In this document: positions 1 to 64,000 of the stretch, piece after piece
How the letters are laid out: every line of letters starts with the position of its first letter
How positions within the stretch are numbered: the stretch's first letter is position 1
Assembly (NCBI GenBank): GCA_026707585.1
Contig: JAPOWQ010000057.1
Coordinates: 1-64,000, forward strand
Source of the DNA: Chloroflexota bacterium
GTDB lineage: Bacteria > Chloroflexota > UBA11872
Reading direction: 5' to 3'
Length of the DNA stretch: 64,000 bases
The notes under the pieces: generated by a model
The model's database searches: none
The model's input: only the letters and a program-made list of their open reading frames with translations
What the model was told of the DNA's origin: nothing
Position numbers and translations under genes: made by a program

Positions 1-207
1 GCAGATGCAGCCGTTCGACATCTCGAAGATCTCCTCGTCAGCGTTGATGACGAGGGCCTGATCGATGCCAACTTCCCCGTATTCGTTCTCGACCACGGCG
101 ATGCGCTTGCCGTGCTCCTCTATCAGGATTCGATTGAGCAGGGTCGTCTTCCCGGAACCGAGGAAGCCGGTGAGGATGGTGACGGGTACTTTGCTCGGCG
201 CGTCCAT
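1..207 (-). CDS. CobW/P47K-family GTPase (G3E metallochaperone), 5' part only
   Basis: The gene starts at an ATG read from 207 leftwards and runs off the window, so only the first 69 residues are visible. They hold the G3E P-loop GFLGSGKTT near residues 14-22, the downstream switch-region sequence [10 protein letters not shown], and the start of the family's metal-binding CxCC motif (NGCIC) at the very edge. Family members are GTP-driven metal chaperones, mostly for zinc (ZagA/YjiA) or cobalt (CobW). The visible part cannot tell these apart. A short inverted repeat lies 35-50 bases upstream and could be a metal-responsive operator. The family call is firm from the P-loop plus CxC context; the metal is unknown. 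Confidence 0.85.
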
Positions 208-232
208 GGAGAACCCTCTCGCAGACCTTTTT

Positions 233-255
233 GAGATATAGTCTCATTACGAGAC
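233..255. promoter_or_regulatory. Short inverted repeats upstream of the CobW-type gene
   Basis: GTCTC at 241-245 and GAGAC at 251-255 form a perfect 5-bp inverted repeat with a 5-base spacer, and GAGA-N5-TCTC overlaps it on the left. The segment is AT-richer than its surroundings and sits 26-48 bases upstream of the start at 207. CobW-family genes are often controlled by Zur, so an operator is plausible, but the sequence does not match a Zur box that I recognise. Confidence 0.25.
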
Positions 256-615
256 CCGGCGATGGTACACACCGCGGCTGGCGCTCTCAACCGGCGATTA
301 CCCGCGGAACGACTGGAACCGAGTGCGCGAGTGGCGTCTCCGATGATCGGCGAACTGGCTCACCGTTTTCGCCAGGATGAACGATGAAGCGGAGCGGGCC
401 ACCAGCCAGGGGCCCAGAGGTGGCAGATTCGCCCACTGCAAGTGCGCCGACCTGCTGCCGCGGGTGAGGGTGCGTGCGCCGCCCGCTACCTGGACGCAGC
501 GTGGCTGAAGGGCTCTCGCGTCGGCATGCGGGCCACAACTAGGCTATTGGCTCGACAGCCTCTTGCTACGCTTCACGAAATCGCACGCGCTAGAAGCCAG
601 CCTGGGTACGCGCCG
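256..615. other. Intergenic stretch with no supported gene
   Basis: This stretch separates the divergent CobW-type gene and methyltransferase gene. An open frame continues upstream of the methyltransferase ATG to 442, but the added residues have no family resemblance and are compositionally like random GC-rich sequence. No tRNA, riboswitch or convincing -35/-10 pair was seen. Confidence 0.4.
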
Positions 616-1641
616 ATGTCCATCAAGCTATCTGACGTTCTGAAGAACGCCGATAAGGCTTCGCCCGTCGATTCCGCCGTCAGCGAATACGAAGAGCAAT
701 TCAAGAGCGCCGAGCGTGGCGGATCAGACGATGAGCAGAGCGACCACAAGACGATCAACAATCTCTACTACGACCTGGTTACCGACTTTTTCGAGTACGG
801 ATGGGGCAAGTCGTTTCACTTTGCCCCGCGGGTCCCCGGCGAGAGCTTCAAGGCTTCGCTGGCGCGCCACGAGCACTACATGGCGCACACCCTGGGGCTC
901 AGGCCCGGGATGGTCGTGGCAGACATCGGGTGTGGCGTGGGCGGACCGCTCATGGAGATCGCCCGCTTTTCCGGCGCCCGGATCGTTGGCGTCAACAGCA
1001 ATGCCTATCAGCTCGAACGCGCCCGGAAGCTCACAGACGAGGCGCAGCTGACCGACCTGGCGGACTTCATTCACTGCGACTTTCTGAGTGTTGAGGCTCC
1101 GGATGAATCGTTCGACGCGGCCTACTCCATCGAGGCGTCGTGCTGCGCACCAGACAAAGTCAGCATTTACAACGAGATTTATCGACTACTCAAACCCGGT
1201 GCCAGCTTCGGCGCGTATGAATACTGTATGACCGATCGATTTGACGAGACTAATGCCCAACACGTCAGAATCAAAGCTGACATTCAGCTTGGCGGCGGCC
1301 TGCTCATCATCGACGACTACCAGACCGTTAATGACGCGCTTCGAACAGTGGGCTTCGAAGTGTTGGAAACGCGAGATCTGACGTTACAGACAGGTCCGTC
1401 AATCCCCTGGTATCAGTCGCTGGCCGGCTCGGGGATTTCGTTCGCAAGCTTTCGCAGTTCGCGGATCGGGCGCTCGGTGACCCACGGCACGCTGAGAGTG
1501 CTCGAAGCGCTGCGTGTCGTGCCGCAAGGATCGGTTCGCGTGGCGCACACGCTGAATCTCTGCGCGGTTGCCATGGTGGAGGCGGGTCGGCTGGGCATCT
1601 TCACGCCGATGTACTTCGTCCACGCCCGCAAGCCGGCGTAG
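616..1641 (+). CDS. Sterol 24-C-methyltransferase-like SAM-dependent methyltransferase (Erg6/SMT family)
   Basis: 341 aa. It resembles eukaryotic sterol C-24 methyltransferases along its whole length, not only in the Rossmann fold. It has the N-terminal YYDLVTDFFEYGWGKSFHF block (residues 51-69), the ESFKASLARHEHYMA block, SAM motif I ADIGCGVGGP (102-111), a SIEASCCAP block (171-179) where Erg6 has IEATCHAP, the MTDRFDE block, and a C-terminal FTPMYFVHARKP ending like Erg6 FTPMMLFVARKP. These enzymes move a methyl group from SAM to the C-24 double bond of a sterol side chain. The start at 616 was chosen because the homologous region begins just after it; an in-frame GC-rich extension to 442 looks non-coding. 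No sterol cyclase or epoxidase is in the window, so the substrate is uncertain. The Cys in place of the conserved His in the CHAP motif is a notable change. Confidence 0.85.
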   Translation: MSIKLSDVLKNADKASPVDSAVSEYEEQFKSAERGGSDDEQSDHKTINNLYYDLVTDFFEYGWGKSFHFAPRVPGESFKASLARHEHYMAHTLGLRPGMVVADIGCGVGGPLMEIARFSGARIVGVNSNAYQLERARKLTDEAQLTDLADFIHCDFLSVEAPDESFDAAYSIEASCCAPDKVSIYNEIYRLLKPGASFGAYEYCMTDRFDETNAQHVRIKADIQLGGGLLIIDDYQTVNDALRTVGFEVLETRDLTLQTGPSIPWYQSLAGSGISFASFRSSRIGRSVTHGTLRVLEALRVVPQGSVRVAHTLNLCAVAMVEAGRLGIFTPMYFVHARKPA

Positions 1642-1661
1642 CTTCTCGCTCGAACCTGGCG

Positions 1662-2183
1662 CTACGGCTGTGTGGCGTCGAAGTTGACGCAGGCCTCGCA
1701 GACGGACTGGGGGATCAAGCCCCAGCGGATGAGGTAGTTGAAGACGAAGCAGCCGGCGCAGAAGCCCAGGATTGACTCGAGCGCGGCGAATACGGTGAGT
1801 ATGGCCAGGACGACGCCTGCCGCCACCGACAATCCCGCGATGAAGTGCAGCACCAGGGCCGTCACTACACAGGCAAGTCCAACCGTCTGCGCGAAGCGCT
1901 TGGGCGGGCCGGGCACGAGCTTTGGTTCAGCGATTCGCGGCGCGACTAGCCTGGTCGCCAACTGACCCATGGGGCTCAACGTGGGTCCAGTGGCGACCCT
2001 GGCGAAAAAGCCGTAGGCAAGGAGGAATGCCAGCCACCACTGGCCGGTGAGCAAAATCGCAAGCGATAGGGCCACGACCATTCCGGCCACGACCCGCGCC
2101 GCGACTTCATTGACCGGATTGGGAAAGCTGAAGACTTCGCGGAGACGAGGCGCAGGCTGTTGGTCGTCAATCTGAGCCGACAT
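1662..2183 (-). CDS. DUF4395-family membrane protein
   Basis: 173 aa with about four hydrophobic segments. The middle matches the DUF4395 pattern (YGFFARVATGPTLSPMG, then PKLVPGPPKRFAQ), and the last third has the Cys-rich ending C-AGC-F seen in this family. Function is unknown. Some members occur beside thioredoxin-like or rhodanese proteins, which suggests a thiol or sulfur link, but nothing here proves that. The start at 2183 follows the DUF3604 stop by 17 bases, so the two are probably cotranscribed, with DUF4395 downstream. Confidence 0.75.
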   Translation of the reverse strand: MSAQIDDQQPAPRLREVFSFPNPVNEVAARVVAGMVVALSLAILLTGQWWLAFLLAYGFFARVATGPTLSPMGQLATRLVAPRIAEPKLVPGPPKRFAQTVGLACVVTALVLHFIAGLSVAAGVVLAILTVFAALESILGFCAGCFVFNYLIRWGLIPQSVCEACVNFDATQP

Positions 2184-2200
2184 CGTTCCGAGCTCACTCT

Positions 2201-4582
2201 CTAATGTCTTGGGGCGCGCACCCAGATGGGTGAGGCGTAGGCCACGGCGGGGGTGGATTGGGGCAGCGCCGGTTGGGCGGCCAGGCGCACGTAGTAGTAG
2301 TTGCGGCTGCGCGGGTTGCCGCGATCGGTCCAAGACCAGTCCAGGGTGGGGGTGTCCAGGGCCTCCTGGTGGGCCAGCGTGCCGTTGCGGTAGACCTCGA
2401 TTTCGCGGAGCGGCTGGGCGGACTCGGCAACCACCCGCAGTTCGGGATCCCCTTCAATCTCACCCTCTCCGCCCATCGGGATCCCGGAGACCTCCGTGTG
2501 CAGCAGGATCTTGGCGGAAGCGGCGACGGTTCGGCGCTTCCAGATGGCGTCGAATATGGCCTCGCGGGTTGGCTCGGTGGCCCAGACGCCGGTCATGCAG
2601 TAGGCGAAGTGCCAGTGGCGGGCGTGGTCGCTGGCGCCCAGAAACCCGATTTTCGCGCCTTCGCGAAGAAAGGTCTCGATCCACTCGCGCTGGTCGCCGC
2701 GCGTCTGGATGATCTCCATGGACGGTTCCCACTTGGCGCGGTAGCCCTCGAAGACGTCCGGCTGCCGGTGGCCCTGGAAGTGGCGGGCTGCCAGCACCTC
2801 GCCGGCGGGCATTCGGGCGTCCCAGCGCTCCATCAGGTCCTCGAGACTGGGCGACGTGAGGGTCAGCGCCCGCAGCTCTTCGCCCAGTTGCTGGTCGCGG
2901 TAGAAGATGTTGGTGTGGCCGGGGTTGTTGCCCCACTCGAAGCCGAAGAGCGGCTCGAACCGGCCGTCGCTGGTGAAGGCCGCCACGGTTTCCTCAACCC
3001 GTCGCCACTCGTTGTAGCTCAGGTACTCCAGATGCTCGGTGAGCGCCCACCAGTCCATGCGGTTGTGGTCGACGGCCCAGCGGAAGTGCTGCAGCGGCGT
3101 TCCGTCGTTGGGCGACATGCACTTGGAGAGATGCGAGTGCCGGTGCATGTCGCCCCAGAGCAGCTGGTAGGTCTGGTCGCCGACGGTGATGGTGCGGCCG
3201 TCGCGGCGAGCCTGCGGGGTCGGCCGGCGATCGCCCTCGTAGCGCGCGAATTCCACCTTGAGCGGCGGTTCCGCGGCTTTGGGCGGCGGCCCGACGGTGA
3301 GGATCTCGATCCGTTCGCGGTCCACCGGCGCGCTGCCCGCGCGCAGCCGGGGCAGACCGGCGTCCATGCGCTCCCGCGTGTGCATGGGGATGTACTCGGT
3401 GGCGTTGTGCGCCAGTAGGCGCCGGCTTTCGGGCAGCGGCGCCACGCCGTAGCGGGTATCGGGCATACCTTCAAATGGGCTGACGGTCTCAGGCTCGGAC
3501 CAGGACGAGCCGGCGTAGACGATTCGTTCGAGCCGCCAGCCGAAGTCTTTCTGGTGAGAGCTGCGGAAGCGTTGGAAGAACAGCTCGACTCCGTCCGGTC
3601 CCGCAATGAGCCGGGGCGACACGGGAACGATGTTCTCGGGCGACAGGCTATACGTGAAGCTTTCGATCGCAATCGGCGCCTGACCATGGGTCCACGGGCT
3701 CTGCGCCCAGTAGGTCCGGCCGCCCGGATCGACGGCGGCCAGCACCAGTTGTCGCGTCATATTGAAGCGGTGATCGTCGCCCCAGGGCGGCGATTGCTCC
3801 CAGGCCAGCCAGGCCGTGTCGTCGGCATCGACGGCAATGTCGGCATCCATGGCCAGAAGGGGCATGTCGCTGACCTGAGTGGCGGGGCCGAGCGTGCCGT
3901 CCGGAGCAATGCGACGGGCGAAGACGTGAAAGTGGTGACCGGTCCAGGCGTCCCAGGCCAGCCAAACGCCCTGACCGACCGAGGCTTGCAGCGCCGGGCA
4001 CCAGGCGGATTGGCCGGCAACCGAGGCCACCACGGGCGGCGTCCAGCCGTCGCGACGACGCCGGCTGACCACCACGACGCAGGTGTCGCCGTCGAAGCCC
4101 TGCCAGGCGACCCAGGGTTGCCCGTCGGAGTCGATGGCTCCGGCCGGTCGGGTCAGGGAGGCAGGGGTGGGCGCCACGGTTTCAGCCTCGGCGCCGGTCC
4201 AGGCCCGCACGAGGAAGCCGTGATGGAGGCGCTCGCCCCAGGTCACGAGTCGCTGATCGGCGAAGGTTGCGACGGCGGGGTCCTGGATGGCGGTGGGGCT
4301 CTCGGCCAACTGAACCGGGTTGAGTTCGTCGCCGGTTAGCGTGCCCGCGTGGACGCGAAAGCGACCCGCGCCCAGTCGCGCCATGAAGTCCCGCTCGCTG
4401 TGGCCGGGTGCGAACTGCCAGTGCCCGCCGGGGTGGGACGTGCGCAGGCCGAAGAGCGCCTCTTCGGCCCAATCGCTGCCGGCCCAGGCGCCGAAGGCGC
4501 CGCCGTTGGCGTCCGGCGCCACGTCGCAGACGTAGGCGCCTTGCAGGACCGTGGGCGTGTCCGGCCTGGTCTCGGTTGCCAT
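2201..4582 (-). CDS. DUF3604-family protein with PHP-like metal-binding motif (copy 1)
   Basis: 793 aa, no signal peptide. The first half is beta-rich with repeated W-x-A-W/V-A-W elements (for example GVWLAWDAWTGHHFHVFAR), as in a propeller or sandwich module. The second half carries the DUF3604 signature: GDMHRHSHLS, EHLEYLSYNEW, FEWGNNPGHTNIFYRD and GFLGASDHARHWHF. The H-x-H pair and later SDH resemble the metal centre of PHP phosphoesterases, so a hydrolase role is plausible but unproven. It shares length, start context (DTPTVLQGAY) and most motifs with the copy at 5672-8053. A gene for an aldo/keto reductase lies between the copies on the other strand. Confidence 0.85.
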   Translation of the reverse strand: MATETRPDTPTVLQGAYVCDVAPDANGGAFGAWAGSDWAEEALFGLRTSHPGGHWQFAPGHSERDFMARLGAGRFRVHAGTLTGDELNPVQLAESPTAIQDPAVATFADQRLVTWGERLHHGFLVRAWTGAEAETVAPTPASLTRPAGAIDSDGQPWVAWQGFDGDTCVVVVSRRRRDGWTPPVVASVAGQSAWCPALQASVGQGVWLAWDAWTGHHFHVFARRIAPDGTLGPATQVSDMPLLAMDADIAVDADDTAWLAWEQSPPWGDDHRFNMTRQLVLAAVDPGGRTYWAQSPWTHGQAPIAIESFTYSLSPENIVPVSPRLIAGPDGVELFFQRFRSSHQKDFGWRLERIVYAGSSWSEPETVSPFEGMPDTRYGVAPLPESRRLLAHNATEYIPMHTRERMDAGLPRLRAGSAPVDRERIEILTVGPPPKAAEPPLKVEFARYEGDRRPTPQARRDGRTITVGDQTYQLLWGDMHRHSHLSKCMSPNDGTPLQHFRWAVDHNRMDWWALTEHLEYLSYNEWRRVEETVAAFTSDGRFEPLFGFEWGNNPGHTNIFYRDQQLGEELRALTLTSPSLEDLMERWDARMPAGEVLAARHFQGHRQPDVFEGYRAKWEPSMEIIQTRGDQREWIETFLREGAKIGFLGASDHARHWHFAYCMTGVWATEPTREAIFDAIWKRRTVAASAKILLHTEVSGIPMGGEGEIEGDPELRVVAESAQPLREIEVYRNGTLAHQEALDTPTLDWSWTDRGNPRSRNYYYVRLAAQPALPQSTPAVAYASPIWVRAPRH

Positions 4583-4690
4583 CGCGCCTACTCCCTGGTG
4601 CCGACCGGCGTTGGAGGTTCGCTGCTGTCAGCCTAGCGCGTAAGTTTCTCCAGGACCTTCGCTCTGGAAGGACACGGGTTAGGCTCTGCG

Positions 4691-5659
4691 ATGCGCGGGA
4701 TCGAACAGCGGCCCTTGGGGCATGCCGGCGATCAGGTGACCACCCTCAGCCTGGGCGGCTGCGGGTTGCCGCGGGTGTCGTTTGCCGAGGGCGTGGCGAC
4801 GGTCCAGCGCGCGCTGGAACTAGGGGTCAATTACTTCGATACCGCGCCGTCGTATAGCAGCGGGGTGGCGCAGGCGATTCTCGGCGTCGCCCTGGAGGGG
4901 CGGCCGGAGCCGCACCTGGTCTCGACCAAGGTGGGCAACCTGGCGCAGCGCAGCCGCTTTCGCTCGCCTGACGCCCTGCACACGCAGCTTGAAGAAAACC
5001 TGCGGCTTCTACGGCGCGACTGCGCGGACATCGTGCTCATTCACGAGGCCGACCATCACTACTGGTGGAGCGACGAGCCGAGCGACGACCTGTTCGTGGA
5101 CCTGGAATCCGAGCCCGACGTGGCCAACGTGCCGGTGATGCAGGTGCTGCAAGAGGCCCGGGCCGCGGGCCGCTGCCGCTACACCGGCATCAGCGGCAAC
5201 AGCCCGGATCACCTGGCGCACGTTTTGCGCGCGGCGGGCGACGCCGTGGTGGATGTTTGCCTGAGCGCCCTGGCCTATGGACTGATCGACCGCCACATCC
5301 GTGGGCAGCTGCTTCCGGTTGCCAACGAGCGCGGTACGGCAATTGCGCTGGGCGGGGTCTTCCGTCGCGGACGCCTCGCGGCGATCCGCCCGGAGAGTCT
5401 TCAGACAGCGCCAATCTGGGCGGGCGAGATGACGCCTGAAGAACAAGAACGGGTCCCGCGTCTCGTCGAGCTGCAACAGGAGAGCCAGCTGTCGCTGGTC
5501 GCGCTGACCCTGCGATACCTGGTCGGCGACCGGAGCATCGCCACCATCCTTGTCGGGGCCGCCACCCCGGCTGAGATCGAGGAGAGCGTGGCGGCCGTCC
5601 AGGCCGGGCCGCTGCCGCCGGACCTGCACCAGGCCGTGGAGGATTTGGGCCTGCCGTAA
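4691..5659 (+). CDS. Aldo/keto reductase
   Basis: 322 aa, a typical length for the AKR superfamily of NAD(P)H-dependent carbonyl reductases. The catalytic tetrad is visible: Asp50 and Tyr55 in NYFDTAPSYSS, Lys80 in VSTKVGN and His118 in VLIHEAD. The C-terminal part has a repeat of hydrophobic helices expected for the TIM barrel end. It is closest in feel to aldose or L-fucose/galactose dehydrogenase-type AKRs, which is only an impression. It sits between two DUF3604 paralogues on the opposite strand and may share their pathway. Confidence 0.9.
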   Translation: MRGIEQRPLGHAGDQVTTLSLGGCGLPRVSFAEGVATVQRALELGVNYFDTAPSYSSGVAQAILGVALEGRPEPHLVSTKVGNLAQRSRFRSPDALHTQLEENLRLLRRDCADIVLIHEADHHYWWSDEPSDDLFVDLESEPDVANVPVMQVLQEARAAGRCRYTGISGNSPDHLAHVLRAAGDAVVDVCLSALAYGLIDRHIRGQLLPVANERGTAIALGGVFRRGRLAAIRPESLQTAPIWAGEMTPEEQERVPRLVELQQESQLSLVALTLRYLVGDRSIATILVGAATPAEIEESVAAVQAGPLPPDLHQAVEDLGLP

Positions 5660-5671
5660 CGCTGCGGCCGC

Positions 5672-8053
5672 TCAGCAGTCCGTGGTCGTAACCCAGACCG
5701 GTGAGGCGTAGGCCACGGCCGGGGTGCCCTGGGGCAGGGCCGGTTCGGCCGAAAGGCGTACGTAGTAGTAGTTCTGGCTGCGCGGGTTGCCACGGTCCGT
5801 CCAGGTCCAATCCAGGCTGAACCCATCGACGGACTCCCGGTGCGCCAGCGCGCCGTTGCGGAAGACCTGGATCTCGCGCAGCGGCTGGGCCGACTCGGCA
5901 GTCACACGTAGCTGCGGATCGCCGGAGACTTCGCCTTCGCCGCCCATTGGGATGCCCGATACCTCGGTGTGCACCAGGATCTTGGCCGACGTGGCGATAG
6001 TTCGGCGGTTCCAGATGGCGTCGAATATGGCCTCGCGGGTCGGCTCGGTGGCCCAGACGCCGGTCATGCAGAAGGCGAAGTGCCAGAAGCGGCCGTGATC
6101 GGTGGCGCCGATGAAGCCGATGCGGGCGCCTTCGCGCAGAAAGGTCTCGATCCACTCCCGCTGGTCGCCGCGGGCCTGCATGATCTCCATGGCGGGCTCC
6201 CAGGTGGGTCGGAAGCCCTCGAAGACATCCGGCTGCCGGTGGCCGTGAAAGTGACGGGCCGCCATGACCGCGCCGTCCGGCATGCGGCTGTCCCAGCGCT
6301 CCATCAAGTCCTCGAGGCTGGGCGACATCAGGGTCAGGGCGCGAAGCTCTTCGCCCAGCTGCTGGTCCCGGTAGAAGATGTTGGTGTGGCCGGGATTCAG
6401 CCCCCACTCGAAGCCGAAGAGCGGCTCGAAGCGTCCGTCATTGGTGAAGGCCGCCACCGTCTCCTCGACCCGTCGCCACTCGTTGTAGCTCATGTATTCC
6501 AGGTGCTCGGTGAGCGCCCAGAAGTCCATGCGGTTGTGGTCGATCGCCCAGCGGAAGTTGTGCACGGGCGACCCGTCGTTGGCGGCGATGCACTTGGAGA
6601 GGTGCGAGTGCCGGTGCATGTCGCCCCAGTAAAGGTGGTAGGTCTGGTCGCCGACGGTAATTGTGCGGCCGCCGCGCCGGACTCGAGGGGTGTCCTCGCG
6701 AACGCCTTCGTAGCGAGGGAAGTCAACGCGTAGCGGGGGCTCTGTGGCGGCCGATGGGGGATCCAGCGCCAGGACTTCGATTCGCTCGCGAGTCGCGGGG
6801 GAGGCGCCGCCGCGAAGGAACGGCAGTCCGGCCCGCCAACGCTCGAGCGTCTGCATGGACCCAAAGTTCATGGCGTTGTGCGCCACGACGCGCTGTCCGT
6901 CCGGCAGCGCCGCCACGCCGTAGCGCGTGTCCGGGGTGCCGTGGAAGGGGCTCACCGTCTCTGGCTCCGACCACGTCGAGCCGGAGTAGATCATGCGCTC
7001 CAGCCGCCAGCCGAAGTCCACGTAGTCGGTGCTGCGGAAGCGCTGGAAGAACAGCTCGATGCCGCGAGGCCCCGCGAGCAGGCGCGGCGACACCGGCACG
7101 ATGTACTCGGCGGACTGGACGTGCGTGAAGGTCTCGATGGGAATCGGGACCTGCCCGGTACCCCAGGGAATCCGGGGCTGGTAGATATCGCCGCCGGCGT
7201 CAACCGCGGCCAGTACCAGTTGCCGCGTCTCGTTGAACCGATGGTTCGAGCCCCAGGGCGGCGACTGCTCCCAGGCCAGCCAGGCCGTGTCGTCCGCGTC
7301 CACCGCGACGTCCACGTCCATGGCCAGCAGCGGCAGATCGCTGACCTGCACCGCCGGGCCAAGCGCGCCATCGGGCGCGATGCGGCGGGCGAATACGTGA
7401 AAGTGGTGTCCCGTCCAGGCGTCCCAGGCCAGCCAGACGCCGTGGCCGGCCGACGCGCAGAGGGCCGGCCGCCAGGCCGATTGGCCAGGGACCGAGGCGA
7501 CGCTGGGCGGGGTCCAGCCCGTGGCGGACCGATGGCTTACAACGACGGCGCAGCCGTCGCCATCGAAGGCCTGCCAGGCAACCCACGGCTGGCCGTCCGA
7601 GTCGATGGCGGCGGCGGGTCGGGTCAGCGAGGCCGGCGCGTCTGCCACTGTCTCGACCTCGGCGCCGGTCCATGCCCGCACGACGAACCGATGGTCGAAC
7701 CGCTCGCCCCAGGCCACGAGACGCTGATTGCCGGACACGGCCACAGCCGGGTCCTGAATGACGGTGTGGCTCTCGGCCAGCTCGACCGGCGCCAGGTCAT
7801 TTCCACCCAGTTCGCCGGCGTACACGCGATACCGCGCGGCGCCCAGGCGCGCCATGAGGTCGCGCTCGTCCCGACCCAGCCCGAACCGCCAGCCCCCGCC
7901 CGCGGTGTTGGAGCGCGCCACGAACAGCGCCTCCTCGGCCCAGTCCGTACCGGCCCAGGCGCCGAAGGCCCGCCCGTTGCCATCCGGCGCCAGGTCGCAG
8001 GCGTAGGCGCCCTGCAGGACGGTAGGGGTCTCAGGCGCGTCGGAACCTGGCAT
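5672..8053 (-). CDS. DUF3604-family protein with PHP-like metal-binding motif (copy 2)
   Basis: 793 aa when started at the ATG at 8053, the same length as the copy at 2201-4582, which is why this start is preferred over one 13 codons upstream. It has the same motifs: GDMHRHSHLSKC, EHLEYMSYNEWRRVEE, FEWGLNPGHTNIFYRD and GFIGATDHGRFWHF. Long stretches near the C-terminus differ by only a few residues. This is a full-length tandem paralogue with no frameshift, so both copies look functional. Role unknown; possibly a metal-dependent hydrolase. Confidence 0.85.
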   Translation of the reverse strand: MPGSDAPETPTVLQGAYACDLAPDGNGRAFGAWAGTDWAEEALFVARSNTAGGGWRFGLGRDERDLMARLGAARYRVYAGELGGNDLAPVELAESHTVIQDPAVAVSGNQRLVAWGERFDHRFVVRAWTGAEVETVADAPASLTRPAAAIDSDGQPWVAWQAFDGDGCAVVVSHRSATGWTPPSVASVPGQSAWRPALCASAGHGVWLAWDAWTGHHFHVFARRIAPDGALGPAVQVSDLPLLAMDVDVAVDADDTAWLAWEQSPPWGSNHRFNETRQLVLAAVDAGGDIYQPRIPWGTGQVPIPIETFTHVQSAEYIVPVSPRLLAGPRGIELFFQRFRSTDYVDFGWRLERMIYSGSTWSEPETVSPFHGTPDTRYGVAALPDGQRVVAHNAMNFGSMQTLERWRAGLPFLRGGASPATRERIEVLALDPPSAATEPPLRVDFPRYEGVREDTPRVRRGGRTITVGDQTYHLYWGDMHRHSHLSKCIAANDGSPVHNFRWAIDHNRMDFWALTEHLEYMSYNEWRRVEETVAAFTNDGRFEPLFGFEWGLNPGHTNIFYRDQQLGEELRALTLMSPSLEDLMERWDSRMPDGAVMAARHFHGHRQPDVFEGFRPTWEPAMEIMQARGDQREWIETFLREGARIGFIGATDHGRFWHFAFCMTGVWATEPTREAIFDAIWNRRTIATSAKILVHTEVSGIPMGGEGEVSGDPQLRVTAESAQPLREIQVFRNGALAHRESVDGFSLDWTWTDRGNPRSQNYYYVRLSAEPALPQGTPAVAYASPVWVTTTDC

Positions 8054-8120
8054 GTCGCCCGCGCTCCTCAACTGGCCTGCGCCCAGCGCCACACTTCGGC
8101 CTCAGTATCCACCGAACGCG

Positions 8121-9278
8121 TCATGAAATGAGCGGCAGCGTTGGCTGTCGCGGGTCGTGTTCAAACGGATCAGGTATCGGCGACCGATCGCGGCGGATCG
8201 AATCCTCGAGCGATCTCAGCGCATCGGACGCGACGTAGTAACGGCCGCGACCCTGCCCCTGCGCGACCAGAAACCCTGTGTCGCTGAGAGCCTTCAGGTC
8301 GCGACCCGCAGCGACGATGCTCAGCTCAGCGAAATCGCGATACGTCGCGTTGCGCACCTTGAAGCCGAGCGCGGCGTCCCAGAGGGCGCCGACACAGCGT
8401 TCGGGCAGGCGCCGCTGCAACACTTCCTGTTCGAGCATGTCCCAGCGTCGTTCCGCCTCGTTCGCCCGGCGCAGCAGGGTCTGAGCCTGGCGGTAGTGCG
8501 CGGTCAAGACAAACCGGACCCACGGGCGGGCGTTACGTTGCGGATGCCACATGCCTCCACCAACATCGGCCAGCACCTCGTAGTAATCATCCGTGTTCCG
8601 GCCCAGGTACTCCTCGATGCTCACGAAGGCCGGCGCCAGCACCCCCTCGCGCGCAAGGACAACGGCCTGGAGTATGCGCGCCATCCTGCCGTTGCCGTCG
8701 CGGAACGGATGAATCATGGCGAGATTCAGGTGGGCCATCGCTCCGCGGACTGTCGCCGGAACGGCGGGATCCTGCTCCTGGAGTTCGTCAACCAGTTCCT
8801 CCATGAGCCCCGGAACTTCGATGGCCTCGGGCCCTTCGTATACAACCTTCCGTGTCCGCTCGCTACGAACATAGATTGCGCCCGGCCGCCAGCGACCCGC
8901 ACCTTTGGTCAGGTCGTACTCCATCACCATGTAGTGCAGGCTCTTGATCAGCGACGTGTCATAGGTGAAATGTGGATCGTCGGCGAGTTGCAATACATAG
9001 GTCATAGCTCGGCGGTAACCCCTGATTGCCGCCCAGACATCCTCTGGGGTGTCCAGCGGGTCACCCCCGCCAATAGCCGCCACGGCGTCATCGAGCGTGA
9101 CGTCCAGGCCCTCGATGCTATTCGACCCCTGAATGGCCCTCGCGGACGACACGCGTCGCAGCAGGCCAGTCCAGCGACGGTCCTCGGAAACTTGACCGCG
9201 CAGGGCACGGCGTAGCTCGTCTACCCTCGCGCAGACAGCCTGTTCGTGCTCATCAAGCGGTGGCGTGCTGAAAAGCAT
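8121..9278 (-). CDS. Fic-domain protein with N-terminal inhibitory motif
   Basis: 385 aa. The Fic core motif HPFRDGNGRMAR spans residues 190-201, with the catalytic His first and the Arg that binds phosphates last. The autoinhibitory (S/T)xxxE(G/N) motif appears upstream as SNSIEG (52-57), which marks a class II Fic protein whose AMPylation activity is held in check by its own N-terminus. The C-terminal 100 residues look like a winged helix (YRDFAELS, DLKALSDTGFLVAQGQGRGRYYV), the common Fic/DUF4172-type layout linked to DNA binding. Such stand-alone proteins modify host targets such as gyrase or GTPases; the target here is unknown. Confidence 0.92.
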   Translation of the reverse strand: MLFSTPPLDEHEQAVCARVDELRRALRGQVSEDRRWTGLLRRVSSARAIQGSNSIEGLDVTLDDAVAAIGGGDPLDTPEDVWAAIRGYRRAMTYVLQLADDPHFTYDTSLIKSLHYMVMEYDLTKGAGRWRPGAIYVRSERTRKVVYEGPEAIEVPGLMEELVDELQEQDPAVPATVRGAMAHLNLAMIHPFRDGNGRMARILQAVVLAREGVLAPAFVSIEEYLGRNTDDYYEVLADVGGGMWHPQRNARPWVRFVLTAHYRQAQTLLRRANEAERRWDMLEQEVLQRRLPERCVGALWDAALGFKVRNATYRDFAELSIVAAGRDLKALSDTGFLVAQGQGRGRYYVASDALRSLEDSIRRDRSPIPDPFEHDPRQPTLPLIS

Positions 9279-9553
9279 GTCGATTTGTTCTAATCACCGC
9301 GACTCACAGGCCTATTCTATACAACGTGATTATATGTTGAATACGACTTCACAGCGTATTGGACTCTGCTGGAGATCATGTTGTAGATATTAATTCGACG
9401 TTTTGCCGCAGATCGACGCCCCCATGCGATGCCGCTCACGAAGCTGGACGGCCCGGTCCAAGAGCCCTGAGCATTACCATGGTGATGAGCAGCCCTAGCC
9501 AGCCTGTCCGGGAGCACACCGACGCCGCGCGATCCGATAGCCGCCAGACACCC

Positions 9554-10639
9554 ATGACTCCCCGTCGCATTGGCATCCTGACCGCCGGCGGGGACAGTCC
9601 CGGATTGAATGCCGCCATTCGCGCGGTGGGCAAGTCGGCCATCGGGCGTTATGGGATGCGGGTGGTGGGGATTCGCGATGGGTTTCGCGGCCTGGTGGAG
9701 AACCGGGTGGAGGAGATGGACTCGGAGTCGCTGGCCGGGATTCTGACCCGCGGCGGCACGATCCTGGGCACCAGCCGCGACAAGCCGCACAAGCTGCGGG
9801 TGGGCGATCAGACGATCGACATGACGGCCCGCGTCTGCGAGAACTACGCCAACCTGCACCTGGACGCGCTGGTCTGCCTGGGCGGCGGCGGCACGCACTC
9901 CAGCGCGCAGCGGCTGCTGGACGCCGGTCTCAACCTCATCACGCTGCCGAAGACGATCGACAACGACATCGCGCACACCGACACCAGCATTGGCTTTGAC
10001 ACGGCGCTATCCATCGCGACCGAGGCCATCGACCGGCTGCACAGCACGGCCCACAGCCACCACCGCATCATCGTGGTGCAGATCATGGGGCATAACGCGG
10101 GCTGGCTGACACTGGGCGCGGGACTGGCCAGCGGCGCCGACGTGGTGTTGATCCCGGAACTGCCGTACGACGTGGAATACGTTGCCGAATCGATTCGCCA
10201 GCGGAGCATGGGCGGCCACGGGTTCAGCATTGTGGCCGTGGCGGAACGCGCGAAGCCACAGAGTCCCGCGGATCTGGGGCTGACGGACGAGGCTTCAACC
10301 GGCGGGCTGGCGTTCGAGTTTGCCGGTCCCACCCTGGCTCTCACCCACCGCCTGGAGTCGCTGACGCGATTGGAAGCTCGACTGACAATCCTGGGCCACG
10401 TGCAGCGCGGCGGAACCCCGACGGCCACCGATCGCACGCTGGCAACCCGGCTGGGAACAGCCGGCGCGGATGCGGTGGCCGACGGCGCCAGGGGCGTGAT
10501 GGTGGCGGCCCGCGGCGAGGACACGGCGCTGGTGGACGTGGCGGCCGTGGCCGGTCAGCGCAAGACCGTGCCGCTGGACCACCCGTGGATCCTGGCCGCG
10601 CGCGATACCGGCCTGTGCCTGGGAGCGCCATTGGACTAG
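9554..10639 (+). CDS. 6-phosphofructokinase, PfkA superfamily with unclear phosphodonor
   Basis: 361 aa. It phosphorylates fructose 6-phosphate in glycolysis. Visible motifs are [14 protein letters not shown] (7-20), the phosphate loop CLGGGGTHS (108-115), LPKTIDNDI (131-139) with the catalytic Asp, and MGHNAGWL. The usual GGDGS or GGDDS is GGGGT here, so the Asp that helps hold magnesium in E. coli PFK is a Gly. The Lys in PKTIDND is typical of PPi-type and of a separate ATP-using clade, so the donor cannot be read from sequence alone. Upstream in-frame starts at 9359-9485 add residues without similarity, so 9554 is preferred. Confidence 0.92.
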
Positions 10640-10815
10640 GTCCGGGCGACGGGGCTATCCGCGCCGACCTGGCTATCTGGCCGCGCGGGACGCCGCCGCG
10701 CGTACGGTGCGTGCAGGAGTTCCGAGGAATTCTCCACAAGTGGAACCGTTCGGTGAGGGCCGGGGTACTCTCGAATGAGGCAGGTAGCCACCCAGGCCAC
10801 CCAAGGAGATTGCAG

Positions 10816-11544
10816 ATGGTGCGCCGAGCATGGGTTTCACTGATCATCGCCGTTCTGACGCTGACGTCGGTCGTCGCCACCGCTGGCGCCTCCTCGGATG
10901 TAGACGCCACAGCTGCGACATTGCGCACCCTCACCGTGACCGGAGACGGCGCGGCGTCGGCCGTCCCGGACATCGCGGACCTCGAGCTCGGGGTTCAGAC
11001 TATTCACGAAGACCCGAGCGTCGCCATCGTCGAAAACACGACCGCAATGGCCAGCGTGATCGAGACGCTGATCGAACTCGACATCGATGAGGACGATATC
11101 CAGACGCGAAGCTTCAACATGTGGGTCGAGCAGGTGTACGGCCCCGATGGGCCAACCGGCGAATTCCTTTACCACGTGGTCAACCAGATCGTGGTGCGGG
11201 TGCGGGACCTGGACATGACCGGCGACGTGCTGGGCGCGGCGCTGGCGGCAGGCGCCAACAACGTCAGCGGCATCACCTTCGGCGTGGAAGACACGCAGGC
11301 GCTGGAAGAGGCGGCGCGCGACGCGGCCGTGGATAACGCCGTGGCCAAGGCCGAGCAGCTGGCGGAGCGCCTGGGGGTCAAGGTTGGCAGCCCGCGACAC
11401 ATCACCGAGACCTCGGGAGGCTTCGCACCAGAGCGCCTCGAGCGAGCGGTTGCGTTCGAATCCGCCGGCGCGAGCGTGCCGGTATCCCCCGGCGACTTTA
11501 CGGTCCGCGTATCGGTGAGCATCGTGTTCGACATCGAGCTGTAG
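10816..11544 (+). CDS. SIMPL-domain (DUF541) secreted protein
   Basis: 242 aa, with a signal peptide (VRRAWVSLIIAVLTLTS, cleavage around ATAGA). The rest fits the SIMPL fold: TLTVTGDGAASAVPDIADLELGV at the start, a central NMWVEQVYGPDG region, VVNQIVVRVRDL, and a terminal FTVRVSVSIVFDIEL strand. The family is periplasmic or surface-located, with members linked to oxidative stress (YggE/BP26), but no enzymatic activity is established. A strong ribosome binding site AAGGAGA at 10803-10809 sets the start at 10816. Confidence 0.88.
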   Translation: MVRRAWVSLIIAVLTLTSVVATAGASSDVDATAATLRTLTVTGDGAASAVPDIADLELGVQTIHEDPSVAIVENTTAMASVIETLIELDIDEDDIQTRSFNMWVEQVYGPDGPTGEFLYHVVNQIVVRVRDLDMTGDVLGAALAAGANNVSGITFGVEDTQALEEAARDAAVDNAVAKAEQLAERLGVKVGSPRHITETSGGFAPERLERAVAFESAGASVPVSPGDFTVRVSVSIVFDIEL

Positions 11545-11615
11545 GCCCGGCGAGGCGGCAACAGCGTCGCGATGCAGGGGCGCTCGGTATCGTTATCTGG
11601 GCGGCGCCGTCTCAA

Positions 11616-11687
11616 GGCCCCGTAGCTCAGTGGATAGAGCGGTGGTTTCCTAAACCATGCGCCCCGGTTCGAGTCCGGGCGGGGCTA
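11616..11687 (+). tRNA. tRNA-Arg (anticodon CCT)
   Basis: 72-base cloverleaf. Acceptor stem GGCCCCG/CGGGGCT with one G-U pair at the end, D-arm GCTC...GAGC with loop AGTGGATA, anticodon stem GTGGT/ACCAT around the loop TTCCTAA (anticodon CCT, reading AGG), and T-arm CCCGG-TTCGAGT-CCGGG. The discriminator is A, and CCA is not encoded. No duplicated 3' end was noticed nearby to suggest use as an integration site. Confidence 0.96.
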
Positions 11688-11805
11688 CCGCGCCGTACAG
11701 GCTCGGACACTGCGGGTCTCGCCCTGGCGAAGAGCGCCGTGGTCAATCTCCGGCATCATGCAGGCGTTCGCCCCAGATCGCGCTTTCCAGGCCGAGGAGC
11801 TGAGC

Positions 11806-12672
11806 ATGACCGTTCAAACCGTAGGCATCCTGAGTCCGGGCGAAATGGGGGCTGGCGTTGCCGGGGCCCTGCGCGACAGCGGCCTCTCGGTGCTGACGTG
11901 CCTTTCCGGACGCAGCCCCGCCTCACGTGAGCGGGCCCAGGCCGCCGGAATCGAGGACGTCCCTGACCTGGGCACGCTGGTCGAGCGCTGCGACCTGATC
12001 CTGTCGATCCTGGTGCCGGCGCGCGCCCGTGGCGTGGCCGCGGCCGTGGGCGAGGCGGCGCGGGGGGCAGGCGCTTCGTCCGTCCTGGCCGACTGCAATG
12101 CGATCGCGCCGCAGACGGTGCAGGCCATGGAGACCGACCTGGAGGGGAGCGGTGTCACATTGGTTGACGGCGGAATCGTAGGCGGGCCACCGCGCAACGG
12201 CCAGGGTCCGCGCGTCTACGCCTCCGGGGCAGCAGCCCACATGCTTGGGGAGCTGGACGGACGTGGGATCGACGTGGTGGACGTTGGGCCGGAGATCGGG
12301 AAGGCCTCGGCCGTCAAGATGTGCTATGCCGCCATGACCAAGGGCACTACCGCCCTGCGCACGGCGCTGCTGGTCGCCGCGAAGCGGCTGGACGTGTACG
12401 ACGACCTGATCGCCGAGATGGAGCACAGCCAGGCTGCCGCCCTGGGCGCCGCGCAGCAGGGCATGCGGCGCCTGCCGAACGTGGCGTATCGCTGGATTGG
12501 CGAGATGGAAGAGATTGCCAGCACATTCGCGCACGTGGGCGTCACGCCCGATTTCCACAGCGGGGCGGCCCAGGTGTTTCGCGAGGTGGATGCCACGTTT
12601 GAACGCGACGCCGATCTTTCCGACCTGGCCGATGCCGTAAACCGTCTGGCTGAAACCAGTGACTCGGGTTAG
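11806..12672 (+). CDS. NAD(P)-binding beta-hydroxyacid dehydrogenase-like protein with DUF1932 domain
   Basis: 288 aa. The N-terminal Rossmann motif GILSPGEMGAGVAGAL (about 7-22) and the helical C-terminal half with SAVKMCYAAMTKGTTAL (a catalytic-type Lys in the NAD-dependent 3-hydroxyacid dehydrogenase arrangement) place it in the 6-phosphogluconate/3-hydroxyisobutyrate dehydrogenase superfamily. The C-terminus fits DUF1932. Substrate unknown. GAGGAG at 11794-11799 supports the ATG at 11806. It follows tRNA-Arg by about 120 bases. Confidence 0.85.
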   Translation: MTVQTVGILSPGEMGAGVAGALRDSGLSVLTCLSGRSPASRERAQAAGIEDVPDLGTLVERCDLILSILVPARARGVAAAVGEAARGAGASSVLADCNAIAPQTVQAMETDLEGSGVTLVDGGIVGGPPRNGQGPRVYASGAAAHMLGELDGRGIDVVDVGPEIGKASAVKMCYAAMTKGTTALRTALLVAAKRLDVYDDLIAEMEHSQAAALGAAQQGMRRLPNVAYRWIGEMEEIASTFAHVGVTPDFHSGAAQVFREVDATFERDADLSDLADAVNRLAETSDSG

Positions 12673-12747
12673 GACGCCGAGGCTGGAACGGATCCGCCGC
12701 CGCAAAGCTATGCTGAGCGAGCCCACGGACCGGGGACACGCTGAGCG

Positions 12748-13347
12748 ATGCGTCTGAAGCACTTCGTCGCGCTGGCCCTGCGAGTCGTGGCGCTTGCTCT
12801 GGTGGTTGGGATGGTGCCGCTCGTGGCCGGCTGCGGGGAAGCGGAAGGCGGCTCGGACGTCAGAGATCCCGAAGTCAGCGGCGCCCGGCTGGCCGACTTT
12901 GCGCGGCCCACCCCGGACGCCGCCGCCGGGCAGCCCGCGCCGGAGATCCGCGGCACGTCGTTCGACGGGACGGCCGTGTCGATCACCAACGACGGACGCA
13001 CGAAGGCGCTGGTGTTCCTGGCGCACTGGTGACCACACTGCCAGGCCGAGGTACCCGTGGTACAGGCCTTGGTGGACGCCGGGGGCGTGCCAGAACACGT
13101 GGACATCTACGCGATCGCCACAGCCATTGACTCAGGGCGGGCGAATTACCCGCCGGAGGCCTGGCTGGAACGCGAGGGGTGGACGTCGCCCGTTGTGGTG
13201 GACACCAAGGACGCGATCGCCAACGCCTACGGACTCGGGGGTTTCCCGTTCTGGGTGTTCGTGAACTCCGACGGCACGACGGCGCTGCGCGTGGGCGGGC
13301 GGATATCGGCCGACGAGCTGACCCTGATCCTCCAGCATTTGCAGTAG
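12748..13347 (+). CDS. Thioredoxin-like (TlpA/AhpC-type) lipoprotein with predicted selenocysteine at residue 95
   Basis: One frame of 200 codons, with an in-frame TGA at 13030-13032. Before it: a lipoprotein signal with lipobox LVAGC (Cys29), then a redoxin N-terminus (GQPAPEIRG, DGTAVSI, KALVFLAHW). Directly after: PHCQAEVPVVQ. The TGA thus falls on the first catalytic Cys of the thioredoxin motif, giving U-P-H-C where relatives have C-P-H-C (FLAHWCPHC). The fold then continues intact to the cis-proline loop GGFPFWVF (Pro167) and the C-terminal DGTTALRVGGRIS strand. A SECIS-like hairpin follows the TGA at the right distance. The protein would be an envelope-anchored thiol/selenol oxidoreductase. 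The alternative is a nonsense mutation or sequencing error, but TGA exactly at the active site argues against chance. Confidence 0.8.
13033..13074 (+). promoter_or_regulatory. Candidate bacterial SECIS hairpin downstream of the in-frame TGA
   Basis: Immediately 3' of TGA 13030-13032 the RNA can fold as an outer stem CCAGGCC (13041-13047) with GGCCTTGG (13065-13072, one bulged base) and a perfect inner stem GTACC (13051-13055) with GGTAC (13059-13063), closing a 3-base apical loop CGT. The apical loop lies about 24 bases after the TGA, inside the 16-37 base range usual for bacterial SECIS elements, and has a G among its first two bases. This is pattern fitting by eye, with no energy calculation. 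Confidence 0.55.
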
Positions 13348-13434
13348 GCGGCGCTGGTCGGCGCGGGTGATGATGGCTTCTATACTTCAGCGCCGACGAC
13401 AGCTTTAGGCAGAGGCCATCACGAGCGAAAGGCG

Positions 13435-13851
13435 GTGACCGGCGTGGTATTGCGAGTCGTGGCGGGCTACCAGATTCTGCTGGCGTCGGCGGTTGGTGTT
13501 CACTTCATCATCACGCCCCTTTACCATCCGGGCGGCGATGAGCCGTACACGGCATGGCACGTAATGGACTGGTTCATGGCCGTCAGCGTTGTCATCGCGC
13601 TGGGTCTGAGCTTCCGCCGCAAGCGCGCCCTGGAGGACGATCCCCAATGGCGTGACTACCTGGAAACGAACCTCACGTTCTACGGGGCAATCCTGCTGGC
13701 GCTCTGGTTTTTCTGGAACTGGTTCGGCGTCTTCAGCGGCCAGGACAGCGGGACGTTCTGGGGATTCATCAACCCGCTGTTCGTCATCGTCGTCGGATCC
13801 CTGGGCTGCCGCATGTGGAGCCGCCTGGCGGCCTTGAGCCGTTCGTCGTGA
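13435..13851 (+). CDS. Small four-helix membrane protein, paralogue of 53990-54421
   Basis: About 138 aa with four hydrophobic segments. It shares a distinctive block with the protein at 53990-54421: here TPLYHPGGDEP then WHVMDWFMAVSVVIALGLSF, there TPVYHDGGDTYPVWQVMNWFMAVAVVIALLISF, followed in both by a FFWNW segment. No known family was recognised. The GTG at 13435 gives this length; a second GTG at 13444 has better spacing from GAAAGG (13427-13432). It follows the selenoprotein gene by 90 bases on the same strand. Confidence 0.7.
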   Translation: MTGVVLRVVAGYQILLASAVGVHFIITPLYHPGGDEPYTAWHVMDWFMAVSVVIALGLSFRRKRALEDDPQWRDYLETNLTFYGAILLALWFFWNWFGVFSGQDSGTFWGFINPLFVIVVGSLGCRMWSRLAALSRSS

Positions 13852-14052
13852 TTCCCAGCCGACCTCGCGTCGGCCCGGACCTGGCCTGAGCAGAGCGAAC
13901 AGGGACAGCCCTAAGGCCTGAATTCCGGCTTTCGCGGGAGTGGCCGGACACCTTGCGGGGTCGTAACCGGCGAAGGCGGCAGTCCATTCGATTGCTTACG
14001 TGGCGGCGCGCCGGGTACGGTGCCTTCCGTAGCCGTGCGCGAGGGCTGGCCA

Positions 14053-15036
14053 ATGGTGCGCTGGGGAATCGTGGGCTTGGGAGACATCGCGGCCAGGGCC
14101 GTCGCGCCCGCCATCCAGGCCCACGAGGGCAGCGAACTCGTCGCGATTTGCCGCCGCGACCCACAGTTGCTGGACCAATACGCCCGGCAGTTTGGGGTCA
14201 CGAACGCGTACACCAGCTACGACGACATGCTGGACGCGGGCGGGCTGGACGCCGTGTACGTGGCGACGCCAGTCAACCTGCACGGTCCGCAGACGCTGGC
14301 GGCGCTGGAACGCGGCCTGCACGTGCTGGTGGAAAAGCCCATGGCCATGAACGCGGCCGAGGCTGAACGGATGGTCGAGACGGCGGATTCCGCCGGCCTG
14401 CGGCTGGGCGTCGCCTTCTACCACCGCTTTTACCCGATCAACCTGCGGGTGCGCGAGATCGTGGAGTCCGGCGAGCTGGGCGACCTGATCGCCCTGCACG
14501 CCAACACCTCCGGCCCCTTCACCATGACGCCGGACGACCCCAAGTACTGGCGCGTGGACCAGGCGCAGAGCGGCGGTGGGCCGCTGATGGACCTGGGCAG
14601 CCACCGACTGGATATCTTCTACAGCCTGGCCGGAACGGCCGCGCGTGTGGCTGCCTTCAGCGACCAGCGCGTGATCCCGGGCAACGTGGAAGACACGACC
14701 TCGGTGATCGTCCAGTACCACTCCGGCGTGCAGGCCACCATTTCGGCGCTTTGGTCGATCAACCCGGCGCGTGGCGACTACGAGGTCTGGTGCACGGATG
14801 GTCATATCAACGTGCCCTTTGCGCGCGGCGAGGAATTCACCATCGAGCGCCCCGACCGCTCGGAGACCTTCACGCTGCCCGAGCACGAACTGCATGACCT
14901 GCCGCTGATCGCCGATTTTGTTGAAGGCGTCAACGGCGGCACGCCCGTGCTCACCGGCGAGGGTGGCCTGGAAGTCCAGCGCGTCATCGACGCCGCCTAC
15001 ACCTCGGCGGCCGAAAGCCGGGTGGTCGCGCTCTAG
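14053..15036 (+). CDS. Gfo/Idh/MocA-family oxidoreductase
   Basis: 327 aa. N-terminal NAD(P)-binding motif RWGIVGLGDIAARAVAPAI (about 3-21), then the family signatures VATPVNLHG and HVLVEKPMAMNAAEAERM with the conserved catalytic-type Lys in EKP. The C-terminal half has GGGPLMDLGSHRLDIFYSLAG, where the family's substrate-binding His lies. Members oxidise or reduce sugars and inositols or act on pyranosides; the specific substrate is not readable. Start at 14053, because the 11 codons upstream add nothing conserved. It converges on the methyltransferase at 15069. Confidence 0.93.
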   Translation: MVRWGIVGLGDIAARAVAPAIQAHEGSELVAICRRDPQLLDQYARQFGVTNAYTSYDDMLDAGGLDAVYVATPVNLHGPQTLAALERGLHVLVEKPMAMNAAEAERMVETADSAGLRLGVAFYHRFYPINLRVREIVESGELGDLIALHANTSGPFTMTPDDPKYWRVDQAQSGGGPLMDLGSHRLDIFYSLAGTAARVAAFSDQRVIPGNVEDTTSVIVQYHSGVQATISALWSINPARGDYEVWCTDGHINVPFARGEEFTIERPDRSETFTLPEHELHDLPLIADFVEGVNGGTPVLTGEGGLEVQRVIDAAYTSAAESRVVAL

Positions 15037-15060
15037 GCCAAGCGAGGAAGGTCGGCGCGG

Positions 15061-15076
15061 AGGACTCCTCAGTCCT
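15061..15076. terminator. Short hairpin between convergent genes
   Basis: AGGACT (15061-15066) and AGTCCT (15071-15076) pair with a CCTC loop between the convergent oxidoreductase and methyltransferase genes. The right arm overlaps the methyltransferase stop. There is only a short TTT after the stem, so this is a weak terminator candidate. Confidence 0.3.
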
Positions 15077-15803
15077 TTGGTGCGCGGGCGAAGGCGTAGA
15101 AGCCGGAGGCGAGGTCTTCGGCGGCGGGGCGGTCCGCGACGAAGTGGTCGAGATATTTCACGGGCGTGGTGAGCCAGGCGGCCACGAACTCGGCGGCACG
15201 CTCGCGGACCCGGCTGCGAGAGAAGCCGCTGAGCACGCCCTTCAGGTAGCCGCGCAGCACCCAGCTCAGGGCCGAACTGGGGCCCACGCACACGCCGACC
15301 TCCACGTCCTCGAAGTCGCGCAGCAGCTCGGCCACCCCGCTGCTGGTATAGCGCTGATAGTCGTTCGGCGACGCGTGGAAGCCTTGCAGGAAGGGAACTT
15401 CGATATAGATCAGGGCGCCGGGCGCACAGACGCGCGCCATCTCGCCGATAGCCGCACCCGGACGCCGCACGTGCTCCAACACCGCGGTGGACAGGGCGCC
15501 GCCGAAGGCATAGGAGGCGAAGGGCAACCGCGCCGCGTCGGCGAGCACATGCACGCCGGGATGGCGTTCGACGTCGATGTTGACGATGGCCTGGCGTACG
15601 AACCCGTCCAGCGTGTCGGGCGGATACTGGCGGCCGCCGCCGCCCACGTTCAGCACACGGACACCGTCGCGCCGCGTCGGCCCCGAGAGGGCGTTGCTGA
15701 AGCGCCGCAGGTTGGAGTGCGAGGCGTGGTTGTAGGTCGGGCTGGGTACTCGGTAGACGCGCCGCGCCAGTCCCATCAATCGGGCGCGCGTTCGACCGGT
15801 CAT
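15069..15803 (-). CDS. Class I SAM-dependent methyltransferase
   Basis: 244 aa. The SAM-binding motif is VRVLNVGGGGRQYPP (about 48-62), followed by the acidic motif NIDVERHPGV and then the Methyltransf_11-type ADAARLPFASYAFGGALSTAVLEHVRRPGAAIGEMARVCAPGALIYIEVPF arrangement in separate blocks. Substrate unknown; small-molecule or glycan methyltransferases share this layout. Its ATG overlaps the upstream HAD stop by four bases (ATGA at 15800-15803), so the two are translationally coupled. Confidence 0.88.
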   Translation of the reverse strand: MTGRTRARLMGLARRVYRVPSPTYNHASHSNLRRFSNALSGPTRRDGVRVLNVGGGGRQYPPDTLDGFVRQAIVNIDVERHPGVHVLADAARLPFASYAFGGALSTAVLEHVRRPGAAIGEMARVCAPGALIYIEVPFLQGFHASPNDYQRYTSSGVAELLRDFEDVEVGVCVGPSSALSWVLRGYLKGVLSGFSRSRVRERAAEFVAAWLTTPVKYLDHFVADRPAAEDLASGFYAFARAPKD

Positions 15804-16549
15804 GCGACGCGCTCCTGCTGGTCCAGCTGGGCGATGGCCGGGATCAGGTCGCCCAGGTCGTCAATGACGGCCGCGGCAGGCTCATCGCTGGGTCGCACGT
15901 CCCCCGAACGCAACCAGATGGCCCGAATCCCCAGGCGCTGAGCGGCGCGTACGTCGACCTCCCAGTCGTCACCCACCATCACCAGCGTCCGCGGCGATAG
16001 CCCCAGGCGCTGCGCCGCCGCCCGGTAGGGAGCGGGGTGCGGCTTGAGCCAACCGAGTTCCGTGCTGAACACCACCGCGTCCAGGTGCGGGGCCAGCGCC
16101 AGGGTCCGCAGGCGCTCAAGCAGCAGGTCTTCGCCGTAGAGCACGTTGGCGATGGCGGCGATGCGTAGACCGGCTTCCCGCAGCAGTTGCAACACGCGGA
16201 CGGCCTGCGGCAGCGGCTGCATGGCCTGATACCACGGCTCGAAGTAGACCGGCAGCAGCACCTCGATGGCCTCGGCGGAGGGCTCCCAATCCATGGCATC
16301 GAGCACCTGGGCCAGGATGCGGTGCGCGTCGGGCAGGGCGCATTCCTGTCGGTACGCCTCCACCAGCGCCTCCTGCAAGGCTTCGCCCAGCGACTCGGCC
16401 AGCTGTTCGTCGGTGAGCTGCGTCGTCAGAAACGGCCGCACCAGCGGCGCGATGGCGGCGGCCCCACGCCGGTTGCTTGGCGACCCAACCAGTGGCTCCT
16501 GGGTGAGGAGCGTGTCGCCGACATCGAAGATCACACCACGAATTGGCAT
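15800..16549 (-). CDS. HAD-superfamily hydrolase
   Basis: 249 aa. HAD motif I GVIFDVGDTLL near residue 5 has the first Asp of the usual DxD, but the second position is Gly-Asp shifted (FDVGDTLL, normal for this subfamily). Motif III is LGWLKPHPAPY with the Lys, and motif IV is VMVGDDWEVDVRAAQRLGI. A helical cap sits between motifs I and II. This is a subfamily I phosphatase with unknown substrate. The ATG at 16549 is chosen because motif I follows at once; 16 further upstream codons are possible but unconserved. Confidence 0.9.
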   Translation of the reverse strand: MPIRGVIFDVGDTLLTQEPLVGSPSNRRGAAAIAPLVRPFLTTQLTDEQLAESLGEALQEALVEAYRQECALPDAHRILAQVLDAMDWEPSAEAIEVLLPVYFEPWYQAMQPLPQAVRVLQLLREAGLRIAAIANVLYGEDLLLERLRTLALAPHLDAVVFSTELGWLKPHPAPYRAAAQRLGLSPRTLVMVGDDWEVDVRAAQRLGIRAIWLRSGDVRPSDEPAAAVIDDLGDLIPAIAQLDQQERVA

Positions 16550-16680
16550 CGTGATCGAGTGTACGCGGGGCGCGAGTTCGCGTTCGGCGCGCGGCACGTG
16601 CGCGCTGGTGAGATACTGCCACGAGGGATACCACGGTCAGCGCCGCCGGGCGGTGTTGTCCGAACGCAAACGGAGGCGGC

Positions 16681-17295
16681 GTGAGGGATCCGACTGAAGG
16701 CGACCGCGAGCCGCCGCCCAGATCCCCCGACGATCCACCGGCAGGGCGCGACTGGCCCGAACCAGCCGATTCCAATGATCGGCCGCCCGCCACCGGAGGA
16801 TTGGGAGGCTTCGCCGCCGATTCGGGACTGGTCTACCGGCGCGTCGGCGCGTACGTCATCGACTCATTGCTCGTCGCCTTAACCACCACGGTCCTGGGGG
16901 TAGCCACCGGCATCATCAGCATGGACCTCGAAGCGCCGGCGATTGATCCGTCGCTGGCGCTGTGGATGCTGATCTTCGAGGTGCTCTATCGCTGGTCCGT
17001 GCAGTCGGCCTTTGGCGCGACCCTGGGCAAGCTGGCGCTGGGATTGCGGCTTGTCGCGGCGGACGGCGGCCCGGCGGGACCCTTGCGAATCCTGGTTCGT
17101 GAAATCGCCCTGGGCGCCATGCTTGGGGTCGCCCAAGCCACCGGCTGGGCCATCCTGCCGGCCCTGGTGCAGGTGCTGCTGGTGTACGTGGTAATCCATC
17201 GGCCGGACCGGCGCAGTCTCCACGACCTCACCGTACAGACGCGCGTAATCCGGGTTACGCCCGGCGATTCGGACACGCCAATGCGAGCGGCCTAG
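16681..17295 (+). CDS. RDD-family membrane protein
   Basis: 204 aa with a GTG start. About 45 charged, Pro-rich N-terminal residues precede the RDD domain: VYRRVGAYVIDSLLVALTT with the defining Arg and Asp, a second helix around PSLALWMLIFEVLYRW, then FGATLGKLALGLRLVAADGG and C-terminal helices ending HRPDRRSLHDL, the classical RDD tail. Family function is poorly defined; some members are ion antiporters. It is divergent from the HAD gene. Confidence 0.9.
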   Translation: MRDPTEGDREPPPRSPDDPPAGRDWPEPADSNDRPPATGGLGGFAADSGLVYRRVGAYVIDSLLVALTTTVLGVATGIISMDLEAPAIDPSLALWMLIFEVLYRWSVQSAFGATLGKLALGLRLVAADGGPAGPLRILVREIALGAMLGVAQATGWAILPALVQVLLVYVVIHRPDRRSLHDLTVQTRVIRVTPGDSDTPMRAA

Positions 17296-17304
17296 TCGGA
17301 AGGC

Positions 17305-17329
17305 GACCGCACGCGCGCTGCCTGCGGTC
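17305..17329. terminator. Hairpin between convergent genes
   Basis: GACCGCA (17305-17311) and TGCGGTC (17323-17329) form a perfect 7-bp stem with an 11-base loop, 10 bases after the RDD stop and before the convergent PLP-enzyme gene. There is no U-tract, so a role as terminator or transcript end stabiliser is inferred from position only. Confidence 0.35.
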
Positions 17330-17451
17330 ACCGAAGCCTTGCAGAGCGACATACGGCGCCGGTTGGCGGCTGTTGCACGTGAGACATTCCGCGCACCGGT
17401 GCGCTTGCGTGACACCAGACAGTTCCAGGCGTCGGCGAACGCGGTGGCGGT

Positions 17452-18528
17452 TCAGACGCCGGAGTCCTTGAGCCCGCTGCCGGTCGCCGCAATCAGTACT
17501 CGGTCGTCGGGGCCGATCTCGCCCGAGTCGCGCAGTCGCGCGGCCGCCGCGAAGGCCACGGCGGAGGTGTATTCGAGGTCCAGGCCCTCAAGCCGTGACA
17601 GTTCGGCGCGCGTGAGGCGCGCGGCCGCGTCATCGACGTCCACGATAGTCCCGCCCGAGGCCCGGACGGCCCGTAATACCTCGGCGCCGCGCGCTGGGCG
17701 GCCCACCGCCACGCCGCCGGCCACGGTGGGCTGCGCCTGAATGGTCACCGGTGCGCGCGCGCCCGCGGCGAATGCCGCGGACAGCGGCGCACAGGCCGAG
17801 GCCTGCGCGGCATGCAGCCGGGGCAGCGAGGCCGGGAAGCCCGCCGCCGCCAGTTCGCGAAAGGCCTTGAACGCGCCCAGCAGCAACCCGCCATTGCCCA
17901 CCGGCAGCACGATGTGCCGCGGCGGATCCCGCACGAGGGCGGCCGCGATCTCCAGGCCAAAGGTCTTGGTTCCCTCCACGAAGGCCGGGTGGCGGGCGTG
18001 CGAGGCATAGGCCACGTCGGGCGCGTGGGCGGCATGTTCGGCCGCCGTCGCCACGTCCTCGCGGGTGCCGGCAATGGCCACCACTTCGGCGCCGTAGCCG
18101 GCAATCTGGTCGCGCTTGGCCGCCGGCGCGGACTCGGGCACGAAGATCTGCGCGCGCAGGCCCGCGCGGGCCGCGTAGGCCGCCATGGCGGCGCCGGCGT
18201 TACCCGAGGAGTCCTCGACGATCGAGGTGACGCCCGCCCCGGCAAGCACGGCGATCACCGTCGCCGCGCCTCGGTCCTTGAACGATCCTGTCGGCGACAC
18301 GTACTCCAGCTTTGCCAGAACGCGCGACAAGCCGTTTGTGGAGCCCCAGCGCGGCAGCGGAATGATCGGCGTGTCGCCTTCGCCCAGGCTGACTTCCGGG
18401 ATGTTCACCGGAAGCCCAAGGGTGGGGCGATGCCGCCAGACGCCGGCGCGGGCCGGGTCTCGCAGCGACGCCCAGCCGCTCGCCGCGTCAGGCAGGGACG
18501 TTGGCTGCAGCGGCTCCGGCGGGTTCAT
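17452..18528 (-). CDS. Threonine synthase-like PLP-dependent enzyme
   Basis: 358 aa, fold-type II PLP enzyme. SLGEGDTPIIPLPR (47-60), the PLP lysine Lys84 in SPTGSFKDRGA, the SSGNAGAAMAAYAARAG block and the phosphate-binding loop PVGNGGLLLGAF follow the threonine synthase / threonine dehydratase order. It lacks the N-terminal zinc ribbon of some archaeal-type ThrC proteins. It may make threonine from O-phosphohomoserine or be a related lyase. Its ATG directly follows the stop of the upstream metallopeptidase gene. Confidence 0.87.
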   Translation of the reverse strand: MNPPEPLQPTSLPDAASGWASLRDPARAGVWRHRPTLGLPVNIPEVSLGEGDTPIIPLPRWGSTNGLSRVLAKLEYVSPTGSFKDRGAATVIAVLAGAGVTSIVEDSSGNAGAAMAAYAARAGLRAQIFVPESAPAAKRDQIAGYGAEVVAIAGTREDVATAAEHAAHAPDVAYASHARHPAFVEGTKTFGLEIAAALVRDPPRHIVLPVGNGGLLLGAFKAFRELAAAGFPASLPRLHAAQASACAPLSAAFAAGARAPVTIQAQPTVAGGVAVGRPARGAEVLRAVRASGGTIVDVDDAAARLTRAELSRLEGLDLEYTSAVAFAAAARLRDSGEIGPDDRVLIAATGSGLKDSGV

Positions 18529-18906
18529 CTAGGCGGCTCCCAGGCGTTCAAGGTCGGCATCGGACAAGCCGAAGAAATGGGCGAACTCGTGGATCACGGT
18601 GGCGCGAATCTCGTCTTTCAACTCCGTCACGTCGTCAAAAGCCGCGAGCAGGGGACCGCGGTAGATCGTGATGCGGTCCGGCAACACCATGTTGTAGCCC
18701 GAGGTTCGCTCGGTCAGCGGCACGCCGGAGTAGAGGCCGAACAAGGTGTAGCCCGGCGGCACGTCAGCGGCTTGCAGGTCGGCGTCCGACGGCCACTGTT
18801 CGATCAGCACATCCACGTTGGCCAGGCGGGCGCGCAGCGCTTCGGGAATCGAGGCAATAGCCTCCATGACCACGTCCTCAAAGGCAGCCGGGGTGAGCTT
18901 CGCCAC
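18529..18906 (-). CDS. Zincin-like metallopeptidase (PF06262 type)
   Basis: 125 aa from the GTG at 18906, matching the usual small size of the family. The zinc motif HEFAHFFG (HExxH) is near the C-terminus, preceded by the family's typical ITIYRGPLL and ELKDEIRATVI segments, with an upstream LFGLYSGVPLTERT block. It is a predicted minimal cytoplasmic metalloprotease of unknown target. The same frame stays open upstream to 20100 by antisense to the M16 gene; that extension is not real coding. It lies directly before the threonine synthase-like gene (stop touching start). Confidence 0.85.
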   Translation of the reverse strand: MAKLTPAAFEDVVMEAIASIPEALRARLANVDVLIEQWPSDADLQAADVPPGYTLFGLYSGVPLTERTSGYNMVLPDRITIYRGPLLAAFDDVTELKDEIRATVIHEFAHFFGLSDADLERLGAA

Positions 18907-18984
18907 GGTTACCTCACGCTCCACGGAGTCGCCAGGCCCCTGTGATAGCATCCCGCGCCCTCGAACCGGGAGCCACGCGCCAGC

Positions 18985-20271
18985 ATGGATGACGTGCGCG
19001 AGCACGCGCTCGCGAACGGGCTGGCGGTGCTGACCCGCGAGGTGCACACCGCCCCCATCGCCACCTTCTTCGTCTGGTACCGGGTCGGCGCGCGGGATGA
19101 ACCCCAAGGCATGAGCGGCGCTTCCCACTGGGTCGAGCACATGATGTTCAAGCGTACCCAGCGGCTGGCCCCGGGGGATATCGGCCGCATGGTGGAAGGC
19201 GTGGGCGGCACCTTCAACGCCTTCACGTACGAGGACGCCACCGCTTACCACGAAACCCTCCCGGCTGAGCACCTGGACCTGGCGCTGGAGATCGAGTCGG
19301 ACCGCATGCTCAATGCCGTCTTTGACCCCGACGACGTTGAAGCCGAGCGCACGGTCATCATCTCCGAACGCGAGGGGCATGAAGCCTCGCCCATGTTCCG
19401 GCTGATGGAGGCGGTGGAATCCGCGGCCTTCACGGTGCATCCCTACGGCCACGGCGTGATTGGCAGCAAGGCGGACCTGCGCTCGATGACGCGGGACGAC
19501 CTGTTCGGCCATTACCAGCGACATTACGGACCCAGCAACGCCGTGATCGTGGCAGTCGGGGACTTTGACACGGGCGATCTGCTGAATCGAATCGAGCAGC
19601 GCTTCGGCGGGTTCGCGGCCAACGGCCAGCCGCCATGCCTGGCCGAGCCAGAGCCTGCCCAGGACGAGGCGCGGCGCGTGGAAGTCCATCATCCCGGGCC
19701 CTTCCCGGTGCTGATGCTCTGTCACCACACGCCGGAACGCGCGCACGCGGACTGCGCGCCGCTGCTGGTGTTGAACGCGCTGCTTTCCGGACCCCCCAGC
19801 GGCCCGTTTGGCGGCGGCGGCACGCTGCGCACGTCGCGGCTCTACCAGCGATTCGTCGCCTCGGGAATCGCCGCGTCGGTCGGCGCCGACGTGGGCGTGA
19901 ACATCGATCCGTCCCTCCATCGGGTCGTGGTGATCCTGCATCCGGGCGGCGAGCCGGAGCCGATTGAGGAGGCCGTACTGGACGAGATCCAGCGGCTGCA
20001 CGACAAGGCGCCCAGCCAGGCGGAGCTTGACCGCGTGGTTCGGCAAACCTACGCCAAGCGGGCCATCACGCTGGAAAGCGTTACAGCCCAGGCCGTGCAA
20101 TTGGGGATGCTGGAGATGGCCGCCAGCTGGCGGCTATCGCAGACGCTGACGGACGACTTACAGCGGGTGACCCCGGCCGACGTGCAGCGCGTCGCGCGGA
20201 CGTATCTGCGCGAGGCATCGCGGGTCACCGGCTGGTTCCTGCCGGCGGCGGCCAACGGCGCGGCCGCGTGA
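18985..20271 (+). CDS. M16-family zinc peptidase, catalytic subunit
   Basis: 428 aa. The inverted zinc motif HxxEH is HWVEH at residues 48-52, within GASHWVEHMMFKRT. The downstream Glu ligand region is EAERTVIISEREG about 75 residues later. The layout matches the bacterial two-gene M16B peptidases that resemble the mitochondrial processing peptidase beta subunit. The next gene overlaps by four bases and encodes the partner, so the two very likely form a heterodimer. No signal peptide is visible, so it is probably cytoplasmic. Confidence 0.93.
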   Translation: MDDVREHALANGLAVLTREVHTAPIATFFVWYRVGARDEPQGMSGASHWVEHMMFKRTQRLAPGDIGRMVEGVGGTFNAFTYEDATAYHETLPAEHLDLALEIESDRMLNAVFDPDDVEAERTVIISEREGHEASPMFRLMEAVESAAFTVHPYGHGVIGSKADLRSMTRDDLFGHYQRHYGPSNAVIVAVGDFDTGDLLNRIEQRFGGFAANGQPPCLAEPEPAQDEARRVEVHHPGPFPVLMLCHHTPERAHADCAPLLVLNALLSGPPSGPFGGGGTLRTSRLYQRFVASGIAASVGADVGVNIDPSLHRVVVILHPGGEPEPIEEAVLDEIQRLHDKAPSQAELDRVVRQTYAKRAITLESVTAQAVQLGMLEMAASWRLSQTLTDDLQRVTPADVQRVARTYLREASRVTGWFLPAAANGAAA

Positions 20272-21584
20272 CGTCCGGCGCCCGGCACGCCATCAACGCG
20301 GACAGCGTCGCGCGCCACTTGCTGGCCAACGGCGCGACGCTGCTGGTCTATCCGAACCCGGCCTCGCCGTCGGTGGCGATCGGCGCCTACCACGCAGCGG
20401 GCGCCGTGCTGGAGACGCGCGAGCACGCCGGCCTGGCCAGCCTGACGGCCGACGCCCTGAACCGCGGGACGGCCAACCGCACGTTCCTTGAATTCAGCGA
20501 AGAGTTGGACCAGGTGGGAGCCTCGCTGGCGTTCCACGCCGACACCGAGTACGCCGCCCTGGGCGGCCGCGCGCTGGCCGAGGACCTGGATTTGCTGTTG
20601 ACCCTGGCGACCGACGTCCTGGAGCACCCGACCTTTCCCGATGACGAAGTGGGGCGCGTGCGCGAGCAAACGCTGACGGTGCTGGCCCACGCCGACGACA
20701 ACCCCGGGTCGCGGGCAGCCCGACGCTTTCGGGAGCTGCTGTACGGCGGGAGCAACCCTAACGGCTGGCCGGAAGACGGCTACGCGGAAACCGTTCGCGA
20801 GTTTCAGGCTGACGACCTGCGAGCGTTTCACGCGCGCGCCTACTCACCGGCCTCGTTGGTGCTGGCCGTGGTGGGCGCGGTGGATCCGCCAGCCGTGCGC
20901 GACCTGGTTGAACGCACGATAGGCGCCTGGCACGCGAGTCCGGACGCCGCGACCGCCGCCGACTGGCGAACGGCGCTGGATGTGGCCGACGCACCGCCGG
21001 CCGCGCTTGCCGAGCCGCGGCGCGAAGACCTGACCATCGAGGGCAAGACCCAGACCGAGTTCCTGCTGGGCTGGCTGGGGATCCGGCGCACAGATCCGTC
21101 CTACCACGCGACCATCGTCGCCAACTTCATCCTCGGCCAGTTGGGCCTGGGCGGACGCATCGGCTCGAACGTTCGCGACACGCAGGGGCTGGCCTATCAC
21201 GCCTCCAGCTACGCGGTGCCCGGCCTGACCCGGCAGCCCTGGTCGATCCGGGCGGGGATCAACCCGGCGAATGTGGACCGGGCTATCGAGGCCAGCCTGC
21301 ACGAGGCGCGGCAGCTGGCCGAGACCCCGCCCGACGCCGAGGAGCTGCAACTCAGCAAGCAGGCCCTGATCGGTTCGCTCCCGCTGCGCCTGGAACGCAA
21401 CGACGGCATTGCCAACATGCTGCTGACAATGGAGCGCTATGGGCTGGGCCTGGACCACCTGGGCGCCTACCCCGGCCTGATCGACTCGGTATCGGCGGAC
21501 GATGTGCGAGAGGTGACCGCCGCCGTAATGTCCGATCCGGCCTACACGCTGGTGACCGCCGGACCGCAGCTACCGAATGGCTAG
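20268..21584 (+). CDS. M16-family peptidase, non-catalytic partner subunit
   Basis: 438 aa with a GTG start overlapping the stop of the previous gene (GTGA at 20268-20271). The M16 fold is kept, but the zinc motif is gone: where HxxEH should be, the sequence reads HAGLASLTADALNRGT. It keeps the substrate-side Arg/Tyr motif, GRIGSNVRDTQGLAYHASSYA, in two blocks. This matches the inactive alpha-type partner of paired M16B peptidases. Confidence 0.92.
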   Translation: MTSGARHAINADSVARHLLANGATLLVYPNPASPSVAIGAYHAAGAVLETREHAGLASLTADALNRGTANRTFLEFSEELDQVGASLAFHADTEYAALGGRALAEDLDLLLTLATDVLEHPTFPDDEVGRVREQTLTVLAHADDNPGSRAARRFRELLYGGSNPNGWPEDGYAETVREFQADDLRAFHARAYSPASLVLAVVGAVDPPAVRDLVERTIGAWHASPDAATAADWRTALDVADAPPAALAEPRREDLTIEGKTQTEFLLGWLGIRRTDPSYHATIVANFILGQLGLGGRIGSNVRDTQGLAYHASSYAVPGLTRQPWSIRAGINPANVDRAIEASLHEARQLAETPPDAEELQLSKQALIGSLPLRLERNDGIANMLLTMERYGLGLDHLGAYPGLIDSVSADDVREVTAAVMSDPAYTLVTAGPQLPNG

Positions 21585-21835
21585 GCGCGGACTCAACGCC
21601 GCCCCCCTGTCGGGCGAGGCTGCGAGCTACCTGTTGGGCTGATCAGCGAAAGGAAAGGACCGTCAGCCCTTCGTTGTCGCGACTTGCTGAGCACTGGCGG
21701 CCTGGCGCTCCGGCATTTGACGCGTGACTTAAACTTCACCAGGACTGGGCAGGCGGTGGGCGGCCGCTTGAGCTACGGACTGAAGTGTGTGACCGATGAA
21801 CGCTCCGATGTCCGCACCCGTTCCACGGTGATCCG

Positions 21836-22696
21836 ATGACTACTACGTCCCCGCCCACCTCTGTCCCGTCCCTGGCCGCGGTCATGCAACGGGCGGGCGG
21901 CGAGAATTTCCCCGTGGCGTCGCGGCTGTTACCCGGTCACCTGCGTCGGCACCTGCACAACATCTACGGCTTCGCCCGCCTGACCGATCAACTGGGCGAC
22001 TACGCCGAGGGCGACCGGCTGGCGCTGCTGGACTGGCTGGACGGCGAGGTCGATGCCGTCTACAACGGCGGCCTGCCCAGCCACGACGTGATGCGGCGCA
22101 TTGTTCCGACGGTGGCGCGCTACTCGATCCCCGAGGCGCCGTTCCGGGCGCTCATCAACGCCAACCGGCAGGACCAACGGGTCACGCGCTACGCGACGTA
22201 CGAGAAGCTGACCGCCTATTGCGAACTCTCCGCCAACCCCGTCGGTCACCTGGTGCTGCACGTCTTCGAGGCGGCCACGCCGGAGCGATTCTGGCTTTCG
22301 GACATGATCTGCACGGCCCTGCAGCTGACCGAGCACTGGCAGGACGTGGCCGAGGACTACCGGATGGACCGGGTGTACCTGCCGCTGGAGGACCTGGAGC
22401 GCTTCGACTGCTCGCTTGACGCGATCGCCCAACGCCAGCCAACCAGTGAGTTTCGGGCGTTGATGCAGTTCGAGGTGGACCGCGCCTGGAAACTGTTCGA
22501 TCAGGGCGCGACGCTGGTGCGGACCCTGCCCGGCGTCCGCGGCATGGCCATCGCGGCATTTATCGAGGGCGGGCGGGCGGCCTTGCAGGCGATCCGCCTC
22601 GCCGACTACAACGTGCTGACCGAGAATCCTCGGCCAGGCGCCCGCGCAAAGGCTCGCGCGGCGCTGCGGGTGTTGCGACTGGCGCTGGACTGGTAA
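21836..22696 (+). CDS. hpnC: HpnC, squalene/hydroxysqualene synthase-type prenyl transferase
   Basis: 286 aa. Squalene/phytoene synthase fold with an HpnC-type N-terminus (GGENFPVASRLLP), a first acidic region LTDQLGDYAEG and a second one ALQLTEHWQDVAEDYRM. HpnC works with HpnD and HpnE to make squalene from farnesyl diphosphate; HpnC turns presqualene diphosphate into hydroxysqualene. It is the first gene of a tight plus-strand run hpnC-hpnD-hpnE-shc; the next start is three bases after its stop. The upstream 250 bases hold no clear promoter that I could define. Confidence 0.93.
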   Translation: MTTTSPPTSVPSLAAVMQRAGGENFPVASRLLPGHLRRHLHNIYGFARLTDQLGDYAEGDRLALLDWLDGEVDAVYNGGLPSHDVMRRIVPTVARYSIPEAPFRALINANRQDQRVTRYATYEKLTAYCELSANPVGHLVLHVFEAATPERFWLSDMICTALQLTEHWQDVAEDYRMDRVYLPLEDLERFDCSLDAIAQRQPTSEFRALMQFEVDRAWKLFDQGATLVRTLPGVRGMAIAAFIEGGRAALQAIRLADYNVLTENPRPGARAKARAALRVLRLALDW

Positions 22697-22699
22697 CGG

Positions 22700-23536
22700 A
22701 TGGACGCGGCCGCGGCCTACGCCCACTGCGAACACATTACGCGCACGCAGGCCGGCAATTTCTATTGGGGTATCCGCCTGTTGCCGGGGCCGAAGCGACG
22801 GGCGCTGTGCGCGGTCTACGCGCTGGCGCGCGAGATTGACGACATCGGCGACGGCGACCTGCCAACCGAAGCCAAGGCCAGGGCGCTGGGCGCTGCGCGT
22901 GACCGGCTGGCGGATATCGGGCCTGATGCCGAGGAACCGGTGCTCGCCGCGCTCGGGCACGCATCCCAGCAGCTACCCATTCCGCTGTCGGCCTTCGGCG
23001 AGTTGATCGACGGCGTGGAGATGGACGTGCGCGGCACGTCCTATGAGACGTTCGACGACCTGGTGGTGTATTGCCGTCGGGTGGCCGGCACCATCGGCCG
23101 GTTGTCGCTGGGCGTGTTCGGCGCCGAGAACATGCAACGCGCGTCCCCGCTGGCCGACGCCCTCGGTGTCGCCCTGCAACTCACCAACATCCTGCGGGAC
23201 GTGCGGGAGGACTTTCAGAACGGCCGCATCTACCTCCCGCGAGAGGACTTGCGCCGCTTCGACTGCACGCTGAATCCTGACGCACCGCCCGCCTCAAGGT
23301 TCCCGGAGATGATTCGCTTCCAGACCGGACGCGCCGGCGAGTGGTTCGACGAGGGCCTGCGGCTGCGGCCGATGCTGGACCCGCGCAGTTCCGCCTGCGC
23401 CGGCGCGATGGCGGGAATCTACCGGCGGGTGCTGCGGCGCATCGAACGCGATCCGGCGGCCGTCTTGCGCGGCCGGGTGACGCTGCCGGCCTGGGAGAAG
23501 GCGCTGGTGGCGGCGCAAAGTCTGGCGGGCGGGTGA
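22700..23536 (+). CDS. hpnD: HpnD, presqualene diphosphate synthase
   Basis: 278 aa. It joins two farnesyl diphosphates into presqualene diphosphate, the first squalene step of the HpnCDE route. The two Asp-rich motifs are clear: LAREIDDIGDGD near residue 42-53 and LTNILRDVREDF (about 161-172), followed by GRIYLPREDLRRFDC. Its start is three bases after hpnC, and the next gene overlaps its stop. Confidence 0.95.
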   Translation: MDAAAAYAHCEHITRTQAGNFYWGIRLLPGPKRRALCAVYALAREIDDIGDGDLPTEAKARALGAARDRLADIGPDAEEPVLAALGHASQQLPIPLSAFGELIDGVEMDVRGTSYETFDDLVVYCRRVAGTIGRLSLGVFGAENMQRASPLADALGVALQLTNILRDVREDFQNGRIYLPREDLRRFDCTLNPDAPPASRFPEMIRFQTGRAGEWFDEGLRLRPMLDPRSSACAGAMAGIYRRVLRRIERDPAAVLRGRVTLPAWEKALVAAQSLAGG

Positions 23537-24885
23537 GCGGCTCGCGGGTCGTGGTGGCTGGCGGTGGGCTGGCCGGGATCAGCGCGGCCCTGGCGTTGGC
23601 CGACGCGGGCCTGCGGGTGACGCTGCTGGAAGCGCGCGGACGCCTGGGCGGGGCTACCTACTCATTTCAGCGCGACGGGCTCTGGCTTGACAACGGCCAG
23701 CACGTCTTTCTGCGTTGCTGCACGGCCTATCGAGCGTTCATCGAGCGCATCGGGTCCGGTGACCTGGTAACGCTCCAACGCCGGCTCGACATCCCGGTGA
23801 TCCACCCCGACCGCGGGGTCAGCCGGCTGGCTCGCTCAGATCTGCCGGCGCCCCTGCACCTGGGACCGAGCCTGGCGGCCTACCGGCATCTCAGCCGCCT
23901 GGACAAGCTGCGCATGGCGCGCGCCGCGGCAGCGCTGGCGCGGCTGGATCTGGGCGACCGAAGCCTCGACCGGGAGACCTTCGGCGGCTGGCTGCGGAAG
24001 TTCGGCACGTCGCCGCGAGCGCTGGAGGCGCTTTGGGACCTGATCGTCCTCCCGACATTGAACCTGACCTCCGACGAGGCCTCGCTCTGGCAGAGCGCCA
24101 TGGTGTTCCAGGTTGGGCTGCTGACCGATGGGCCCGCCGCGGACCTCGGCTACACCACGGTGCCGTTGGGCGAGGCGCACGGCGCCCGAGCGGCGGCCGC
24201 GCTGGCGGCGGCCGGCGTCGACGTGCGACTCAACGCCGCGGTATCCGGTATCGAGCGGCGGGATGGTGCGGATGTCCAGGTGCGCGTGGGCGGTGAGTGC
24301 CTCCGGGCGTCGGCCCTGGTCCTGGCCGTGCCGCACGAGCCGGCGGCCCGACTGGTGCCGACGGAGGTTCATGCGAACGCCGAGAGCTTCGCCGACCTGG
24401 GGCACAGCCCGATCGTCAACCTGCACGTGATCTACGACCAGCCCGTGATGGACCACGCCTTCGCCGCCGGCGTGGGCACCCCGGTCCAGTGGGTGTTTGA
24501 CCGCAGCGGCGCGGCGGGTTTGACTATGGGCCAGTGTCTGGCCGTTTCGCTTTCGGGCGCCACGGCGTACGCCGCGCGCCCGACGGAGGAGTTGCGCGCG
24601 ATGTTCCTTCCCGAACTCGCGCGGCTGTTCCCCAGGGCCGCCGAAGCGCGCGTGACCGCGTTCTATGTCACTCGAGAGCACCGCGCCACCTTTCGACCAT
24701 CGCCCGGCTCGCTGCGGCTGCGTCCGCGCGCAACCACTGCCGACCCGCGCATCGCGTTGGCCGGCGCGTGGACCGATACCGGCTGGCCGGCCACGATGGA
24801 GGGGGCGGTGCGCAGTGGCCGGCAGGCGGCACGTAGCGTGCTGCTGGCTCTCGGCCGCGAACGGCACCTCCCGACGGCCGCATGA
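23533..24885 (+). CDS. hpnE: HpnE, FAD-dependent hydroxysqualene dehydroxylase
   Basis: 450 aa from the GTG at 23533 that overlaps the hpnD stop (GTGA). An N-terminal FAD-binding motif VVVAGGGLAGISAALALADAG and the second part LLEARGRLGGATYSF match amine-oxidase/phytoene-desaturase-like flavoproteins. The C-terminal FAD motif is RIALAGAWTDTGWPATMEGAVRSG in two adjoining blocks. HpnE reduces hydroxysqualene to squalene. The frame also stays open upstream to 23341 inside hpnD, but that part is out-of-frame shadow of hpnD. Confidence 0.94.
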   Translation: MSGSRVVVAGGGLAGISAALALADAGLRVTLLEARGRLGGATYSFQRDGLWLDNGQHVFLRCCTAYRAFIERIGSGDLVTLQRRLDIPVIHPDRGVSRLARSDLPAPLHLGPSLAAYRHLSRLDKLRMARAAAALARLDLGDRSLDRETFGGWLRKFGTSPRALEALWDLIVLPTLNLTSDEASLWQSAMVFQVGLLTDGPAADLGYTTVPLGEAHGARAAAALAAAGVDVRLNAAVSGIERRDGADVQVRVGGECLRASALVLAVPHEPAARLVPTEVHANAESFADLGHSPIVNLHVIYDQPVMDHAFAAGVGTPVQWVFDRSGAAGLTMGQCLAVSLSGATAYAARPTEELRAMFLPELARLFPRAAEARVTAFYVTREHRATFRPSPGSLRLRPRATTADPRIALAGAWTDTGWPATMEGAVRSGRQAARSVLLALGRERHLPTAA

Positions 24886-26777
24886 GCGTTGAAGTTTCCG
24901 CGCGCCCAAACGCGCTGGCCAACGCTATCGAACGGGCGCGCCGTCACCTCTTCGACCTGCAAGACTCCGAGGGTTGGTGGAAGGGCGAGCTGGAAAGCAA
25001 CGTCACCATCGAGGCCGAGGACCTGTTCCTGCGGCGCTACCTGGGCATCCTGGATGCCGGCACGACCGAGCGAACCGCCCGCTGGATTCGGTCGCGTCGC
25101 CAGCCGGATGGGACCTGGGCCAACTTTCACGGCGGTCCGCCCGACCTGCACACCACTACCGAGGCCTACGTAGCGCTGCGGCTGGCCGGCGACCAGCCCG
25201 ACGACGCGCCCATGCGGCAGACCGCCGCCTGGATCCGGGAGCAGGGCGGCGTGGAGGCGACCCGTACCTTCACCCGCTTCTGGTTTGCGCTCAACGGCTG
25301 GTGGTCCTGGGACGACGTACCGGCCATGCCGCCGGAAGTCATGCTGCTGCCGGTCTGGTGGCCACTGAATATTTACGACTTCGCCTGCTGGGCGCGCCAG
25401 ACCTACGTGGCGTTGACGATTGTCCGCTCCCACGAGCCCGTGTGCCCCGCCCCGTTTCCCATCGACGAACTACTGACGCATAGCACGCCGCCGATGGACC
25501 AATCGATCCTGACCTGGACGGGGATCTTCAACCAGGTCGACCGATTGCTCCGCTGGTACCAGAAGCGCCCGATTGGCTGGTTGCGCCAAGCGGCGCTGAG
25601 CCGCGCCGAAGCCTGGATCGTGCGGCGACAGGAGCGTGATGGATCCTGGGGCGGCATCCAGCCGGCGTGGGTCAACTCGATCATTGCGCTGACGCTGCGC
25701 GGCTATCCGCTGGACCACCCGATGATCGCGCGGGCCCTGGATGGCCTTGATACGTTCACCATTGACGATGGGCATACGCGTCGCCTGGAAGCCTGCCAGT
25801 CACCAGTGTGGGACACCGCGATGGCCATCGAGGCGCTCACCGACTCCGGCACACCCGGCGACGATGCCCGCCTCATTCAAGCGGCGGACTGGCTGCTGGA
25901 CCAGGAAGTCCGCGTGAAAGGCGACTGGAGCGTCCGGCGGCCCCACCTCGCGCCCGCAGGCTGGGCCTTCGAGTTCGCCAACGACAACTATCCCGACGTC
26001 GACGACACCGCCGAAGTCGGGCTGGCGCTGCGGCGGGTCGACCATCCGGATCCCGCCCGTGTCGACGCCGCGCTGGTCCGCGCACGGGGATGGCTGGAAG
26101 GCATGCAATCGCGCAACGGCGGCTGGGGCGCGTTCGACGCCGATAACACCAATACGCTGTGCCGCCAGCCGTCGTTCCGCGACTTCGGCGAAGTCATCGA
26201 CCCGCCGGCGGCGGACGTGTCCGCACGTGCGCTGCACTTCCTGGCGCAGGAAGACGCCCTGGACACGGAAACGGGGCGACGAGGGCTGGCCTGGGTGCGA
26301 GCCGAGCAGGAAACGGACGGCTCGTGGTTCGGCCGCTGGGGCGCCAACCACATCTACGGGATTAGCGTCGTAGTTCCGGCACTGATTGCCGCCGGTACAT
26401 CAGTCAAAGATCCCGCGCTCCGTCGAGCCGTGGCCTGGCTGGAAACCCACCAGAACGCTGACGGCGGCTGGGGCGAGGACCTGCGCTCCTACGACGACCC
26501 CGCCTGGATCGGTCGCGGCGCCAGCACCGCCTCCCAAACGGCCTGGGCCTTGCTGGCCCTGCTGGAGGCGGACGACCAATCGCCGGCCATCCAACCCGGC
26601 ATCGAGTACCTGGTCCACACCCAACGCGAAGACGGCAACTGGAACGAAGACCTCTACACCGGCACCGGCTTTCCGGGCGCCTTCTACATCAACTATCACC
26701 TCTATCGGCTGCTGTTTCCATTGATGGCGCTCGGGCGGTATGCCAGGAACGTGGGGCGGGACGAGGACGGCATCTGA
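24882..26777 (+). CDS. shc: Squalene-hopene cyclase
   Basis: 631 aa, full length for bacterial SHC. The catalytic DxDD motif is DVDD at residues 372-375 in NYPDVDDTAEVG. QW repeats are spread through the protein (for example QPDGTWANFHG near 74-84, QERDGSWGGIQ near 250-260, QSRNGGWGAF, QETDGSWFGRW, QNADGGWGEDL). It cyclises squalene to hopene/hopanol, is monotopic in the inner membrane, and overlaps hpnE by ATGA at 24882-24885. The cyclase closes the hpnCDE run; a toxin-antitoxin block separates it from hpnH. Confidence 0.97.
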   Translation: MSVEVSARPNALANAIERARRHLFDLQDSEGWWKGELESNVTIEAEDLFLRRYLGILDAGTTERTARWIRSRRQPDGTWANFHGGPPDLHTTTEAYVALRLAGDQPDDAPMRQTAAWIREQGGVEATRTFTRFWFALNGWWSWDDVPAMPPEVMLLPVWWPLNIYDFACWARQTYVALTIVRSHEPVCPAPFPIDELLTHSTPPMDQSILTWTGIFNQVDRLLRWYQKRPIGWLRQAALSRAEAWIVRRQERDGSWGGIQPAWVNSIIALTLRGYPLDHPMIARALDGLDTFTIDDGHTRRLEACQSPVWDTAMAIEALTDSGTPGDDARLIQAADWLLDQEVRVKGDWSVRRPHLAPAGWAFEFANDNYPDVDDTAEVGLALRRVDHPDPARVDAALVRARGWLEGMQSRNGGWGAFDADNTNTLCRQPSFRDFGEVIDPPAADVSARALHFLAQEDALDTETGRRGLAWVRAEQETDGSWFGRWGANHIYGISVVVPALIAAGTSVKDPALRRAVAWLETHQNADGGWGEDLRSYDDPAWIGRGASTASQTAWALLALLEADDQSPAIQPGIEYLVHTQREDGNWNEDLYTGTGFPGAFYINYHLYRLLFPLMALGRYARNVGRDEDGI

Positions 26778-26847
26778 AAGCGTCACCGCGCCGGAGACCC
26801 AGTCCAGAGATCTAGTTGGCGTAGCGAAGCGCCCGTAAGCTCGTGCC

Positions 26848-27138
26848 ATGAGCAACGTTCAATCCCTGCACACTCGGTGGCTCCGCGATCCGGCCTATCG
26901 AGAGGCCTATGCTGAACTCGCGCCAGGATTCCGGCTTGCCCGTGCCCTGATCGAGGCACGTACCAACGCCGGACTCACGCAGGCGCAGATGGCCAAACGC
27001 ATGCAGACCACGCAGTCGGTCGTGGCTCGTCTCGAGAGCGGGCGCGCACACCCATCCACCCGCACGCTCGAGAGGTTCGCCCGAGCCGCCGGAACGCGAC
27101 TCAAGATCAGCTTCGAGCCGATCAAGGAGATGGCCTAA
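26848..27138 (+). CDS. XRE-family HTH protein (antitoxin-like)
   Basis: 96 aa. A single helix-turn-helix fills the centre: RTNAGLTQAQMAKRMQTTQS then VARLESGRAHPSTRTLERFARAAGTRLKISFEP, the pattern of HigA-type antitoxins and small XRE regulators. The N-terminal DPAYREAYAEL segment is also common in such antitoxins. No RelE/HigB toxin gene precedes it (the previous gene is shc), so it may act alone or on the following MazEF-like pair, 38 bases downstream. Confidence 0.82.
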   Translation: MSNVQSLHTRWLRDPAYREAYAELAPGFRLARALIEARTNAGLTQAQMAKRMQTTQSVVARLESGRAHPSTRTLERFARAAGTRLKISFEPIKEMA

Positions 27139-27155
27139 TCGAGACGTGTGTGGAT

Positions 27156-27176
27156 TACCGTGGTATAATTCCGGTA
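27156..27176 (+). promoter_or_regulatory. mazE promoter with overlapping palindromic operator, likely leaderless
   Basis: TATAAT at 27164-27169 is preceded by TG one base upstream (extended -10). The inverted repeat TACCG (27156-27160) / CGGTA (27172-27176) frames it symmetrically with an 11-base centre, as an autorepressor operator would. The mazE ATG at 27176 is only 7 bases after the -10, so the transcript would begin at or next to the start codon (leaderless). Confidence 0.6.
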
Positions 27177-27412
27177 TGAAAACTGCAATTTCGATTCCTG
27201 ACGATCTGTTCCAGGCCGCCGACGAGTTGGCGAATGAGCTGGGCGTAACTCGCAGCAAGCTCTACGCCACCGCCGTTTCCGATTACCTCGCGCGGCGCCG
27301 CGACGAACACATCACGGCGCTGCTGGACGAGGTCTATCGTGAGCAGCCGAGTCAGCTGGCGCCCGAACTGCGCCGCATACAAGGGCGTAGTCTCGCGGCT
27401 GACGAGTGGTAG
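27176..27412 (+). CDS. MazE-like ribbon-helix-helix antitoxin
   Basis: 78 aa. The N-terminus MKTAISIPDDLFQAADELANELG is the beta strand plus first helix of a ribbon-helix-helix DNA-binding fold, followed by the conserved VTRSKLYATAVSDYLARR helix. The C-terminal tail would wrap the toxin. The stop overlaps the MazF-like start by 7 bases, the usual antitoxin-first order. The start at 27176 was picked because it gives the RHH strand and sits at the promoter's likely transcription start. Confidence 0.88.
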   Translation: MKTAISIPDDLFQAADELANELGVTRSKLYATAVSDYLARRRDEHITALLDEVYREQPSQLAPELRRIQGRSLAADEW

Positions 27413-27750
27413 TTGAGCGGAGCGACATCTGGTGGGCAGAACTGAACGAGCCGCGAGGATCCGAGCCTGGGTTTCGACGTCCCGTGCTCATCGTGCAGGC
27501 GGAGGCATTCAACCGTAGCCGGCTTCGAACGGTTCTGGGGCTGGCGCTGACTACAAACCTGCGCCTCGCTGCCGCACCCGGGAATGTCCTGCTTTCGGCG
27601 TCGGATTCCGGACTGCCTCGACCTTCCGTGGTCAACGTGACGCAACTGATGACCGTGGACCGCGCCTTTCTCTCGGAATTCGTTGGTCGGGTGCCACCCC
27701 GACTGATGGCGCGTATTGATGACGGCCTGCGTCTGGTTCTCGGTCTGTAA
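27406..27750 (+). CDS. MazF/PemK-family endoribonuclease toxin
   Basis: 114 aa with GTG start. MazF core features: RSDIWWAELNEPRGSEPGFRRP at the N-terminus in the family's style (D-I-W-x-A, then G-S-E-x-G-x-x-R-P-V-L-I-V), a central LALTTNLRLAA strand and the SVVNVTQLMTVDRAFL segment (usual V-x-x-x-Q-L-x-x-I-D-K). It is a single-strand-specific mRNA interferase, neutralised by the upstream RHH protein. Genes overlap, supporting one cassette. Confidence 0.92.
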   Translation: MVVERSDIWWAELNEPRGSEPGFRRPVLIVQAEAFNRSRLRTVLGLALTTNLRLAAAPGNVLLSASDSGLPRPSVVNVTQLMTVDRAFLSEFVGRVPPRLMARIDDGLRLVLGL

Positions 27751-27817
27751 GTCTCTGGACGCCCGCGTGCTCCCGTCGTAGGTTTGGCAGCCACCTCTCG
27801 AAGGTGAACGGTTTTTC

Positions 27818-28828
27818 ATGGGCGTTCCGCTGCGTCAGAGCCTGGCGGTGGGGTGGTACCTGTTCCGTCAGCGGCTGCAGGGGCGGGACAAGTTCCCGCT
27901 CATCGTCGAACTCGAGCCGCTCTACGCCTGCAACCTGGCCTGCGAGGGCTGCGGCAAGATTCAGCACCCCACCGAGACGTTGCGGCGTCGCATGCCGGTG
28001 GAGCAGGCGGTGGCCGCGATCGAGGAGAGCGGCGCGCCAATGGTCTCCGTCGCCGGCGGCGAACCGCTGATTCACCCCGAGATCGACCGCATCGCCGAGG
28101 AACTGGTGCGCCGGCGCAAGTTCGTGTACCTGTGCACCAACGCCATCATGCTGGAGCAGAAACTGCACCTGTTCACGCCCTCGCCCTACTTTGCGTTCGC
28201 CATTCACCTGGACGGTCTGAAAGCACGACACGACCAGTCCGTGGCTCGCGAGGGTGTGTTCGACGTGGCCGTCGCTGCCATCAAGGCGGCCCAGAAGGCC
28301 GGCTTCCGCGTCACCACCAACACCACCTTCTTCACCCACGATTCGGCTCAGGACGTGCGGGCCGTGCTGGACTTCCTGAACGACGAGTTGGAAGTCGACA
28401 GCATGATGATCTCGCCGGGCTACGCCTATGAGAAGGCGCCCGACCAGGACCACTTCCTGCCCGTGGATCGCACCCGCGCCGTCTTCAGCGAGGCCTTTGC
28501 CGACGGGCGGCGCGATCGCTGGCGCCTGAACCACAGCCCGCTGTTCCTGGATTTCCTCGAAGGCAAGGTCGACTACCAGTGCACCGCCTGGGGAATCCCC
28601 AGCTACTCCATCTTCGGCTGGCAACGCCCCTGCTACCTGATGGCCGACGGCTACGCCACGTCCTACGCCGAGCTGCTGGAATCCACGGACTGGAATGCCT
28701 ACGGCCGCGGCAAGGATCCGCGCTGCGCCAACTGCATGGCGCACTGCGGGTACGAGCCGACGGCGGTGCTGGACACGGCGTCGTCGGCCAGGGAATCGGT
28801 TCGCGCCCTCACCAGTGCGCTGCGCTAG
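27818..28828 (+). CDS. hpnH: HpnH, radical SAM adenosylhopane synthase
   Basis: 336 aa. The radical SAM cluster motif CxxxCxxC is CNLACEGC (Cys38, 42, 45), followed by the HpnH-typical GKIQHP and VSVAGGEPLIHPEI. A C-terminal Cys group (RCANCMAHCGYEP) is also as in HpnH. It joins a 5'-deoxyadenosyl radical to hopene at C-22/30, the first step to extended C35 hopanoids. hpnG and the later tailoring genes are not in this window. It lies about 1 kb after shc, beyond the toxin-antitoxin genes. Confidence 0.95.
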   Translation: MGVPLRQSLAVGWYLFRQRLQGRDKFPLIVELEPLYACNLACEGCGKIQHPTETLRRRMPVEQAVAAIEESGAPMVSVAGGEPLIHPEIDRIAEELVRRRKFVYLCTNAIMLEQKLHLFTPSPYFAFAIHLDGLKARHDQSVAREGVFDVAVAAIKAAQKAGFRVTTNTTFFTHDSAQDVRAVLDFLNDELEVDSMMISPGYAYEKAPDQDHFLPVDRTRAVFSEAFADGRRDRWRLNHSPLFLDFLEGKVDYQCTAWGIPSYSIFGWQRPCYLMADGYATSYAELLESTDWNAYGRGKDPRCANCMAHCGYEPTAVLDTASSARESVRALTSALR

Positions 28829-28837
28829 GGCGCGAGC

Positions 28838-29590
28838 CTAGCCAAACCAACGCTCCAGCCGGCCGTACAGGCCTGGGACCGTGGCCTGCAGCCAGATTGG
28901 AATCCGTAGCCAGCCCGGAATCACGACGTCCGCCTGGTCGCGGGCAATGGCGCGAACGATGGCCTGCGCCACGCGCTCCGGCGGCAACGGCCGCGGCCAG
29001 CCCCGGTCGTAGGCCGCGCCGCGTCGCTCGAAGAACGACGTCTGAACCACGCCCGGGAGGACGACGGTCACTCCCACGCCCGTCTTCGCCAGCTCCGCAT
29101 TCAGGGCGCGGCTAAAGACTGCCAGCGCGCCCTTGGTCGCGCTGTAGACCGTCTCGTTCGGCACGCCCAGACGGCCGGCAATCGAGGCCACATTTACCAC
29201 CCGCCCGTGCCCGCGTTGCACCAGACCGGGCAGCACCGCTTTCGTTAGCGCAATCGGCGCACGCACGTTCACATCCAGCAGCCGGTCGATGTCCTCCGCG
29301 CCGTGCTCCGCCAGCGGCCCGTAGCGCCCGGATCCGGCGCAGTTGACCAGGATTTCGACCGGCGGCAGGTCGGGCAGCGAATTTTCCACGAATCGCTCAA
29401 GCTCGTCTGCGGATTCGAGGTCGACCTTCAGAACGGTTGCGCCGGTGGCCGCCGCGAGCGAGCGAAGGGCCGGCACATCCCGGCCAAGCCCGACGATCTG
29501 GGCGCCGGACTCAGCCAGCGCGATGGCGACGGCGCGTCCGATCCCGCTGCTGGCACCCGTAACGAGGGCTGTGGAACCGGCGATATCCAT
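28838..29590 (-). CDS. Short-chain dehydrogenase/reductase
   Basis: 250 aa classical SDR. NAD(P) motif TGASSGIG (11-18), NCAGSG, catalytic Ser136 (NVASIAG) and Tyr149/Lys153 (VYSATKGAL) are all in place. Later residues PGVVQTSF fit the post-catalytic loop. The C-terminal hydrophobic stretch (WLRIPIWLQATVPGLYGRL) resembles membrane-associated SDRs acting on lipids. Convergent with hpnH and divergent from dxs, it could act on a lipid or isoprenoid; the substrate is unknown. Confidence 0.92.
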   Translation of the reverse strand: MDIAGSTALVTGASSGIGRAVAIALAESGAQIVGLGRDVPALRSLAAATGATVLKVDLESADELERFVENSLPDLPPVEILVNCAGSGRYGPLAEHGAEDIDRLLDVNVRAPIALTKAVLPGLVQRGHGRVVNVASIAGRLGVPNETVYSATKGALAVFSRALNAELAKTGVGVTVVLPGVVQTSFFERRGAAYDRGWPRPLPPERVAQAIVRAIARDQADVVIPGWLRIPIWLQATVPGLYGRLERWFG

Positions 29591-29706
29591 GCCAGATATA
29601 CGTCAGGTAGCTCGTGGAACGGGGACGCAAGTATTGCGCGAATCACCGTTCAACGGGCAGTATCGATCAACGCCCACGGATCGGGTGTTTGCAAAGGGGG
29701 AGTGTG

Positions 29707-31572
29707 GTGGACCGCATACTTGATCGGATTGCGGATCCATCGGATCTGCGTGCAATGACGGACGCGGAGCTCGACCGCCTGGCCGAAGAGATTCGCCAGG
29801 TCATCATCGATACGGTCGACGCTAACGGCGGCCACCTGGCCAGCAATCTCGGCGTGGTCGAGATCACCCTGGCGCTGCACCGCGCGCTCGAAAGTCCCAA
29901 GGACAAGATCGTCTGGGACACGAGCAATCAGACCTATCCGCACAAGCTGGTGACGGGCCGCGCCACGGATTTCCCAACGCTGCGCCAGCCCGGTGGCTTG
30001 TCGGGCTTCGCGGCGCGCGAAGAGAGCCCGCACGACGTGATGGGGGCCGGGCATGCCGGCACGGGCGTCTCGGCGGGTGTCGGGATTGCCGTCGCCGCCC
30101 AGCTTCGAGACGAAGCGTCGGCCACCGTCGCCGTCATCGGCGACGGGTCCTTTACATCGGGCGTGGTCTTTGAAGCCCTCAACCAGGCCGGCGACCTAGA
30201 GTTGCCGTTTGTCGTGCTGCTGAACGACAACGGCATGTCGATCTCGCCCAACGTCGGGGCGCTGAGCCGCAACATGGGTCGTGGACGCGACACCTGGCAG
30301 CCGGGAGACCTCGAGGCCCAGGCACGCTTTACCGCGACCCAAATGGCTACCCAGCCGACCGAACCCTACGCCGACGCGGCCGACTTCTGCGCGGCGTTCG
30401 GGTTCGAATACGTCGGACCGGTGGACGGCCATGACCGACCGGAGCTCGAGAAGGTGATTTGCGCCGCCGTCGAACGCCGGCGTCCCGTGCTGATCCACGC
30501 CTTTACGCGCAAGGGCAAGGGTCTGCCGGCGGCCGAAGACGATCCGGTAACGCTGCACCAACCCGGCACCGCGCAGGCCGTTGGGGCCGCCAACGCCACG
30601 AGCTACAGCAAGGTGTTGGCCCGAACGCTGACCGACCTGGCCCACGAGGACGACCGCATCGTGACCATCAGCGCGGCCATGTGCGAGGGCACCGCGCTGG
30701 CCGACATGCAGCGCGAGTTGCCGGAGCGGGTCTTCGACGTTGGTATCGCCGAGGGCCACGCCGTGGCCATGGCCGCCGGGCTGGCCACGCAGGGGCTGCG
30801 GCCCGTGGTCTGCATTTACAGCACGTTCCTGCAGCGGGCTTTCGACCAGATCGTGCATGACGTGGCCATCCAGAACCTGCCGGTGATCCTGGGCGTGGAC
30901 CGCGCGGGAATCGTGGGCGACGACGGTCGTACGCACCACGGGGTGCTTGACCTGGCGTATCTGCGCGCGATCCCAAACTTCGTGGTCGCGGCACCCAGGG
31001 ACGAGGATGAGTTGCGCCACCTCTTCCGCACGGCGCTGGATAGCGACCGACCGTTTGCGATCCGCTATTCGCGCGGCTCAGGCGTCGGCGTTCCGCTCCA
31101 GGGGCCGCCCCGCGTGCTGCCGATCGGCCGGGCCGAAATGCTGCGCGACGGCTCCGACGTCGCTCTGCTGGCCGTTGGCTGGGGTGTCGCGCCGGCCATG
31201 GAAGCCGCCGAGCGTCTCGAGCGGCTGGGCGTCCAGGCCGCGGTCGTCAATGCCCGCTTCGTGAAGCCGCTGGACCGGGAGTTGATCTGTGAGCTTGCCG
31301 CGCGCACCCGGTGCGTCATCACGGTCGAGGATCACAACCTGATGGGCGGCTTCGGGAGCGCCGTCGTGGAGCTGCTGGCCGACAACGACCTGGGCGACGT
31401 CCAGGTGCGCCGGGTCGCCATGCCCGACATGTTCCATGAACACGGACCCGCCGACAGCATTCGAGCCGCGCACGGCCTCAGCGCGTCAGGCATTGTCGAC
31501 GCGGCCTGCGCCCTCACCGACCACGCGGTCGCGGTTCGCATCGACGCGGGACGACTGATCGTCGGATCCTGA
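29707..31572 (+). CDS. dxs: 1-deoxy-D-xylulose-5-phosphate synthase
   Basis: 621 aa, typical length. It condenses pyruvate and glyceraldehyde 3-phosphate with thiamine diphosphate in the first MEP-pathway step, feeding the hopanoid genes beside it. Visible: GHLASNLGVVEITLALH, the ThDP motif GDGSFTSGVVFEALNQAG...LLNDNGMSIS, the transketolase central DVGIAEGHAVAMAAGLA with its catalytic Glu, and the C-terminal HNLMGGFGSAVVELL. GGGGGA at 29696-29701 is best spaced for the GTG at 29707; a GTG at 29704 is the alternative. The 5' region to 29614 is open but unconserved. Confidence 0.96.
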   Translation: MDRILDRIADPSDLRAMTDAELDRLAEEIRQVIIDTVDANGGHLASNLGVVEITLALHRALESPKDKIVWDTSNQTYPHKLVTGRATDFPTLRQPGGLSGFAAREESPHDVMGAGHAGTGVSAGVGIAVAAQLRDEASATVAVIGDGSFTSGVVFEALNQAGDLELPFVVLLNDNGMSISPNVGALSRNMGRGRDTWQPGDLEAQARFTATQMATQPTEPYADAADFCAAFGFEYVGPVDGHDRPELEKVICAAVERRRPVLIHAFTRKGKGLPAAEDDPVTLHQPGTAQAVGAANATSYSKVLARTLTDLAHEDDRIVTISAAMCEGTALADMQRELPERVFDVGIAEGHAVAMAAGLATQGLRPVVCIYSTFLQRAFDQIVHDVAIQNLPVILGVDRAGIVGDDGRTHHGVLDLAYLRAIPNFVVAAPRDEDELRHLFRTALDSDRPFAIRYSRGSGVGVPLQGPPRVLPIGRAEMLRDGSDVALLAVGWGVAPAMEAAERLERLGVQAAVVNARFVKPLDRELICELAARTRCVITVEDHNLMGGFGSAVVELLADNDLGDVQVRRVAMPDMFHEHGPADSIRAAHGLSASGIVDAACALTDHAVAVRIDAGRLIVGS

Positions 31573-31582
31573 GGCGGGACCG

Positions 31583-32629
31583 CTGAGCACCCGGCCGCCG
31601 GCGACGCTTCCGGCACCAGCGGTTCTCGACCGCTATCGCGAGCGTATCGACGCGGAACTCCATCGCGCCGTCCAGGGGCCTGACCTGCCCTTGTACACCA
31701 TGGCGCGCTATCAGCTCGGCCAGGTCAACGCTGACGGATCGCCCGCCACCACCAACCGAGGCAAGGCCGTCCGCCCCACGCTCTGCCTGCTGATGTGCGA
31801 GGCGCTGGGCGGCGACCTGGAGGCGGCGCTCCCAGCGGCAGCCGGACTGGAACTCCTGCATAACTTCACGTTGGTCCATGACGACGTGATGGATGACGAT
31901 GAGACGCGCCGGCACCGCCCCACTGTTTGGGTGGTCTGGGGACGCGCCCAGGCCATCGATGCCGGCGACCTGCTGCACGTGCTGGCGACGCTCAGTGTGC
32001 TGCGGAGCGGAGGTAACGGTGCCTCAGACACGCTGGCCAAGAACGCCGCCGAAGTGGTGACGGAGGGATGCCGCCGGGTAACCGAAGGTCAGCACCTGGA
32101 CATCGCGTTCGAGACCGCCCCGAACGTCAGCGTGGCCGAATACCTGGACATGATTGCCCGCAAGTCGGCGGCATTGCTCGCGGTGGCCTTCGAGCTCGGC
32201 GCCATCTTTGCCGGCAACGACCCGGCCACGCGCGCCGCCTGCCGCGCCTACGGCCGGGAACTGGGCATCGTCTTCCAGATTCGCGACGACGTGCTGGGTA
32301 TCTGGGGCGATCCCGCGGTGACCGGGAAGCCGGTCGGCGCCGACATCCGGAAGCGGAAGAAGACCCTCCCCGTTATCCACGCGCTGGAGACTGCGGACAG
32401 TTCGGACCGGGCACGCCTGCGCGCCATGTTCAGCGACGGCAGCGTGCCGCCCGACGTCGTACCAACCATGACGATTCTGGACCGGGCCGGGTCTCGACGC
32501 TTCACTGAGGAACAGATTCGCAACCACGCAAAGCTGGCCAGCCAGGCGCTGGCGCGGCTTCCCGTTAACGCCTGGGGTCGCCGCAACCTGGAGGCGGTGG
32601 CAACCTACATCGCCACCCGCGACCGCTAG
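31583..32629 (+). CDS. Polyprenyl diphosphate synthase (isoprenyl transferase, farnesyl/geranylgeranyl type)
   Basis: About 348 aa if it begins at CTG 31583, or 312 aa from TTG 31691. Motifs are the first Asp-rich DDVMDDDETRR, preceded by ELLHNFTLVH, and the second QIRDDVLGIWGD, plus the KRKKTLPVIHA chain. It extends allylic diphosphates with isopentenyl diphosphate made by the MEP pathway. The 36 codons before the TTG are in frame without a stop, read like the family's usual N-terminus (VLDRYRERIDAELHRAV), and begin 11 bases after the dxs stop, with GAGG at 31571-31574 well placed for CTG. Homologous N-termini make the longer form likely; the exact chain length of the product is not readable. 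Confidence 0.9.
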   Translation: MSTRPPATLPAPAVLDRYRERIDAELHRAVQGPDLPLYTMARYQLGQVNADGSPATTNRGKAVRPTLCLLMCEALGGDLEAALPAAAGLELLHNFTLVHDDVMDDDETRRHRPTVWVVWGRAQAIDAGDLLHVLATLSVLRSGGNGASDTLAKNAAEVVTEGCRRVTEGQHLDIAFETAPNVSVAEYLDMIARKSAALLAVAFELGAIFAGNDPATRAACRAYGRELGIVFQIRDDVLGIWGDPAVTGKPVGADIRKRKKTLPVIHALETADSSDRARLRAMFSDGSVPPDVVPTMTILDRAGSRRFTEEQIRNHAKLASQALARLPVNAWGRRNLEAVATYIATRDR

Positions 32630-32664
32630 GTCAACGGCCGGCCGCACGGTCGGGGCCAGTGGCC

Positions 32665-33987
32665 CTAGTAGCGCGCCGCCCCCGCGGCCAACGGCGTTGG
32701 CGTCTTCTGCGACGCTTCCTCGTACAGTTGCATCAGCGCGGCGGCCAGCGTCGCCGAGTCGTGGTGGCGCGGATCATTGTGGTCAACCACATCGGCCATA
32801 ACAGCCTGCACGCCCGTTTCCAGCAGCTCGACCTGTACCGCCGGGTCGCACTCCACCACTCGCGACCCGCTGCCTGGCTGTATGCCCAGGTTGGTGTTGT
32901 TGTTGACCAGCGTGAATTGAAAGAGGCCCGGCCCAACGCTTGAGGAAAGCGATGTTACGTGGTCGGCCAGGCTGTAGCCGTCGGTTTCTCCCGGTTCGGT
33001 GGCGACGTTGCAGACGTACACCTTCACCGCGTTTGAGGCGCGCACGGCGGTCGCGATGTCGCCGACGAGCAGATTCGGCAGCACGCTGGTATGCACACTG
33101 CCTGGCCCCAGCACAATCATGTCGGCGGCGAGCAGCTCCTTAACCGCTTCGTCGTTGGCGGCCACGTACCGCGGCTCGATCAGGACCCGGCGAATGGGCT
33201 TGCCTGCGGAGCGGATGCGCGATTCGCCGCGCACGATGGACCCATCGGTCATCTGCGCCGCCAAGCGCACATCGGTCAGGGTGGACGGCAAGATGCGCCC
33301 GCGCACCCGCAAGACTTCGCTCAGGTCATTGACCCCGCGCTCGAAGTTGCCCTGGTTCAGGTCGGCCATGGCGGCAATGAGCAAGTTGCCCAGGCTGTGC
33401 CCCTGCAAGCCCTGACCGCGGCTGAAGCGGTATTCCATGACGTCCTGCATGAGCGACTCGGAGTCGGCTAGCGCGGCCAGGCACTGGCGAATGTCGCCGG
33501 GCGGCATCAGGCCCAACTCCTCGCGCAGGCGGCCAGAGCTCCCACCGTCGTCCGCCACCGTGACCACAGCCGTAATGTTGTTGGTGAATTCCTTCAAGCC
33601 GCGCAGAAGCACGCCCAAACCCGTGCCGCCGCCAATGGCCACAATGCGCGGTCCGCGCTGCAAGCGCCGATTCTGGTAGAGGATTTCCGCCAGATTGTCG
33701 CGCGGGTCCACCACCACGGACAGGACGCTGCGCCCAAGCAGAAATGCCCCCGAGGCGGCAATCAGCAGGCCCAGCCCGCCAACGGTCAGCTCGCGCACCG
33801 GGTGCGCCAGAAACTGCAGCGTCAGGTAATAGACAACCGTCCCGGCCGGCCCGGGAATATCGATCGTGCGGTAAACGAAGGCCAGGAACATGGCCATCGC
33901 CAATGCCAGGACAACGGTGCCCAGGAAAATGAGCAGCAGGTAGCGCTTGACGCCGATCCCAAGTGTCAGCCAGCGACGGGAGCGCAT
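32665..33987 (-). CDS. yvcK: YvcK/CofD-like UDP-GlcNAc-binding protein (gluconeogenesis factor) with N-terminal membrane domain
   Basis: 440 aa. Two transmembrane helices in the first 90 residues precede the YvcK domain: IVAIGGGTGLGVLLRGLKE, VTVADDGGSSGRLR, PPGDIRQCLAAL, the EYRFSRGQGLQGHSLGNLL block and IVLGPGSVHTSVLPNLLV. YvcK proteins bind UDP-sugars and are needed for cell shape and growth on gluconeogenic carbon sources. The membrane-anchored form is known from several Gram-positive-like lineages, including Chloroflexota. Divergent from the Cof-type gene. Confidence 0.93.
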   Translation of the reverse strand: MRSRRWLTLGIGVKRYLLLIFLGTVVLALAMAMFLAFVYRTIDIPGPAGTVVYYLTLQFLAHPVRELTVGGLGLLIAASGAFLLGRSVLSVVVDPRDNLAEILYQNRRLQRGPRIVAIGGGTGLGVLLRGLKEFTNNITAVVTVADDGGSSGRLREELGLMPPGDIRQCLAALADSESLMQDVMEYRFSRGQGLQGHSLGNLLIAAMADLNQGNFERGVNDLSEVLRVRGRILPSTLTDVRLAAQMTDGSIVRGESRIRSAGKPIRRVLIEPRYVAANDEAVKELLAADMIVLGPGSVHTSVLPNLLVGDIATAVRASNAVKVYVCNVATEPGETDGYSLADHVTSLSSSVGPGLFQFTLVNNNTNLGIQPGSGSRVVECDPAVQVELLETGVQAVMADVVDHNDPRHHDSATLAAALMQLYEEASQKTPTPLAAGAARY

Positions 33988-34132
33988 CTAGAAGCCTCGA
34001 CAGCCGGAATCCGTGCCAAGATTGGCCCACTCCCTATGCGGACATCGGGACGAACCAAGCACATGGGTGGAGCCGTAGGGCATTGGCCAAAAGTATATCG
34101 TCGCCGCGCGTGGCGCGCGCACAGGGCGCCTG

Positions 34133-34951
34133 ATGGCTGAGGGCCCGCGCATCCGGCTCATTGCCATGGATCTGGACGGCACCCTGGTCAAGGGCGAGCA
34201 GGGAATCACGCCTCGTGTCCGTCGGGCTATCGACGCCGCGCGCGCCGCCGGGATCGAGGTCACGATCGCCACCGGACGAATGTTCCGGTCCGCGCGCCGC
34301 TTTGCCGATGACTTGCAGGTCACGCTGCCGATCATTTGCTACCAGGGGTCACTGGTTCGAGATCCGGTCACAGGCGTCACGCACCAGCACGACGTGCTGC
34401 CCATCGAGCCCGCACAGGCTGCGGTGCAGTTCGCTCGGCAGCGCGGGCTACACGTCAACGCCTATATCGACGACGAGTTGTATATGGAAGCCGATACACC
34501 CGAAGGCCGCTTCTACGCGGCAAGTTCAGATGTTCCAATTACGTTCGTCGCTGACCTGGCCGCGGCCGTAGCTGTCGGAAGCACCAAGCTGGTGTTTGTG
34601 ATGGATGAAGATCGGGTGCTCGATGCAGTTGCCACGCTGGACGAGCAATTCGGCTCCGACATTCAGGCGACTCGGTCACACCCGCGCTTTGCCGAACTCA
34701 TACGGCGCGACGTGAGCAAGGGGCGCGCGCTGGCCCGCGTGGCCGAGGTGGCCAATGTGCCGATCGAGCAGACGATGGGCATCGGCGACAATCTCAACGA
34801 CCTGACGCTGGTGCAAGCCGCTGGAATCGGCGTCGCTATGGGTGACGCCGATCCGCGGGTTCTCGCAAGCGCGGACTGGATTACCGGCAGCTACGAGGAC
34901 GACGGCGTGGCGCAGGCCCTCGAACGGCTGCTGAACGGAGCGCCGGCCTAA
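34133..34951 (+). CDS. Cof-type HAD-IIB hydrolase
   Basis: 272 aa. HAD motif I LIAMDLDGTLVKG, motif II IATGRMFRSA, motif III Lys in RRDVSKGRAL and motif IV MGIGDNLNDLTLVQAAGIGVAMGDA are all present, with a large C2-type cap between. Such enzymes dephosphorylate sugar phosphates or flavin/nucleotide precursors. The substrate is unknown; the gene has no obvious operon partner, and it is convergent with the sensor-kinase cluster. Confidence 0.93.
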   Translation: MAEGPRIRLIAMDLDGTLVKGEQGITPRVRRAIDAARAAGIEVTIATGRMFRSARRFADDLQVTLPIICYQGSLVRDPVTGVTHQHDVLPIEPAQAAVQFARQRGLHVNAYIDDELYMEADTPEGRFYAASSDVPITFVADLAAAVAVGSTKLVFVMDEDRVLDAVATLDEQFGSDIQATRSHPRFAELIRRDVSKGRALARVAEVANVPIEQTMGIGDNLNDLTLVQAAGIGVAMGDADPRVLASADWITGSYEDDGVAQALERLLNGAPA

Positions 34952-34979
34952 GGCGACAGGCGCTTGCCCGCCGAGTCCC

Positions 34980-37166
34980 TCATGCCGAGGGCGCCAGCAG
35001 GGAATCCGCTTCCTGCTCGGCGGTATCCGAAGGCGGCACCAGCGGCAGGTCGATAATCATCTCGGTACCTTCCCCTTCCTCGACATCGACCCTGATGTGG
35101 CCGCCATGCTGGCGCACGATATCGCTGCACATCGCAAGGCCCAGCCCGGTGCCTTGACCGGTCGGCTTGGTCGTGAAGAAGGGATTGAAGATCTTCTCCA
35201 CGACCTCCGGCGGCATTCCGCCCCCGTTGTCGCGGATGCGGACGTCAATGTGGTCCTCATGCCGGCGCGTCGCCAGCCAGACGATCGGCATGAACGGTTC
35301 CTGCCCGTCGTCTCCCTCGGACGCTTCGCGTCGTTCGTTGGTCGCATAGCAGGAGTTGGCCACCATGTTCAAAAACACGCGGCCCAGGTCCTGCGACACG
35401 ACGTTGAGCTCCCCAACGCTGTCGTCAAAGTCCCGCTCGATGCTGAGCTGGAAGTTCTGATCGGTGCCCCGCGCGCTGTGATAGGCCAGCCGGGCGTATT
35501 CGTCCACCAGCTGGTTGATGTCCGTGGACGATCGGTCGCCGGAGCCGCGGCCCATCGACAGCATGTCTTGCACGATCCGGTTGGCGCGATCCCCATGCGA
35601 TCGAATGCGCTGCAGGTTGTCGGTCAGGTCCTGTGAGACCTCCTCGATAATCTCGCGATCCGCCTCCGGCAGACTGTCGCCGCTCTCTTCCAGAACCTCC
35701 TGGAATTCCTCCAGGAGCTCTTCCGAGGCTTCGGCGAAGTTCTTCACGAAGTTGAGTGGATTGCGAATCTCGTGGGCCACGCCGGCGGTCAACTCACCCA
35801 GCGCCGCCAGCTTTTCACGCATCACAATCTGATCCTGGGCCTTCTGCAGGTCACCCAACACGCTCTCCAACTGTTCGTTCTTGTCCTGCAGTTCGGTCGC
35901 CAGTTTTTCGACCAGGTTCAGGCGCTGAACCTCCAGCGCGTGACGGCGGAAGACCTCCAGGGCCGCGGCCATATCGGCCACCTCGTCGCGGCCGCTCATC
36001 TCCACTCGAGTCTCGAGATCGCCACCGGCCATGCGGACCATCCAGTCGGACAGCATTTGCAACCGGCGCAACAGGAACCGGCCAACGAAGAGCCAGGCAA
36101 TCAGCAGCGCGCCGCCGATGCTGATCGCGCCGATGACCAGCAGCAGGAAGCGTCCCGTGGCAATCGTGTCGGACGAACTCTGGGTCGCCTCATCCGCGCT
36201 GGCGCGGGCCGCGCTCACGAGGCCGTCGACCTCCGCCAGCAGTTCGATGGCCTGGGCCCGATTGCCGGCCAGCAGATCCTGTTGGCGCTCCAACAACGCG
36301 AGCTCCTGTTGAAGGACATCGAAGCCACTGGGATCGCCCGTGCCAACCTCGAAGAGCCGATCGAACAAGGGGACCAGATCGGCGTGGAACGGGGATGCGG
36401 CCAGCCCATTGAGATTGCGCTCGATGCGGCGACTGGAGGCCTCAAACCGCTCGCGCAACGGCTCGATCAGGGCGGGGCTGGACAAGGTGAAAGCGCTGGC
36501 CAGCAGCTGGGTGGCGATGTTGACGTCCGACTGCAACTCCGCCAGGCGCCGGTAGAGGTTGAGTTCGGGCTCGGAGAAGTACACCTGGCGGATCGGGGGG
36601 TCTTCGTCCAACGTCCGCAAGCCCGTCATCGTGTAGAACAACTGATCGTCAAGGGCCGGAACGATCACACCCTCCAGGCTGCTCCGCAGATCCTCCAGTT
36701 CAGTTCGTAGGGCCTGCCGCCTTGCGTTCAACTCGAAGAGTTCGAACCGCTCGCGCTTGATGGTGTCGATATTGGATAGCAGGGTGTCGGCAAAGCGTCG
36801 GAGGCGTTGGGTTCGCTCGGGGTCGCCGGTGCTGCGATTCAGGACGGTAAACAGAACCTCCAGGTCCTGGCGCGAACTCTCAATGCTCTGGGCAACGTCA
36901 TCCACTTCGGCGGCACTTGTGGCCGCTGCCAGCCGCGGCGCGGCCGCCACCAGCGTGCTGCTGTACTGAGCCACGCCGAAGGCGGCGGCCAGTTCGGGCA
37001 CGCTGCCTTCGTTGACCCGGCTCTGCGCTTCGCCGACCTGCGTAAACGATGCCAGGCCAACAACGCTGGCGGCGATGGTCAGCGCGACGGCGCCGCCAAT
37101 GCCGAGATACAACTGCGTGGACAGGCGATAGCGGGCTTCCAGCAGGCGACGCAATCGGGCCAGCAT
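34980..37166 (-). CDS. TorS-shaped sensor histidine kinase
   Basis: 728 aa. An N-terminal transmembrane helix (about 19-43), a roughly 290-residue helical extracytoplasmic sensor domain, a second helix (about 338-362), HAMP (363-415), a coiled coil, HisKA with phospho-acceptor His465 in GVAHEIRNPLNF and a HATPase domain with DNGGGMPPE and GTGLGLAMC. The long helical sensor between two helices recalls TorS, which reads a periplasmic binding protein (TorT). Here the next gene upstream encodes a ligand-binding protein two bases away. Nearby response regulators carry phosphatase or STAS outputs rather than DNA-binding domains. Confidence 0.9.
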   Translation of the reverse strand: MLARLRRLLEARYRLSTQLYLGIGGAVALTIAASVVGLASFTQVGEAQSRVNEGSVPELAAAFGVAQYSSTLVAAAPRLAAATSAAEVDDVAQSIESSRQDLEVLFTVLNRSTGDPERTQRLRRFADTLLSNIDTIKRERFELFELNARRQALRTELEDLRSSLEGVIVPALDDQLFYTMTGLRTLDEDPPIRQVYFSEPELNLYRRLAELQSDVNIATQLLASAFTLSSPALIEPLRERFEASSRRIERNLNGLAASPFHADLVPLFDRLFEVGTGDPSGFDVLQQELALLERQQDLLAGNRAQAIELLAEVDGLVSAARASADEATQSSSDTIATGRFLLLVIGAISIGGALLIAWLFVGRFLLRRLQMLSDWMVRMAGGDLETRVEMSGRDEVADMAAALEVFRRHALEVQRLNLVEKLATELQDKNEQLESVLGDLQKAQDQIVMREKLAALGELTAGVAHEIRNPLNFVKNFAEASEELLEEFQEVLEESGDSLPEADREIIEEVSQDLTDNLQRIRSHGDRANRIVQDMLSMGRGSGDRSSTDINQLVDEYARLAYHSARGTDQNFQLSIERDFDDSVGELNVVSQDLGRVFLNMVANSCYATNERREASEGDDGQEPFMPIVWLATRRHEDHIDVRIRDNGGGMPPEVVEKIFNPFFTTKPTGQGTGLGLAMCSDIVRQHGGHIRVDVEEGEGTEMIIDLPLVPPSDTAEQEADSLLAPSA

Positions 37167-37168
37167 GC

Positions 37169-38452
37169 TTACATGCTCGACAAGCTGGTGACGGCGCGAT
37201 ATCGACCGTCCGCGCCAATCACCGTGAGGAACACCGCGTCGGATCCCTGGTTGTCCGCGCTCTCGAATCGCAGCTTGAAGCCGTCGATCTCCTCGGCGCT
37301 GCGCAAGTTGTTGAGAAAACAGTCACGGCTCAGGTCGGGTCCGCACCGCTCCAGGCCCAGGATGGTCAGACGGCCGGCCAGGTAGCCCTCAAAGGAGACA
37401 AAGCCGGGGACAGCGTCCGGATCGAACGCGGCCAGCGCGCGGTGGTAGGCCTGAACGACCGGCAGCGACGTGTCCGTGGGGAAGGGCACGACCTGGGTCA
37501 CGAACACGCCCGCCCCTTCCGGCCCGAGCTCCTGGGCCAGGGCGTTGCTCCCAACAAACGAGATGGTCATGAACACGGGAATGAAGCCCAGGTGCCGCGA
37601 CCACGCAACCAGGGCAGCCACCGGTTCATAGGCGCCGACCATGATCACGGCTTCCGGCTGGCCTTCACGCAGGTCCAGCAGCGCGGTCTTCACGGCCGTG
37701 GTGTTGCGCGGATACACGCCTACCGCGGCCAGCGTCATGCCCCGGCGCTCCAGGGCGGCCTGCACGCCGTTATAGCCAGCGCGCCCGTAGGAATCGTCCT
37801 GGTACAGCAGGGCGATTCGCGAGATTCCCAGGTCCCTGGTTAGCCGATCCACCATCTCCTCTGTTTCCTGGTTATAGGAAGCCCGGAGATTGATCACCAC
37901 GTCGTGCAGATCCTCGCCGCGTAGAAACCCCGCGCCGGTGAACGGGGCCAGGTACGGCGTGTTGGCCTCGACAGCTACGGGCACTGCGGAACGCGAGGTG
38001 GGCGTGCCGACGGCGCCGATCAGCGCAAAGACGTCTTCTTGCTCGATGAGCTGCTTGGTATTCGTAACCGCGGCCTCGGGCTCGTACGCGTCGTCCAGCG
38101 TCGTCAGCTCCAGGCGCCGTCCGTGCACGCCCCCCGCCGCGTTCGCCTCCTCAAATGCGGCCTGGATGCCGAGCCGCATGTTCAGGCCCAACTCGCTGGC
38201 CGGACCGCTGAACGCGGCCGACTGGCCGAACAGCACGCGCTCGGCGGATACGCCGGGAGCCGACGAGGAGGCTTCGGTACTGGCGACGGCCGTGGGGTCC
38301 AGCGTGCCGGCGGTAAGTGCCGGCGGCGACGTCGACGTGTCGGCCGATGGGACCGCGACCAGCACCACCCAGAGCACGATGCCCAGGGCCGCAAGACCCC
38401 CAACCCCAAGTGCAAGGAGGCTGGCCCTGCGCGAGCGGGCGATTCGGTTCAT
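37169..38452 (-). CDS. Periplasmic ligand-binding protein (Peripla_BP_6, LivJ-like)
   Basis: 427 aa. One N-terminal hydrophobic segment (LLALGVGGLAALGIVLWVVLVAV), a Ser/Thr-rich linker, then the type I periplasmic-binding fold: VLFGQSAAFSGPASELGLNMRLGIQAAFEEANAAGGVHGRRLEL in the classic LivJ order, and later VFALIGAVGTPTSRSAVPVA. No ABC permease or ATPase genes are near. It is encoded four bases into the preceding ATPase gene and two bases before the kinase, so it is more likely a sensory subunit than a transport protein. Ligands in this family are amino acids, amides and similar small molecules. Confidence 0.88.
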   Translation of the reverse strand: MNRIARSRRASLLALGVGGLAALGIVLWVVLVAVPSADTSTSPPALTAGTLDPTAVASTEASSSAPGVSAERVLFGQSAAFSGPASELGLNMRLGIQAAFEEANAAGGVHGRRLELTTLDDAYEPEAAVTNTKQLIEQEDVFALIGAVGTPTSRSAVPVAVEANTPYLAPFTGAGFLRGEDLHDVVINLRASYNQETEEMVDRLTRDLGISRIALLYQDDSYGRAGYNGVQAALERRGMTLAAVGVYPRNTTAVKTALLDLREGQPEAVIMVGAYEPVAALVAWSRHLGFIPVFMTISFVGSNALAQELGPEGAGVFVTQVVPFPTDTSLPVVQAYHRALAAFDPDAVPGFVSFEGYLAGRLTILGLERCGPDLSRDCFLNNLRSAEEIDGFKLRFESADNQGSDAVFLTVIGADGRYRAVTSLSSM

Positions 38453-38871
38453 TCCGCTCGATAGGCGACGAGCGTCAGGTGATTGCGGCCTTCTTCCCGC
38501 CGGTAGGTCAACTCGTCCATCAGCTTGCGTACCAGGAACACGCCCAGCCCCCCGATGGGCCGCTCCTCCATCGGAGCGTTCACGTCCGGGACGGGAGCAT
38601 CGGTCAGCGGGTCAAACGGCTTTCCGTCGTCCACCATCTCGATCGTCAGCGCATCCTCGGTGGAACTAAACGTGAACGAGATGTCGTGCAGCCCGCCGTC
38701 GTGGCCGTGGTTAATAGTGTTGATTGCCAACTCTTCCAGCACCAGGTTGACCTTGCCCACCAGGGCCGGCGACCAGTTGTCCTCCTCGCCCAGGTTCTCC
38801 ACGGCCTCGGTGAGCCGGTTCAGTTCTTCAAGCCTGGTCTCAATCGTCACGATGCGCGTGAGACCCATCAC
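38449..38871 (-). CDS. RsbW/SpoIIAB-like ATP-binding regulatory protein
   Basis: 140 aa GHKL-type single domain. N-box VLEELAINTINHG, G1 box VDDGKPFDP and G2 box GGLGVFLVRKLMDEL are intact, with no phospho-His domain, as in anti-sigma kinases of partner switches. It overlaps the phosphatase upstream (ATGA) and the binding-protein gene downstream (ATGA). Expected role: to phosphorylate or bind the STAS proteins encoded above. No sigma factor lies nearby to be its second partner. Confidence 0.9.
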   Translation of the reverse strand: MMGLTRIVTIETRLEELNRLTEAVENLGEEDNWSPALVGKVNLVLEELAINTINHGHDGGLHDISFTFSSTEDALTIEMVDDGKPFDPLTDAPVPDVNAPMEERPIGGLGVFLVRKLMDELTYRREEGRNHLTLVAYRAE

Positions 38872-40037
38872 CCACCTCCCGTGCGGCGAAAGGTCAGGCA
38901 GGTAGTGTCGTCCGACGCCGGGTTGTCGCCCACGAACTCGCTGACGGCGTCAAACACCACCTCGTTGGCCGCCTCGGCATCGCTCCCCGGGTCTGCCGCC
39001 ACCGCCGCGCGCAGCCGCTCCAGCCCGAACTGTTCTTCGGTGCTGTCCATGGCTTCGCTGACGCCATCGGTATACAGCACGATGGTGTCGCCCGGTTCCA
39101 GGAAGACGCTGTTTTGCCGATATTCCAGGTCGGGCAACAGGCCCAGCGCAATACCTCCTGTCAGCGGAAGGTTCGTTGAACTGCCGCCGGGTTTCACCAG
39201 GAGCGGCGGGTCGTGCCCGCCGCTGGCATAGACGAACTCACCGGTCTCCGGGTTGTACTCCGCGTAGAGCACCGTCACGAACATCTCGGTTTCGTTGTCT
39301 TCGTACAGCAGGTTGTTGACCTCGCGCAGCACGTCGCCTGGCCCGCCGGAGCCAATCGCGGCGCCTTTGATCAGGGTGCGTGTCGACATCATGAACAGGG
39401 CGGCGGGTACGCCCTTGTCGGATACATCGGCGACCGTCATGCCGAGGCGCTCGTTCTCCAGCGATACAACGTCAAAGAAGTCGCCGCCGACACTGCGCGC
39501 CGGCTCCATGTTGGCGAAGATCTGATAGTGAGCGCTCTGGGGAAAGTGCGTGGGGAGGATTGACTGCTGCATTTTGCTGGCGACGCTCAACTCGTTCTGC
39601 AGCGCCACCAGCTGATCGCGCGACGCCAGCGCCTCCCGCCACTCCATCAGGTGTTGCAGCGTCCTGTCGATCGTCACCCGCAGGTCGCGAAAGTCGATGG
39701 GCTTGGTGACGAAATCGAACGCCCCGCGGTTCATCGCGGTGCGGATGTTCTCCATATCGCCGTAGGCGGAAACGATGATGGATCGAATATTCGGATCGAC
39801 TTTGGGGATCTGCTGCAGCAGCGTTAGCCCGTCCATCTCCGGCATGTTGATGTCCGAAACCACCATGTCGATGTCGTCTTCTGCGTGCAGCCGATCCAGG
39901 GCCTGCACCCCGTTGCGGGCAAAGACGAACTCGTACTGACCGCGCCGGATATTGCGCCGCATGCGCTGCAGCATCAGCGGCTCAAGATCCGGCTCGTCGT
40001 CAACGACCAGGATCTTGTAAGGGGGCTTGACTACCAC
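38868..40037 (-). CDS. Response regulator with PP2C (SpoIIE/RsbU-type) phosphatase output
   Basis: 389 aa. Receiver domain at about 8-130 with phospho-acceptor Asp62 ([13 protein letters not shown]) and Lys in FVTKPID. A coiled-coil linker (ASRDQLVALQNELSVASKMQQSI) leads to the PP2C-type domain with GGDFFDVV, VADVSDKGVPAALFM, ASGGHDPPLL and VLYTDGVSEA. This architecture (REC-PP2C) dephosphorylates STAS antagonist proteins when activated, so the kinase at 34980 is the probable upstream partner. The receiver is strongly similar to that of the REC-STAS protein next door. Confidence 0.94.
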   Translation of the reverse strand: MVVKPPYKILVVDDEPDLEPLMLQRMRRNIRRGQYEFVFARNGVQALDRLHAEDDIDMVVSDINMPEMDGLTLLQQIPKVDPNIRSIIVSAYGDMENIRTAMNRGAFDFVTKPIDFRDLRVTIDRTLQHLMEWREALASRDQLVALQNELSVASKMQQSILPTHFPQSAHYQIFANMEPARSVGGDFFDVVSLENERLGMTVADVSDKGVPAALFMMSTRTLIKGAAIGSGGPGDVLREVNNLLYEDNETEMFVTVLYAEYNPETGEFVYASGGHDPPLLVKPGGSSTNLPLTGGIALGLLPDLEYRQNSVFLEPGDTIVLYTDGVSEAMDSTEEQFGLERLRAAVAADPGSDAEAANEVVFDAVSEFVGDNPASDDTTCLTFRRTGGG

Positions 40038-40046
40038 GATTTCACC

Positions 40047-40997
40047 CTATCGTTTCCCAGCAGGCGCATCGGCTTCCACGGGGGCAAGAGGCGTCCTGCT
40101 TGTGCACGCGGCCAGCGCCTCGGCTTGGGTGTCACACACCGGAATGATCTGATCGAAGCCGCTGACGTTGAAGACTCGATGCACGTCATCGGTGACCGAG
40201 CAGATGCCAAGCTCGGCGCCCTGCTGGCGCAACGATTTTGCCAGACCCAGCACGACGCGGAGCCCCGCACTGCTGATGTATTCGAGCTGACGGCAGTCCA
40301 GAATCATCGCCGTTTCGCAGGCTTTTCTCACGACCGTCACGGCTGTTTCGAACCGCCGGATCGTCGTGGCGTCCACGCGCCCTTCCACTGCCACCACAAC
40401 CACCCCGTCCGGCGTTGCACTCAGCACGGCCAGCTTGACTTGACCTCCGGAAGACGGCGCGCGTCCCTCCACGTCATCGGCGTACAGGCCATCGGGCTCC
40501 ATGTGGATCAAGACCGGAGACCCGACCAGCGACTCGGCCGACGTGGCAGGTCCGGACCCCGGCATCCCCTCCGCGGACCCATCGCCTGGCGCCTTACGGC
40601 GCATGAGCGCCCGGTGTTCCAGGGCCCGCTCGATCGTGGCGCGCAGATCCTTGAAGTCGATGGGCTTGGTGACGAAGTCAAACGCCCCGCGGTTCATGGC
40701 CGACCTGATGTTGTCGATGTCCCCGTACGCCGTAACGATCACTGAGCGGATCTCAGGGTCCACGTCCGGAATCTGCTGGAGCAGGGTCAGCCCGTCCATC
40801 TCCGGCATATTGATGTCCGAGAGGACAATGTCGATGTCGTTCTCCCGCAGCCGCTCCAGCGCCTCCACGCCGTTGCGGGCAAAGACAAACTCGAATTGAC
40901 CGTTGCGGATGCTGCGGCGCATCCGCTGCCGCATCAGAACCTCCAGGTCGGCCTCGTCGTCAACAACCAGGATCTTGGCAGGGGCGCCCACCTCCAT
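40047..40997 (-). CDS. Response regulator fused to a STAS (anti-anti-sigma) domain
   Basis: 316 aa from the ATG at 40997; a GTG two codons upstream is possible. Receiver at about 8-130 with Asp61 in [12 protein letters not shown], a poorly conserved linker of about 70 residues, then a STAS domain with [13 protein letters not shown] and the phosphorylatable Ser region [16 protein letters not shown], ending [24 protein letters not shown] fusions are uncommon; this one could be switched by the kinase as well as by the RsbW-like ATPase. It lies 9 bases upstream of the phosphatase gene. Confidence 0.9.
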
Positions 40998-41064
40998 GGT
41001 CACGCCCAGAGGCTCGCAGGGAGGGCGCCCGGACCGGGCGCCGTTGCGCGTGTATTGGTGGCCG

Positions 41065-41409
41065 CTATCGCGCGCATGCGGCGAGAGCCTCGGCCTGGGA
41101 GTCGTGCACGGGAATGATCTGATCAAATCCGCTCACCTCAAAGACCTTGCGGAGGGAATCCGGCACGGAGCAGACCGTCAGCGTGCCGCCTTTTCGCGCC
41201 TGGGCCTTGGTAAGTCCCAGCAGGACGCGAAGCGCCGCACTGCTGATGTACGTCAAGTCCGCCAGATCCAACACCATGCCCTGCGGGCCGGCGTCGGCCA
41301 CGGCACCCAGCACGCGCTGGAATCGTTGGGCAGTGGAGCCGTCCACCCGGCCCTCAATCGCGACAATCATCACCCCACTGCCGGTGACATTCACCACGTT
41401 CACGTTCAC
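41065..41409 (-). CDS. STAS-domain anti-sigma factor antagonist
   Basis: 114 aa from the GTG at 41409. SpoIIAA-like: [13 protein letters not shown] at the N-terminus, [21 protein letters not shown] with the likely phospho-Ser, and the tail [20 protein letters not shown]. It is one of three related STAS modules in a row. The tail shared by all three suggests local duplication. Same strand as the REC-STAS gene, 67 bases upstream of it. Confidence 0.92.
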
Positions 41410-41524
41410 GTCGTCTCTCAGTTCCTGCCGACACTTAACAGGACATTCCTCTCGGCTGTCCTGGTGCCGTTCGCCCGGTCGCTCGCGGATCGGCCACATC
41501 GCCGTCCGCCACGCACACCGGGGC

Positions 41525-41869
41525 TCAGCTCTTGCGGGCGGCGAGCGCTTCGGCCTGCGTGGCGTGAATGGGAATGATCTGGTCGAAGCCGCTAACGCTG
41601 AAGATCTCCCGAATCGGGTCCGAGAGCGAACAGATGGACAGCGCGGCGTCCTTGCGCTGCAGGGACTTGGCCGCCAGCAGGATCACCCGCAGCCCCGCGC
41701 TGCTGATGTAGGTGAGCCGCTCCATGTCCAGAATCACCGCCTGGTCGCTGGCCTCGATCACGGCCTCCAGGGCGCTCTGGAAGTCGCGGGCGTTGGTGCC
41801 GTCCACTCGGCCATCCGCCGTCACGACGATGGCGTTGTCGTTCCACGCCCACTCGGTGCTAACGCTCAT
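41525..41869 (-). CDS. STAS-domain anti-sigma factor antagonist
   Basis: 114 aa. Motifs [36 protein letters not shown] and the shared C-terminal [17 protein letters not shown] mark it as a paralogue of the STAS protein at 41065 and the STAS half of the 40047 protein. The ATG at 41869 overlaps the stop of a possible small upstream frame (ATGA). It is the outermost member of the signalling cluster and may be transcribed first. Confidence 0.92.
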   Translation of the reverse strand: MSVSTEWAWNDNAIVVTADGRVDGTNARDFQSALEAVIEASDQAVILDMERLTYISSAGLRVILLAAKSLQRKDAALSICSLSDPIREIFSVSGFDQIIPIHATQAEALAARKS

Positions 41870-42060
41870 GGGATTCGTCTCCTTGCCTGCTCCAGCAGTC
41901 TCCCACGCTTGGGGGCCGAGTGCACAATCAGCTCAGAGAGCGCTTCGCCGGCCCATGTCGCGCAGAGTTCGAGGCCACCACTGCCCACTGGCCCACTGCC
42001 TACCGCAACGCCCACGACACCAGAGCCCGAGACGTGAATCTCAGTATTCGATATCGGCAT
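41866..42060 (-). CDS. Possible small protein upstream of the STAS genes
   Basis: 64 codons, stop overlapping the start of the STAS gene by ATGA, which is what translational coupling looks like. The first residues (HVSGSGVVGVAVGSG) faintly recall a STAS first strand ([13 protein letters not shown]), but the rest does not follow the domain. It may be a degraded STAS start, a leader peptide, or no gene at all. Confidence 0.3.
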   Translation of the reverse strand: MPISNTEIHVSGSGVVGVAVGSGPVGSGGLELCATWAGEALSELIVHSAPKRGRLLEQARRRIP

Positions 42061-42326
42061 GGTAGACAGAACGATTTGGCCTTATGCGGGCGACAGTACC
42101 GCCAACATGCGAATAGGTTCGCGTAGCCTAGCAGATACCAGTGTTTCCGGATGCTCCGACACGACCGGACCGCGCTATCCCGACCAGGGTGCCCGGGTCG
42201 GCTTGCACTCGACAGTCGCGGCCTGGCACGAAATATCATCTGGCCTGGCAGCACTGTTGCCACCCGGTCGATGCGCGACCGGCGACTGACCATTCGGCGT
42301 GCCGAGGAGTTCAATCGCCCACACTT

Positions 42327-43001
42327 ATGGCTGGACCGTTCAACCCGTCCGACGCCGCGCCCCCCCCAAGTGACCGCATGGCCTCAACAGCCGCTCTCAC
42401 TCGTTGCGCCGCACTGCTGGCGGGCGGTGGCGTTGCCGCCATCCCCACGGACACGCTTTATGGACTGGCCGCCAGTATCCGCGCTCCCGAGGCTGTGGCG
42501 CGCATCCTCCGCATCAAGACCCGCGACCCCGGCGCCGGCATCCCGATTCTTGTCGAAAGCGCGGCGCAGGCCGCGCAGATCGCCAACCTGTCGCCAGCGG
42601 CTCGTCGCCTGGCCCGCGCCTTTTGGCCAGGTGCCTTAACCCTGGTGCTACCCGCCCGGCCGGGCGTCGACCGGCGGCTGCTCGGCCCAGAGCGAACAGT
42701 GGGCGTGCGCGTTCCCGCTTCCGGCGTCGTGCGCGAACTGATACGCCTCGTCGGTGCCCCCCTGACGGGCACCAGCGCCAACCTGCACAACCAACCGCCG
42801 CCCATCACCGCCCAGGCGGCCACCCAGGCGGTCGGAACCCTGGTGGACCTGGTATTGGATGGCGGCCCAGGCGCCGGCGCGCCCTCCACGGTAATCGACA
42901 TGGCGCAAGATCCACCACTGATCCTGCGCGCCGGTGCCGTGGACGCCCCCAGCATTCAGGCCGTGGTGCCCGCGGTTCGCCCCTCCGGCGACGGTGGCTG
43001 A
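42327..43001 (+). CDS. Sua5/YrdC/TsaC-type L-threonylcarbamoyladenylate synthase
   Basis: About 224 aa. The N-terminal GGVAAIPTDTLYGLAAS, then RILRIKTRDPGAGIPILVES, LARAFWPGALTLVLPA, VGVRVPA and TSANLHNQPP blocks are the family landmarks. It makes threonylcarbamoyl-AMP for the universal tRNA t6A37 modification. Two in-frame ATGs are possible, at 42327 and 42378; neither has a strong ribosome binding site. A small gene follows with its ATG sharing one base with this stop. Confidence 0.92.
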   Translation: MAGPFNPSDAAPPPSDRMASTAALTRCAALLAGGGVAAIPTDTLYGLAASIRAPEAVARILRIKTRDPGAGIPILVESAAQAAQIANLSPAARRLARAFWPGALTLVLPARPGVDRRLLGPERTVGVRVPASGVVRELIRLVGAPLTGTSANLHNQPPPITAQAATQAVGTLVDLVLDGGPGAGAPSTVIDMAQDPPLILRAGAVDAPSIQAVVPAVRPSGDGG

Positions 43002-43411
43002 TGAGCAACGCGCCGGTCCAACTGGTTGGCGACTTCGACAGCGCCGAGGCAGGTTTCCTGCGCAGCCAGTTCGACGACTGCCGGATCGACCTCATCGCCC
43101 GCTCGCTGCTCGACGAGCGCACCGCCCTGCTGCGCTGGCAGCCCGCCGCGGACCTTCCTGCACGCGCCGTTGAAACCAGGTCGCCGCGCGTCACCGACCG
43201 TCGCCGCCGCCCACCCATCGCCTGGTATGTGCTCGATCACGAACCCGACCTGCGCCTCGTCCCAATTGCCTCCGGCCCCGACCTGCGCGACCGCTACCCG
43301 GACCATTTCCCGGCCGATGCGGTGCCGGATCAGCCGGCCCGCACCGGCTGTTGGCCATTCAGCCGGTGGTTCCTGCCCCTGGCAATGGCCGTCGCCCTGG
43401 CTTCAGATTGA
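43001..43411 (+). CDS. Uncharacterised small protein
   Basis: 136 aa, not recognised. The start codon overlaps the Sua5 stop by one base (TGATG), so it is translated in the same transcript. The sequence has an Arg-rich middle (SPRVTDRRRRPP) and a C-terminal Trp-rich hydrophobic segment ending MAVALASD. The first part (VQLVGDFDSAEAGFLRSQFDD) has the look of a putative-signal-transduction-like DUF2007 motif, which is only an impression. A 15-bp hairpin overlaps its stop. Confidence 0.65.
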   Translation: MSNAPVQLVGDFDSAEAGFLRSQFDDCRIDLIARSLLDERTALLRWQPAADLPARAVETRSPRVTDRRRRPPIAWYVLDHEPDLRLVPIASGPDLRDRYPDHFPADAVPDQPARTGCWPFSRWFLPLAMAVALASD

Positions 43412-43423
43412 AGCCAGGGCGAC
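43391..43423 (+). terminator. Perfect 15-bp hairpin over the stop codon of the 43001 gene
   Basis: GTCGCCCTGGCTTCA (43391-43405) and its exact complement (43409-43423) are separated by a 3-base loop GAT; the TGA stop is in the right arm. There is no U-tract. It lies between the Sua5 operon and the convergent structural cluster that ends at 43472, so it likely works as a terminator or transcript-end barrier in both directions. Confidence 0.65.
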
Positions 43424-43471
43424 CACTCGAGATTGGCGCACGGCGCCGCTCGCGTCGGCTACGCAGGCTCG

Positions 43472-43813
43472 CTAAGCCGCGAGGCGGCCCTTGATTTGAC
43501 CGAGCGAGTCCGCGATCGACGCCTGGTAGCGCGTCATTTCCGTGTGGTGCGTCGTCAGGCTGCGGTCAATGTTCTCCAGCAACTGCAACGCGCGGGTTTC
43601 CGAGTCGGTGCCGCGGGCGCGGCTGCGCCAGCGCACAATTTCGTTGCGTACCACGCGCGCGATGTACACGGTCACGGCCGTGATGATGCCGATGCTTTCG
43701 GGTTCCAAAGCGTTTGCCTCCTTCGAGCGATTGATGAAAAGGCCGGGAGTTGCCTCGGCCGGCAAGTCGAACTGTTTCGGCTCCGTCGAGCCAGGCTGGT
43801 CGGCGACGCCCAT
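43472..43813 (-). CDS. Small membrane protein at end of the virus-like module (holin-like?)
   Basis: 113 aa from the ATG at 43813 whose A overlaps the stop of the tail-protein gene (TAATG). One hydrophobic helix (ESIGIITAVTVYIARVV) is followed by an Arg-rich stretch and a predicted coiled coil (LQLLENIDRSLTTHHTEM). Single-helix proteins with a cytoplasmic coiled coil at the end of a phage module are often holins or XhlA-like proteins. That role is a guess from position and shape. Confidence 0.55.
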   Translation of the reverse strand: MGVADQPGSTEPKQFDLPAEATPGLFINRSKEANALEPESIGIITAVTVYIARVVRNEIVRWRSRARGTDSETRALQLLENIDRSLTTHHTEMTRYQASIADSLGQIKGRLAA

Positions 43814-44865
43814 TACACCGCGCCAATCGCCAGCCAATAGATCAGGCCCGGGCTCGTGTTGCTGAAGGTGCGACCGTCGCCGGTAGCGGCCTGCAGGGTG
43901 AAGCCGTTGACGCGCAGGTTGGTGCAGCGCGCAATCACGCGGCGGCCCCCAACGTCCTCGCGCGGCGTGGCCAGGGCTGCGTAGACCGTGCGGAAGGCCG
44001 TCTCGAACGTCACGTCAAGGTCCGACCAGTTCTGCGAGGTCACGCCCGCCACCGAAGCCACCCCAACTTCCGCCCGCCACTGCCCCCGGTCTACGTGGTT
44101 GGCCGGCGTGCTGTCCTGAAAGTTGGTCAGGCGCAGGGCCTGGTCCAGCGGGTTGGGCGTAAACGCCGGCGCCAGCGTGCCTTCGGCCAGTTGCAGCCCG
44201 TCGAACCACGCCGTGGTGTCGGCCTGCTTCAGCTTGCAGAGCGCCAGCAGCGCCGGCGCCGCGCTATCCGCAACGATCGTCGCCGTCAGCCACTCCCAGG
44301 CCGAGCTGCCCGAGTGGTAGGCCGAGATCGACGTGGTCACGCCGTCGCCCAGCTCCAGCCGCGCTCGATTGGGAACCGTCGCGTATACCCAACCGCCCAG
44401 CGTGAACGCACGCCCTCGCAGGTAGCTCAGCCCACCCAGATCGTCGGCCAGGCCGCGGCGCAGATCGCAGTCGGCGCCGCGCCGCGTCAGCGACGCCGCG
44501 TAGCGTCCATGCTTGACGAGGCTGGTCGCTCGCGCGACCTGCGCACCGTTGCCGGCCAGCATCCAGCCGTCGGGGGCCGCCGTTCCGCCGCCGGACCACG
44601 ATTCGAAATCGCCGTTCGGCAGCACGTTGTGGAACTGCTCGGCGTGGAAGGCGTCCGGCGCCAGCTTGGCGGTCGTCACCGCGCCCGCCGCCAGCGCCGC
44701 CTCCGTCAGCTGCGGCCCCTCGCCCGCCCGGCCACTGTGCTCGTGCCCGGTCGTGGCGTGGAAGCCGGCGTCGATCAGGTCGGCATTGTTGTTGAACACA
44801 TTGATGTCGTATCGCTCGGCGCCCAGCGGCTTCGTCAGCCGCAGGTTTGCCGTAGTGGTTGCCAT
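43813..44865 (-). CDS. Tail-fibre-like protein with C-terminal H-type lectin domain
   Basis: 350 aa. The N-terminus (TTANLRLTKPLGAERYDINVFNNNADLIDAGFH in part) is typical of phage tail-fibre and baseplate-linked proteins. The middle is a carbohydrate-binding-like sandwich (LPNGDFESWSGG, GWMLAGNGAQVARATS). The last 70 residues, with LDVTFETAFRTVYAAL and a final YWLAIGAV strand, match H-type lectin domains that bind sugars. AGGAGGG at 44872-44878 is a strong ribosome binding site overlapping the previous stop. Likely receptor-binding. Confidence 0.75.
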   Translation of the reverse strand: MATTTANLRLTKPLGAERYDINVFNNNADLIDAGFHATTGHEHSGRAGEGPQLTEAALAAGAVTTAKLAPDAFHAEQFHNVLPNGDFESWSGGGTAAPDGWMLAGNGAQVARATSLVKHGRYAASLTRRGADCDLRRGLADDLGGLSYLRGRAFTLGGWVYATVPNRARLELGDGVTTSISAYHSGSSAWEWLTATIVADSAAPALLALCKLKQADTTAWFDGLQLAEGTLAPAFTPNPLDQALRLTNFQDSTPANHVDRGQWRAEVGVASVAGVTSQNWSDLDVTFETAFRTVYAALATPREDVGGRRVIARCTNLRVNGFTLQAATGDGRTFSNTSPGLIYWLAIGAV

Positions 44866-44876
44866 GTCGCGCCCTC

Positions 44877-47255
44877 CTAGAGCCTGGCGAGTTGGGTATG
44901 CAGATAGGCGGCCTGGGCCTGGTGGGCGTAGGCCGCCAGTCGGTTGTGGGTGCCCATGCCGGCGGTTGATCGGTATTCCGTGGCGGTCACCGGCATCAGC
45001 CACTCCAGGTCGCGCCCGGCTTCGCTGCGCCGCCCTTGGGCTTCGGCGTCGCGCACCAGGACTTCGATGTGCTCACCGTCAGGGCTCACCAGCACCACCG
45101 GCTCGGGCGTGGCCGCCGCGGCGGCGATGGCCTGCTTGATCGCGCGGCCCGACCGCCGGTCCCGGCGCCCGTCGCGCAGCGGCGCCTGGTCCGCGAGCCG
45201 CGCCACGAACTGGAATACCCGCTTGAAGTCCGCGCGGATGGCGTAGGCCAGCGACACCGCGTGGACGACGGGCGTGGCCGCGGGGTCGTCGCTGTGCAGC
45301 GCCAGGCGAAGTTCGATAGCCGTCGCGGCGGCCGCCGACCCAAACTCAATGCGTTGACCGCTGGCCGCAAAGCGTCCCAGCTGCTTGAACGGCCCGCCGT
45401 CGGCCAGCCGGTACGCCGCGTCCACCCAGGTCGATGCGGTCAGCCGCTCGCCGCTCAGCGTCAGGGCCAGGAAGGCCTTGGGCTGCGCCGCGAACGCCGC
45501 GTCGAAGCGCGAAAGGGATACCTCCGCGCTGGCGGCGAAGCGGCAGTTGGGATCGTGCAGCGGGTTGGCCGAACCCCGCGGCAGCACCATCGTCGCCAGC
45601 GATCCGCCAGCCCCGAGGTACAGCCGCGCGTTCGGCCCCGGCAGGTCCGATACCCACAGGTGCCGGCAGTCCACCCGCCCAAGCTGCGCGAGGGGATGCC
45701 AGGACTGCTGGTCGGGGTTCAAGGCCAGCAGCGTGGTGTGCCCGGTCTCGTTCCGCAGCGCCGCATACAGGAAGTGGGCGTCGCCGGCACAAGCGGTGAT
45801 ACGGCCCCGAATCGCCGAGTCGTTCTCGCGCAGACCTTCAGGCCCGACGGGCCGCAGGTCGCCGGACTGAAATCGATATAGCCCCTGCGACGTCGGCAGC
45901 CACAGGTAGCCGCGCCAGACCGCGGCGCCGCGACCGCTGTGCCGACCGGAACCCCGGGCCGGCTGCGACCACGCCTGCTCCGCCACCGCCCCGCCTTCGG
46001 CGCCGGGGCGCAGCGCGTAGAGGCCGTCCTCCTTCACCACAAAGGCCGTGCCGTCCAGGCTCACCAGCGCATTGGCGGCGGAGGCGCCATCGCCCACCGG
46101 CGCCCCGTCCGTCCAGGTGGAAGCCGCCCCACCATCAGCTGAGATCGACAGGTTCGCACCGCCGGCTTCGCTGCTCAGCCGTGCCAGCTGCGAGCCGATC
46201 ACCCGAAACGCGTCGGCCTTGCGGACTTCGCGCACCGCCAGTTCGTTGATCCGGGTTGACGAATCCAGGGCCGACCCAACGGTTAGCCGCAGCCAGAAGG
46301 CCTCCACCCCGTTGATCGTCGCCCGCCGCCAGCTCCCCGGTTCCTCGAACCGCACGTCGCCGTCGCGCGCCAGCGTCTTGCCGTCCTGGGCCGTGCCGTC
46401 GCTCAGCCCGTCCATGCTCGTCCAGGCTGAGCCATTCCAGAATTCGGCCGCCAGTTCGGCCGCATTGCCGTTAGCGGCGGAGTTCATTTTGATGGACACC
46501 GCCGCGAACGGCGCCTTGCCGCCCACCAGCAGCCACGCGCCGTCATTCGCGGCGCCCAGCGAGTCCAGGTGCCCGTACGTCCCGGCGTCGGCGTCGCTGA
46601 CGGCGTCGGTGAGATCGGCGTACGTCTGGCCGCTGTCGCCGGTTCGTAGCACCGCCGTCGGGTTCGTGCGCTGGCCCGGGTGTTGCGTCCAGGTCGTGCC
46701 GTCGAACGTCCAGAACGGCTCGTCGGCCGCCGAACCGCCCACGGCCACGAAAGCCATCGGCCGCTCCGCGCGCCCCTTGAAGACCGCGGCGGACCTCGCC
46801 GTAACCCCGGGCTCGAACGCCTTGGCCAGCGTCCAGCTTCGACTGTCGCGCGAACGGTAGATGGCCGACCCCGCCAGCACGTAGATCACGTCGTCGAGTT
46901 CGAAGTGGTCCGTAATCGTTCCCGATGACGCAATCGGCGTTATCGCAACTTCCGGCGGCAGGGTGACCTGGTGTGGGATGCGCGTGTCGGCCAGCCCCGC
47001 GGCGTAGCCCGTCGACCCGCCGCGCGGGACCACCCGCTGGCCATACCCGCCCGAGAGGTCGTCCACCGCCCAGGTCGTCTCGTCTTCGGGCGGGAACTGA
47101 GCGTAGGACTGGTCGGTCTGGCTCACGCGCGGCGCAAAGAAATCCAGCTTGCGCTCGCGCCAGGCCATCGTGCCGTCGGCCCCGCTGTTTAGCATCAGGC
47201 CCGTCCCGTCTACCATGCAGTCGTAGGGATAGGGCGGGCGGTTGCCGCGCGGCAT
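44877..47255 (-). CDS. Large virus-like structural protein with propeller-type repeats
   Basis: 792 aa, no family recognised with confidence. Repeated beta elements such as AIYRSRDSRSWTLAK, PFWTFDGTTWTQH, LYALRPG and LYRFQSGDL suggest one or two beta-propellers. Its neighbours are tail-fibre and connector-like genes, with a TAA stop touching the next ATG. Charged helical C-terminal 100 residues could hold the oligomerisation part. It is probably a tail or head-tail protein of the element. Confidence 0.6.
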   Translation of the reverse strand: MPRGNRPPYPYDCMVDGTGLMLNSGADGTMAWRERKLDFFAPRVSQTDQSYAQFPPEDETTWAVDDLSGGYGQRVVPRGGSTGYAAGLADTRIPHQVTLPPEVAITPIASSGTITDHFELDDVIYVLAGSAIYRSRDSRSWTLAKAFEPGVTARSAAVFKGRAERPMAFVAVGGSAADEPFWTFDGTTWTQHPGQRTNPTAVLRTGDSGQTYADLTDAVSDADAGTYGHLDSLGAANDGAWLLVGGKAPFAAVSIKMNSAANGNAAELAAEFWNGSAWTSMDGLSDGTAQDGKTLARDGDVRFEEPGSWRRATINGVEAFWLRLTVGSALDSSTRINELAVREVRKADAFRVIGSQLARLSSEAGGANLSISADGGAASTWTDGAPVGDGASAANALVSLDGTAFVVKEDGLYALRPGAEGGAVAEQAWSQPARGSGRHSGRGAAVWRGYLWLPTSQGLYRFQSGDLRPVGPEGLRENDSAIRGRITACAGDAHFLYAALRNETGHTTLLALNPDQQSWHPLAQLGRVDCRHLWVSDLPGPNARLYLGAGGSLATMVLPRGSANPLHDPNCRFAASAEVSLSRFDAAFAAQPKAFLALTLSGERLTASTWVDAAYRLADGGPFKQLGRFAASGQRIEFGSAAAATAIELRLALHSDDPAATPVVHAVSLAYAIRADFKRVFQFVARLADQAPLRDGRRDRRSGRAIKQAIAAAAATPEPVVLVSPDGEHIEVLVRDAEAQGRRSEAGRDLEWLMPVTATEYRSTAGMGTHNRLAAYAHQAQAAYLHTQLARL

Positions 47256-48479
47256 TTACCCGCCTCCCCCCAGCATCACCCGACGGGTGGCGCGCGGGCG
47301 GTAGAGGCGGGACAGCTGCTGGAACTCCAAAGCCGCGTGGCGTTGCAAAGCCGCATAGCGCGCCACGTCGCCCGCCGGCGCGTCGCGGTGCAGGTGGCGG
47401 TAGACCCCCACCAGCGCGCCTTGCGCCACCCAGTCCACCGGGGCGTCGGTCACGGCGTCATCTCCGGCCAGCGGGTCGTAGGCCCGCAGCCCTTCGATCA
47501 GCAGCGTCTCGCCCAGGCTCGGCGGCGGATCCGCCTCCAGCCACAGTTCCGGACCCGCCGGCCCCGGGTTGGTGGTGGTTCGCCACCAGGTCACCGCCGA
47601 CATCACCCGCTGCGGATGAGCCGCCGCCCGGCGCCAGACCTCCACCACCTGTTGCCGATGCGTGATCCAGGCAGGCAACGGGAATCGACGGCGCCCGGCT
47701 GCCAGCAGGATCACCTGGTCCCAGCGCGTCGTCGCCTCCGTCTCCGCGGCGCCCAGGCGGACCTCAATCTCCTCGCAGCCCTCGGGAATCACGAACGACA
47801 GGCGGACTCGCCGCCAGGCTTGGCCCGTGGCCGAAATCGCGTCCAGGTCCACGCCGCCGGTCAGGTCGTGAACCGCCAGCCGCGCCGTCGATCCGCCCGG
47901 CGCCACCGCCGCCTCCAGCGTGTACGGCTGGCCCGCCAGCACGGCTAGGCTGGTCGAGGCCGCGTAACCGCCCGCTGCCGTCGTGCTGACTTCCAGGCTT
48001 GCGGCTCCGCCGGCCGCGTCCGCGCCAGCCGCGACTTTGGCCGCGCCGGCGTTCCGGGTTCGCCAGGCCCGCGTGTCCGGGCGTTCCATCCCGCCGTCCG
48101 CCAGCATGGTCAGGGGCACAAGCGTCTGGAACCAGCAGCGCGTGAGCGTGGCGTCAATGGCCGCGTCAATCACGTCGGGCGCCACCAGCCGTGACAGTTC
48201 GTAGGACGACGCCGGGTCCACCGCGTGCGGAAACGCCCGGCTGACCGTGAGCGACCCGCTCGCCGGGTCATAGCCCGCCACGCGCCGCGTCTCGCCGGCA
48301 TTGGCGCCGCTAAACACGTGAAGCCAGCTATCGGTCCACAGATCGGCCGACGCCGTCGAATCCTGGAGCCGGGCCGCGTCCACCAGCGTCACGGTGGACC
48401 CGCCCTCCGCCGTGCCCGTCAGAAACGGCGCCAGCCGCTGGGCCACCCGATGGCGCAGCGCCCGCCGCGTGACACTCAT
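47256..48479 (-). CDS. Virus-like structural protein (connector or tail type)
   Basis: 407 aa. N-terminal region VTRRALRHRVAQRLAPFLTGTA leads into a beta-rich part, then a helix with DVIDAAIDATLTRCW, then a carbohydrate-binding-like sandwich (SFVIPEGCEEIEVRLGAAE) and a C-terminal segment that includes FQQLSRLYRPRATRRVM. Position between the capsid gene and tail-like genes, and a four-base overlap with the small upstream gene, suggest head-completion or connector function. No firm family call. Confidence 0.6.
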   Translation of the reverse strand: MSVTRRALRHRVAQRLAPFLTGTAEGGSTVTLVDAARLQDSTASADLWTDSWLHVFSGANAGETRRVAGYDPASGSLTVSRAFPHAVDPASSYELSRLVAPDVIDAAIDATLTRCWFQTLVPLTMLADGGMERPDTRAWRTRNAGAAKVAAGADAAGGAASLEVSTTAAGGYAASTSLAVLAGQPYTLEAAVAPGGSTARLAVHDLTGGVDLDAISATGQAWRRVRLSFVIPEGCEEIEVRLGAAETEATTRWDQVILLAAGRRRFPLPAWITHRQQVVEVWRRAAAHPQRVMSAVTWWRTTTNPGPAGPELWLEADPPPSLGETLLIEGLRAYDPLAGDDAVTDAPVDWVAQGALVGVYRHLHRDAPAGDVARYAALQRHAALEFQQLSRLYRPRATRRVMLGGGG

Positions 48480-48730
48480 CGGCGGGCCTCCCCGCCGTCG
48501 GCGCCCGGCTTCGTCCAGGCCGCCCGCTGCGAGTCCAGTGCCTCCAGGTCTGCGGCGCCGCGGTCTCGCAGCCGCGCCGCCTGGCGCTCGCGCATGGCCA
48601 GCGCCGTGTCGTGCGCTTCTCGGCAGTCGGGCGAAATCACCAGGATTTGGCGTCCGCCCGCCGCGCCCGGGAAGCGGTGGATCAGGCGCCGCGTTGGGCG
48701 GCGCCTGATCCAGATGATGGGAGCGTGCAT
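48476..48730 (-). CDS. Small protein between capsid and connector genes
   Basis: 84 aa. It begins with HAPIIWIRRRPTRRLIHRFPG and has a charged helical end (MRERQAARLRDRGAADLEALDSQ). Stop overlaps the next start (ATGA at 48476-48479), supporting real translation. A perfect 14-bp hairpin lies inside its first codons, so its production may be limited relative to the capsid protein. Function unknown. Confidence 0.6.
   Translation of the reverse strand: MHAPIIWIRRRPTRRLIHRFPGAAGGRQILVISPDCREAHDTALAMRERQAARLRDRGAADLEALDSQRAAWTKPGADGGEARR
48679..48711 (-). terminator. Perfect 14-bp hairpin just downstream of the capsid gene (attenuator candidate)
   Basis: GGATCAGGCGCCGC (48679-48692) and its exact complement (48698-48711) flank a 5-base loop. 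The hairpin is about 50 bases after the capsid-gene stop on the minus strand, inside the start of the 84-aa frame. There is no U-tract. As a transcription brake or RNase barrier it would raise capsid mRNA over the genes that follow. Confidence 0.55.
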
Positions 48731-48762
48731 ATGCCGCTGCCTCCTTCCGGAACCGCCCGGGC

Positions 48763-49617
48763 TTAGCTGGACGGGGTGGACGCGTCGAAGTACATCTCCA
48801 CGCCCCAGGCGTCCGCGTATTCGCCCAGGCCGTAGTCCGCCACCACATTCAGTTCCCAGGCCCGCAGCGAGGCGTCCCGCTGTCGCTCCACCGCCCAGTC
48901 CTTGAACATCACCAGCACCAGCGCCTCCTTGGAAAACACCGCGCCCTTGGCGTCGTCGCTGGCATCCACCTCCAGGTTTCCGGCCTGGAAGACATCCACC
49001 CCGAACGCACGCGCGACCCAGTGGTTCTCCAGCACCGTCTGCGAAATGCCCGCCGGCACCGGGTAGGTGCCCGTGGGCGAGATGTCCGCCGCCAGGTCGT
49101 GCGCCTGGTATGGGTGCAGTACCGCGTGGAACGGCTGCGGCGCCGGCTCGTCCGCGCCATGCAGGCGCGAAACCGCCGCGCGCAGGTGCCCCATCGTGAT
49201 GTCCTGGCCCGCCCCGCCCAGCGACCCGCTGAAGCCGTCCAGCAGCCCCAGCAGATCCGTGTCCAGCTTGCGGGCGATCGCGTCGCCCAGCACCCGCCCC
49301 GCAGCTCGGGCCATGTCTTCCTTGGCGGTGCGCAGCGCGCGGTCGGTCAACACGATCTGCGCCCCCACCTCGGCCGGCGCAATGCTGACCTTGCTGGTGG
49401 TCAGCGTTTGCGGGTTCGTCATGTCCACGCCCTCGGTCAGGGCGCTGGCCGACACCGTCCCGAACTTGGGAATCTCCAGCCGGTCGCCCGCGCCGCGCGC
49501 CACCCGGTACGTCCGCACCAGCGGTTCCATCACCGTCCGGTGCATCTGCGTGCGGCGGGCTTCGGCAATCACCGTGTCCACCACATCGCCAATCGAGTCG
49601 CTCTTCGTTATCGCCAT
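48763..49617 (-). CDS. Major capsid protein (HK97-fold type)
   Basis: 284 aa. The pattern EIPKFGTVSASALTEGVDM then LTTSKVSIAPAEVGAQIVLTDRALRTAKEDM, VLGDAIARKLDTDLLGLLDGF, HLRAAVSRLHG and FHAVLHPYQAHDL follows a common family of phage and prophage major capsid proteins. The start at 49617 begins with AITKSDSIGDVV; longer frames to 50049 are open by chance. It is read from a probable promoter about 450 bases upstream. A minus-strand scaffold-like gene lies 7 kb away beyond plus-strand cargo genes. Confidence 0.88.
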   Translation of the reverse strand: MAITKSDSIGDVVDTVIAEARRTQMHRTVMEPLVRTYRVARGAGDRLEIPKFGTVSASALTEGVDMTNPQTLTTSKVSIAPAEVGAQIVLTDRALRTAKEDMARAAGRVLGDAIARKLDTDLLGLLDGFSGSLGGAGQDITMGHLRAAVSRLHGADEPAPQPFHAVLHPYQAHDLAADISPTGTYPVPAGISQTVLENHWVARAFGVDVFQAGNLEVDASDDAKGAVFSKEALVLVMFKDWAVERQRDASLRAWELNVVADYGLGEYADAWGVEMYFDASTPSS

Positions 49618-50069
49618 TGCCTGTCCTCTCATGCGCCCGCCCATGCCAGGCGCGAGTGCTATCGCGTTCCCGGGTGAGCGCCGGCAGCGCGCGCGCTCGC
49701 CCATGCTGGTAGGAGACGCCGCCGACCGGGCGCCTCTTCGGCGAAACCCACGTTTCGCCGGCGCTTCGTCTCGCGAAACACGCCGGATCCGATTCCGGCC
49801 CTTTGGGGGGACGGCAGGTCCGCACCGCACCCGAAATCCCATCGGGCAATGCGGCTGATCCGCCGTCCCCGTACTCCGCACAAGCGCACTGGGTCGCTGA
49901 CGGCGCCGCCCCCTCGATTCCCAAGCTGCCCGCCCGGCGGCCCCAGGCGGTGCATCACCTGGCGCCGCTGGCGGCGGTCGGGCCTCGCGGTGCGGGCCGC
50001 CACGGCCTCGCTTCGGCTGACCGTCCCGCCGCCCGGCGAGTTCGATCACATCCGCAGCGCTACAGGGCT
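49618..50069 (-). other. Long 5' leader of the capsid gene
   Basis: No gene is supported here on either strand. If the promoter at 50070-50098 drives the capsid gene, this stretch is a leader of about 450 bases that contains the 9-bp hairpin at 49739-49760. No Shine-Dalgarno stronger than CAGGCAATGG just before the ATG was seen. Confidence 0.4.
49739..49760. promoter_or_regulatory. Perfect 9-bp hairpin in the capsid leader
   Basis: CGGCGAAAC (49739-49747) pairs exactly with GTTTCGCCG (49752-49760) around a CCAC loop, 120 bases upstream of the capsid start. A second GCGAAAC copy follows nearby. Possible RNA stabiliser, attenuator or protein site. Confidence 0.4.
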
Positions 50070-50098
50070 ATTGTACACAAGCCGATTACGATCCGCAA
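50070..50098 (-). promoter_or_regulatory. Predicted promoter facing the capsid gene, with XRE-type operator motif
   Basis: On the minus strand: TTGCGG (50098-50093), 17-base spacer, TACAAT (50075-50070), five of six to TATAAT. The motif TTGTACACA (plus strand 50071-50079) overlaps the -10, and recurs at the promoter beside the XRE gene (57964-57972). In full it reads TTGT-GT-ACAA on the minus strand, a small palindrome. Confidence 0.5.
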
Positions 50099-50210
50099 GT
50101 CCTCCTCGCCCACCCTCCCCGCCCGCGCCGGACGCAATACAAGGGCTTTCCCTCGGTATCGCCCCCCGTTACGATGGGAAGGTCTTGCGGATAGCCACCG
50201 GAGGCTGCCG

Positions 50211-51776
50211 ATGCTGGCTACGCTTCCCATCCTGAGCCGCGCCACCTTCCGCGTGGCGCTCGCCGCCGCGACGGCTGCGGCCCTTGCCCTGGCGCTTCTC
50301 GCTGCGCCCGCGCAGGCCCAATGGCCGACCAGCTGCGTCGAACTGAACGACACCGTCGAACGCCAACTTGGGCGGACCGTCAACGTCGGCATCTACCAGC
50401 GCGTGTTTGGCGCGCAGGCCGAGCAGGCCTGCCAGAGCGACCATCGCGCCGATGTCCAGGCCGTCTTCGCCTGGGCCATCGGTGGCGCGGACGCGACCTC
50501 CCCCGCCGCGCCGCTCGCCTGGCCCACCTCCTGCGTGGCCCTAAACGACATCGTCGAGGCCGACCTCGGCAATGCCGTGAACGTCGGCATCTATCAACGG
50601 GTCTTTGGCGCCCAGGCCGAAACCGGCTGCCGCAACGACCACCGCGCGGATGTGCGGGCCGTCTTCGCCTGGGCCATCCCCCCGCCGGAGCCCCCGCCGC
50701 CCCCGCCGCCGGTCCCGTCGACCCCGTCGCCCATGCCCACCTCGGCGGCCATCGGCGAAGTCCTGACCCTCGCGGCCTCGCCCTTTGTCGCGCAGGATGG
50801 AACCATCTGGCTCGGCACCTCCACTGGCGGCGTTCTCAGATCCAACAGCTCCGGCGCTGGCTTCCAGCAGGTCATCGGCGGGCTTCCAAACCTGACGGTT
50901 AACGCCATCCTGCCGTCGCCCAACGTCCATATCGACGGCGTGGTACTGGCCGCCACGAACGCCGGCATCGCCCGGTCGACCGATGGTGGGCACACGTGGT
51001 CGGCGGCCGCCGGTCCGCCCGCAAGTCGAATCGGTGGACTGGCCACCTCGCCAAGATTCCAACGTGATGGCGTCTACTACGCGGTCGCCGATGCCGTCGG
51101 CCTCCTCCGATCGTCGGACGGCGGCGCGACCTGGGCCGCGGTGCCCGCGCAGCCCGCCTTCGGCCTGCCGGTCGGCACCTACCTCGGCATGGCCACGTCG
51201 CTGGGACGCGCCGATCACCTCCACATCTTCGCCTGGACGTCGACCACGCTGCTTGTCAGCAACGACGCCGGCAATAAGTTCAGGTCCATGCTTGGCAAGA
51301 AGGCCCTGCCGGACGGTCTCCGTATTTCGACCGTCGGCATCCATCCCGAGTGGCGCCGCCACTCCACGCTATGGGTCGGCTCCGAACTGCACGGGCTCTA
51401 TCGCACGACAGACGGCGGGAAGAAGTACCACCGTGTGCTCCAAAATCCCGATAACGTCATGGGCCGGATCAACGTGATTGCCATGTCGCCCGTCGTCACC
51501 CGTGACGGAACAATCGCGATCGGGACGGCCAGGAACGGCGTCTACCTCAGCCGCAGCAGCGACGCCGGCAACACCGTGGCGGATATTGGCCGTCCGGGGA
51601 GTTGGCACCCGCAGAGCGTGAACCTGAAGATTGACAACGTTCGGGGCCTGGCCTTCAGCAATGCGTATGCCCAGGACCGGACCCTCTTCGCCAGCGGCGA
51701 GACCAGGCTCGCCTTCACGCACACGGCGGCCAGCGAATGGTTCACCTACCCTGATTCGGTGGGGCCAACCAGCTAG
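50211..51776 (+). CDS. Secreted BNR/propeller protein with two N-terminal Cys repeats
   Basis: 521 aa. Signal peptide (FRVALAAATAAALALALLAAPAQA), then two 53-residue repeats (residues 38-90 and 104-156) that each begin WPTSC and end FAWAI, a Pro-rich linker (about 157-175), and a C-terminal beta-propeller with BNR-type turns (STDGGHTWSA, SSDGGATWAA, TTDGGKKYHR). Such propellers act as binding or glycosidase-like domains outside the cell. GGAGG at 50200-50204 supports the start. It lies on the opposite strand, within the structural module, and is probably cargo. Confidence 0.85.
   Translation: MLATLPILSRATFRVALAAATAAALALALLAAPAQAQWPTSCVELNDTVERQLGRTVNVGIYQRVFGAQAEQACQSDHRADVQAVFAWAIGGADATSPAAPLAWPTSCVALNDIVEADLGNAVNVGIYQRVFGAQAETGCRNDHRADVRAVFAWAIPPPEPPPPPPPVPSTPSPMPTSAAIGEVLTLAASPFVAQDGTIWLGTSTGGVLRSNSSGAGFQQVIGGLPNLTVNAILPSPNVHIDGVVLAATNAGIARSTDGGHTWSAAAGPPASRIGGLATSPRFQRDGVYYAVADAVGLLRSSDGGATWAAVPAQPAFGLPVGTYLGMATSLGRADHLHIFAWTSTTLLVSNDAGNKFRSMLGKKALPDGLRISTVGIHPEWRRHSTLWVGSELHGLYRTTDGGKKYHRVLQNPDNVMGRINVIAMSPVVTRDGTIAIGTARNGVYLSRSSDAGNTVADIGRPGSWHPQSVNLKIDNVRGLAFSNAYAQDRTLFASGETRLAFTHTAASEWFTYPDSVGPTS
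50322..50678 (+). repeat. Two tandem 53-residue protein repeats in the BNR protein
   Basis: Units at 50322-50480 and 50520-50678 encode nearly the same sequence: WPTSC-LND-VE-LG, then VNVGIYQRVFGAQAE, C-DHRADV-AVFAWAI. Each has two Cys that could form a disulfide. The start-to-start distance is 198 bases. I do not know the domain; it could be an envelope or sugar-binding anchor. Confidence 0.8.
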
Positions 51777-51798
51777 CGCGTCGTCCAGGCATCTCCGC

Positions 51799-51833
51799 CG
51801 CAGGGGGCGACGGGCCATCCGCCGCCCCCTGCG
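51799..51833 (+). terminator. 11-bp hairpin downstream of the BNR gene
   Basis: CGCAGGGGGCG (51799-51809) pairs exactly with CGCCCCCTGCG (51823-51833) around a 13-base loop, 22 bases after the BNR stop and well before the sulfatase start. No U-tract follows. Probable terminator. Confidence 0.6.
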
Positions 51834-51951
51834 CGCGCAAGGCTGGCTGCGCTAGTCCGGCCAGCCGCCCGACGCAGGGCCGGCGTGGGCTAGGCTCGCT
51901 TCCGCGCGCCCACCCACGCCAACGCCGTGCCACGCCCAAACCGGAGCCCCC

Positions 51952-53412
51952 GTGCAAGCCAAGAACCTCCTGGTTCTCATGTCCGACGAACACAATCCCC
52001 GCATGCTCGGGTCCGCCCGTCACCCCACCGTGCAAACGCCCAACCTGGACGCCCTGGCCGCCGCGGGCACGACATTTAACACGGCCTACTGCAACTCCCC
52101 AATCTGCGTCCCTTCGCGCGCCAGCTTCGCCACCGGCCGTTACGTGCATGAAATCGGAGCCTGGGACAACGCCGCGCCCTTCACCGGGAGCGCGGGCGCC
52201 AGTTGGGGGCATCGGCTACTCGAGAACGGGCACGCCGTCACCACCATCGGCAAGCTCCACTACCGCAACACCGCCGACGACATCGGCTTTCCCGACCAGC
52301 GCATCCCCATGCACGTCATGCACGGCATCGGCGACGTCTTCGGCTGTATCCGCGCCAACATGCCGGTCACCCGCCACCAGCTCGGGCACGTGGACCGCGC
52401 GGGCGACACCGACTCCGAATACATCCGCTACGACTCGGCCATCGCCGCCGAAGCCGTCCGCTGGCTCCACTCCGAGGCGCCAACGCACGACAAGCCCTGG
52501 TGCCTCTTCGTTTCCTTCACGCTGCCCCACTTCCCGTTTGCCGCTCCGGAACACCACCAACGCCGCTATCGGCTGGACGATATCGACATGCCAATTGCCT
52601 GGTCGCCCGACCAGTGGCCCGCGCATCCGCCCCTCGTCGACTTTCGCCACGCCCGCGTACAGACGGCGCAGGAAACCCGTTCTGCGCACGCCATCCGTCG
52701 CGCCCGTCTCGTCTACTACGCCATGTGCTCCTTCGTCGACGAACTGATCGGAAACCTGCTCGGCGCGCTGAGTGACGCGGGTCTGGCTGACGACACTCGC
52801 ATCGTCTACACCAGCGACCACGGCGAAACCCTCGGCGACTACGGCCTCTGGGGCAAAAGCGTCATGTACGACAGCGCCGCCGGCGTTCCCTTGATCCTGG
52901 CCGGTCCCGACATCCCGGCCGGCCATCTCGTCGAGTGCCCCGTGTCGCTGGTCGACCTGGCCCCCACCATCATGGCCGGGGTCGGCGTCGAACCCGCACC
53001 CGAAGATGCGGACCTGCCCGGAGACGACCTCTGGTCATTTGCCGCCGGCGACGCACCCGCCAACCGCACCGTCTTCAGCGAATACCACGCCACCGGCTCC
53101 GGCTCCGCCGTCTACATGCTCCGCGACCTCCGCTGGAAATACGTCCACTGGGTCGGCCACGGCCCCCAGCTCTTTGACATGCAGGCCGATCCCCACGAGC
53201 TGACCAACCTGGCTGACCGCCCAGCCCATCAGGACCGCCTCTCCGGCTTCCGCCGCCGCCTCGCCGCCATCTGCGACCCCCGTGCTACCGACGCCGCGGC
53301 CAAGACTGACCAGCGGCGCCGCATTGAAGCCAACGGCGGGGACGCCGCCATCCTCGCGGCTGGTCAACAGGTCAAATTCACCCGCGCCCCCGAACAGTTC
53401 CGCCTCAACTGA
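51952..53412 (+). CDS. Type I sulfatase (formylglycine-dependent)
   Basis: 486 aa with a GTG start. The sulfatase signature CxPSR is CVPSR (Cys52, Pro54, Ser55, Arg56) in SPICVPSRASFATGR, so Cys52 is the residue a maturase would turn into formylglycine. Metal residues come from LMSDEHNP near the N-terminus and TSDHGETLGDYGLWGK. The overall layout resembles choline-sulfatase/arylsulfatase-like enzymes. No signal peptide, so it is cytoplasmic or needs another route. It stands alone on the plus strand between BNR and VOC genes. Confidence 0.93.
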   Translation: MQAKNLLVLMSDEHNPRMLGSARHPTVQTPNLDALAAAGTTFNTAYCNSPICVPSRASFATGRYVHEIGAWDNAAPFTGSAGASWGHRLLENGHAVTTIGKLHYRNTADDIGFPDQRIPMHVMHGIGDVFGCIRANMPVTRHQLGHVDRAGDTDSEYIRYDSAIAAEAVRWLHSEAPTHDKPWCLFVSFTLPHFPFAAPEHHQRRYRLDDIDMPIAWSPDQWPAHPPLVDFRHARVQTAQETRSAHAIRRARLVYYAMCSFVDELIGNLLGALSDAGLADDTRIVYTSDHGETLGDYGLWGKSVMYDSAAGVPLILAGPDIPAGHLVECPVSLVDLAPTIMAGVGVEPAPEDADLPGDDLWSFAAGDAPANRTVFSEYHATGSGSAVYMLRDLRWKYVHWVGHGPQLFDMQADPHELTNLADRPAHQDRLSGFRRRLAAICDPRATDAAAKTDQRRRIEANGGDAAILAAGQQVKFTRAPEQFRLN

Positions 53413-53517
53413 TTCCCCGGCTGTCCGACGCTGGCATTCGACCCGTCGACGCATCTGAAACCCGCATTAACGGCCAGTAGGCTGGACGACACGCCAGTTC
53501 AATCTCCGGGAGCCGCC

Positions 53518-53895
53518 ATGCCCATTCGAGGTGTCGATTTCTTCTATTACCCCGTCAAGGACATGCAACGCGCAGTGAACTTCTATCGCGACGTGCTCGG
53601 CCTCCAGCCCGCGGAGGCCTACGGCGATCAGTGGGTCGAGTTCAACGTCGGCGGAGTCACCGTTGCCCTGGATGGATCGCAGGAAATGCCGGTCGCGGCC
53701 GGCGATGCCGGGCTGCGACCAGCAGCCGCCTTTGCCTGCGACAGCCTGGACACCGTGCTTGAGACGGCCCGCGAATCAGGCACCCGTGTCCTGGTCGAGC
53801 CCGTCGAACCCGGCTCCTGTCGCTTCGCCGTCATCGCCGATCCCGAAGGCAACCCGGTCATCCTCCACCAGCGCAACGACGGCACCTTCGGCTAG
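53518..53895 (+). CDS. VOC-superfamily (glyoxalase/bleomycin-resistance fold) protein
   Basis: 125 aa. Single vicinal-oxygen-chelate fold: the N-terminal GVDFFYYPVKDMQRAVNFYRDVLGLQP, a central WVEFNVGGVTVALDG, and the C-terminal CRFAVIADPEGNPVILHQRN (strand plus E-G-N-P-V-x-L). Metal ligand positions appear plausible (Glu, His) but the reaction is unknown. GGGAG at 53508-53512 fits the ATG at 53518. Confidence 0.92.
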   Translation: MPIRGVDFFYYPVKDMQRAVNFYRDVLGLQPAEAYGDQWVEFNVGGVTVALDGSQEMPVAAGDAGLRPAAAFACDSLDTVLETARESGTRVLVEPVEPGSCRFAVIADPEGNPVILHQRNDGTFG

Positions 53896-53989
53896 CCCCG
53901 CACGCCAGTCTCAGAAACCGCGGGTGCTACGCTCCGCTTCGAGTGGCGGAAGGCAAGATCGTCGGCGCTAATAGACGAGGAGCGGCCCA

Positions 53990-54421
53990 ATGGACCAGGT
54001 TCGTCGCGTAGTCGCGGTCGCCCTCATCGTCCTCGCCGTCGCCGTTGGACTCAACCTCATGCTCACCCCCGTCTACCACGACGGCGGCGACACCTATCCC
54101 GTGTGGCAGGTGATGAACTGGTTCATGGCCGTGGCCGTGGTCATTGCACTCCTCATCAGCTTCCACCGCGTCCGCAGCCTCTCCGGCGGCCCCACCGACC
54201 CCGTCACCCGCGAGTACCTCGGCGCCACGGCCCTCTTCCTCGGAGCCACGGGCCTGACCATCATCTTCTTCTGGAACTGGCTCTGGACGCTGAACCCGGA
54301 GAGCGAAACTGGCTTGGCCGCCCAGTCCCACCTCAATCACTTTCCCTGGATGGACGTACTCTTCACCTGGGTCTCCGGCAGTGCCGGCCTTTACCTGTGG
54401 CGCGCCGTCGGCGACAAATGA
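53990..54421 (+). CDS. Small four-helix membrane protein, paralogue of 13435-13851
   Basis: 143 aa. It shares with the 13435 protein the TPVYHDGGD loop, the MNWFMAVAVVIALLISF helix and a later FFWNWLW helix, so both belong to one unrecognised family. GAGGAG (53977-53982) supports the ATG at 53990. A PH-domain gene follows 33 bases later, suggesting a common transcript. Confidence 0.75.
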   Translation: MDQVRRVVAVALIVLAVAVGLNLMLTPVYHDGGDTYPVWQVMNWFMAVAVVIALLISFHRVRSLSGGPTDPVTREYLGATALFLGATGLTIIFFWNWLWTLNPESETGLAAQSHLNHFPWMDVLFTWVSGSAGLYLWRAVGDK

Positions 54422-54454
54422 GCCGCGGCTAGCGCCCGCCACACCTCGAATCCC

Positions 54455-55045
54455 GTGGTCCGTGACATCCGGCAATTGGAGGATGAAATCGTGCAAGCCG
54501 ACCAACCTGGCGTGACCGGCAAAACCTTGCTCGATGCACAGTTCGATCGCAGCGCCATCGCCTATTGGCGAGTGCTCGTTTCGCTCTTAATGATCATCAC
54601 CGTCGTCGGTATCCCGTTCATTCCCTTCTGGCTCATCTACAGCCTCTGGTTCGGCCCGAAATACTTCGAGAGTCTTTCCGCCCGTCTCACCACCCAGGCC
54701 CTGGAACTACGCAAGGGAGTCTTCACCCGAAGCGAATCCACCGTTCCCCTCAACCGCATCACCGACCTCAAGCTCCACCAGGGACCTCTCATGCGCCGCT
54801 TCGGTCTGCACGGGCTCAAGGTCGAAACCGCGGGTCAGTCCGGCCCGCACGCCAGCAGCGAAGGCAACCTGCTTGGGGTCGTCGACGCCGCCGCTTTCCG
54901 TAACGCCATCCTCCGGCAGCGCCAGGTCGCGCTCGGCGCCCAACCGGCCGAAGACACCTCCAGGACATCCGCAACTGCCGGCGACGCCACCCAACTCCTC
55001 ACCGAAATCCGCGACATCCTTGCCCGCATCGAAGCCAGGCAATAG
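54455..55045 (+). CDS. Bacterial PH-domain (YdbS-like bPH2) membrane protein
   Basis: 196 aa with a GTG start. A hydrophobic helix pair (VLVSLLMIITVVGIPFIPFWLIYSLWF) precedes the bPH2 core: YFESLSARLTTQALELRKGVF, then ESTVPLNRITDLKLHQGPLMRRFGLHGLKVETAG in the family order. A charged C-terminal helix (LLTEIRDILARIEAR) completes it. These proteins are of unclear cell-envelope function. Same strand, 33 bases after the small membrane protein. Confidence 0.87.
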   Translation: MVRDIRQLEDEIVQADQPGVTGKTLLDAQFDRSAIAYWRVLVSLLMIITVVGIPFIPFWLIYSLWFGPKYFESLSARLTTQALELRKGVFTRSESTVPLNRITDLKLHQGPLMRRFGLHGLKVETAGQSGPHASSEGNLLGVVDAAAFRNAILRQRQVALGAQPAEDTSRTSATAGDATQLLTEIRDILARIEARQ

Positions 55046-55085
55046 TCCAGGCCGGAGCGACGAACCTCCCTCTGGATGCTTCGGC

Positions 55086-55478
55086 TTATCCCCCGATTTG
55101 CGCCAGTCGACGCGTCATCCACTCCACGTAGCGCTTGCGCGACATACCGCGCCGGTCCGCCTCGGACGTAATGATGTCGGCAACGGCGGCGTCCAGCGTC
55201 AGATTCAGGCGCACGCTCCGCCGCGCGGGTGCGGCGCGAACCAGGAGGATTGACGACAGCGCGCTGCCGACCGGCACGTCCACATCCTCCAGCGCGCTCG
55301 GAGGACTCAGCGCAAGGCCATCACGCTCGGCCTCCAGCGCCGCATCCTGAAGCGCCGCTTCCGCATTGAGCATCGCCGATTCAAGCGTCCCGCCCATGGC
55401 TACAACCCCCGGCAGATCGGGGAACACCACGCCGTACGCGCCCTTGGCCCCGTCAATGAGCGCCGGATACCTCGCCAC
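55086..55478 (-). CDS. hicB: HicB-family antitoxin
   Basis: 130 aa with GTG start. The HicB partial-RNase-H fold is seen in YPALIDGAKGAYGVVFPDLPGVVAMGGT, then SAMLNAEAALQDAAL; the C-terminal part (SVRLNLTLDAAVADII, ADRRGMSRKRYVEWMTRRL) is a ribbon-helix-helix DNA-binding region. It follows hicA by six bases, the hicA-first order. It should neutralise the toxin and repress its own promoter. Confidence 0.93.
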   Translation of the reverse strand: MARYPALIDGAKGAYGVVFPDLPGVVAMGGTLESAMLNAEAALQDAALEAERDGLALSPPSALEDVDVPVGSALSSILLVRAAPARRSVRLNLTLDAAVADIITSEADRRGMSRKRYVEWMTRRLAQIGG

Positions 55479-55484
55479 CGTCGC

Positions 55485-55673
55485 CTACTCCTTCCACCCG
55501 GCCTTCTTGGCAATGGAACGAGCCACCCCGGGTGAAACCGTCCGATGTCGCGGTACCACGATGATGCCGCTCACACTCGGGTGTCGGTAGACGTCGTGGC
55601 TCGAATCGTGCCGCTGCAAATACCAGCCCTCCCGCTCCAGCCGCCACGTGATTCGCCGGACTGCTGTTTCCAT
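55485..55673 (-). CDS. hicA: HicA-family mRNA interferase toxin
   Basis: 62 aa from the ATG at 55673; a longer frame to 55694 is less likely. The dsRBD-like HicA fold is clear: VRRITWRLEREGWYLQRHDSSHDVY with the catalytic His26 in SSH, then HPSVSGIIVVPRHR and VARSIAKKAGW. It cleaves mRNA and is neutralised by HicB encoded six bases downstream. Confidence 0.93.
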   Translation of the reverse strand: METAVRRITWRLEREGWYLQRHDSSHDVYRHPSVSGIIVVPRHRTVSPGVARSIAKKAGWKE

Positions 55674-55750
55674 CAATGTGCAGTCTAGCAACACGAGCGA
55701 GTGTCTAAATTATGCACGCGATAGCTCGTCGACCGGCAAACTCGTGCGGT

Positions 55751-56215
55751 CTATCCCTCTGCCGCCGCCCGCAATCCCTCAATGTCGATCTTGGTCATCT
55801 TCAGCAGTGCCGCCGTCACCGCCCTGGGCGCCGGCTCCATGATCTCGCCCAGTCCCGCCGGAATGACCTGCCACGACAGGCCAAACTTGTCCACAAGCCA
55901 TCCGCACGGCTGCGTCTGCCCGCCGAACGAGAGCCGCGCCCAGTAGTAGTCGATCTCGTCCTGCGTCTCGCACTCCACCACAAACGAGACCGCCGGCGTA
56001 AAGCTGTACATCGGCCCCCCGTCCACCCCGCCGAATCGCTGCCCCTCCAGCTCGAACTCCACGATCGCACCGCCCTCGGCCGGGCCCGTCGCAATCTTCT
56101 CCACGTGCACGATCCTCGAGTTCGGAAAGATCGACACGTAAAACCTCGCCGCCTCCTCGGCCCGGCCGTCGAACCACAGAAACGGGTGAATCCTGGATAC
56201 CGCTGCCATGGCCAT
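55751..56215 (-). CDS. VOC-family protein of the PhnB / 3-demethylubiquinone-methyltransferase-like type
   Basis: 154 aa. The signature RIHPFLWFDGRAEEAARFYVSIFPNS, FELEGQRFGGVDGGP, then VECETQDEIDYYWARLSFGG and CGWLVDKFGLSWQVIP is the PF06983 pattern. The label 3-demethylubiquinone methyltransferase is historical; most members have unknown function. AAAGG at 56220-56224 fits the ATG at 56215. Confidence 0.93.
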   Translation of the reverse strand: MAMAAVSRIHPFLWFDGRAEEAARFYVSIFPNSRIVHVEKIATGPAEGGAIVEFELEGQRFGGVDGGPMYSFTPAVSFVVECETQDEIDYYWARLSFGGQTQPCGWLVDKFGLSWQVIPAGLGEIMEPAPRAVTAALLKMTKIDIEGLRAAAEG

Positions 56216-56355
56216 TCGCCTTTCTGTTCTGGGGGTCGGCGTCGAGTTCCCGGCGCGGGCCGAAGGTCGCAGCCAGTGACCGGGGCGCTGTCAGCGCAGA
56301 TTAGCCGTGTCGCGACGTGCAGGGTCCCACTTCGCGCACGTAACTGACCTAAACA

Positions 56356-56395
56356 TAGACACCGGCCTGTTACCGGAGCACCAGGCCGGTGTCTA
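56356..56395 (-). terminator. 14-bp hairpin terminator of the scaffold operon
   Basis: TAGACACCGGCCTG (56356-56369) and its exact complement (56382-56395) with a 12-base loop, 28 bases after the scaffold stop on the minus strand. Read on the minus strand the stem is followed by TGTTTAGG, a weak U-rich tail. This is the best terminator in the window. Confidence 0.75.
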
Positions 56396-56423
56396 CGCGC
56401 AAACGCGGGCAACCAGGGGCCCG

Positions 56424-57146
56424 CTACGTCAACCCATGTCGCCGCCGGGCAATCTCATACGTCTCCAGGTCCACCTCGCCACGGGCGAACCCGGCCTCGA
56501 TCTGCTGAAACGCGTCCGCCGGCGCGCCCCGGCTCGGAAAGAGGTCGGGCGATGGATCCAGGCTGCGCCGTTCCGCCAAGCGTTCCCGCGCCTCGGCCTC
56601 GCGTTCCAGGTCCGGCGCCGGCGACGCAGCCTCCGTCGCCCCGGCGTCGTTTGGCCCGTCCTCTTGCTCCTGGGCCGTCTCGGCGACCCCTTCAGGTCCG
56701 GTATCCACGGGCTGTGGCTGCGAGACGTCGTGGGCCTCTTCCCCTGATCCTGGAGCCGTATCGGACGTCACCTTCGACGCCGCAGCTACCGCCCGGCTCT
56801 CCTGCACGCCGCTCGATACCGGCGCCTCTGCTGCTTCACCTGTCGTCAGCCCCGCCTTCAGCCACTGCCCCACCTCGCGCGGGTCCGCGTGCGCAATCCA
56901 GGCCACCAACTCCGGGTCGATGGCCTGGCCGGCTTCGGACTCCCAGCGCCGCCGGGCGCGGTTCAATTCACGGTCCTTGCGCGATTGCCAGCGGCGTTCC
57001 ACCGCCTCGATTCGCCGCGCGACCTCAGCTTCCAGGGCCGCCTGAAAGGCGTCCGCCGAGTCCGCAGCGTTCGACGAATCGGCGGGTTCCGCTGCCTCGG
57101 TCTGGCTCGTGGCCTGTGCAGCCGGCGTGGAAATATCGGTAGTCAT
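56424..57146 (-). CDS. Scaffold-like capsid-assembly protein
   Basis: 240 aa. Very acidic and low-complexity, with an Ala/Glu-rich N-terminus, a predicted coiled coil (EVARRIEAVERRWQSRKDRE), a central PELVAWIAHADPREVGQWL block, and a C-terminal basic tail FARGEVDLETYEIARRRHG. This composition and size fit phage scaffolding proteins; no exact family match is claimed. It overlaps the upstream gene by ATGA and shares its strand with the capsid and terminase genes. Confidence 0.55.
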   Translation of the reverse strand: MTTDISTPAAQATSQTEAAEPADSSNAADSADAFQAALEAEVARRIEAVERRWQSRKDRELNRARRRWESEAGQAIDPELVAWIAHADPREVGQWLKAGLTTGEAAEAPVSSGVQESRAVAAASKVTSDTAPGSGEEAHDVSQPQPVDTGPEGVAETAQEQEDGPNDAGATEAASPAPDLEREAEARERLAERRSLDPSPDLFPSRGAPADAFQQIEAGFARGEVDLETYEIARRRHGLT

Positions 57147-57874
57147 GCGTACTCCTTTGCGGGTGCGCCCGTCGGCTTGGCCTGGGCGCTGGTAAGGGCG
57201 GCCGTCAGATCGGCCTCGGGTGTGGAATCAGGTCCGGCGGTCAGGCGCGTGCCCAGCCGAGCCGCCAGGTCCAGCATTTCGGTTGCGCGTACGGCGTGGA
57301 CTTCGTCAGCCTCCTCGGCCCAGCGCGTCAATCGCCGCGCCAGACCCGGTCGGCACGTCCGCAGCAAGGCGGTCAGGTCGAACCGCAGGCGGCGCAGCCG
57401 CGCGGCGTGGGCCGCCGCGCCGATTCGTTCGTAGCCCTCGCTCACCATCAGCGTCAGCAGTTCGTCGGCCGATGCCACGCGGCACAGGTCCCAATGCGCC
57501 AGCGACTCCGGCGCCGGCTTGTCGCAGGCGATTCGCAGGCAGCCCGGCGTCCACTGGCTGCCCGGCCCGCCGCACCGCGGGCAATGCCAGTGCGCCCGGA
57601 GCAGCAATCCGCGCCGCACGGCCTCGTGGTCCAGGCTCTGGCTCACATAGCGTCGGTAGGCCGGCGCCACGTCCCTCGTGCCGCCCGGCCCGGCCACCGC
57701 CGCCGTCCAGGCTCGTTCGAAACGCGACGGCTCAGCCTCGCGCAGCGTCCGCTCCACCGTGCGGCGGGCGGCTTGGTAGTCGGCGGGTCTGAACTCATAC
57801 ACCGCCGCGTCATCGTGGCCCGGCGTGCGGGCCGTCAGCGTCACGCGCCCGTTTAGGCGCTGGATTGTCAGCAC
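57143..57874 (-). CDS. Uncharacterised zinc-ribbon-like protein of the virus-like module
   Basis: 243 aa with a GTG start. Centre holds HCPRCGGPG and later CLRIACDKP, a possible four-Cys zinc site. The rest is helical and Arg/Ala-rich (RLRRLRFDLTALLRTCRPGL). Stop overlaps the scaffold-like start by four bases, so both are made from one transcript, probably from the promoter at 57976-58004. Not recognised. Confidence 0.6.
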   Translation of the reverse strand: MLTIQRLNGRVTLTARTPGHDDAAVYEFRPADYQAARRTVERTLREAEPSRFERAWTAAVAGPGGTRDVAPAYRRYVSQSLDHEAVRRGLLLRAHWHCPRCGGPGSQWTPGCLRIACDKPAPESLAHWDLCRVASADELLTLMVSEGYERIGAAAHAARLRRLRFDLTALLRTCRPGLARRLTRWAEEADEVHAVRATEMLDLAARLGTRLTAGPDSTPEADLTAALTSAQAKPTGAPAKEYA

Positions 57875-57963
57875 GTCAACCTTCCATTGCGACAGGGCGC
57901 CCGCGCCGGGGGTCCGCCCAAGCCAGCGATGTCAAATGCATCAATCCCCCGGCGCGGCGCCTC

Positions 57964-58004
57964 TTGTACACATAGAGAATACGACAGGGGTCGCGCATTG
58001 TCAA
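57964..58004 (-). promoter_or_regulatory. Promoter for the zinc-ribbon/scaffold operon with overlapping operator
   Basis: On the minus strand TTGACA (58004-57999), 17 bases, TATTCT (57981-57976). This is a perfect -35 with ideal spacing. The motif TTGTACACA lies at 57964-57972, just downstream of the -10 on the start-site side, and is shared with the capsid promoter at 50071. The divergent XRE gene starts 24 bases away, so it is the natural candidate to bind here. Confidence 0.65.
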
Positions 58005-58013
58005 CCCCACGGG

Positions 58014-58019
58014 TACAAT
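58014..58019 (+). promoter_or_regulatory. -10 element of the XRE gene, likely leaderless
   Basis: TACAAT at 58014-58019 is 8 bases before the ATG at 58028, so transcription would start at or near the start codon. No good -35 is seen at 17 bases (TCGCGC). The element faces away from the scaffold promoter. Confidence 0.4.
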
Positions 58020-58027
58020 GGCGCAAC

Positions 58028-58558
58028 ATGAGCGAAACGCGGCAGGGGATGCGCTTCGCGGCGGAGTTGAAGGCAACCCGTCGCGCCGCCGGCGTGTCCT
58101 ACCGCCGACTGGCCGCGGCCAGCGGCATCTCCCACTCCTTCCTCAGTCACGTCGAAAAAGGCGAGCGTCGCGCCCCCCCCGCCAGGTCCATCATTGATCT
58201 GGCCGATGCCCTCGATGCCGATCGCATCACCTTTGCGCTGGCCGCCATCGCCGACCGCGCTGGCAGCGATGTCGCCACCACCTTGGTCATGGCTCTGCAG
58301 CGCGGCCCCGTGGACCGCGACCTCGATCCCACTACTGGCGGCGTCCTCATCCAATCCGGGCCGGACGGCGCCGAATCGCACCTCGCCCAGCTGGTGGATC
58401 AGGCCGCCGCCGTCGCCGAAATCGAGCGTCGCCTGGCCTTCGTGGACCTGCAGTTGGACGCCGGCTTCATGCGCTTGGCCATCAGCTCCCCCGGCGGCGC
58501 CGAGCCCATCGTCATGCTCCTCAGCGCCCGTGCGGACGCCGCCTCCCCGGTCGACTAG
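58028..58558 (+). CDS. XRE/cI-like transcriptional regulator
   Basis: 176 aa. N-terminal HTH: ELKATRRAAGVSYRRLAAASGISHSFLSHVEKGERRAPP, the second helix reading GISHSFLSHVEKG, with a C-terminal part (VAEIERRLAFVDLQLDAGFMRLAI) of unknown function. It is encoded divergently from the scaffold operon with only 24 bases from the -35 of that promoter. Best guess: repressor of the structural genes and perhaps of itself. No C-terminal LexA-type protease domain is visible. Confidence 0.85.
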   Translation: MSETRQGMRFAAELKATRRAAGVSYRRLAAASGISHSFLSHVEKGERRAPPARSIIDLADALDADRITFALAAIADRAGSDVATTLVMALQRGPVDRDLDPTTGGVLIQSGPDGAESHLAQLVDQAAAVAEIERRLAFVDLQLDAGFMRLAISSPGGAEPIVMLLSARADAASPVD

Positions 58559-58865
58559 AGCGGCACCCGCTCCCCGCACCCGCGCTGGCCTTCGCGTCGC
58601 CCCGCCGCACCTTTCGATCCCCCGCACCGACTGGCCGAGCCGCGCCCCTCGTTACCGGGCGTCAGGCCACGGTTGGATTACGTCCACTCCTGCTGCAAGT
58701 GCCACGACACGGCCACCCCTCGTACTCGGAGAAGCCCTGTGCAGCCGGGCGCCGCCTGGCCGGCCCGATCGATATGGATAGGTGAATCAAAACACCAAAG
58801 TTCAAAAAGTTGCATATATAAAGAGAGGCGAAAGTAGCAAAGGACTAGTGGCTCATGACATTCTG
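58559..58865. other. Intergenic stretch turning AT-rich
   Basis: No gene is supported. From about 58780 the composition drops to well below the window average, ending in a strong promoter at 58866. It looks like the left edge of imported DNA. Confidence 0.4.
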
Positions 58866-58927
58866 TTGACATGACAATACATGAATGCTAAAATCTTCAT
58901 GACTCGTAATGTTCAATTGAAAGGAGG
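58854..58927 (+). promoter_or_regulatory. Strong consensus promoter and ribosome binding site for the small-protein gene
   Basis: TTGACA (58866-58871), 17 bases, TAAAAT (58889-58894): a perfect -35 and near-perfect -10. AAAGGAGG-type ribosome binding site (GAAAGGAGG, ending at 58927) is 6 bases before the ATG at 58934. Four CATGA copies (58854, 58870, 58880, 58898) surround the promoter and may be operator sites. Confidence 0.75.
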
Positions 58928-58933
58928 CGCCGT

Positions 58934-59144
58934 ATGGCTAGCTTTTGCATGACCAAGAACGCTCAGACCGATAGTGGGGATCACAAAGTCCATCGTGCGG
59001 GCTCCGATTTGCTGCCAAGTGTAGAGTATATGATTTATATTGAGAACACTTTCGTTGTGAAACAGCCGTAATCAAAGAGAGGGGAACATTACGACGACGT
59101 TTACGGTTGCGCTAGTTGCTCGCCTGATGGCCATGCGACCTGAT
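58934..59144 (+). pseudogene. Broken gene for a small Cys/His protein
   Basis: The frame from ATG 58934 reads MASFCMTKNAQTDSGDHKVH...LLPSVEY and stops at TAA 59069-59071 (45 codons). A second piece in the +1 frame (about 59061-59144) ends TTTFYGCASCSPDGHAT. From memory, a family of small proteins has the order NKNAQ-x-GDHEVH-x-C-LP, later a Cys pair and a CHT end, so these pieces look like its head and tail. One Cys is Ser, another Gly, and the frame shifts in the middle. The promoter and ribosome binding site are still excellent. It may be a pseudogene, or a shortened working peptide of 45 residues. Confidence 0.45.
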
Positions 59145-59382
59145 CAAGCGAGTCGGCAATCGTCAAGACACGTCCATCCTCTAACATGCTGTTGCCGTGC
59201 CTCGTCTTATGCCCACAGCAGCTCGCACCGGTACGAATATCTCCAGCATTTAGCGTCGCCACACGCTGGTGAATACACCAATCAATGCCATACACCCTAC
59301 CATTGGCCGGTAGGAGAGCTTGATTCTCATACGTCAACACGACGTCAGGACCGTCACACCAGTCTGACAGGGTGAATCCCAC
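59101..59382 (-). CDS. Small Cys/His protein with CCGH motif
   Basis: 93 aa with GTG start. It reads as a real conserved protein: CDGPDVVLTYENQALLPANGRVYGID, then WCIHQRVATLNAGDIRT, the SCCGHKTRHGNSMLEDGRVLTIA stretch with Cys-Cys-Gly-His. I recall similar small proteins in bacteria and phages, but cannot name the family. The in-frame codons upstream of the GTG (WYFSLV) also look protein-like, so the true start may be further left on its strand. Its 3' end overlaps the pseudogene tail on the other strand. Confidence 0.6.
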   Translation of the reverse strand: MGFTLSDWCDGPDVVLTYENQALLPANGRVYGIDWCIHQRVATLNAGDIRTGASCCGHKTRHGNSMLEDGRVLTIADSLDQVAWPSGEQLAQP

Positions 59383-59437
59383 TAGGGAAAAGTACCAAAT
59401 GATATGCGACTCAGACCATTAACTCACCTGCATTTAG

Positions 59438-61717
59438 GTGCGCGAGGTGAGTAGTTTCCTCTTGTTTCGATCGCCTTGGCTGGCGCTGATAGCGCTGGGG
59501 CTGTGGGCAAGTCTCGTCCCCCAGGTCACCTTCGTCACCGCTTCGAGCGGCCAGCCGGCGGGTGATGTCCTCGTCGCTTGGGGCGGATGGGCAGTGCAGC
59601 AGGACCTCGGTCCCTTGAGCGGGACCGTTGGGCGCTTTCGCATCTGGGTGTCAGTGGAGCCGGAACCGGATGGGCGCGAACTCACAGCGCAGGCCTCGCT
59701 GGTTGACGCAGCCACGAACGAAGTGCTGCGGCAGACCCTCATTGAAGTGGCCCCCGCCTACATCCCGCCGCCGCGCGACGTCACGTTTCCCAGCTATGTC
59801 GTACCCGAGGGTCAGCGGCTGCTGCTCCAACTGCAGGTCGGACCGGAGTTTGCAGACACCTACGTCACCTATCGACTCGCCAATCCGCAACGTGAACTCC
59901 CGAACCTGATGCTGAACGGCGTTCCTGATGCTGGCAGTGGGCCACTGGCCTTCACTCACCTGGATACCCGGAGCGGGCTGCGCGCCGCACTTCAGGGTGA
60001 CATGGCCGAGCGCATCCGGCTTGTTCTGGCCGTTGCCTTCAGCGCGCTTGCCATCCTCACCAGCCAACTGCGACGCCTAGGTACCGCCGCGCGGCGCCTG
60101 GCTCCCGGGTTGGCGGCCTGGAGGCCGGGTCGCCTTCGCCCGGGCGCGCGGGCGGCCGGCGCTGCCTCGTCCACCGGCTTTGGTCGCGTCCTTGCGGTCC
60201 CCTGGTATCCCTGGCCGGCCGCGGCGGCCCCGATCCTGCACTTTCTGACCAGCAACCCCCTGCACTTCGCCGCCGGCGAAGCCCTCCTTCCACTCGGCCT
60301 CGCGCTGATGGTTGTGACCGGCAGCGTGCTCGGCTTGCGGTTGATGCTCCACGATTGGCATCGGCCGGCCGCTGCTACCGCGGCGGTCACCGTCGTCTTT
60401 TTCGCCTATGGACACGTGGAGCGCACGCTGAATGCCTGGGTTGGCGAACACGTCCTCTTCACCGGCGCCGTGGTCCTGGGCGCGGCCGCCGTTGGCCAAA
60501 TCGTCAGTAGCAGCCGCGCCGTTCCCCGTTGGACGCAATTCCTCAACCTCATGGCCCTGGCCCTGCTGGCCTTCGCAGTCGCCAGCCTGGCCGCGCCGTT
60601 AACCAGGTCAATCGGACGGACGCCCGCCCCCGCGACGGTCCTCCAGGACGAACATACGGCTCGCTTGCTTCCAGCGGGTCTGCCGAGCGTAAGTCGCCAC
60701 CGACCCGACATGTACTACATCATCCTGGATGCTTACGCACGGCATGACGCCCTCGGCGAATTCGACAATTCCGAGTTTCTTGCTGAGCTGGAACGCCGCG
60801 GTTTCTACGTTGCTTCCAAGGCTACGAGCAATTACACGGGCACCCTCCAATCGATTCCATCAAGTATCAATATGTCGTATCTTGCAGACCTCGGCTATAC
60901 TGGCCAGCTTGATGAAGTAGAAGAAATGATAGAGCTATTTCAAAATAATTCACTAGCAAGGATTCTCCAAGGACTTGGCTACACGTACGTACATCTTGCC
61001 TCGCGTTTTCCAAATACTGACAACTCGTCCATTGCCGACATTCTCGTCAAATTCACTCCGTCCGGCATAGTCACGATACGCGATGGTGACAAACATGGTG
61101 CCACCTATATTCCTGAAAGCTCCTCGCCAGGGGAGGGCTGGCTGGCGCGCTCTGGCGGATTCCTTCGCTCACTCATTGACACAACAGCTTTACGTCCCAT
61201 CGTGGGTCGCCTTGTTCAAATCGATGACGACGACCCATACGATTGGCGATCCTCGCGTCGAGCGATTCAGATGTTTGAATTCCTGGCGAGTCCCATTGTG
61301 ACCGATGGACCAAAGTTTGTGTTTGCGCACTTTCTCAAGCCTCACGAACCGGCAACATTCGATCAGTTTGGAAATTCCGTTTCAGAAACGTATGAGCCAG
61401 AAGGGTTCAAGGACGGTCACGATCCGAGCGTGCCTGACGCCTTCACCGGTCAGCTCATACACATCAACGCACTGACGCTCAAGATGATCGACGGAATCTT
61501 GCAGAACCGCGACGAAGACCCAATCATCGTGATTGCTGGGGATCACGGCCGTGATCATGACTATCCCAAGTTCCCGATTCTGGCTGCGTTCTACTTGCCG
61601 GATGGCGGGGATAGTGTGCTATATCCATCCATCAGTTCGGTAAATCACTTTCGCGCGATTCTTGACTACTACTTTGATCTTGATATCGGTTTGCTCCCGG
61701 ATCGAACGGTCGAATAG
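59438..61717 (+). CDS. Membrane sulfatase/alkaline-phosphatase-superfamily transferase-like protein
   Basis: 759 aa. A first hydrophobic helix (about 14-35), an extracytoplasmic beta domain (about 45-185), five or so further helices to about residue 400, then a periplasmic sulfatase-fold domain from about 425. That domain has the metal-binding start RPDMYYIILDAYARHD, a nucleophile region SNYTGTLQSIPSSINMSYL (Thr/Ser, not Cys, so not a formylglycine sulfatase) and the end VIAGDHGRDHDYPK. The layout recalls LtaS/EptA-like lipid-head-group transferases or sulfatase-like membrane proteins. The N-terminal half is GC-rich like the rest of the window, and the C-terminal half is clearly AT-richer. 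Confidence 0.8.
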   Translation: MREVSSFLLFRSPWLALIALGLWASLVPQVTFVTASSGQPAGDVLVAWGGWAVQQDLGPLSGTVGRFRIWVSVEPEPDGRELTAQASLVDAATNEVLRQTLIEVAPAYIPPPRDVTFPSYVVPEGQRLLLQLQVGPEFADTYVTYRLANPQRELPNLMLNGVPDAGSGPLAFTHLDTRSGLRAALQGDMAERIRLVLAVAFSALAILTSQLRRLGTAARRLAPGLAAWRPGRLRPGARAAGAASSTGFGRVLAVPWYPWPAAAAPILHFLTSNPLHFAAGEALLPLGLALMVVTGSVLGLRLMLHDWHRPAAATAAVTVVFFAYGHVERTLNAWVGEHVLFTGAVVLGAAAVGQIVSSSRAVPRWTQFLNLMALALLAFAVASLAAPLTRSIGRTPAPATVLQDEHTARLLPAGLPSVSRHRPDMYYIILDAYARHDALGEFDNSEFLAELERRGFYVASKATSNYTGTLQSIPSSINMSYLADLGYTGQLDEVEEMIELFQNNSLARILQGLGYTYVHLASRFPNTDNSSIADILVKFTPSGIVTIRDGDKHGATYIPESSSPGEGWLARSGGFLRSLIDTTALRPIVGRLVQIDDDDPYDWRSSRRAIQMFEFLASPIVTDGPKFVFAHFLKPHEPATFDQFGNSVSETYEPEGFKDGHDPSVPDAFTGQLIHINALTLKMIDGILQNRDEDPIIVIAGDHGRDHDYPKFPILAAFYLPDGGDSVLYPSISSVNHFRAILDYYFDLDIGLLPDRTVE

Positions 61718-61804
61718 GAGGCGTTGCCTGGTCTGCCCTGGAACCCAGCCGCTCCCGGACGCTTCGTCGTGACAGGGCACCCGCGGGCCCCCGAAAACCG
61801 CGCC

Positions 61805-63259
61805 TCACCACGTAATCCGAAACGGAATACTCTGTCTCGGCGGCCGCTCAATCGCCCCAAAGCGGTCGTACAGCCAGTAGATCAGCGCCTTGATCGCGTG
61901 ATTGTCCCGGTCGATCGGGATCTCCGAGATTGGCTTCGCGTCTGACGCCTCGTGGAACCGATACAGGCCAAATTCCTCCACCAGGTTGCGGCACGCCGGC
62001 GCCACTCGCAGGCGCGCCTTGCCGCTGGCCGGATCCCGCAGAAACGTGCGCAACCGATCGATGCCGGCCCGCAGCGGAACCGCGTGTGAGCGCAGCCGCA
62101 CCCCGGCCAGCGATGCCCAGACTTCGATCTGGCTCGGTGCCGCGTGATGCTGCCGGCCCGCCACGTCGATCACCCCGCCCCGCACCCGCGGCCACCAGGG
62201 GCGCTGGCGGCAGGCGGCGATGACGTCGCCCGCGATGGTGCGGCGCAGGTAGACCTCGTCGATCACCGCCACATCGGCTCCGCGCTGCTCGATGGCGAGG
62301 ACGGCGTAGGCGCCGGCGTAGCCCGGATCGATGGCCAATTCGACGGGCGATCCGCTGGGCCCAGCGCCGGCGCTGACGTGCAGGCGCGGGTCGAACTCGC
62401 GAAACACCAGCGTTGACGGCGGGCAGGGGACGCCGCCAAAGCGTTCCATGAAGAGATCAGGCGGAAACATGGCCTCGAGATCGGCGATCTCGGGGTCCTT
62501 ACGGCCGCCGGGGTAGAGGGCCAGGTTTTCCCAAGTAGGGATGGAGAAGGCACGGGACTCCGAGGGCTGGGTGAGCTGCCAGGCGCGGAACTTGTCGGCG
62601 TACCAGCCGCGGGCGCTCTCGAAGGTGCCGCTCAGCCAGAGCCAGCCGCGCCGCTCCGCAACCCGAGCGCGGAGGCGCAGGAACGCGGCGGCGGGAAGCT
62701 GGGCGGCCTCGCAGGCGAGGATTCCGTCGGGGGCTTCGCCGGCCAGGCGTTCGGGTTCGCGGGCGCTGCGGGTGACGATGCGGGCGCCGGTGCGGGTGAT
62801 GAGCTCGGCGCGGGCGGTGGCCGGCTCGCGGACGGTGGCGACGGCGTCGATGCGGCGGCAGACGTCCAGCACGTAGTCGAATTCAGGGCGGCAGAGGTCG
62901 TACTCGGGGCCGACGATCCAGTAGAGCCGACCCTGCAGGATGCGTCCAAAGAGTTCCATGGCGGCGCTGTGGCTCTTGCCGGCGCGCTCACCACCGGCGA
63001 TAAGGCGGATGCGGGCCGGCGAGTCGTGGGCGGCGAGCTGGGCCGGGGAGGGCTTGTAGCCGACGCGCTGCCAGAGGGCGTCGCGGATGGCGCGTTGGGC
63101 GTCGAGGGACGGGTTTTCAGAGGACTCATCCTGGGTCTCGGCCTCGCGGAGCCACTTGTAGCCGGTGGCAGGCGCGATGCCGAAGCGGCGGCAGAGCTCC
63201 CGCCGGTTGGCACCGGGCTGGCGAGCCAGAGCGACGAATTCGGCCTGACGGTCGCTCAT
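61805..63259 (-). CDS. Terminase large subunit with N-terminal helix-turn-helix
   Basis: 484 aa. A helix-turn-helix of about 40 residues (ELCRRFGIAPATGYKWLRE, 21-39) is fused in front of the packaging ATPase. Walker A is GGERAGKS (89-96); the Walker B equivalent is GILACEAAQ, where the usual Asp is Cys but the Glu is kept. The nuclease domain begins ELAIDPGYAGAYAVL (Asp311) and continues with VIDVAGRQ. The HTH could play the DNA-recognition role of a small terminase. Start at 63259; another ATG is 16 codons upstream. Confidence 0.9.
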   Translation of the reverse strand: MSDRQAEFVALARQPGANRRELCRRFGIAPATGYKWLREAETQDESSENPSLDAQRAIRDALWQRVGYKPSPAQLAAHDSPARIRLIAGGERAGKSHSAAMELFGRILQGRLYWIVGPEYDLCRPEFDYVLDVCRRIDAVATVREPATARAELITRTGARIVTRSAREPERLAGEAPDGILACEAAQLPAAAFLRLRARVAERRGWLWLSGTFESARGWYADKFRAWQLTQPSESRAFSIPTWENLALYPGGRKDPEIADLEAMFPPDLFMERFGGVPCPPSTLVFREFDPRLHVSAGAGPSGSPVELAIDPGYAGAYAVLAIEQRGADVAVIDEVYLRRTIAGDVIAACRQRPWWPRVRGGVIDVAGRQHHAAPSQIEVWASLAGVRLRSHAVPLRAGIDRLRTFLRDPASGKARLRVAPACRNLVEEFGLYRFHEASDAKPISEIPIDRDNHAIKALIYWLYDRFGAIERPPRQSIPFRITW

Positions 63260-63513
63260 CGGTGAGTCCTCGCGCGCTTGAGGCTCGGGCTCTTGTCGCC
63301 GAGGCATGTGTTCACGACGTCCGAGCCGATGTGTTCAGTCTTCGGCCGAATGCGTCCAGTTTCGGGGCGGATGTGTTCAGTCGAGGCGGGAATGTGCTCG
63401 CGGCGACCGCGGGACGGGGCGAGACGGAGCAGGGCGCCCGGTTCCGTCGCGGTGCCAGTCGATGACCGGGGCAGCAGGGCACGGACGCGAGGTCCGGGAT
63501 GGCTGGGGTTCAC
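63256..63513 (-). CDS. Doubtful 85-codon frame upstream of the terminase
   Basis: The stop overlaps the terminase ATG by four bases, but the frame is full of Arg/Pro and contains heptad-like repeats (EHIPAST, EHIRPET, GRIRPKT, EHIGSDV) that come from a 21-base DNA repeat. The fifth DNA unit is in a different frame, so the repeat is more easily seen as DNA than as protein. Confidence 0.2.
   Translation of the reverse strand: MNPSHPGPRVRALLPRSSTGTATEPGALLRLAPSRGRREHIPASTEHIRPETGRIRPKTEHIGSDVVNTCLGDKSPSLKRARTHR
63306..63400. repeat. Five direct repeats with 21-base spacing ahead of the terminase gene
   Basis: Units beginning ATGTGTTC (63306), ATGTGTTCAG (63329), ATGCGTCCAG (63350), ATGTGTTCAG (63371) and ATGTGCTC (63392) are 23, 21, 21 and 21 bases apart. 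A 21-base period puts the sites on the same helix face. They lie between the probable terminase promoter and its start. A packaging (pac/cos-like) or TerS-type binding site, or a regulator site, is plausible. Confidence 0.65.
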
Positions 63514-63712
63514 GGTTGACTCCGGTGTTGCCGCTCAACAGAGAAGGTGTAGGCGGCTGGCAGGGAAATGGAGCACGTCGCCTCAGCGGCGTGACCAGCA
63601 TTCGGAACGGGGAAAGGGACCAGCATGAGATGAAGGAGGATCGTGTCCCATGTCCGGTTCGCACGCGGTTCGAGCGCGGCGGACCGGTGAGACATCACTG
63701 GCTGGCTGAGGT

Positions 63713-63741
63713 ATTATACTCTTTTTGCGTACGATCGGCAA
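63713..63741 (-). promoter_or_regulatory. Predicted promoter toward the terminase gene
   Basis: Minus strand: TTGCCG (63741-63736), 17 bases, TATAAT (63718-63713). The -10 is perfect; the -35 matches four of six. It would make a leader of about 450 bases that includes the repeat array. The AT-rich GTATTATACTCTTTTTG stands out from its GC-rich setting. Confidence 0.55.
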
Positions 63742-63772
63742 GCTAGTGCCCGGCGTGACGCGCAGAATCCTT

Positions 63773-63793
63773 ACTCGCGGCTAGGCCGCGAGT
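63773..63793. terminator. 9-bp hairpin upstream of the terminase promoter
   Basis: ACTCGCGGC (63773-63781) and GCCGCGAGT (63785-63793) pair exactly around a TAG loop. It lies behind the terminase promoter and could insulate it from genes to the right. No U-tract. Confidence 0.4.
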
Positions 63794-64000
63794 TCGGGTT
63801 GAGGACCGCTTCGGCCGGGCGCACAGGGCCAGGTCGCGGTCTGCACACTCACAGAGAGACCCGGCCCATTTTCCGGATTCCGAGTTCTCAGCCTCGATAT
63901 GGAAGCCGTCGAGACGGTATGGTTTGGCAGGCGGAATCAGCGTGCCGAGGGCGGACGGGTCATGCTGCGTGCTTCATTGTCCGGACGTGCCAGCTAGCCG
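63794..64000. other. Window end, no supported gene
   Basis: About 200 bases without a start-to-stop gene. A minus-strand frame of about 75 codons without a normal start (63970-63743) reads somewhat protein-like but was not accepted. Confidence 0.3.

Follow-up and report, generated by a model that had tools for sequence, protein, structure and literature searches.

A very probable TGA-decoded selenoprotein with a thioredoxin fold in a genus of sponge-linked Chloroflexota

The gene at positions 12748–13347 of a 64,000-nucleotide stretch of Chloroflexota DNA (hereafter the window, meaning the whole of that stretch) very probably encodes a selenoprotein, with selenocysteine at UGA 13030. This reading was proposed in an earlier note made from the DNA letters. 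It is supported by the sel genes found in the genome, by the occurrence of the TGA codon in 11 species and by exchange of selenocysteine (Sec, U) with cysteine (Cys, C) at the same site. The source genome is 3.92 Mb and 95.6% complete; all genomes compared here are metagenome bins. The genus comprises sponge-linked bacteria, and near relatives use cysteine at the selenocysteine site. Ordinary annotation would split the gene, and would do so in at least 11 genomes.

The reading frame is on the forward strand. It begins with ATG at 12748 and runs for 94 codons to TGA 13030–13032. A further 104 codons are followed by TAG at 13345–13347. When read through, the product has 199 residues and carries the sequence LAHW-U-PHCQ. 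The features of the locus are as follows.

12748..13347, + strand: very probable selenoprotein gene read through TGA, encoding a 199-residue TlpA/ResA-like thioredoxin-fold lipoprotein with LAHW-U-PHC (frame, Pfam, conservation, dN/dS, AlphaFold)
12748..12834, + strand: predicted signal peptide and lipobox (VAGC, Cys29), from the translation read by eye and AlphaFold helix 4–21; putative lipidation
13030..13032, + strand: in-frame TGA, predicted selenocysteine 95, first residue of UxxC; TGA in 11 species, TGC or TGT in all 92 aligned non-TGA relatives
13039..13041, + strand: TGC, codon of Cys98, the resolving residue of UPHC; Cys98 is conserved in all 48 aligned relatives
13042..13077 (outer ends approximate), + strand: candidate SECIS hairpin of bacterial type with CGU as its apical loop (13056–13058), from its distance and NGU loop
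13246..13248, + strand: codon of Pro167 in the cis-Pro loop GGFPFW; invariant in 48 aligned relatives
13435..13851, + strand: small membrane protein gene directly 3′ of the selenoprotein gene; same gene order in TGA species and in the sister genus with Cys; matches no Pfam family

The earlier note described two frames that join in phase across the TGA. This was borne out by Pfam, which assigned one Redoxin/AhpC-TSA/Thioredoxin_2 domain to residues 60–176 of the joined product, spanning the TGA. Redoxin scored highest on the joined product (40.5 bits; cut-off 26.6). The same note placed the TGA at the first active-site Cys (the LAHW-C-PHC column), and relatives do have a Cys codon there. The fold that it expected to be intact after the TGA is also present, GGFPFW loop included. 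At the N-terminus, VAGC (residues 26–29) was judged by eye to be a lipobox, and Cys29 may be lipidated. The AlphaFold model (mean pLDDT 90) has a thioredoxin fold, an N-terminal helix at residues 4–21 and a low-confidence stretch at residues 29–34.

By sequence and by Foldseek, the closest matches with solved structures are ResA, StoA, Etrx2 and their relatives (target TM to ResA up to 0.87). The protein shares its fold, redox-motif position, cis-Pro and predicted membrane anchor with these proteins and with TlpA. Conversely, ResA, StoA, Etrx2 and TlpA have Cys in place of Sec, are about 20–26% identical to the product and, where NCBIfam models were scored, lie far below cut-off (StoA 45.8 bits, cut-off 210; ResA 41.3 bits, cut-off 170). 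No NCBIfam model reached its cut-off with the selenoprotein or with the three Cys relatives scanned. The WAxxUGC family (NF041054) is likewise a ResA-like selenoprotein and has a relative in the source genome. However, NF041054 has UGC where the window protein has UxxC, and the window protein scored 27.3 bits against a cut-off of 300.

Thioredoxin-like selenoproteins with a UxxC motif are already known. Those catalogued include the TlpA/redoxin types ‘Redoxin family protein’ (PF08534) and ‘Thiol-disulfide isomerase-like protein’ (cd02966), and the ‘Prx-like thiol:disulfide oxidoreductase’ (PF00578) (PMC13188914, PMC9312934). Prx-like 1, Prx-like 3 and Trx-like 1 are known prokaryotic examples (PMC2398784). 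Common to these and to the window protein are Sec as the first residue of UxxC, the TlpA/redoxin fold and many Cys homologues. The comparison is by description, and the descriptions available to us do not include the LAHW[U/C][PS]HCQ subfamily or its DsbB link. A literature search turned up no paper about the selenoproteins of Chloroflexota from sponges, nor any about the DsbB-linked family. What is new here is the dsbB neighbour of the Cys relatives, described below.

Exchange of U and C at the TGA column, anticipated in the earlier note, is clear. Among 113 aligned loci the codon is TGA in 21, TGC in 66 and TGT in 26, so that 92 Cys rows stand against 21 TGA rows; the latter are the same 11 species, some present in two collections. 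Cys forms occur in Chloroflexota, Acidimicrobiia, Actinomarina and Acidobacteria, among the best 80 of 437 relatives found in one collection, which were the ones compared. The TGA rows form one clade in a likelihood tree (support 100/98), nested inside the Cys family. In the sister genus, the gene at the same locus has a Cys codon and is a positional orthologue; both loci have Fic on the upstream side and, on the downstream side, genes for the small membrane protein and for a GFO/IDH oxidoreductase. Hence, with TGA forms in one clade among Cys forms and Cys at the same locus in the sister genus, we infer a single Cys-to-Sec change in the source genus. For UxxC families, replacement of Cys by Sec is an established trend (PMC1794560). 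An apparent Sec/Cys paralogue pair in genome G010 was ruled out. Genes flanking the Cys copy are at sister-genus identity (63–64%), the tree places the Cys copy itself among that genus, and contamination of the bin is 8%. The Cys-form contig (L054, G010:C24) is probably a stray.

The Cys loci differ from the TGA loci in their upstream neighbour. Of 70 Cys loci, 59 have a dsbB gene as the immediate upstream neighbour, in the same orientation, whereas no TGA locus has one there; Pfam confirmed DsbB in five examples. Eleven Cys loci have no dsbB neighbour. Four of these (L100, L108, L120 and L143) have at most about 1 kb of upstream sequence, four (L077–L079 and L081) belong to the sister genus, counting its stray contig, and three (L105, L138 and L146) are unexplained. 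Since 59 of the 70 Cys relatives directly follow dsbB, the Cys-form family appears to consist of disulfide enzymes that DsbB oxidises. Pairs of dsbB with an LAHWC[PS]HC gene, found at 59 of the loci L080–L145, occur in Chloroflexota, Actinomycetota and Acidobacteriota. Each pair is apparently a two-gene oxidative unit. The known DsbA–DsbB pair offers a parallel, with a shared CPHC/UPHC motif and Cys relatives encoded beside DsbB. However, sequence and structure matches make the window protein TlpA/ResA-like and not a member of the DsbA family, and its lineage is without DsbB.

Neither DsbB nor VKOR was found in the TGA genomes or in three tested sister-genus genomes. A CcdA-like protein is present in all TGA genomes (partial in one) and in the same three sister-genus genomes. 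Its gene lies at a contig end and does not adjoin the selenoprotein gene. The only genus member with DsbB is G002, where the Cys gene adjoins the DsbB gene. The gene at 13435–13851 was considered as a redox partner; its product has a single Cys, matches no Pfam family and is not an obvious candidate.

Our proposed mechanism is as follows. SelB and Sec-tRNA would decode UGA 13030 as selenocysteine, aided by the hairpin just after it. The resulting lipoprotein, TlpA/ResA-like and anchored in the membrane, would have its Sec-Pro-His-Cys active site on the outer side of the cytoplasmic membrane. Cys forms would carry disulfides in the manner of DsbA, and the product of the adjoining dsbB gene would re-oxidise them. 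The Sec form would instead act as a thiol-disulfide reductase or isomerase, with the CcdA-like membrane protein maintaining its reduced state; in catalysis, its selenolate would attack the substrate and Cys98 would resolve. Historically, a DsbB-coupled CPHC oxidase may have come first, followed by loss of dsbB in the bacterial family and then by replacement of Cys with Sec in the genus.

The selenol, the lack of a DsbB or VKOR oxidase and the presence of a CcdA-like electron donor point to a reductase or isomerase role. Sec usually lowers redox potential, which suits reduction. Judged on gene presence and absence, we regard the case for a Cys-form thiol oxidase that became a CcdA-fed selenol reductase or isomerase in the Sec species as evenly balanced. 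It is rather doubtful that loss of DsbB itself turned a disulfide-forming enzyme into a reductase, with the later Cys-to-Sec change completing the conversion and being gained because the direction of redox chemistry had reversed.

Only a little less probable than the CcdA-fed role is a selenoprotein with a different one, such as a disulfide-forming oxidase with another partner, or a partner of peroxide or methionine-sulfoxide reductases. The first of these would suit the CPHC sequence, which is a DsbA-type motif, the CPHC variant of ResA (3c71) among the structural matches and the tie of the Cys relatives to DsbB. The second would suit the top Pfam score, which is for Redoxin/AhpC, and the MsrAB thioredoxin domain among the sequence matches. 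Both must be set against TGA genomes that hold a CcdA-like protein but neither DsbB nor VKOR, and against the usual effect of Sec on redox potential. The locus is a clean natural experiment on selenocysteine use, with same-locus orthologues in sister genera that differ in Cys or Sec at the active site. The two proteins lend themselves to a head-to-head comparison of redox potential and catalytic direction. The Cys/Sec switch, with its one inferred origin, is unusually clear; it is in a lineage without DsbB and follows the absence of the membrane oxidase partner.

The source genome contains all four components of the selenocysteine machinery that the earlier note had named. Matches were found for SelA (contig C65; 508 bits, cut-off 268), SelB (contig C39; 332 bits, cut-off 242), SelD (contig C49; 370 bits, cut-off 125) and tRNA-Sec with anticodon TCA (contig C20; 71 bits, cut-off 47). 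The SelD gene (C49:11963–12889, L064) has an in-frame TGA, in the context YAHGAG-U-ACK; on this evidence SelD is itself a selenoprotein. Apparently, the organism decodes selenocysteine in several genes, at least two of them besides 12748–13347.

A second candidate selenoprotein gene was noted at L052:1988–2710 on the reverse strand (C30, about 99.0–99.7 kb), with the sequence MWASW-U-GCR. It is nearest to the WAxxUGC family NF041054 (158 bits, below the cut-off of 300), and its product has a C-terminal extension resembling tetratricopeptide repeats. The tRNA-Sec model also matched C23:106254–106339 (50 bits; gathering score 47). This sequence occurs in most relatives and is probably a class II tRNA, for Ser or Leu.

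Directly after TGA 13030–13032 the RNA can form the hairpin GUACC-CGU-GGUAC, with the loop starting at the 24th base past the UGA. In 11 of 11 TGA genes there is a hairpin with a three-base NGU loop that starts 24 or 27 bases after the UGA. One group of TGA genes has GUACC-NGU-GGUAC and the other GCCUGU-CGU-ACAGGC. The SelD and WAxxUGC-like genes, too, have hairpins after their UGA, in which GU lies within or at the loop. An NGU loop at such a distance fits the published form of bacterial SECIS elements (the bSECIS model). Conversely, synonymous sites just past the TGA vary only slightly less than those elsewhere (0.53 versus 0.64), and the folding energy at the 13030 TGA is not beyond chance (z −0.75). 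Synonymous recodings of the same peptide fold as stably in 5–33% of cases, and three Cys-form genes fold as well as the TGA-gene hairpins. Structure energy was therefore ruled out as proof of a SECIS, since synonymous recodings rich in GC, and Cys genes in some cases, reach the same stability. No covariation supports the hairpin, as the two sequence groups use registers shifted by one codon. Thus, for the hairpin of the earlier note, position and loop stood up, whereas stability beyond the synonymous-codon null did not. The data are compatible with a SECIS directly after the UGA but do not prove it.

A rival reading is that the UGA is read with an ordinary amino acid, by near-cognate Trp, Cys or Arg insertion or through a changed genetic code. 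We consider this very unlikely, even though the hairpin is not statistically distinctive. The codon lies exactly at the redox-active Cys, in a genome with the full Sec machinery. Furthermore, among 10 neighbouring genes, TGA is the terminator of 5 and an inner stop occurs in none. Hence, the genetic code is not changed and TGA is not generally a sense codon.

The genus has 13 genomes, of which 11, each from a different species, carry the same TGA in a conserved gene order. Of the remaining two, one has a Cys codon there, and the gene is missing from the second, which is 76% complete. The earlier note had also considered that the TGA might be an isolated sequence error, which is at odds with its presence in 10 further species. 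The TGA-form proteins are 82–91% identical, and each gene has exactly 104 codons after the TGA, then TAG, with no frameshift. Calculated over ten full-length genes, the region that follows the TGA has a dN/dS of 0.08 at a mean dS of 0.44. Such a value argues for strong purifying selection, at the protein level and in the same frame, on the part that follows the TGA. A pseudogene, or a sequencing or assembly error that made TGA from TGC or TGT and left two halves that are not one protein, needs a change of only one base and might be suspected in metagenome bins, but conservation on this scale across 11 separately assembled species refutes it in practice.

A 24-base pattern for AHW-U-xHCQ matched 11 of 400 genomes in a sample of the phylum, all from this genus; the reversed control gave none among the matches listed. 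An Rfam search of the window returned nothing besides one tRNA, a tRNA-Arg (CCT) at 11616–11689 on the forward strand, which is the sole tRNA of the window.
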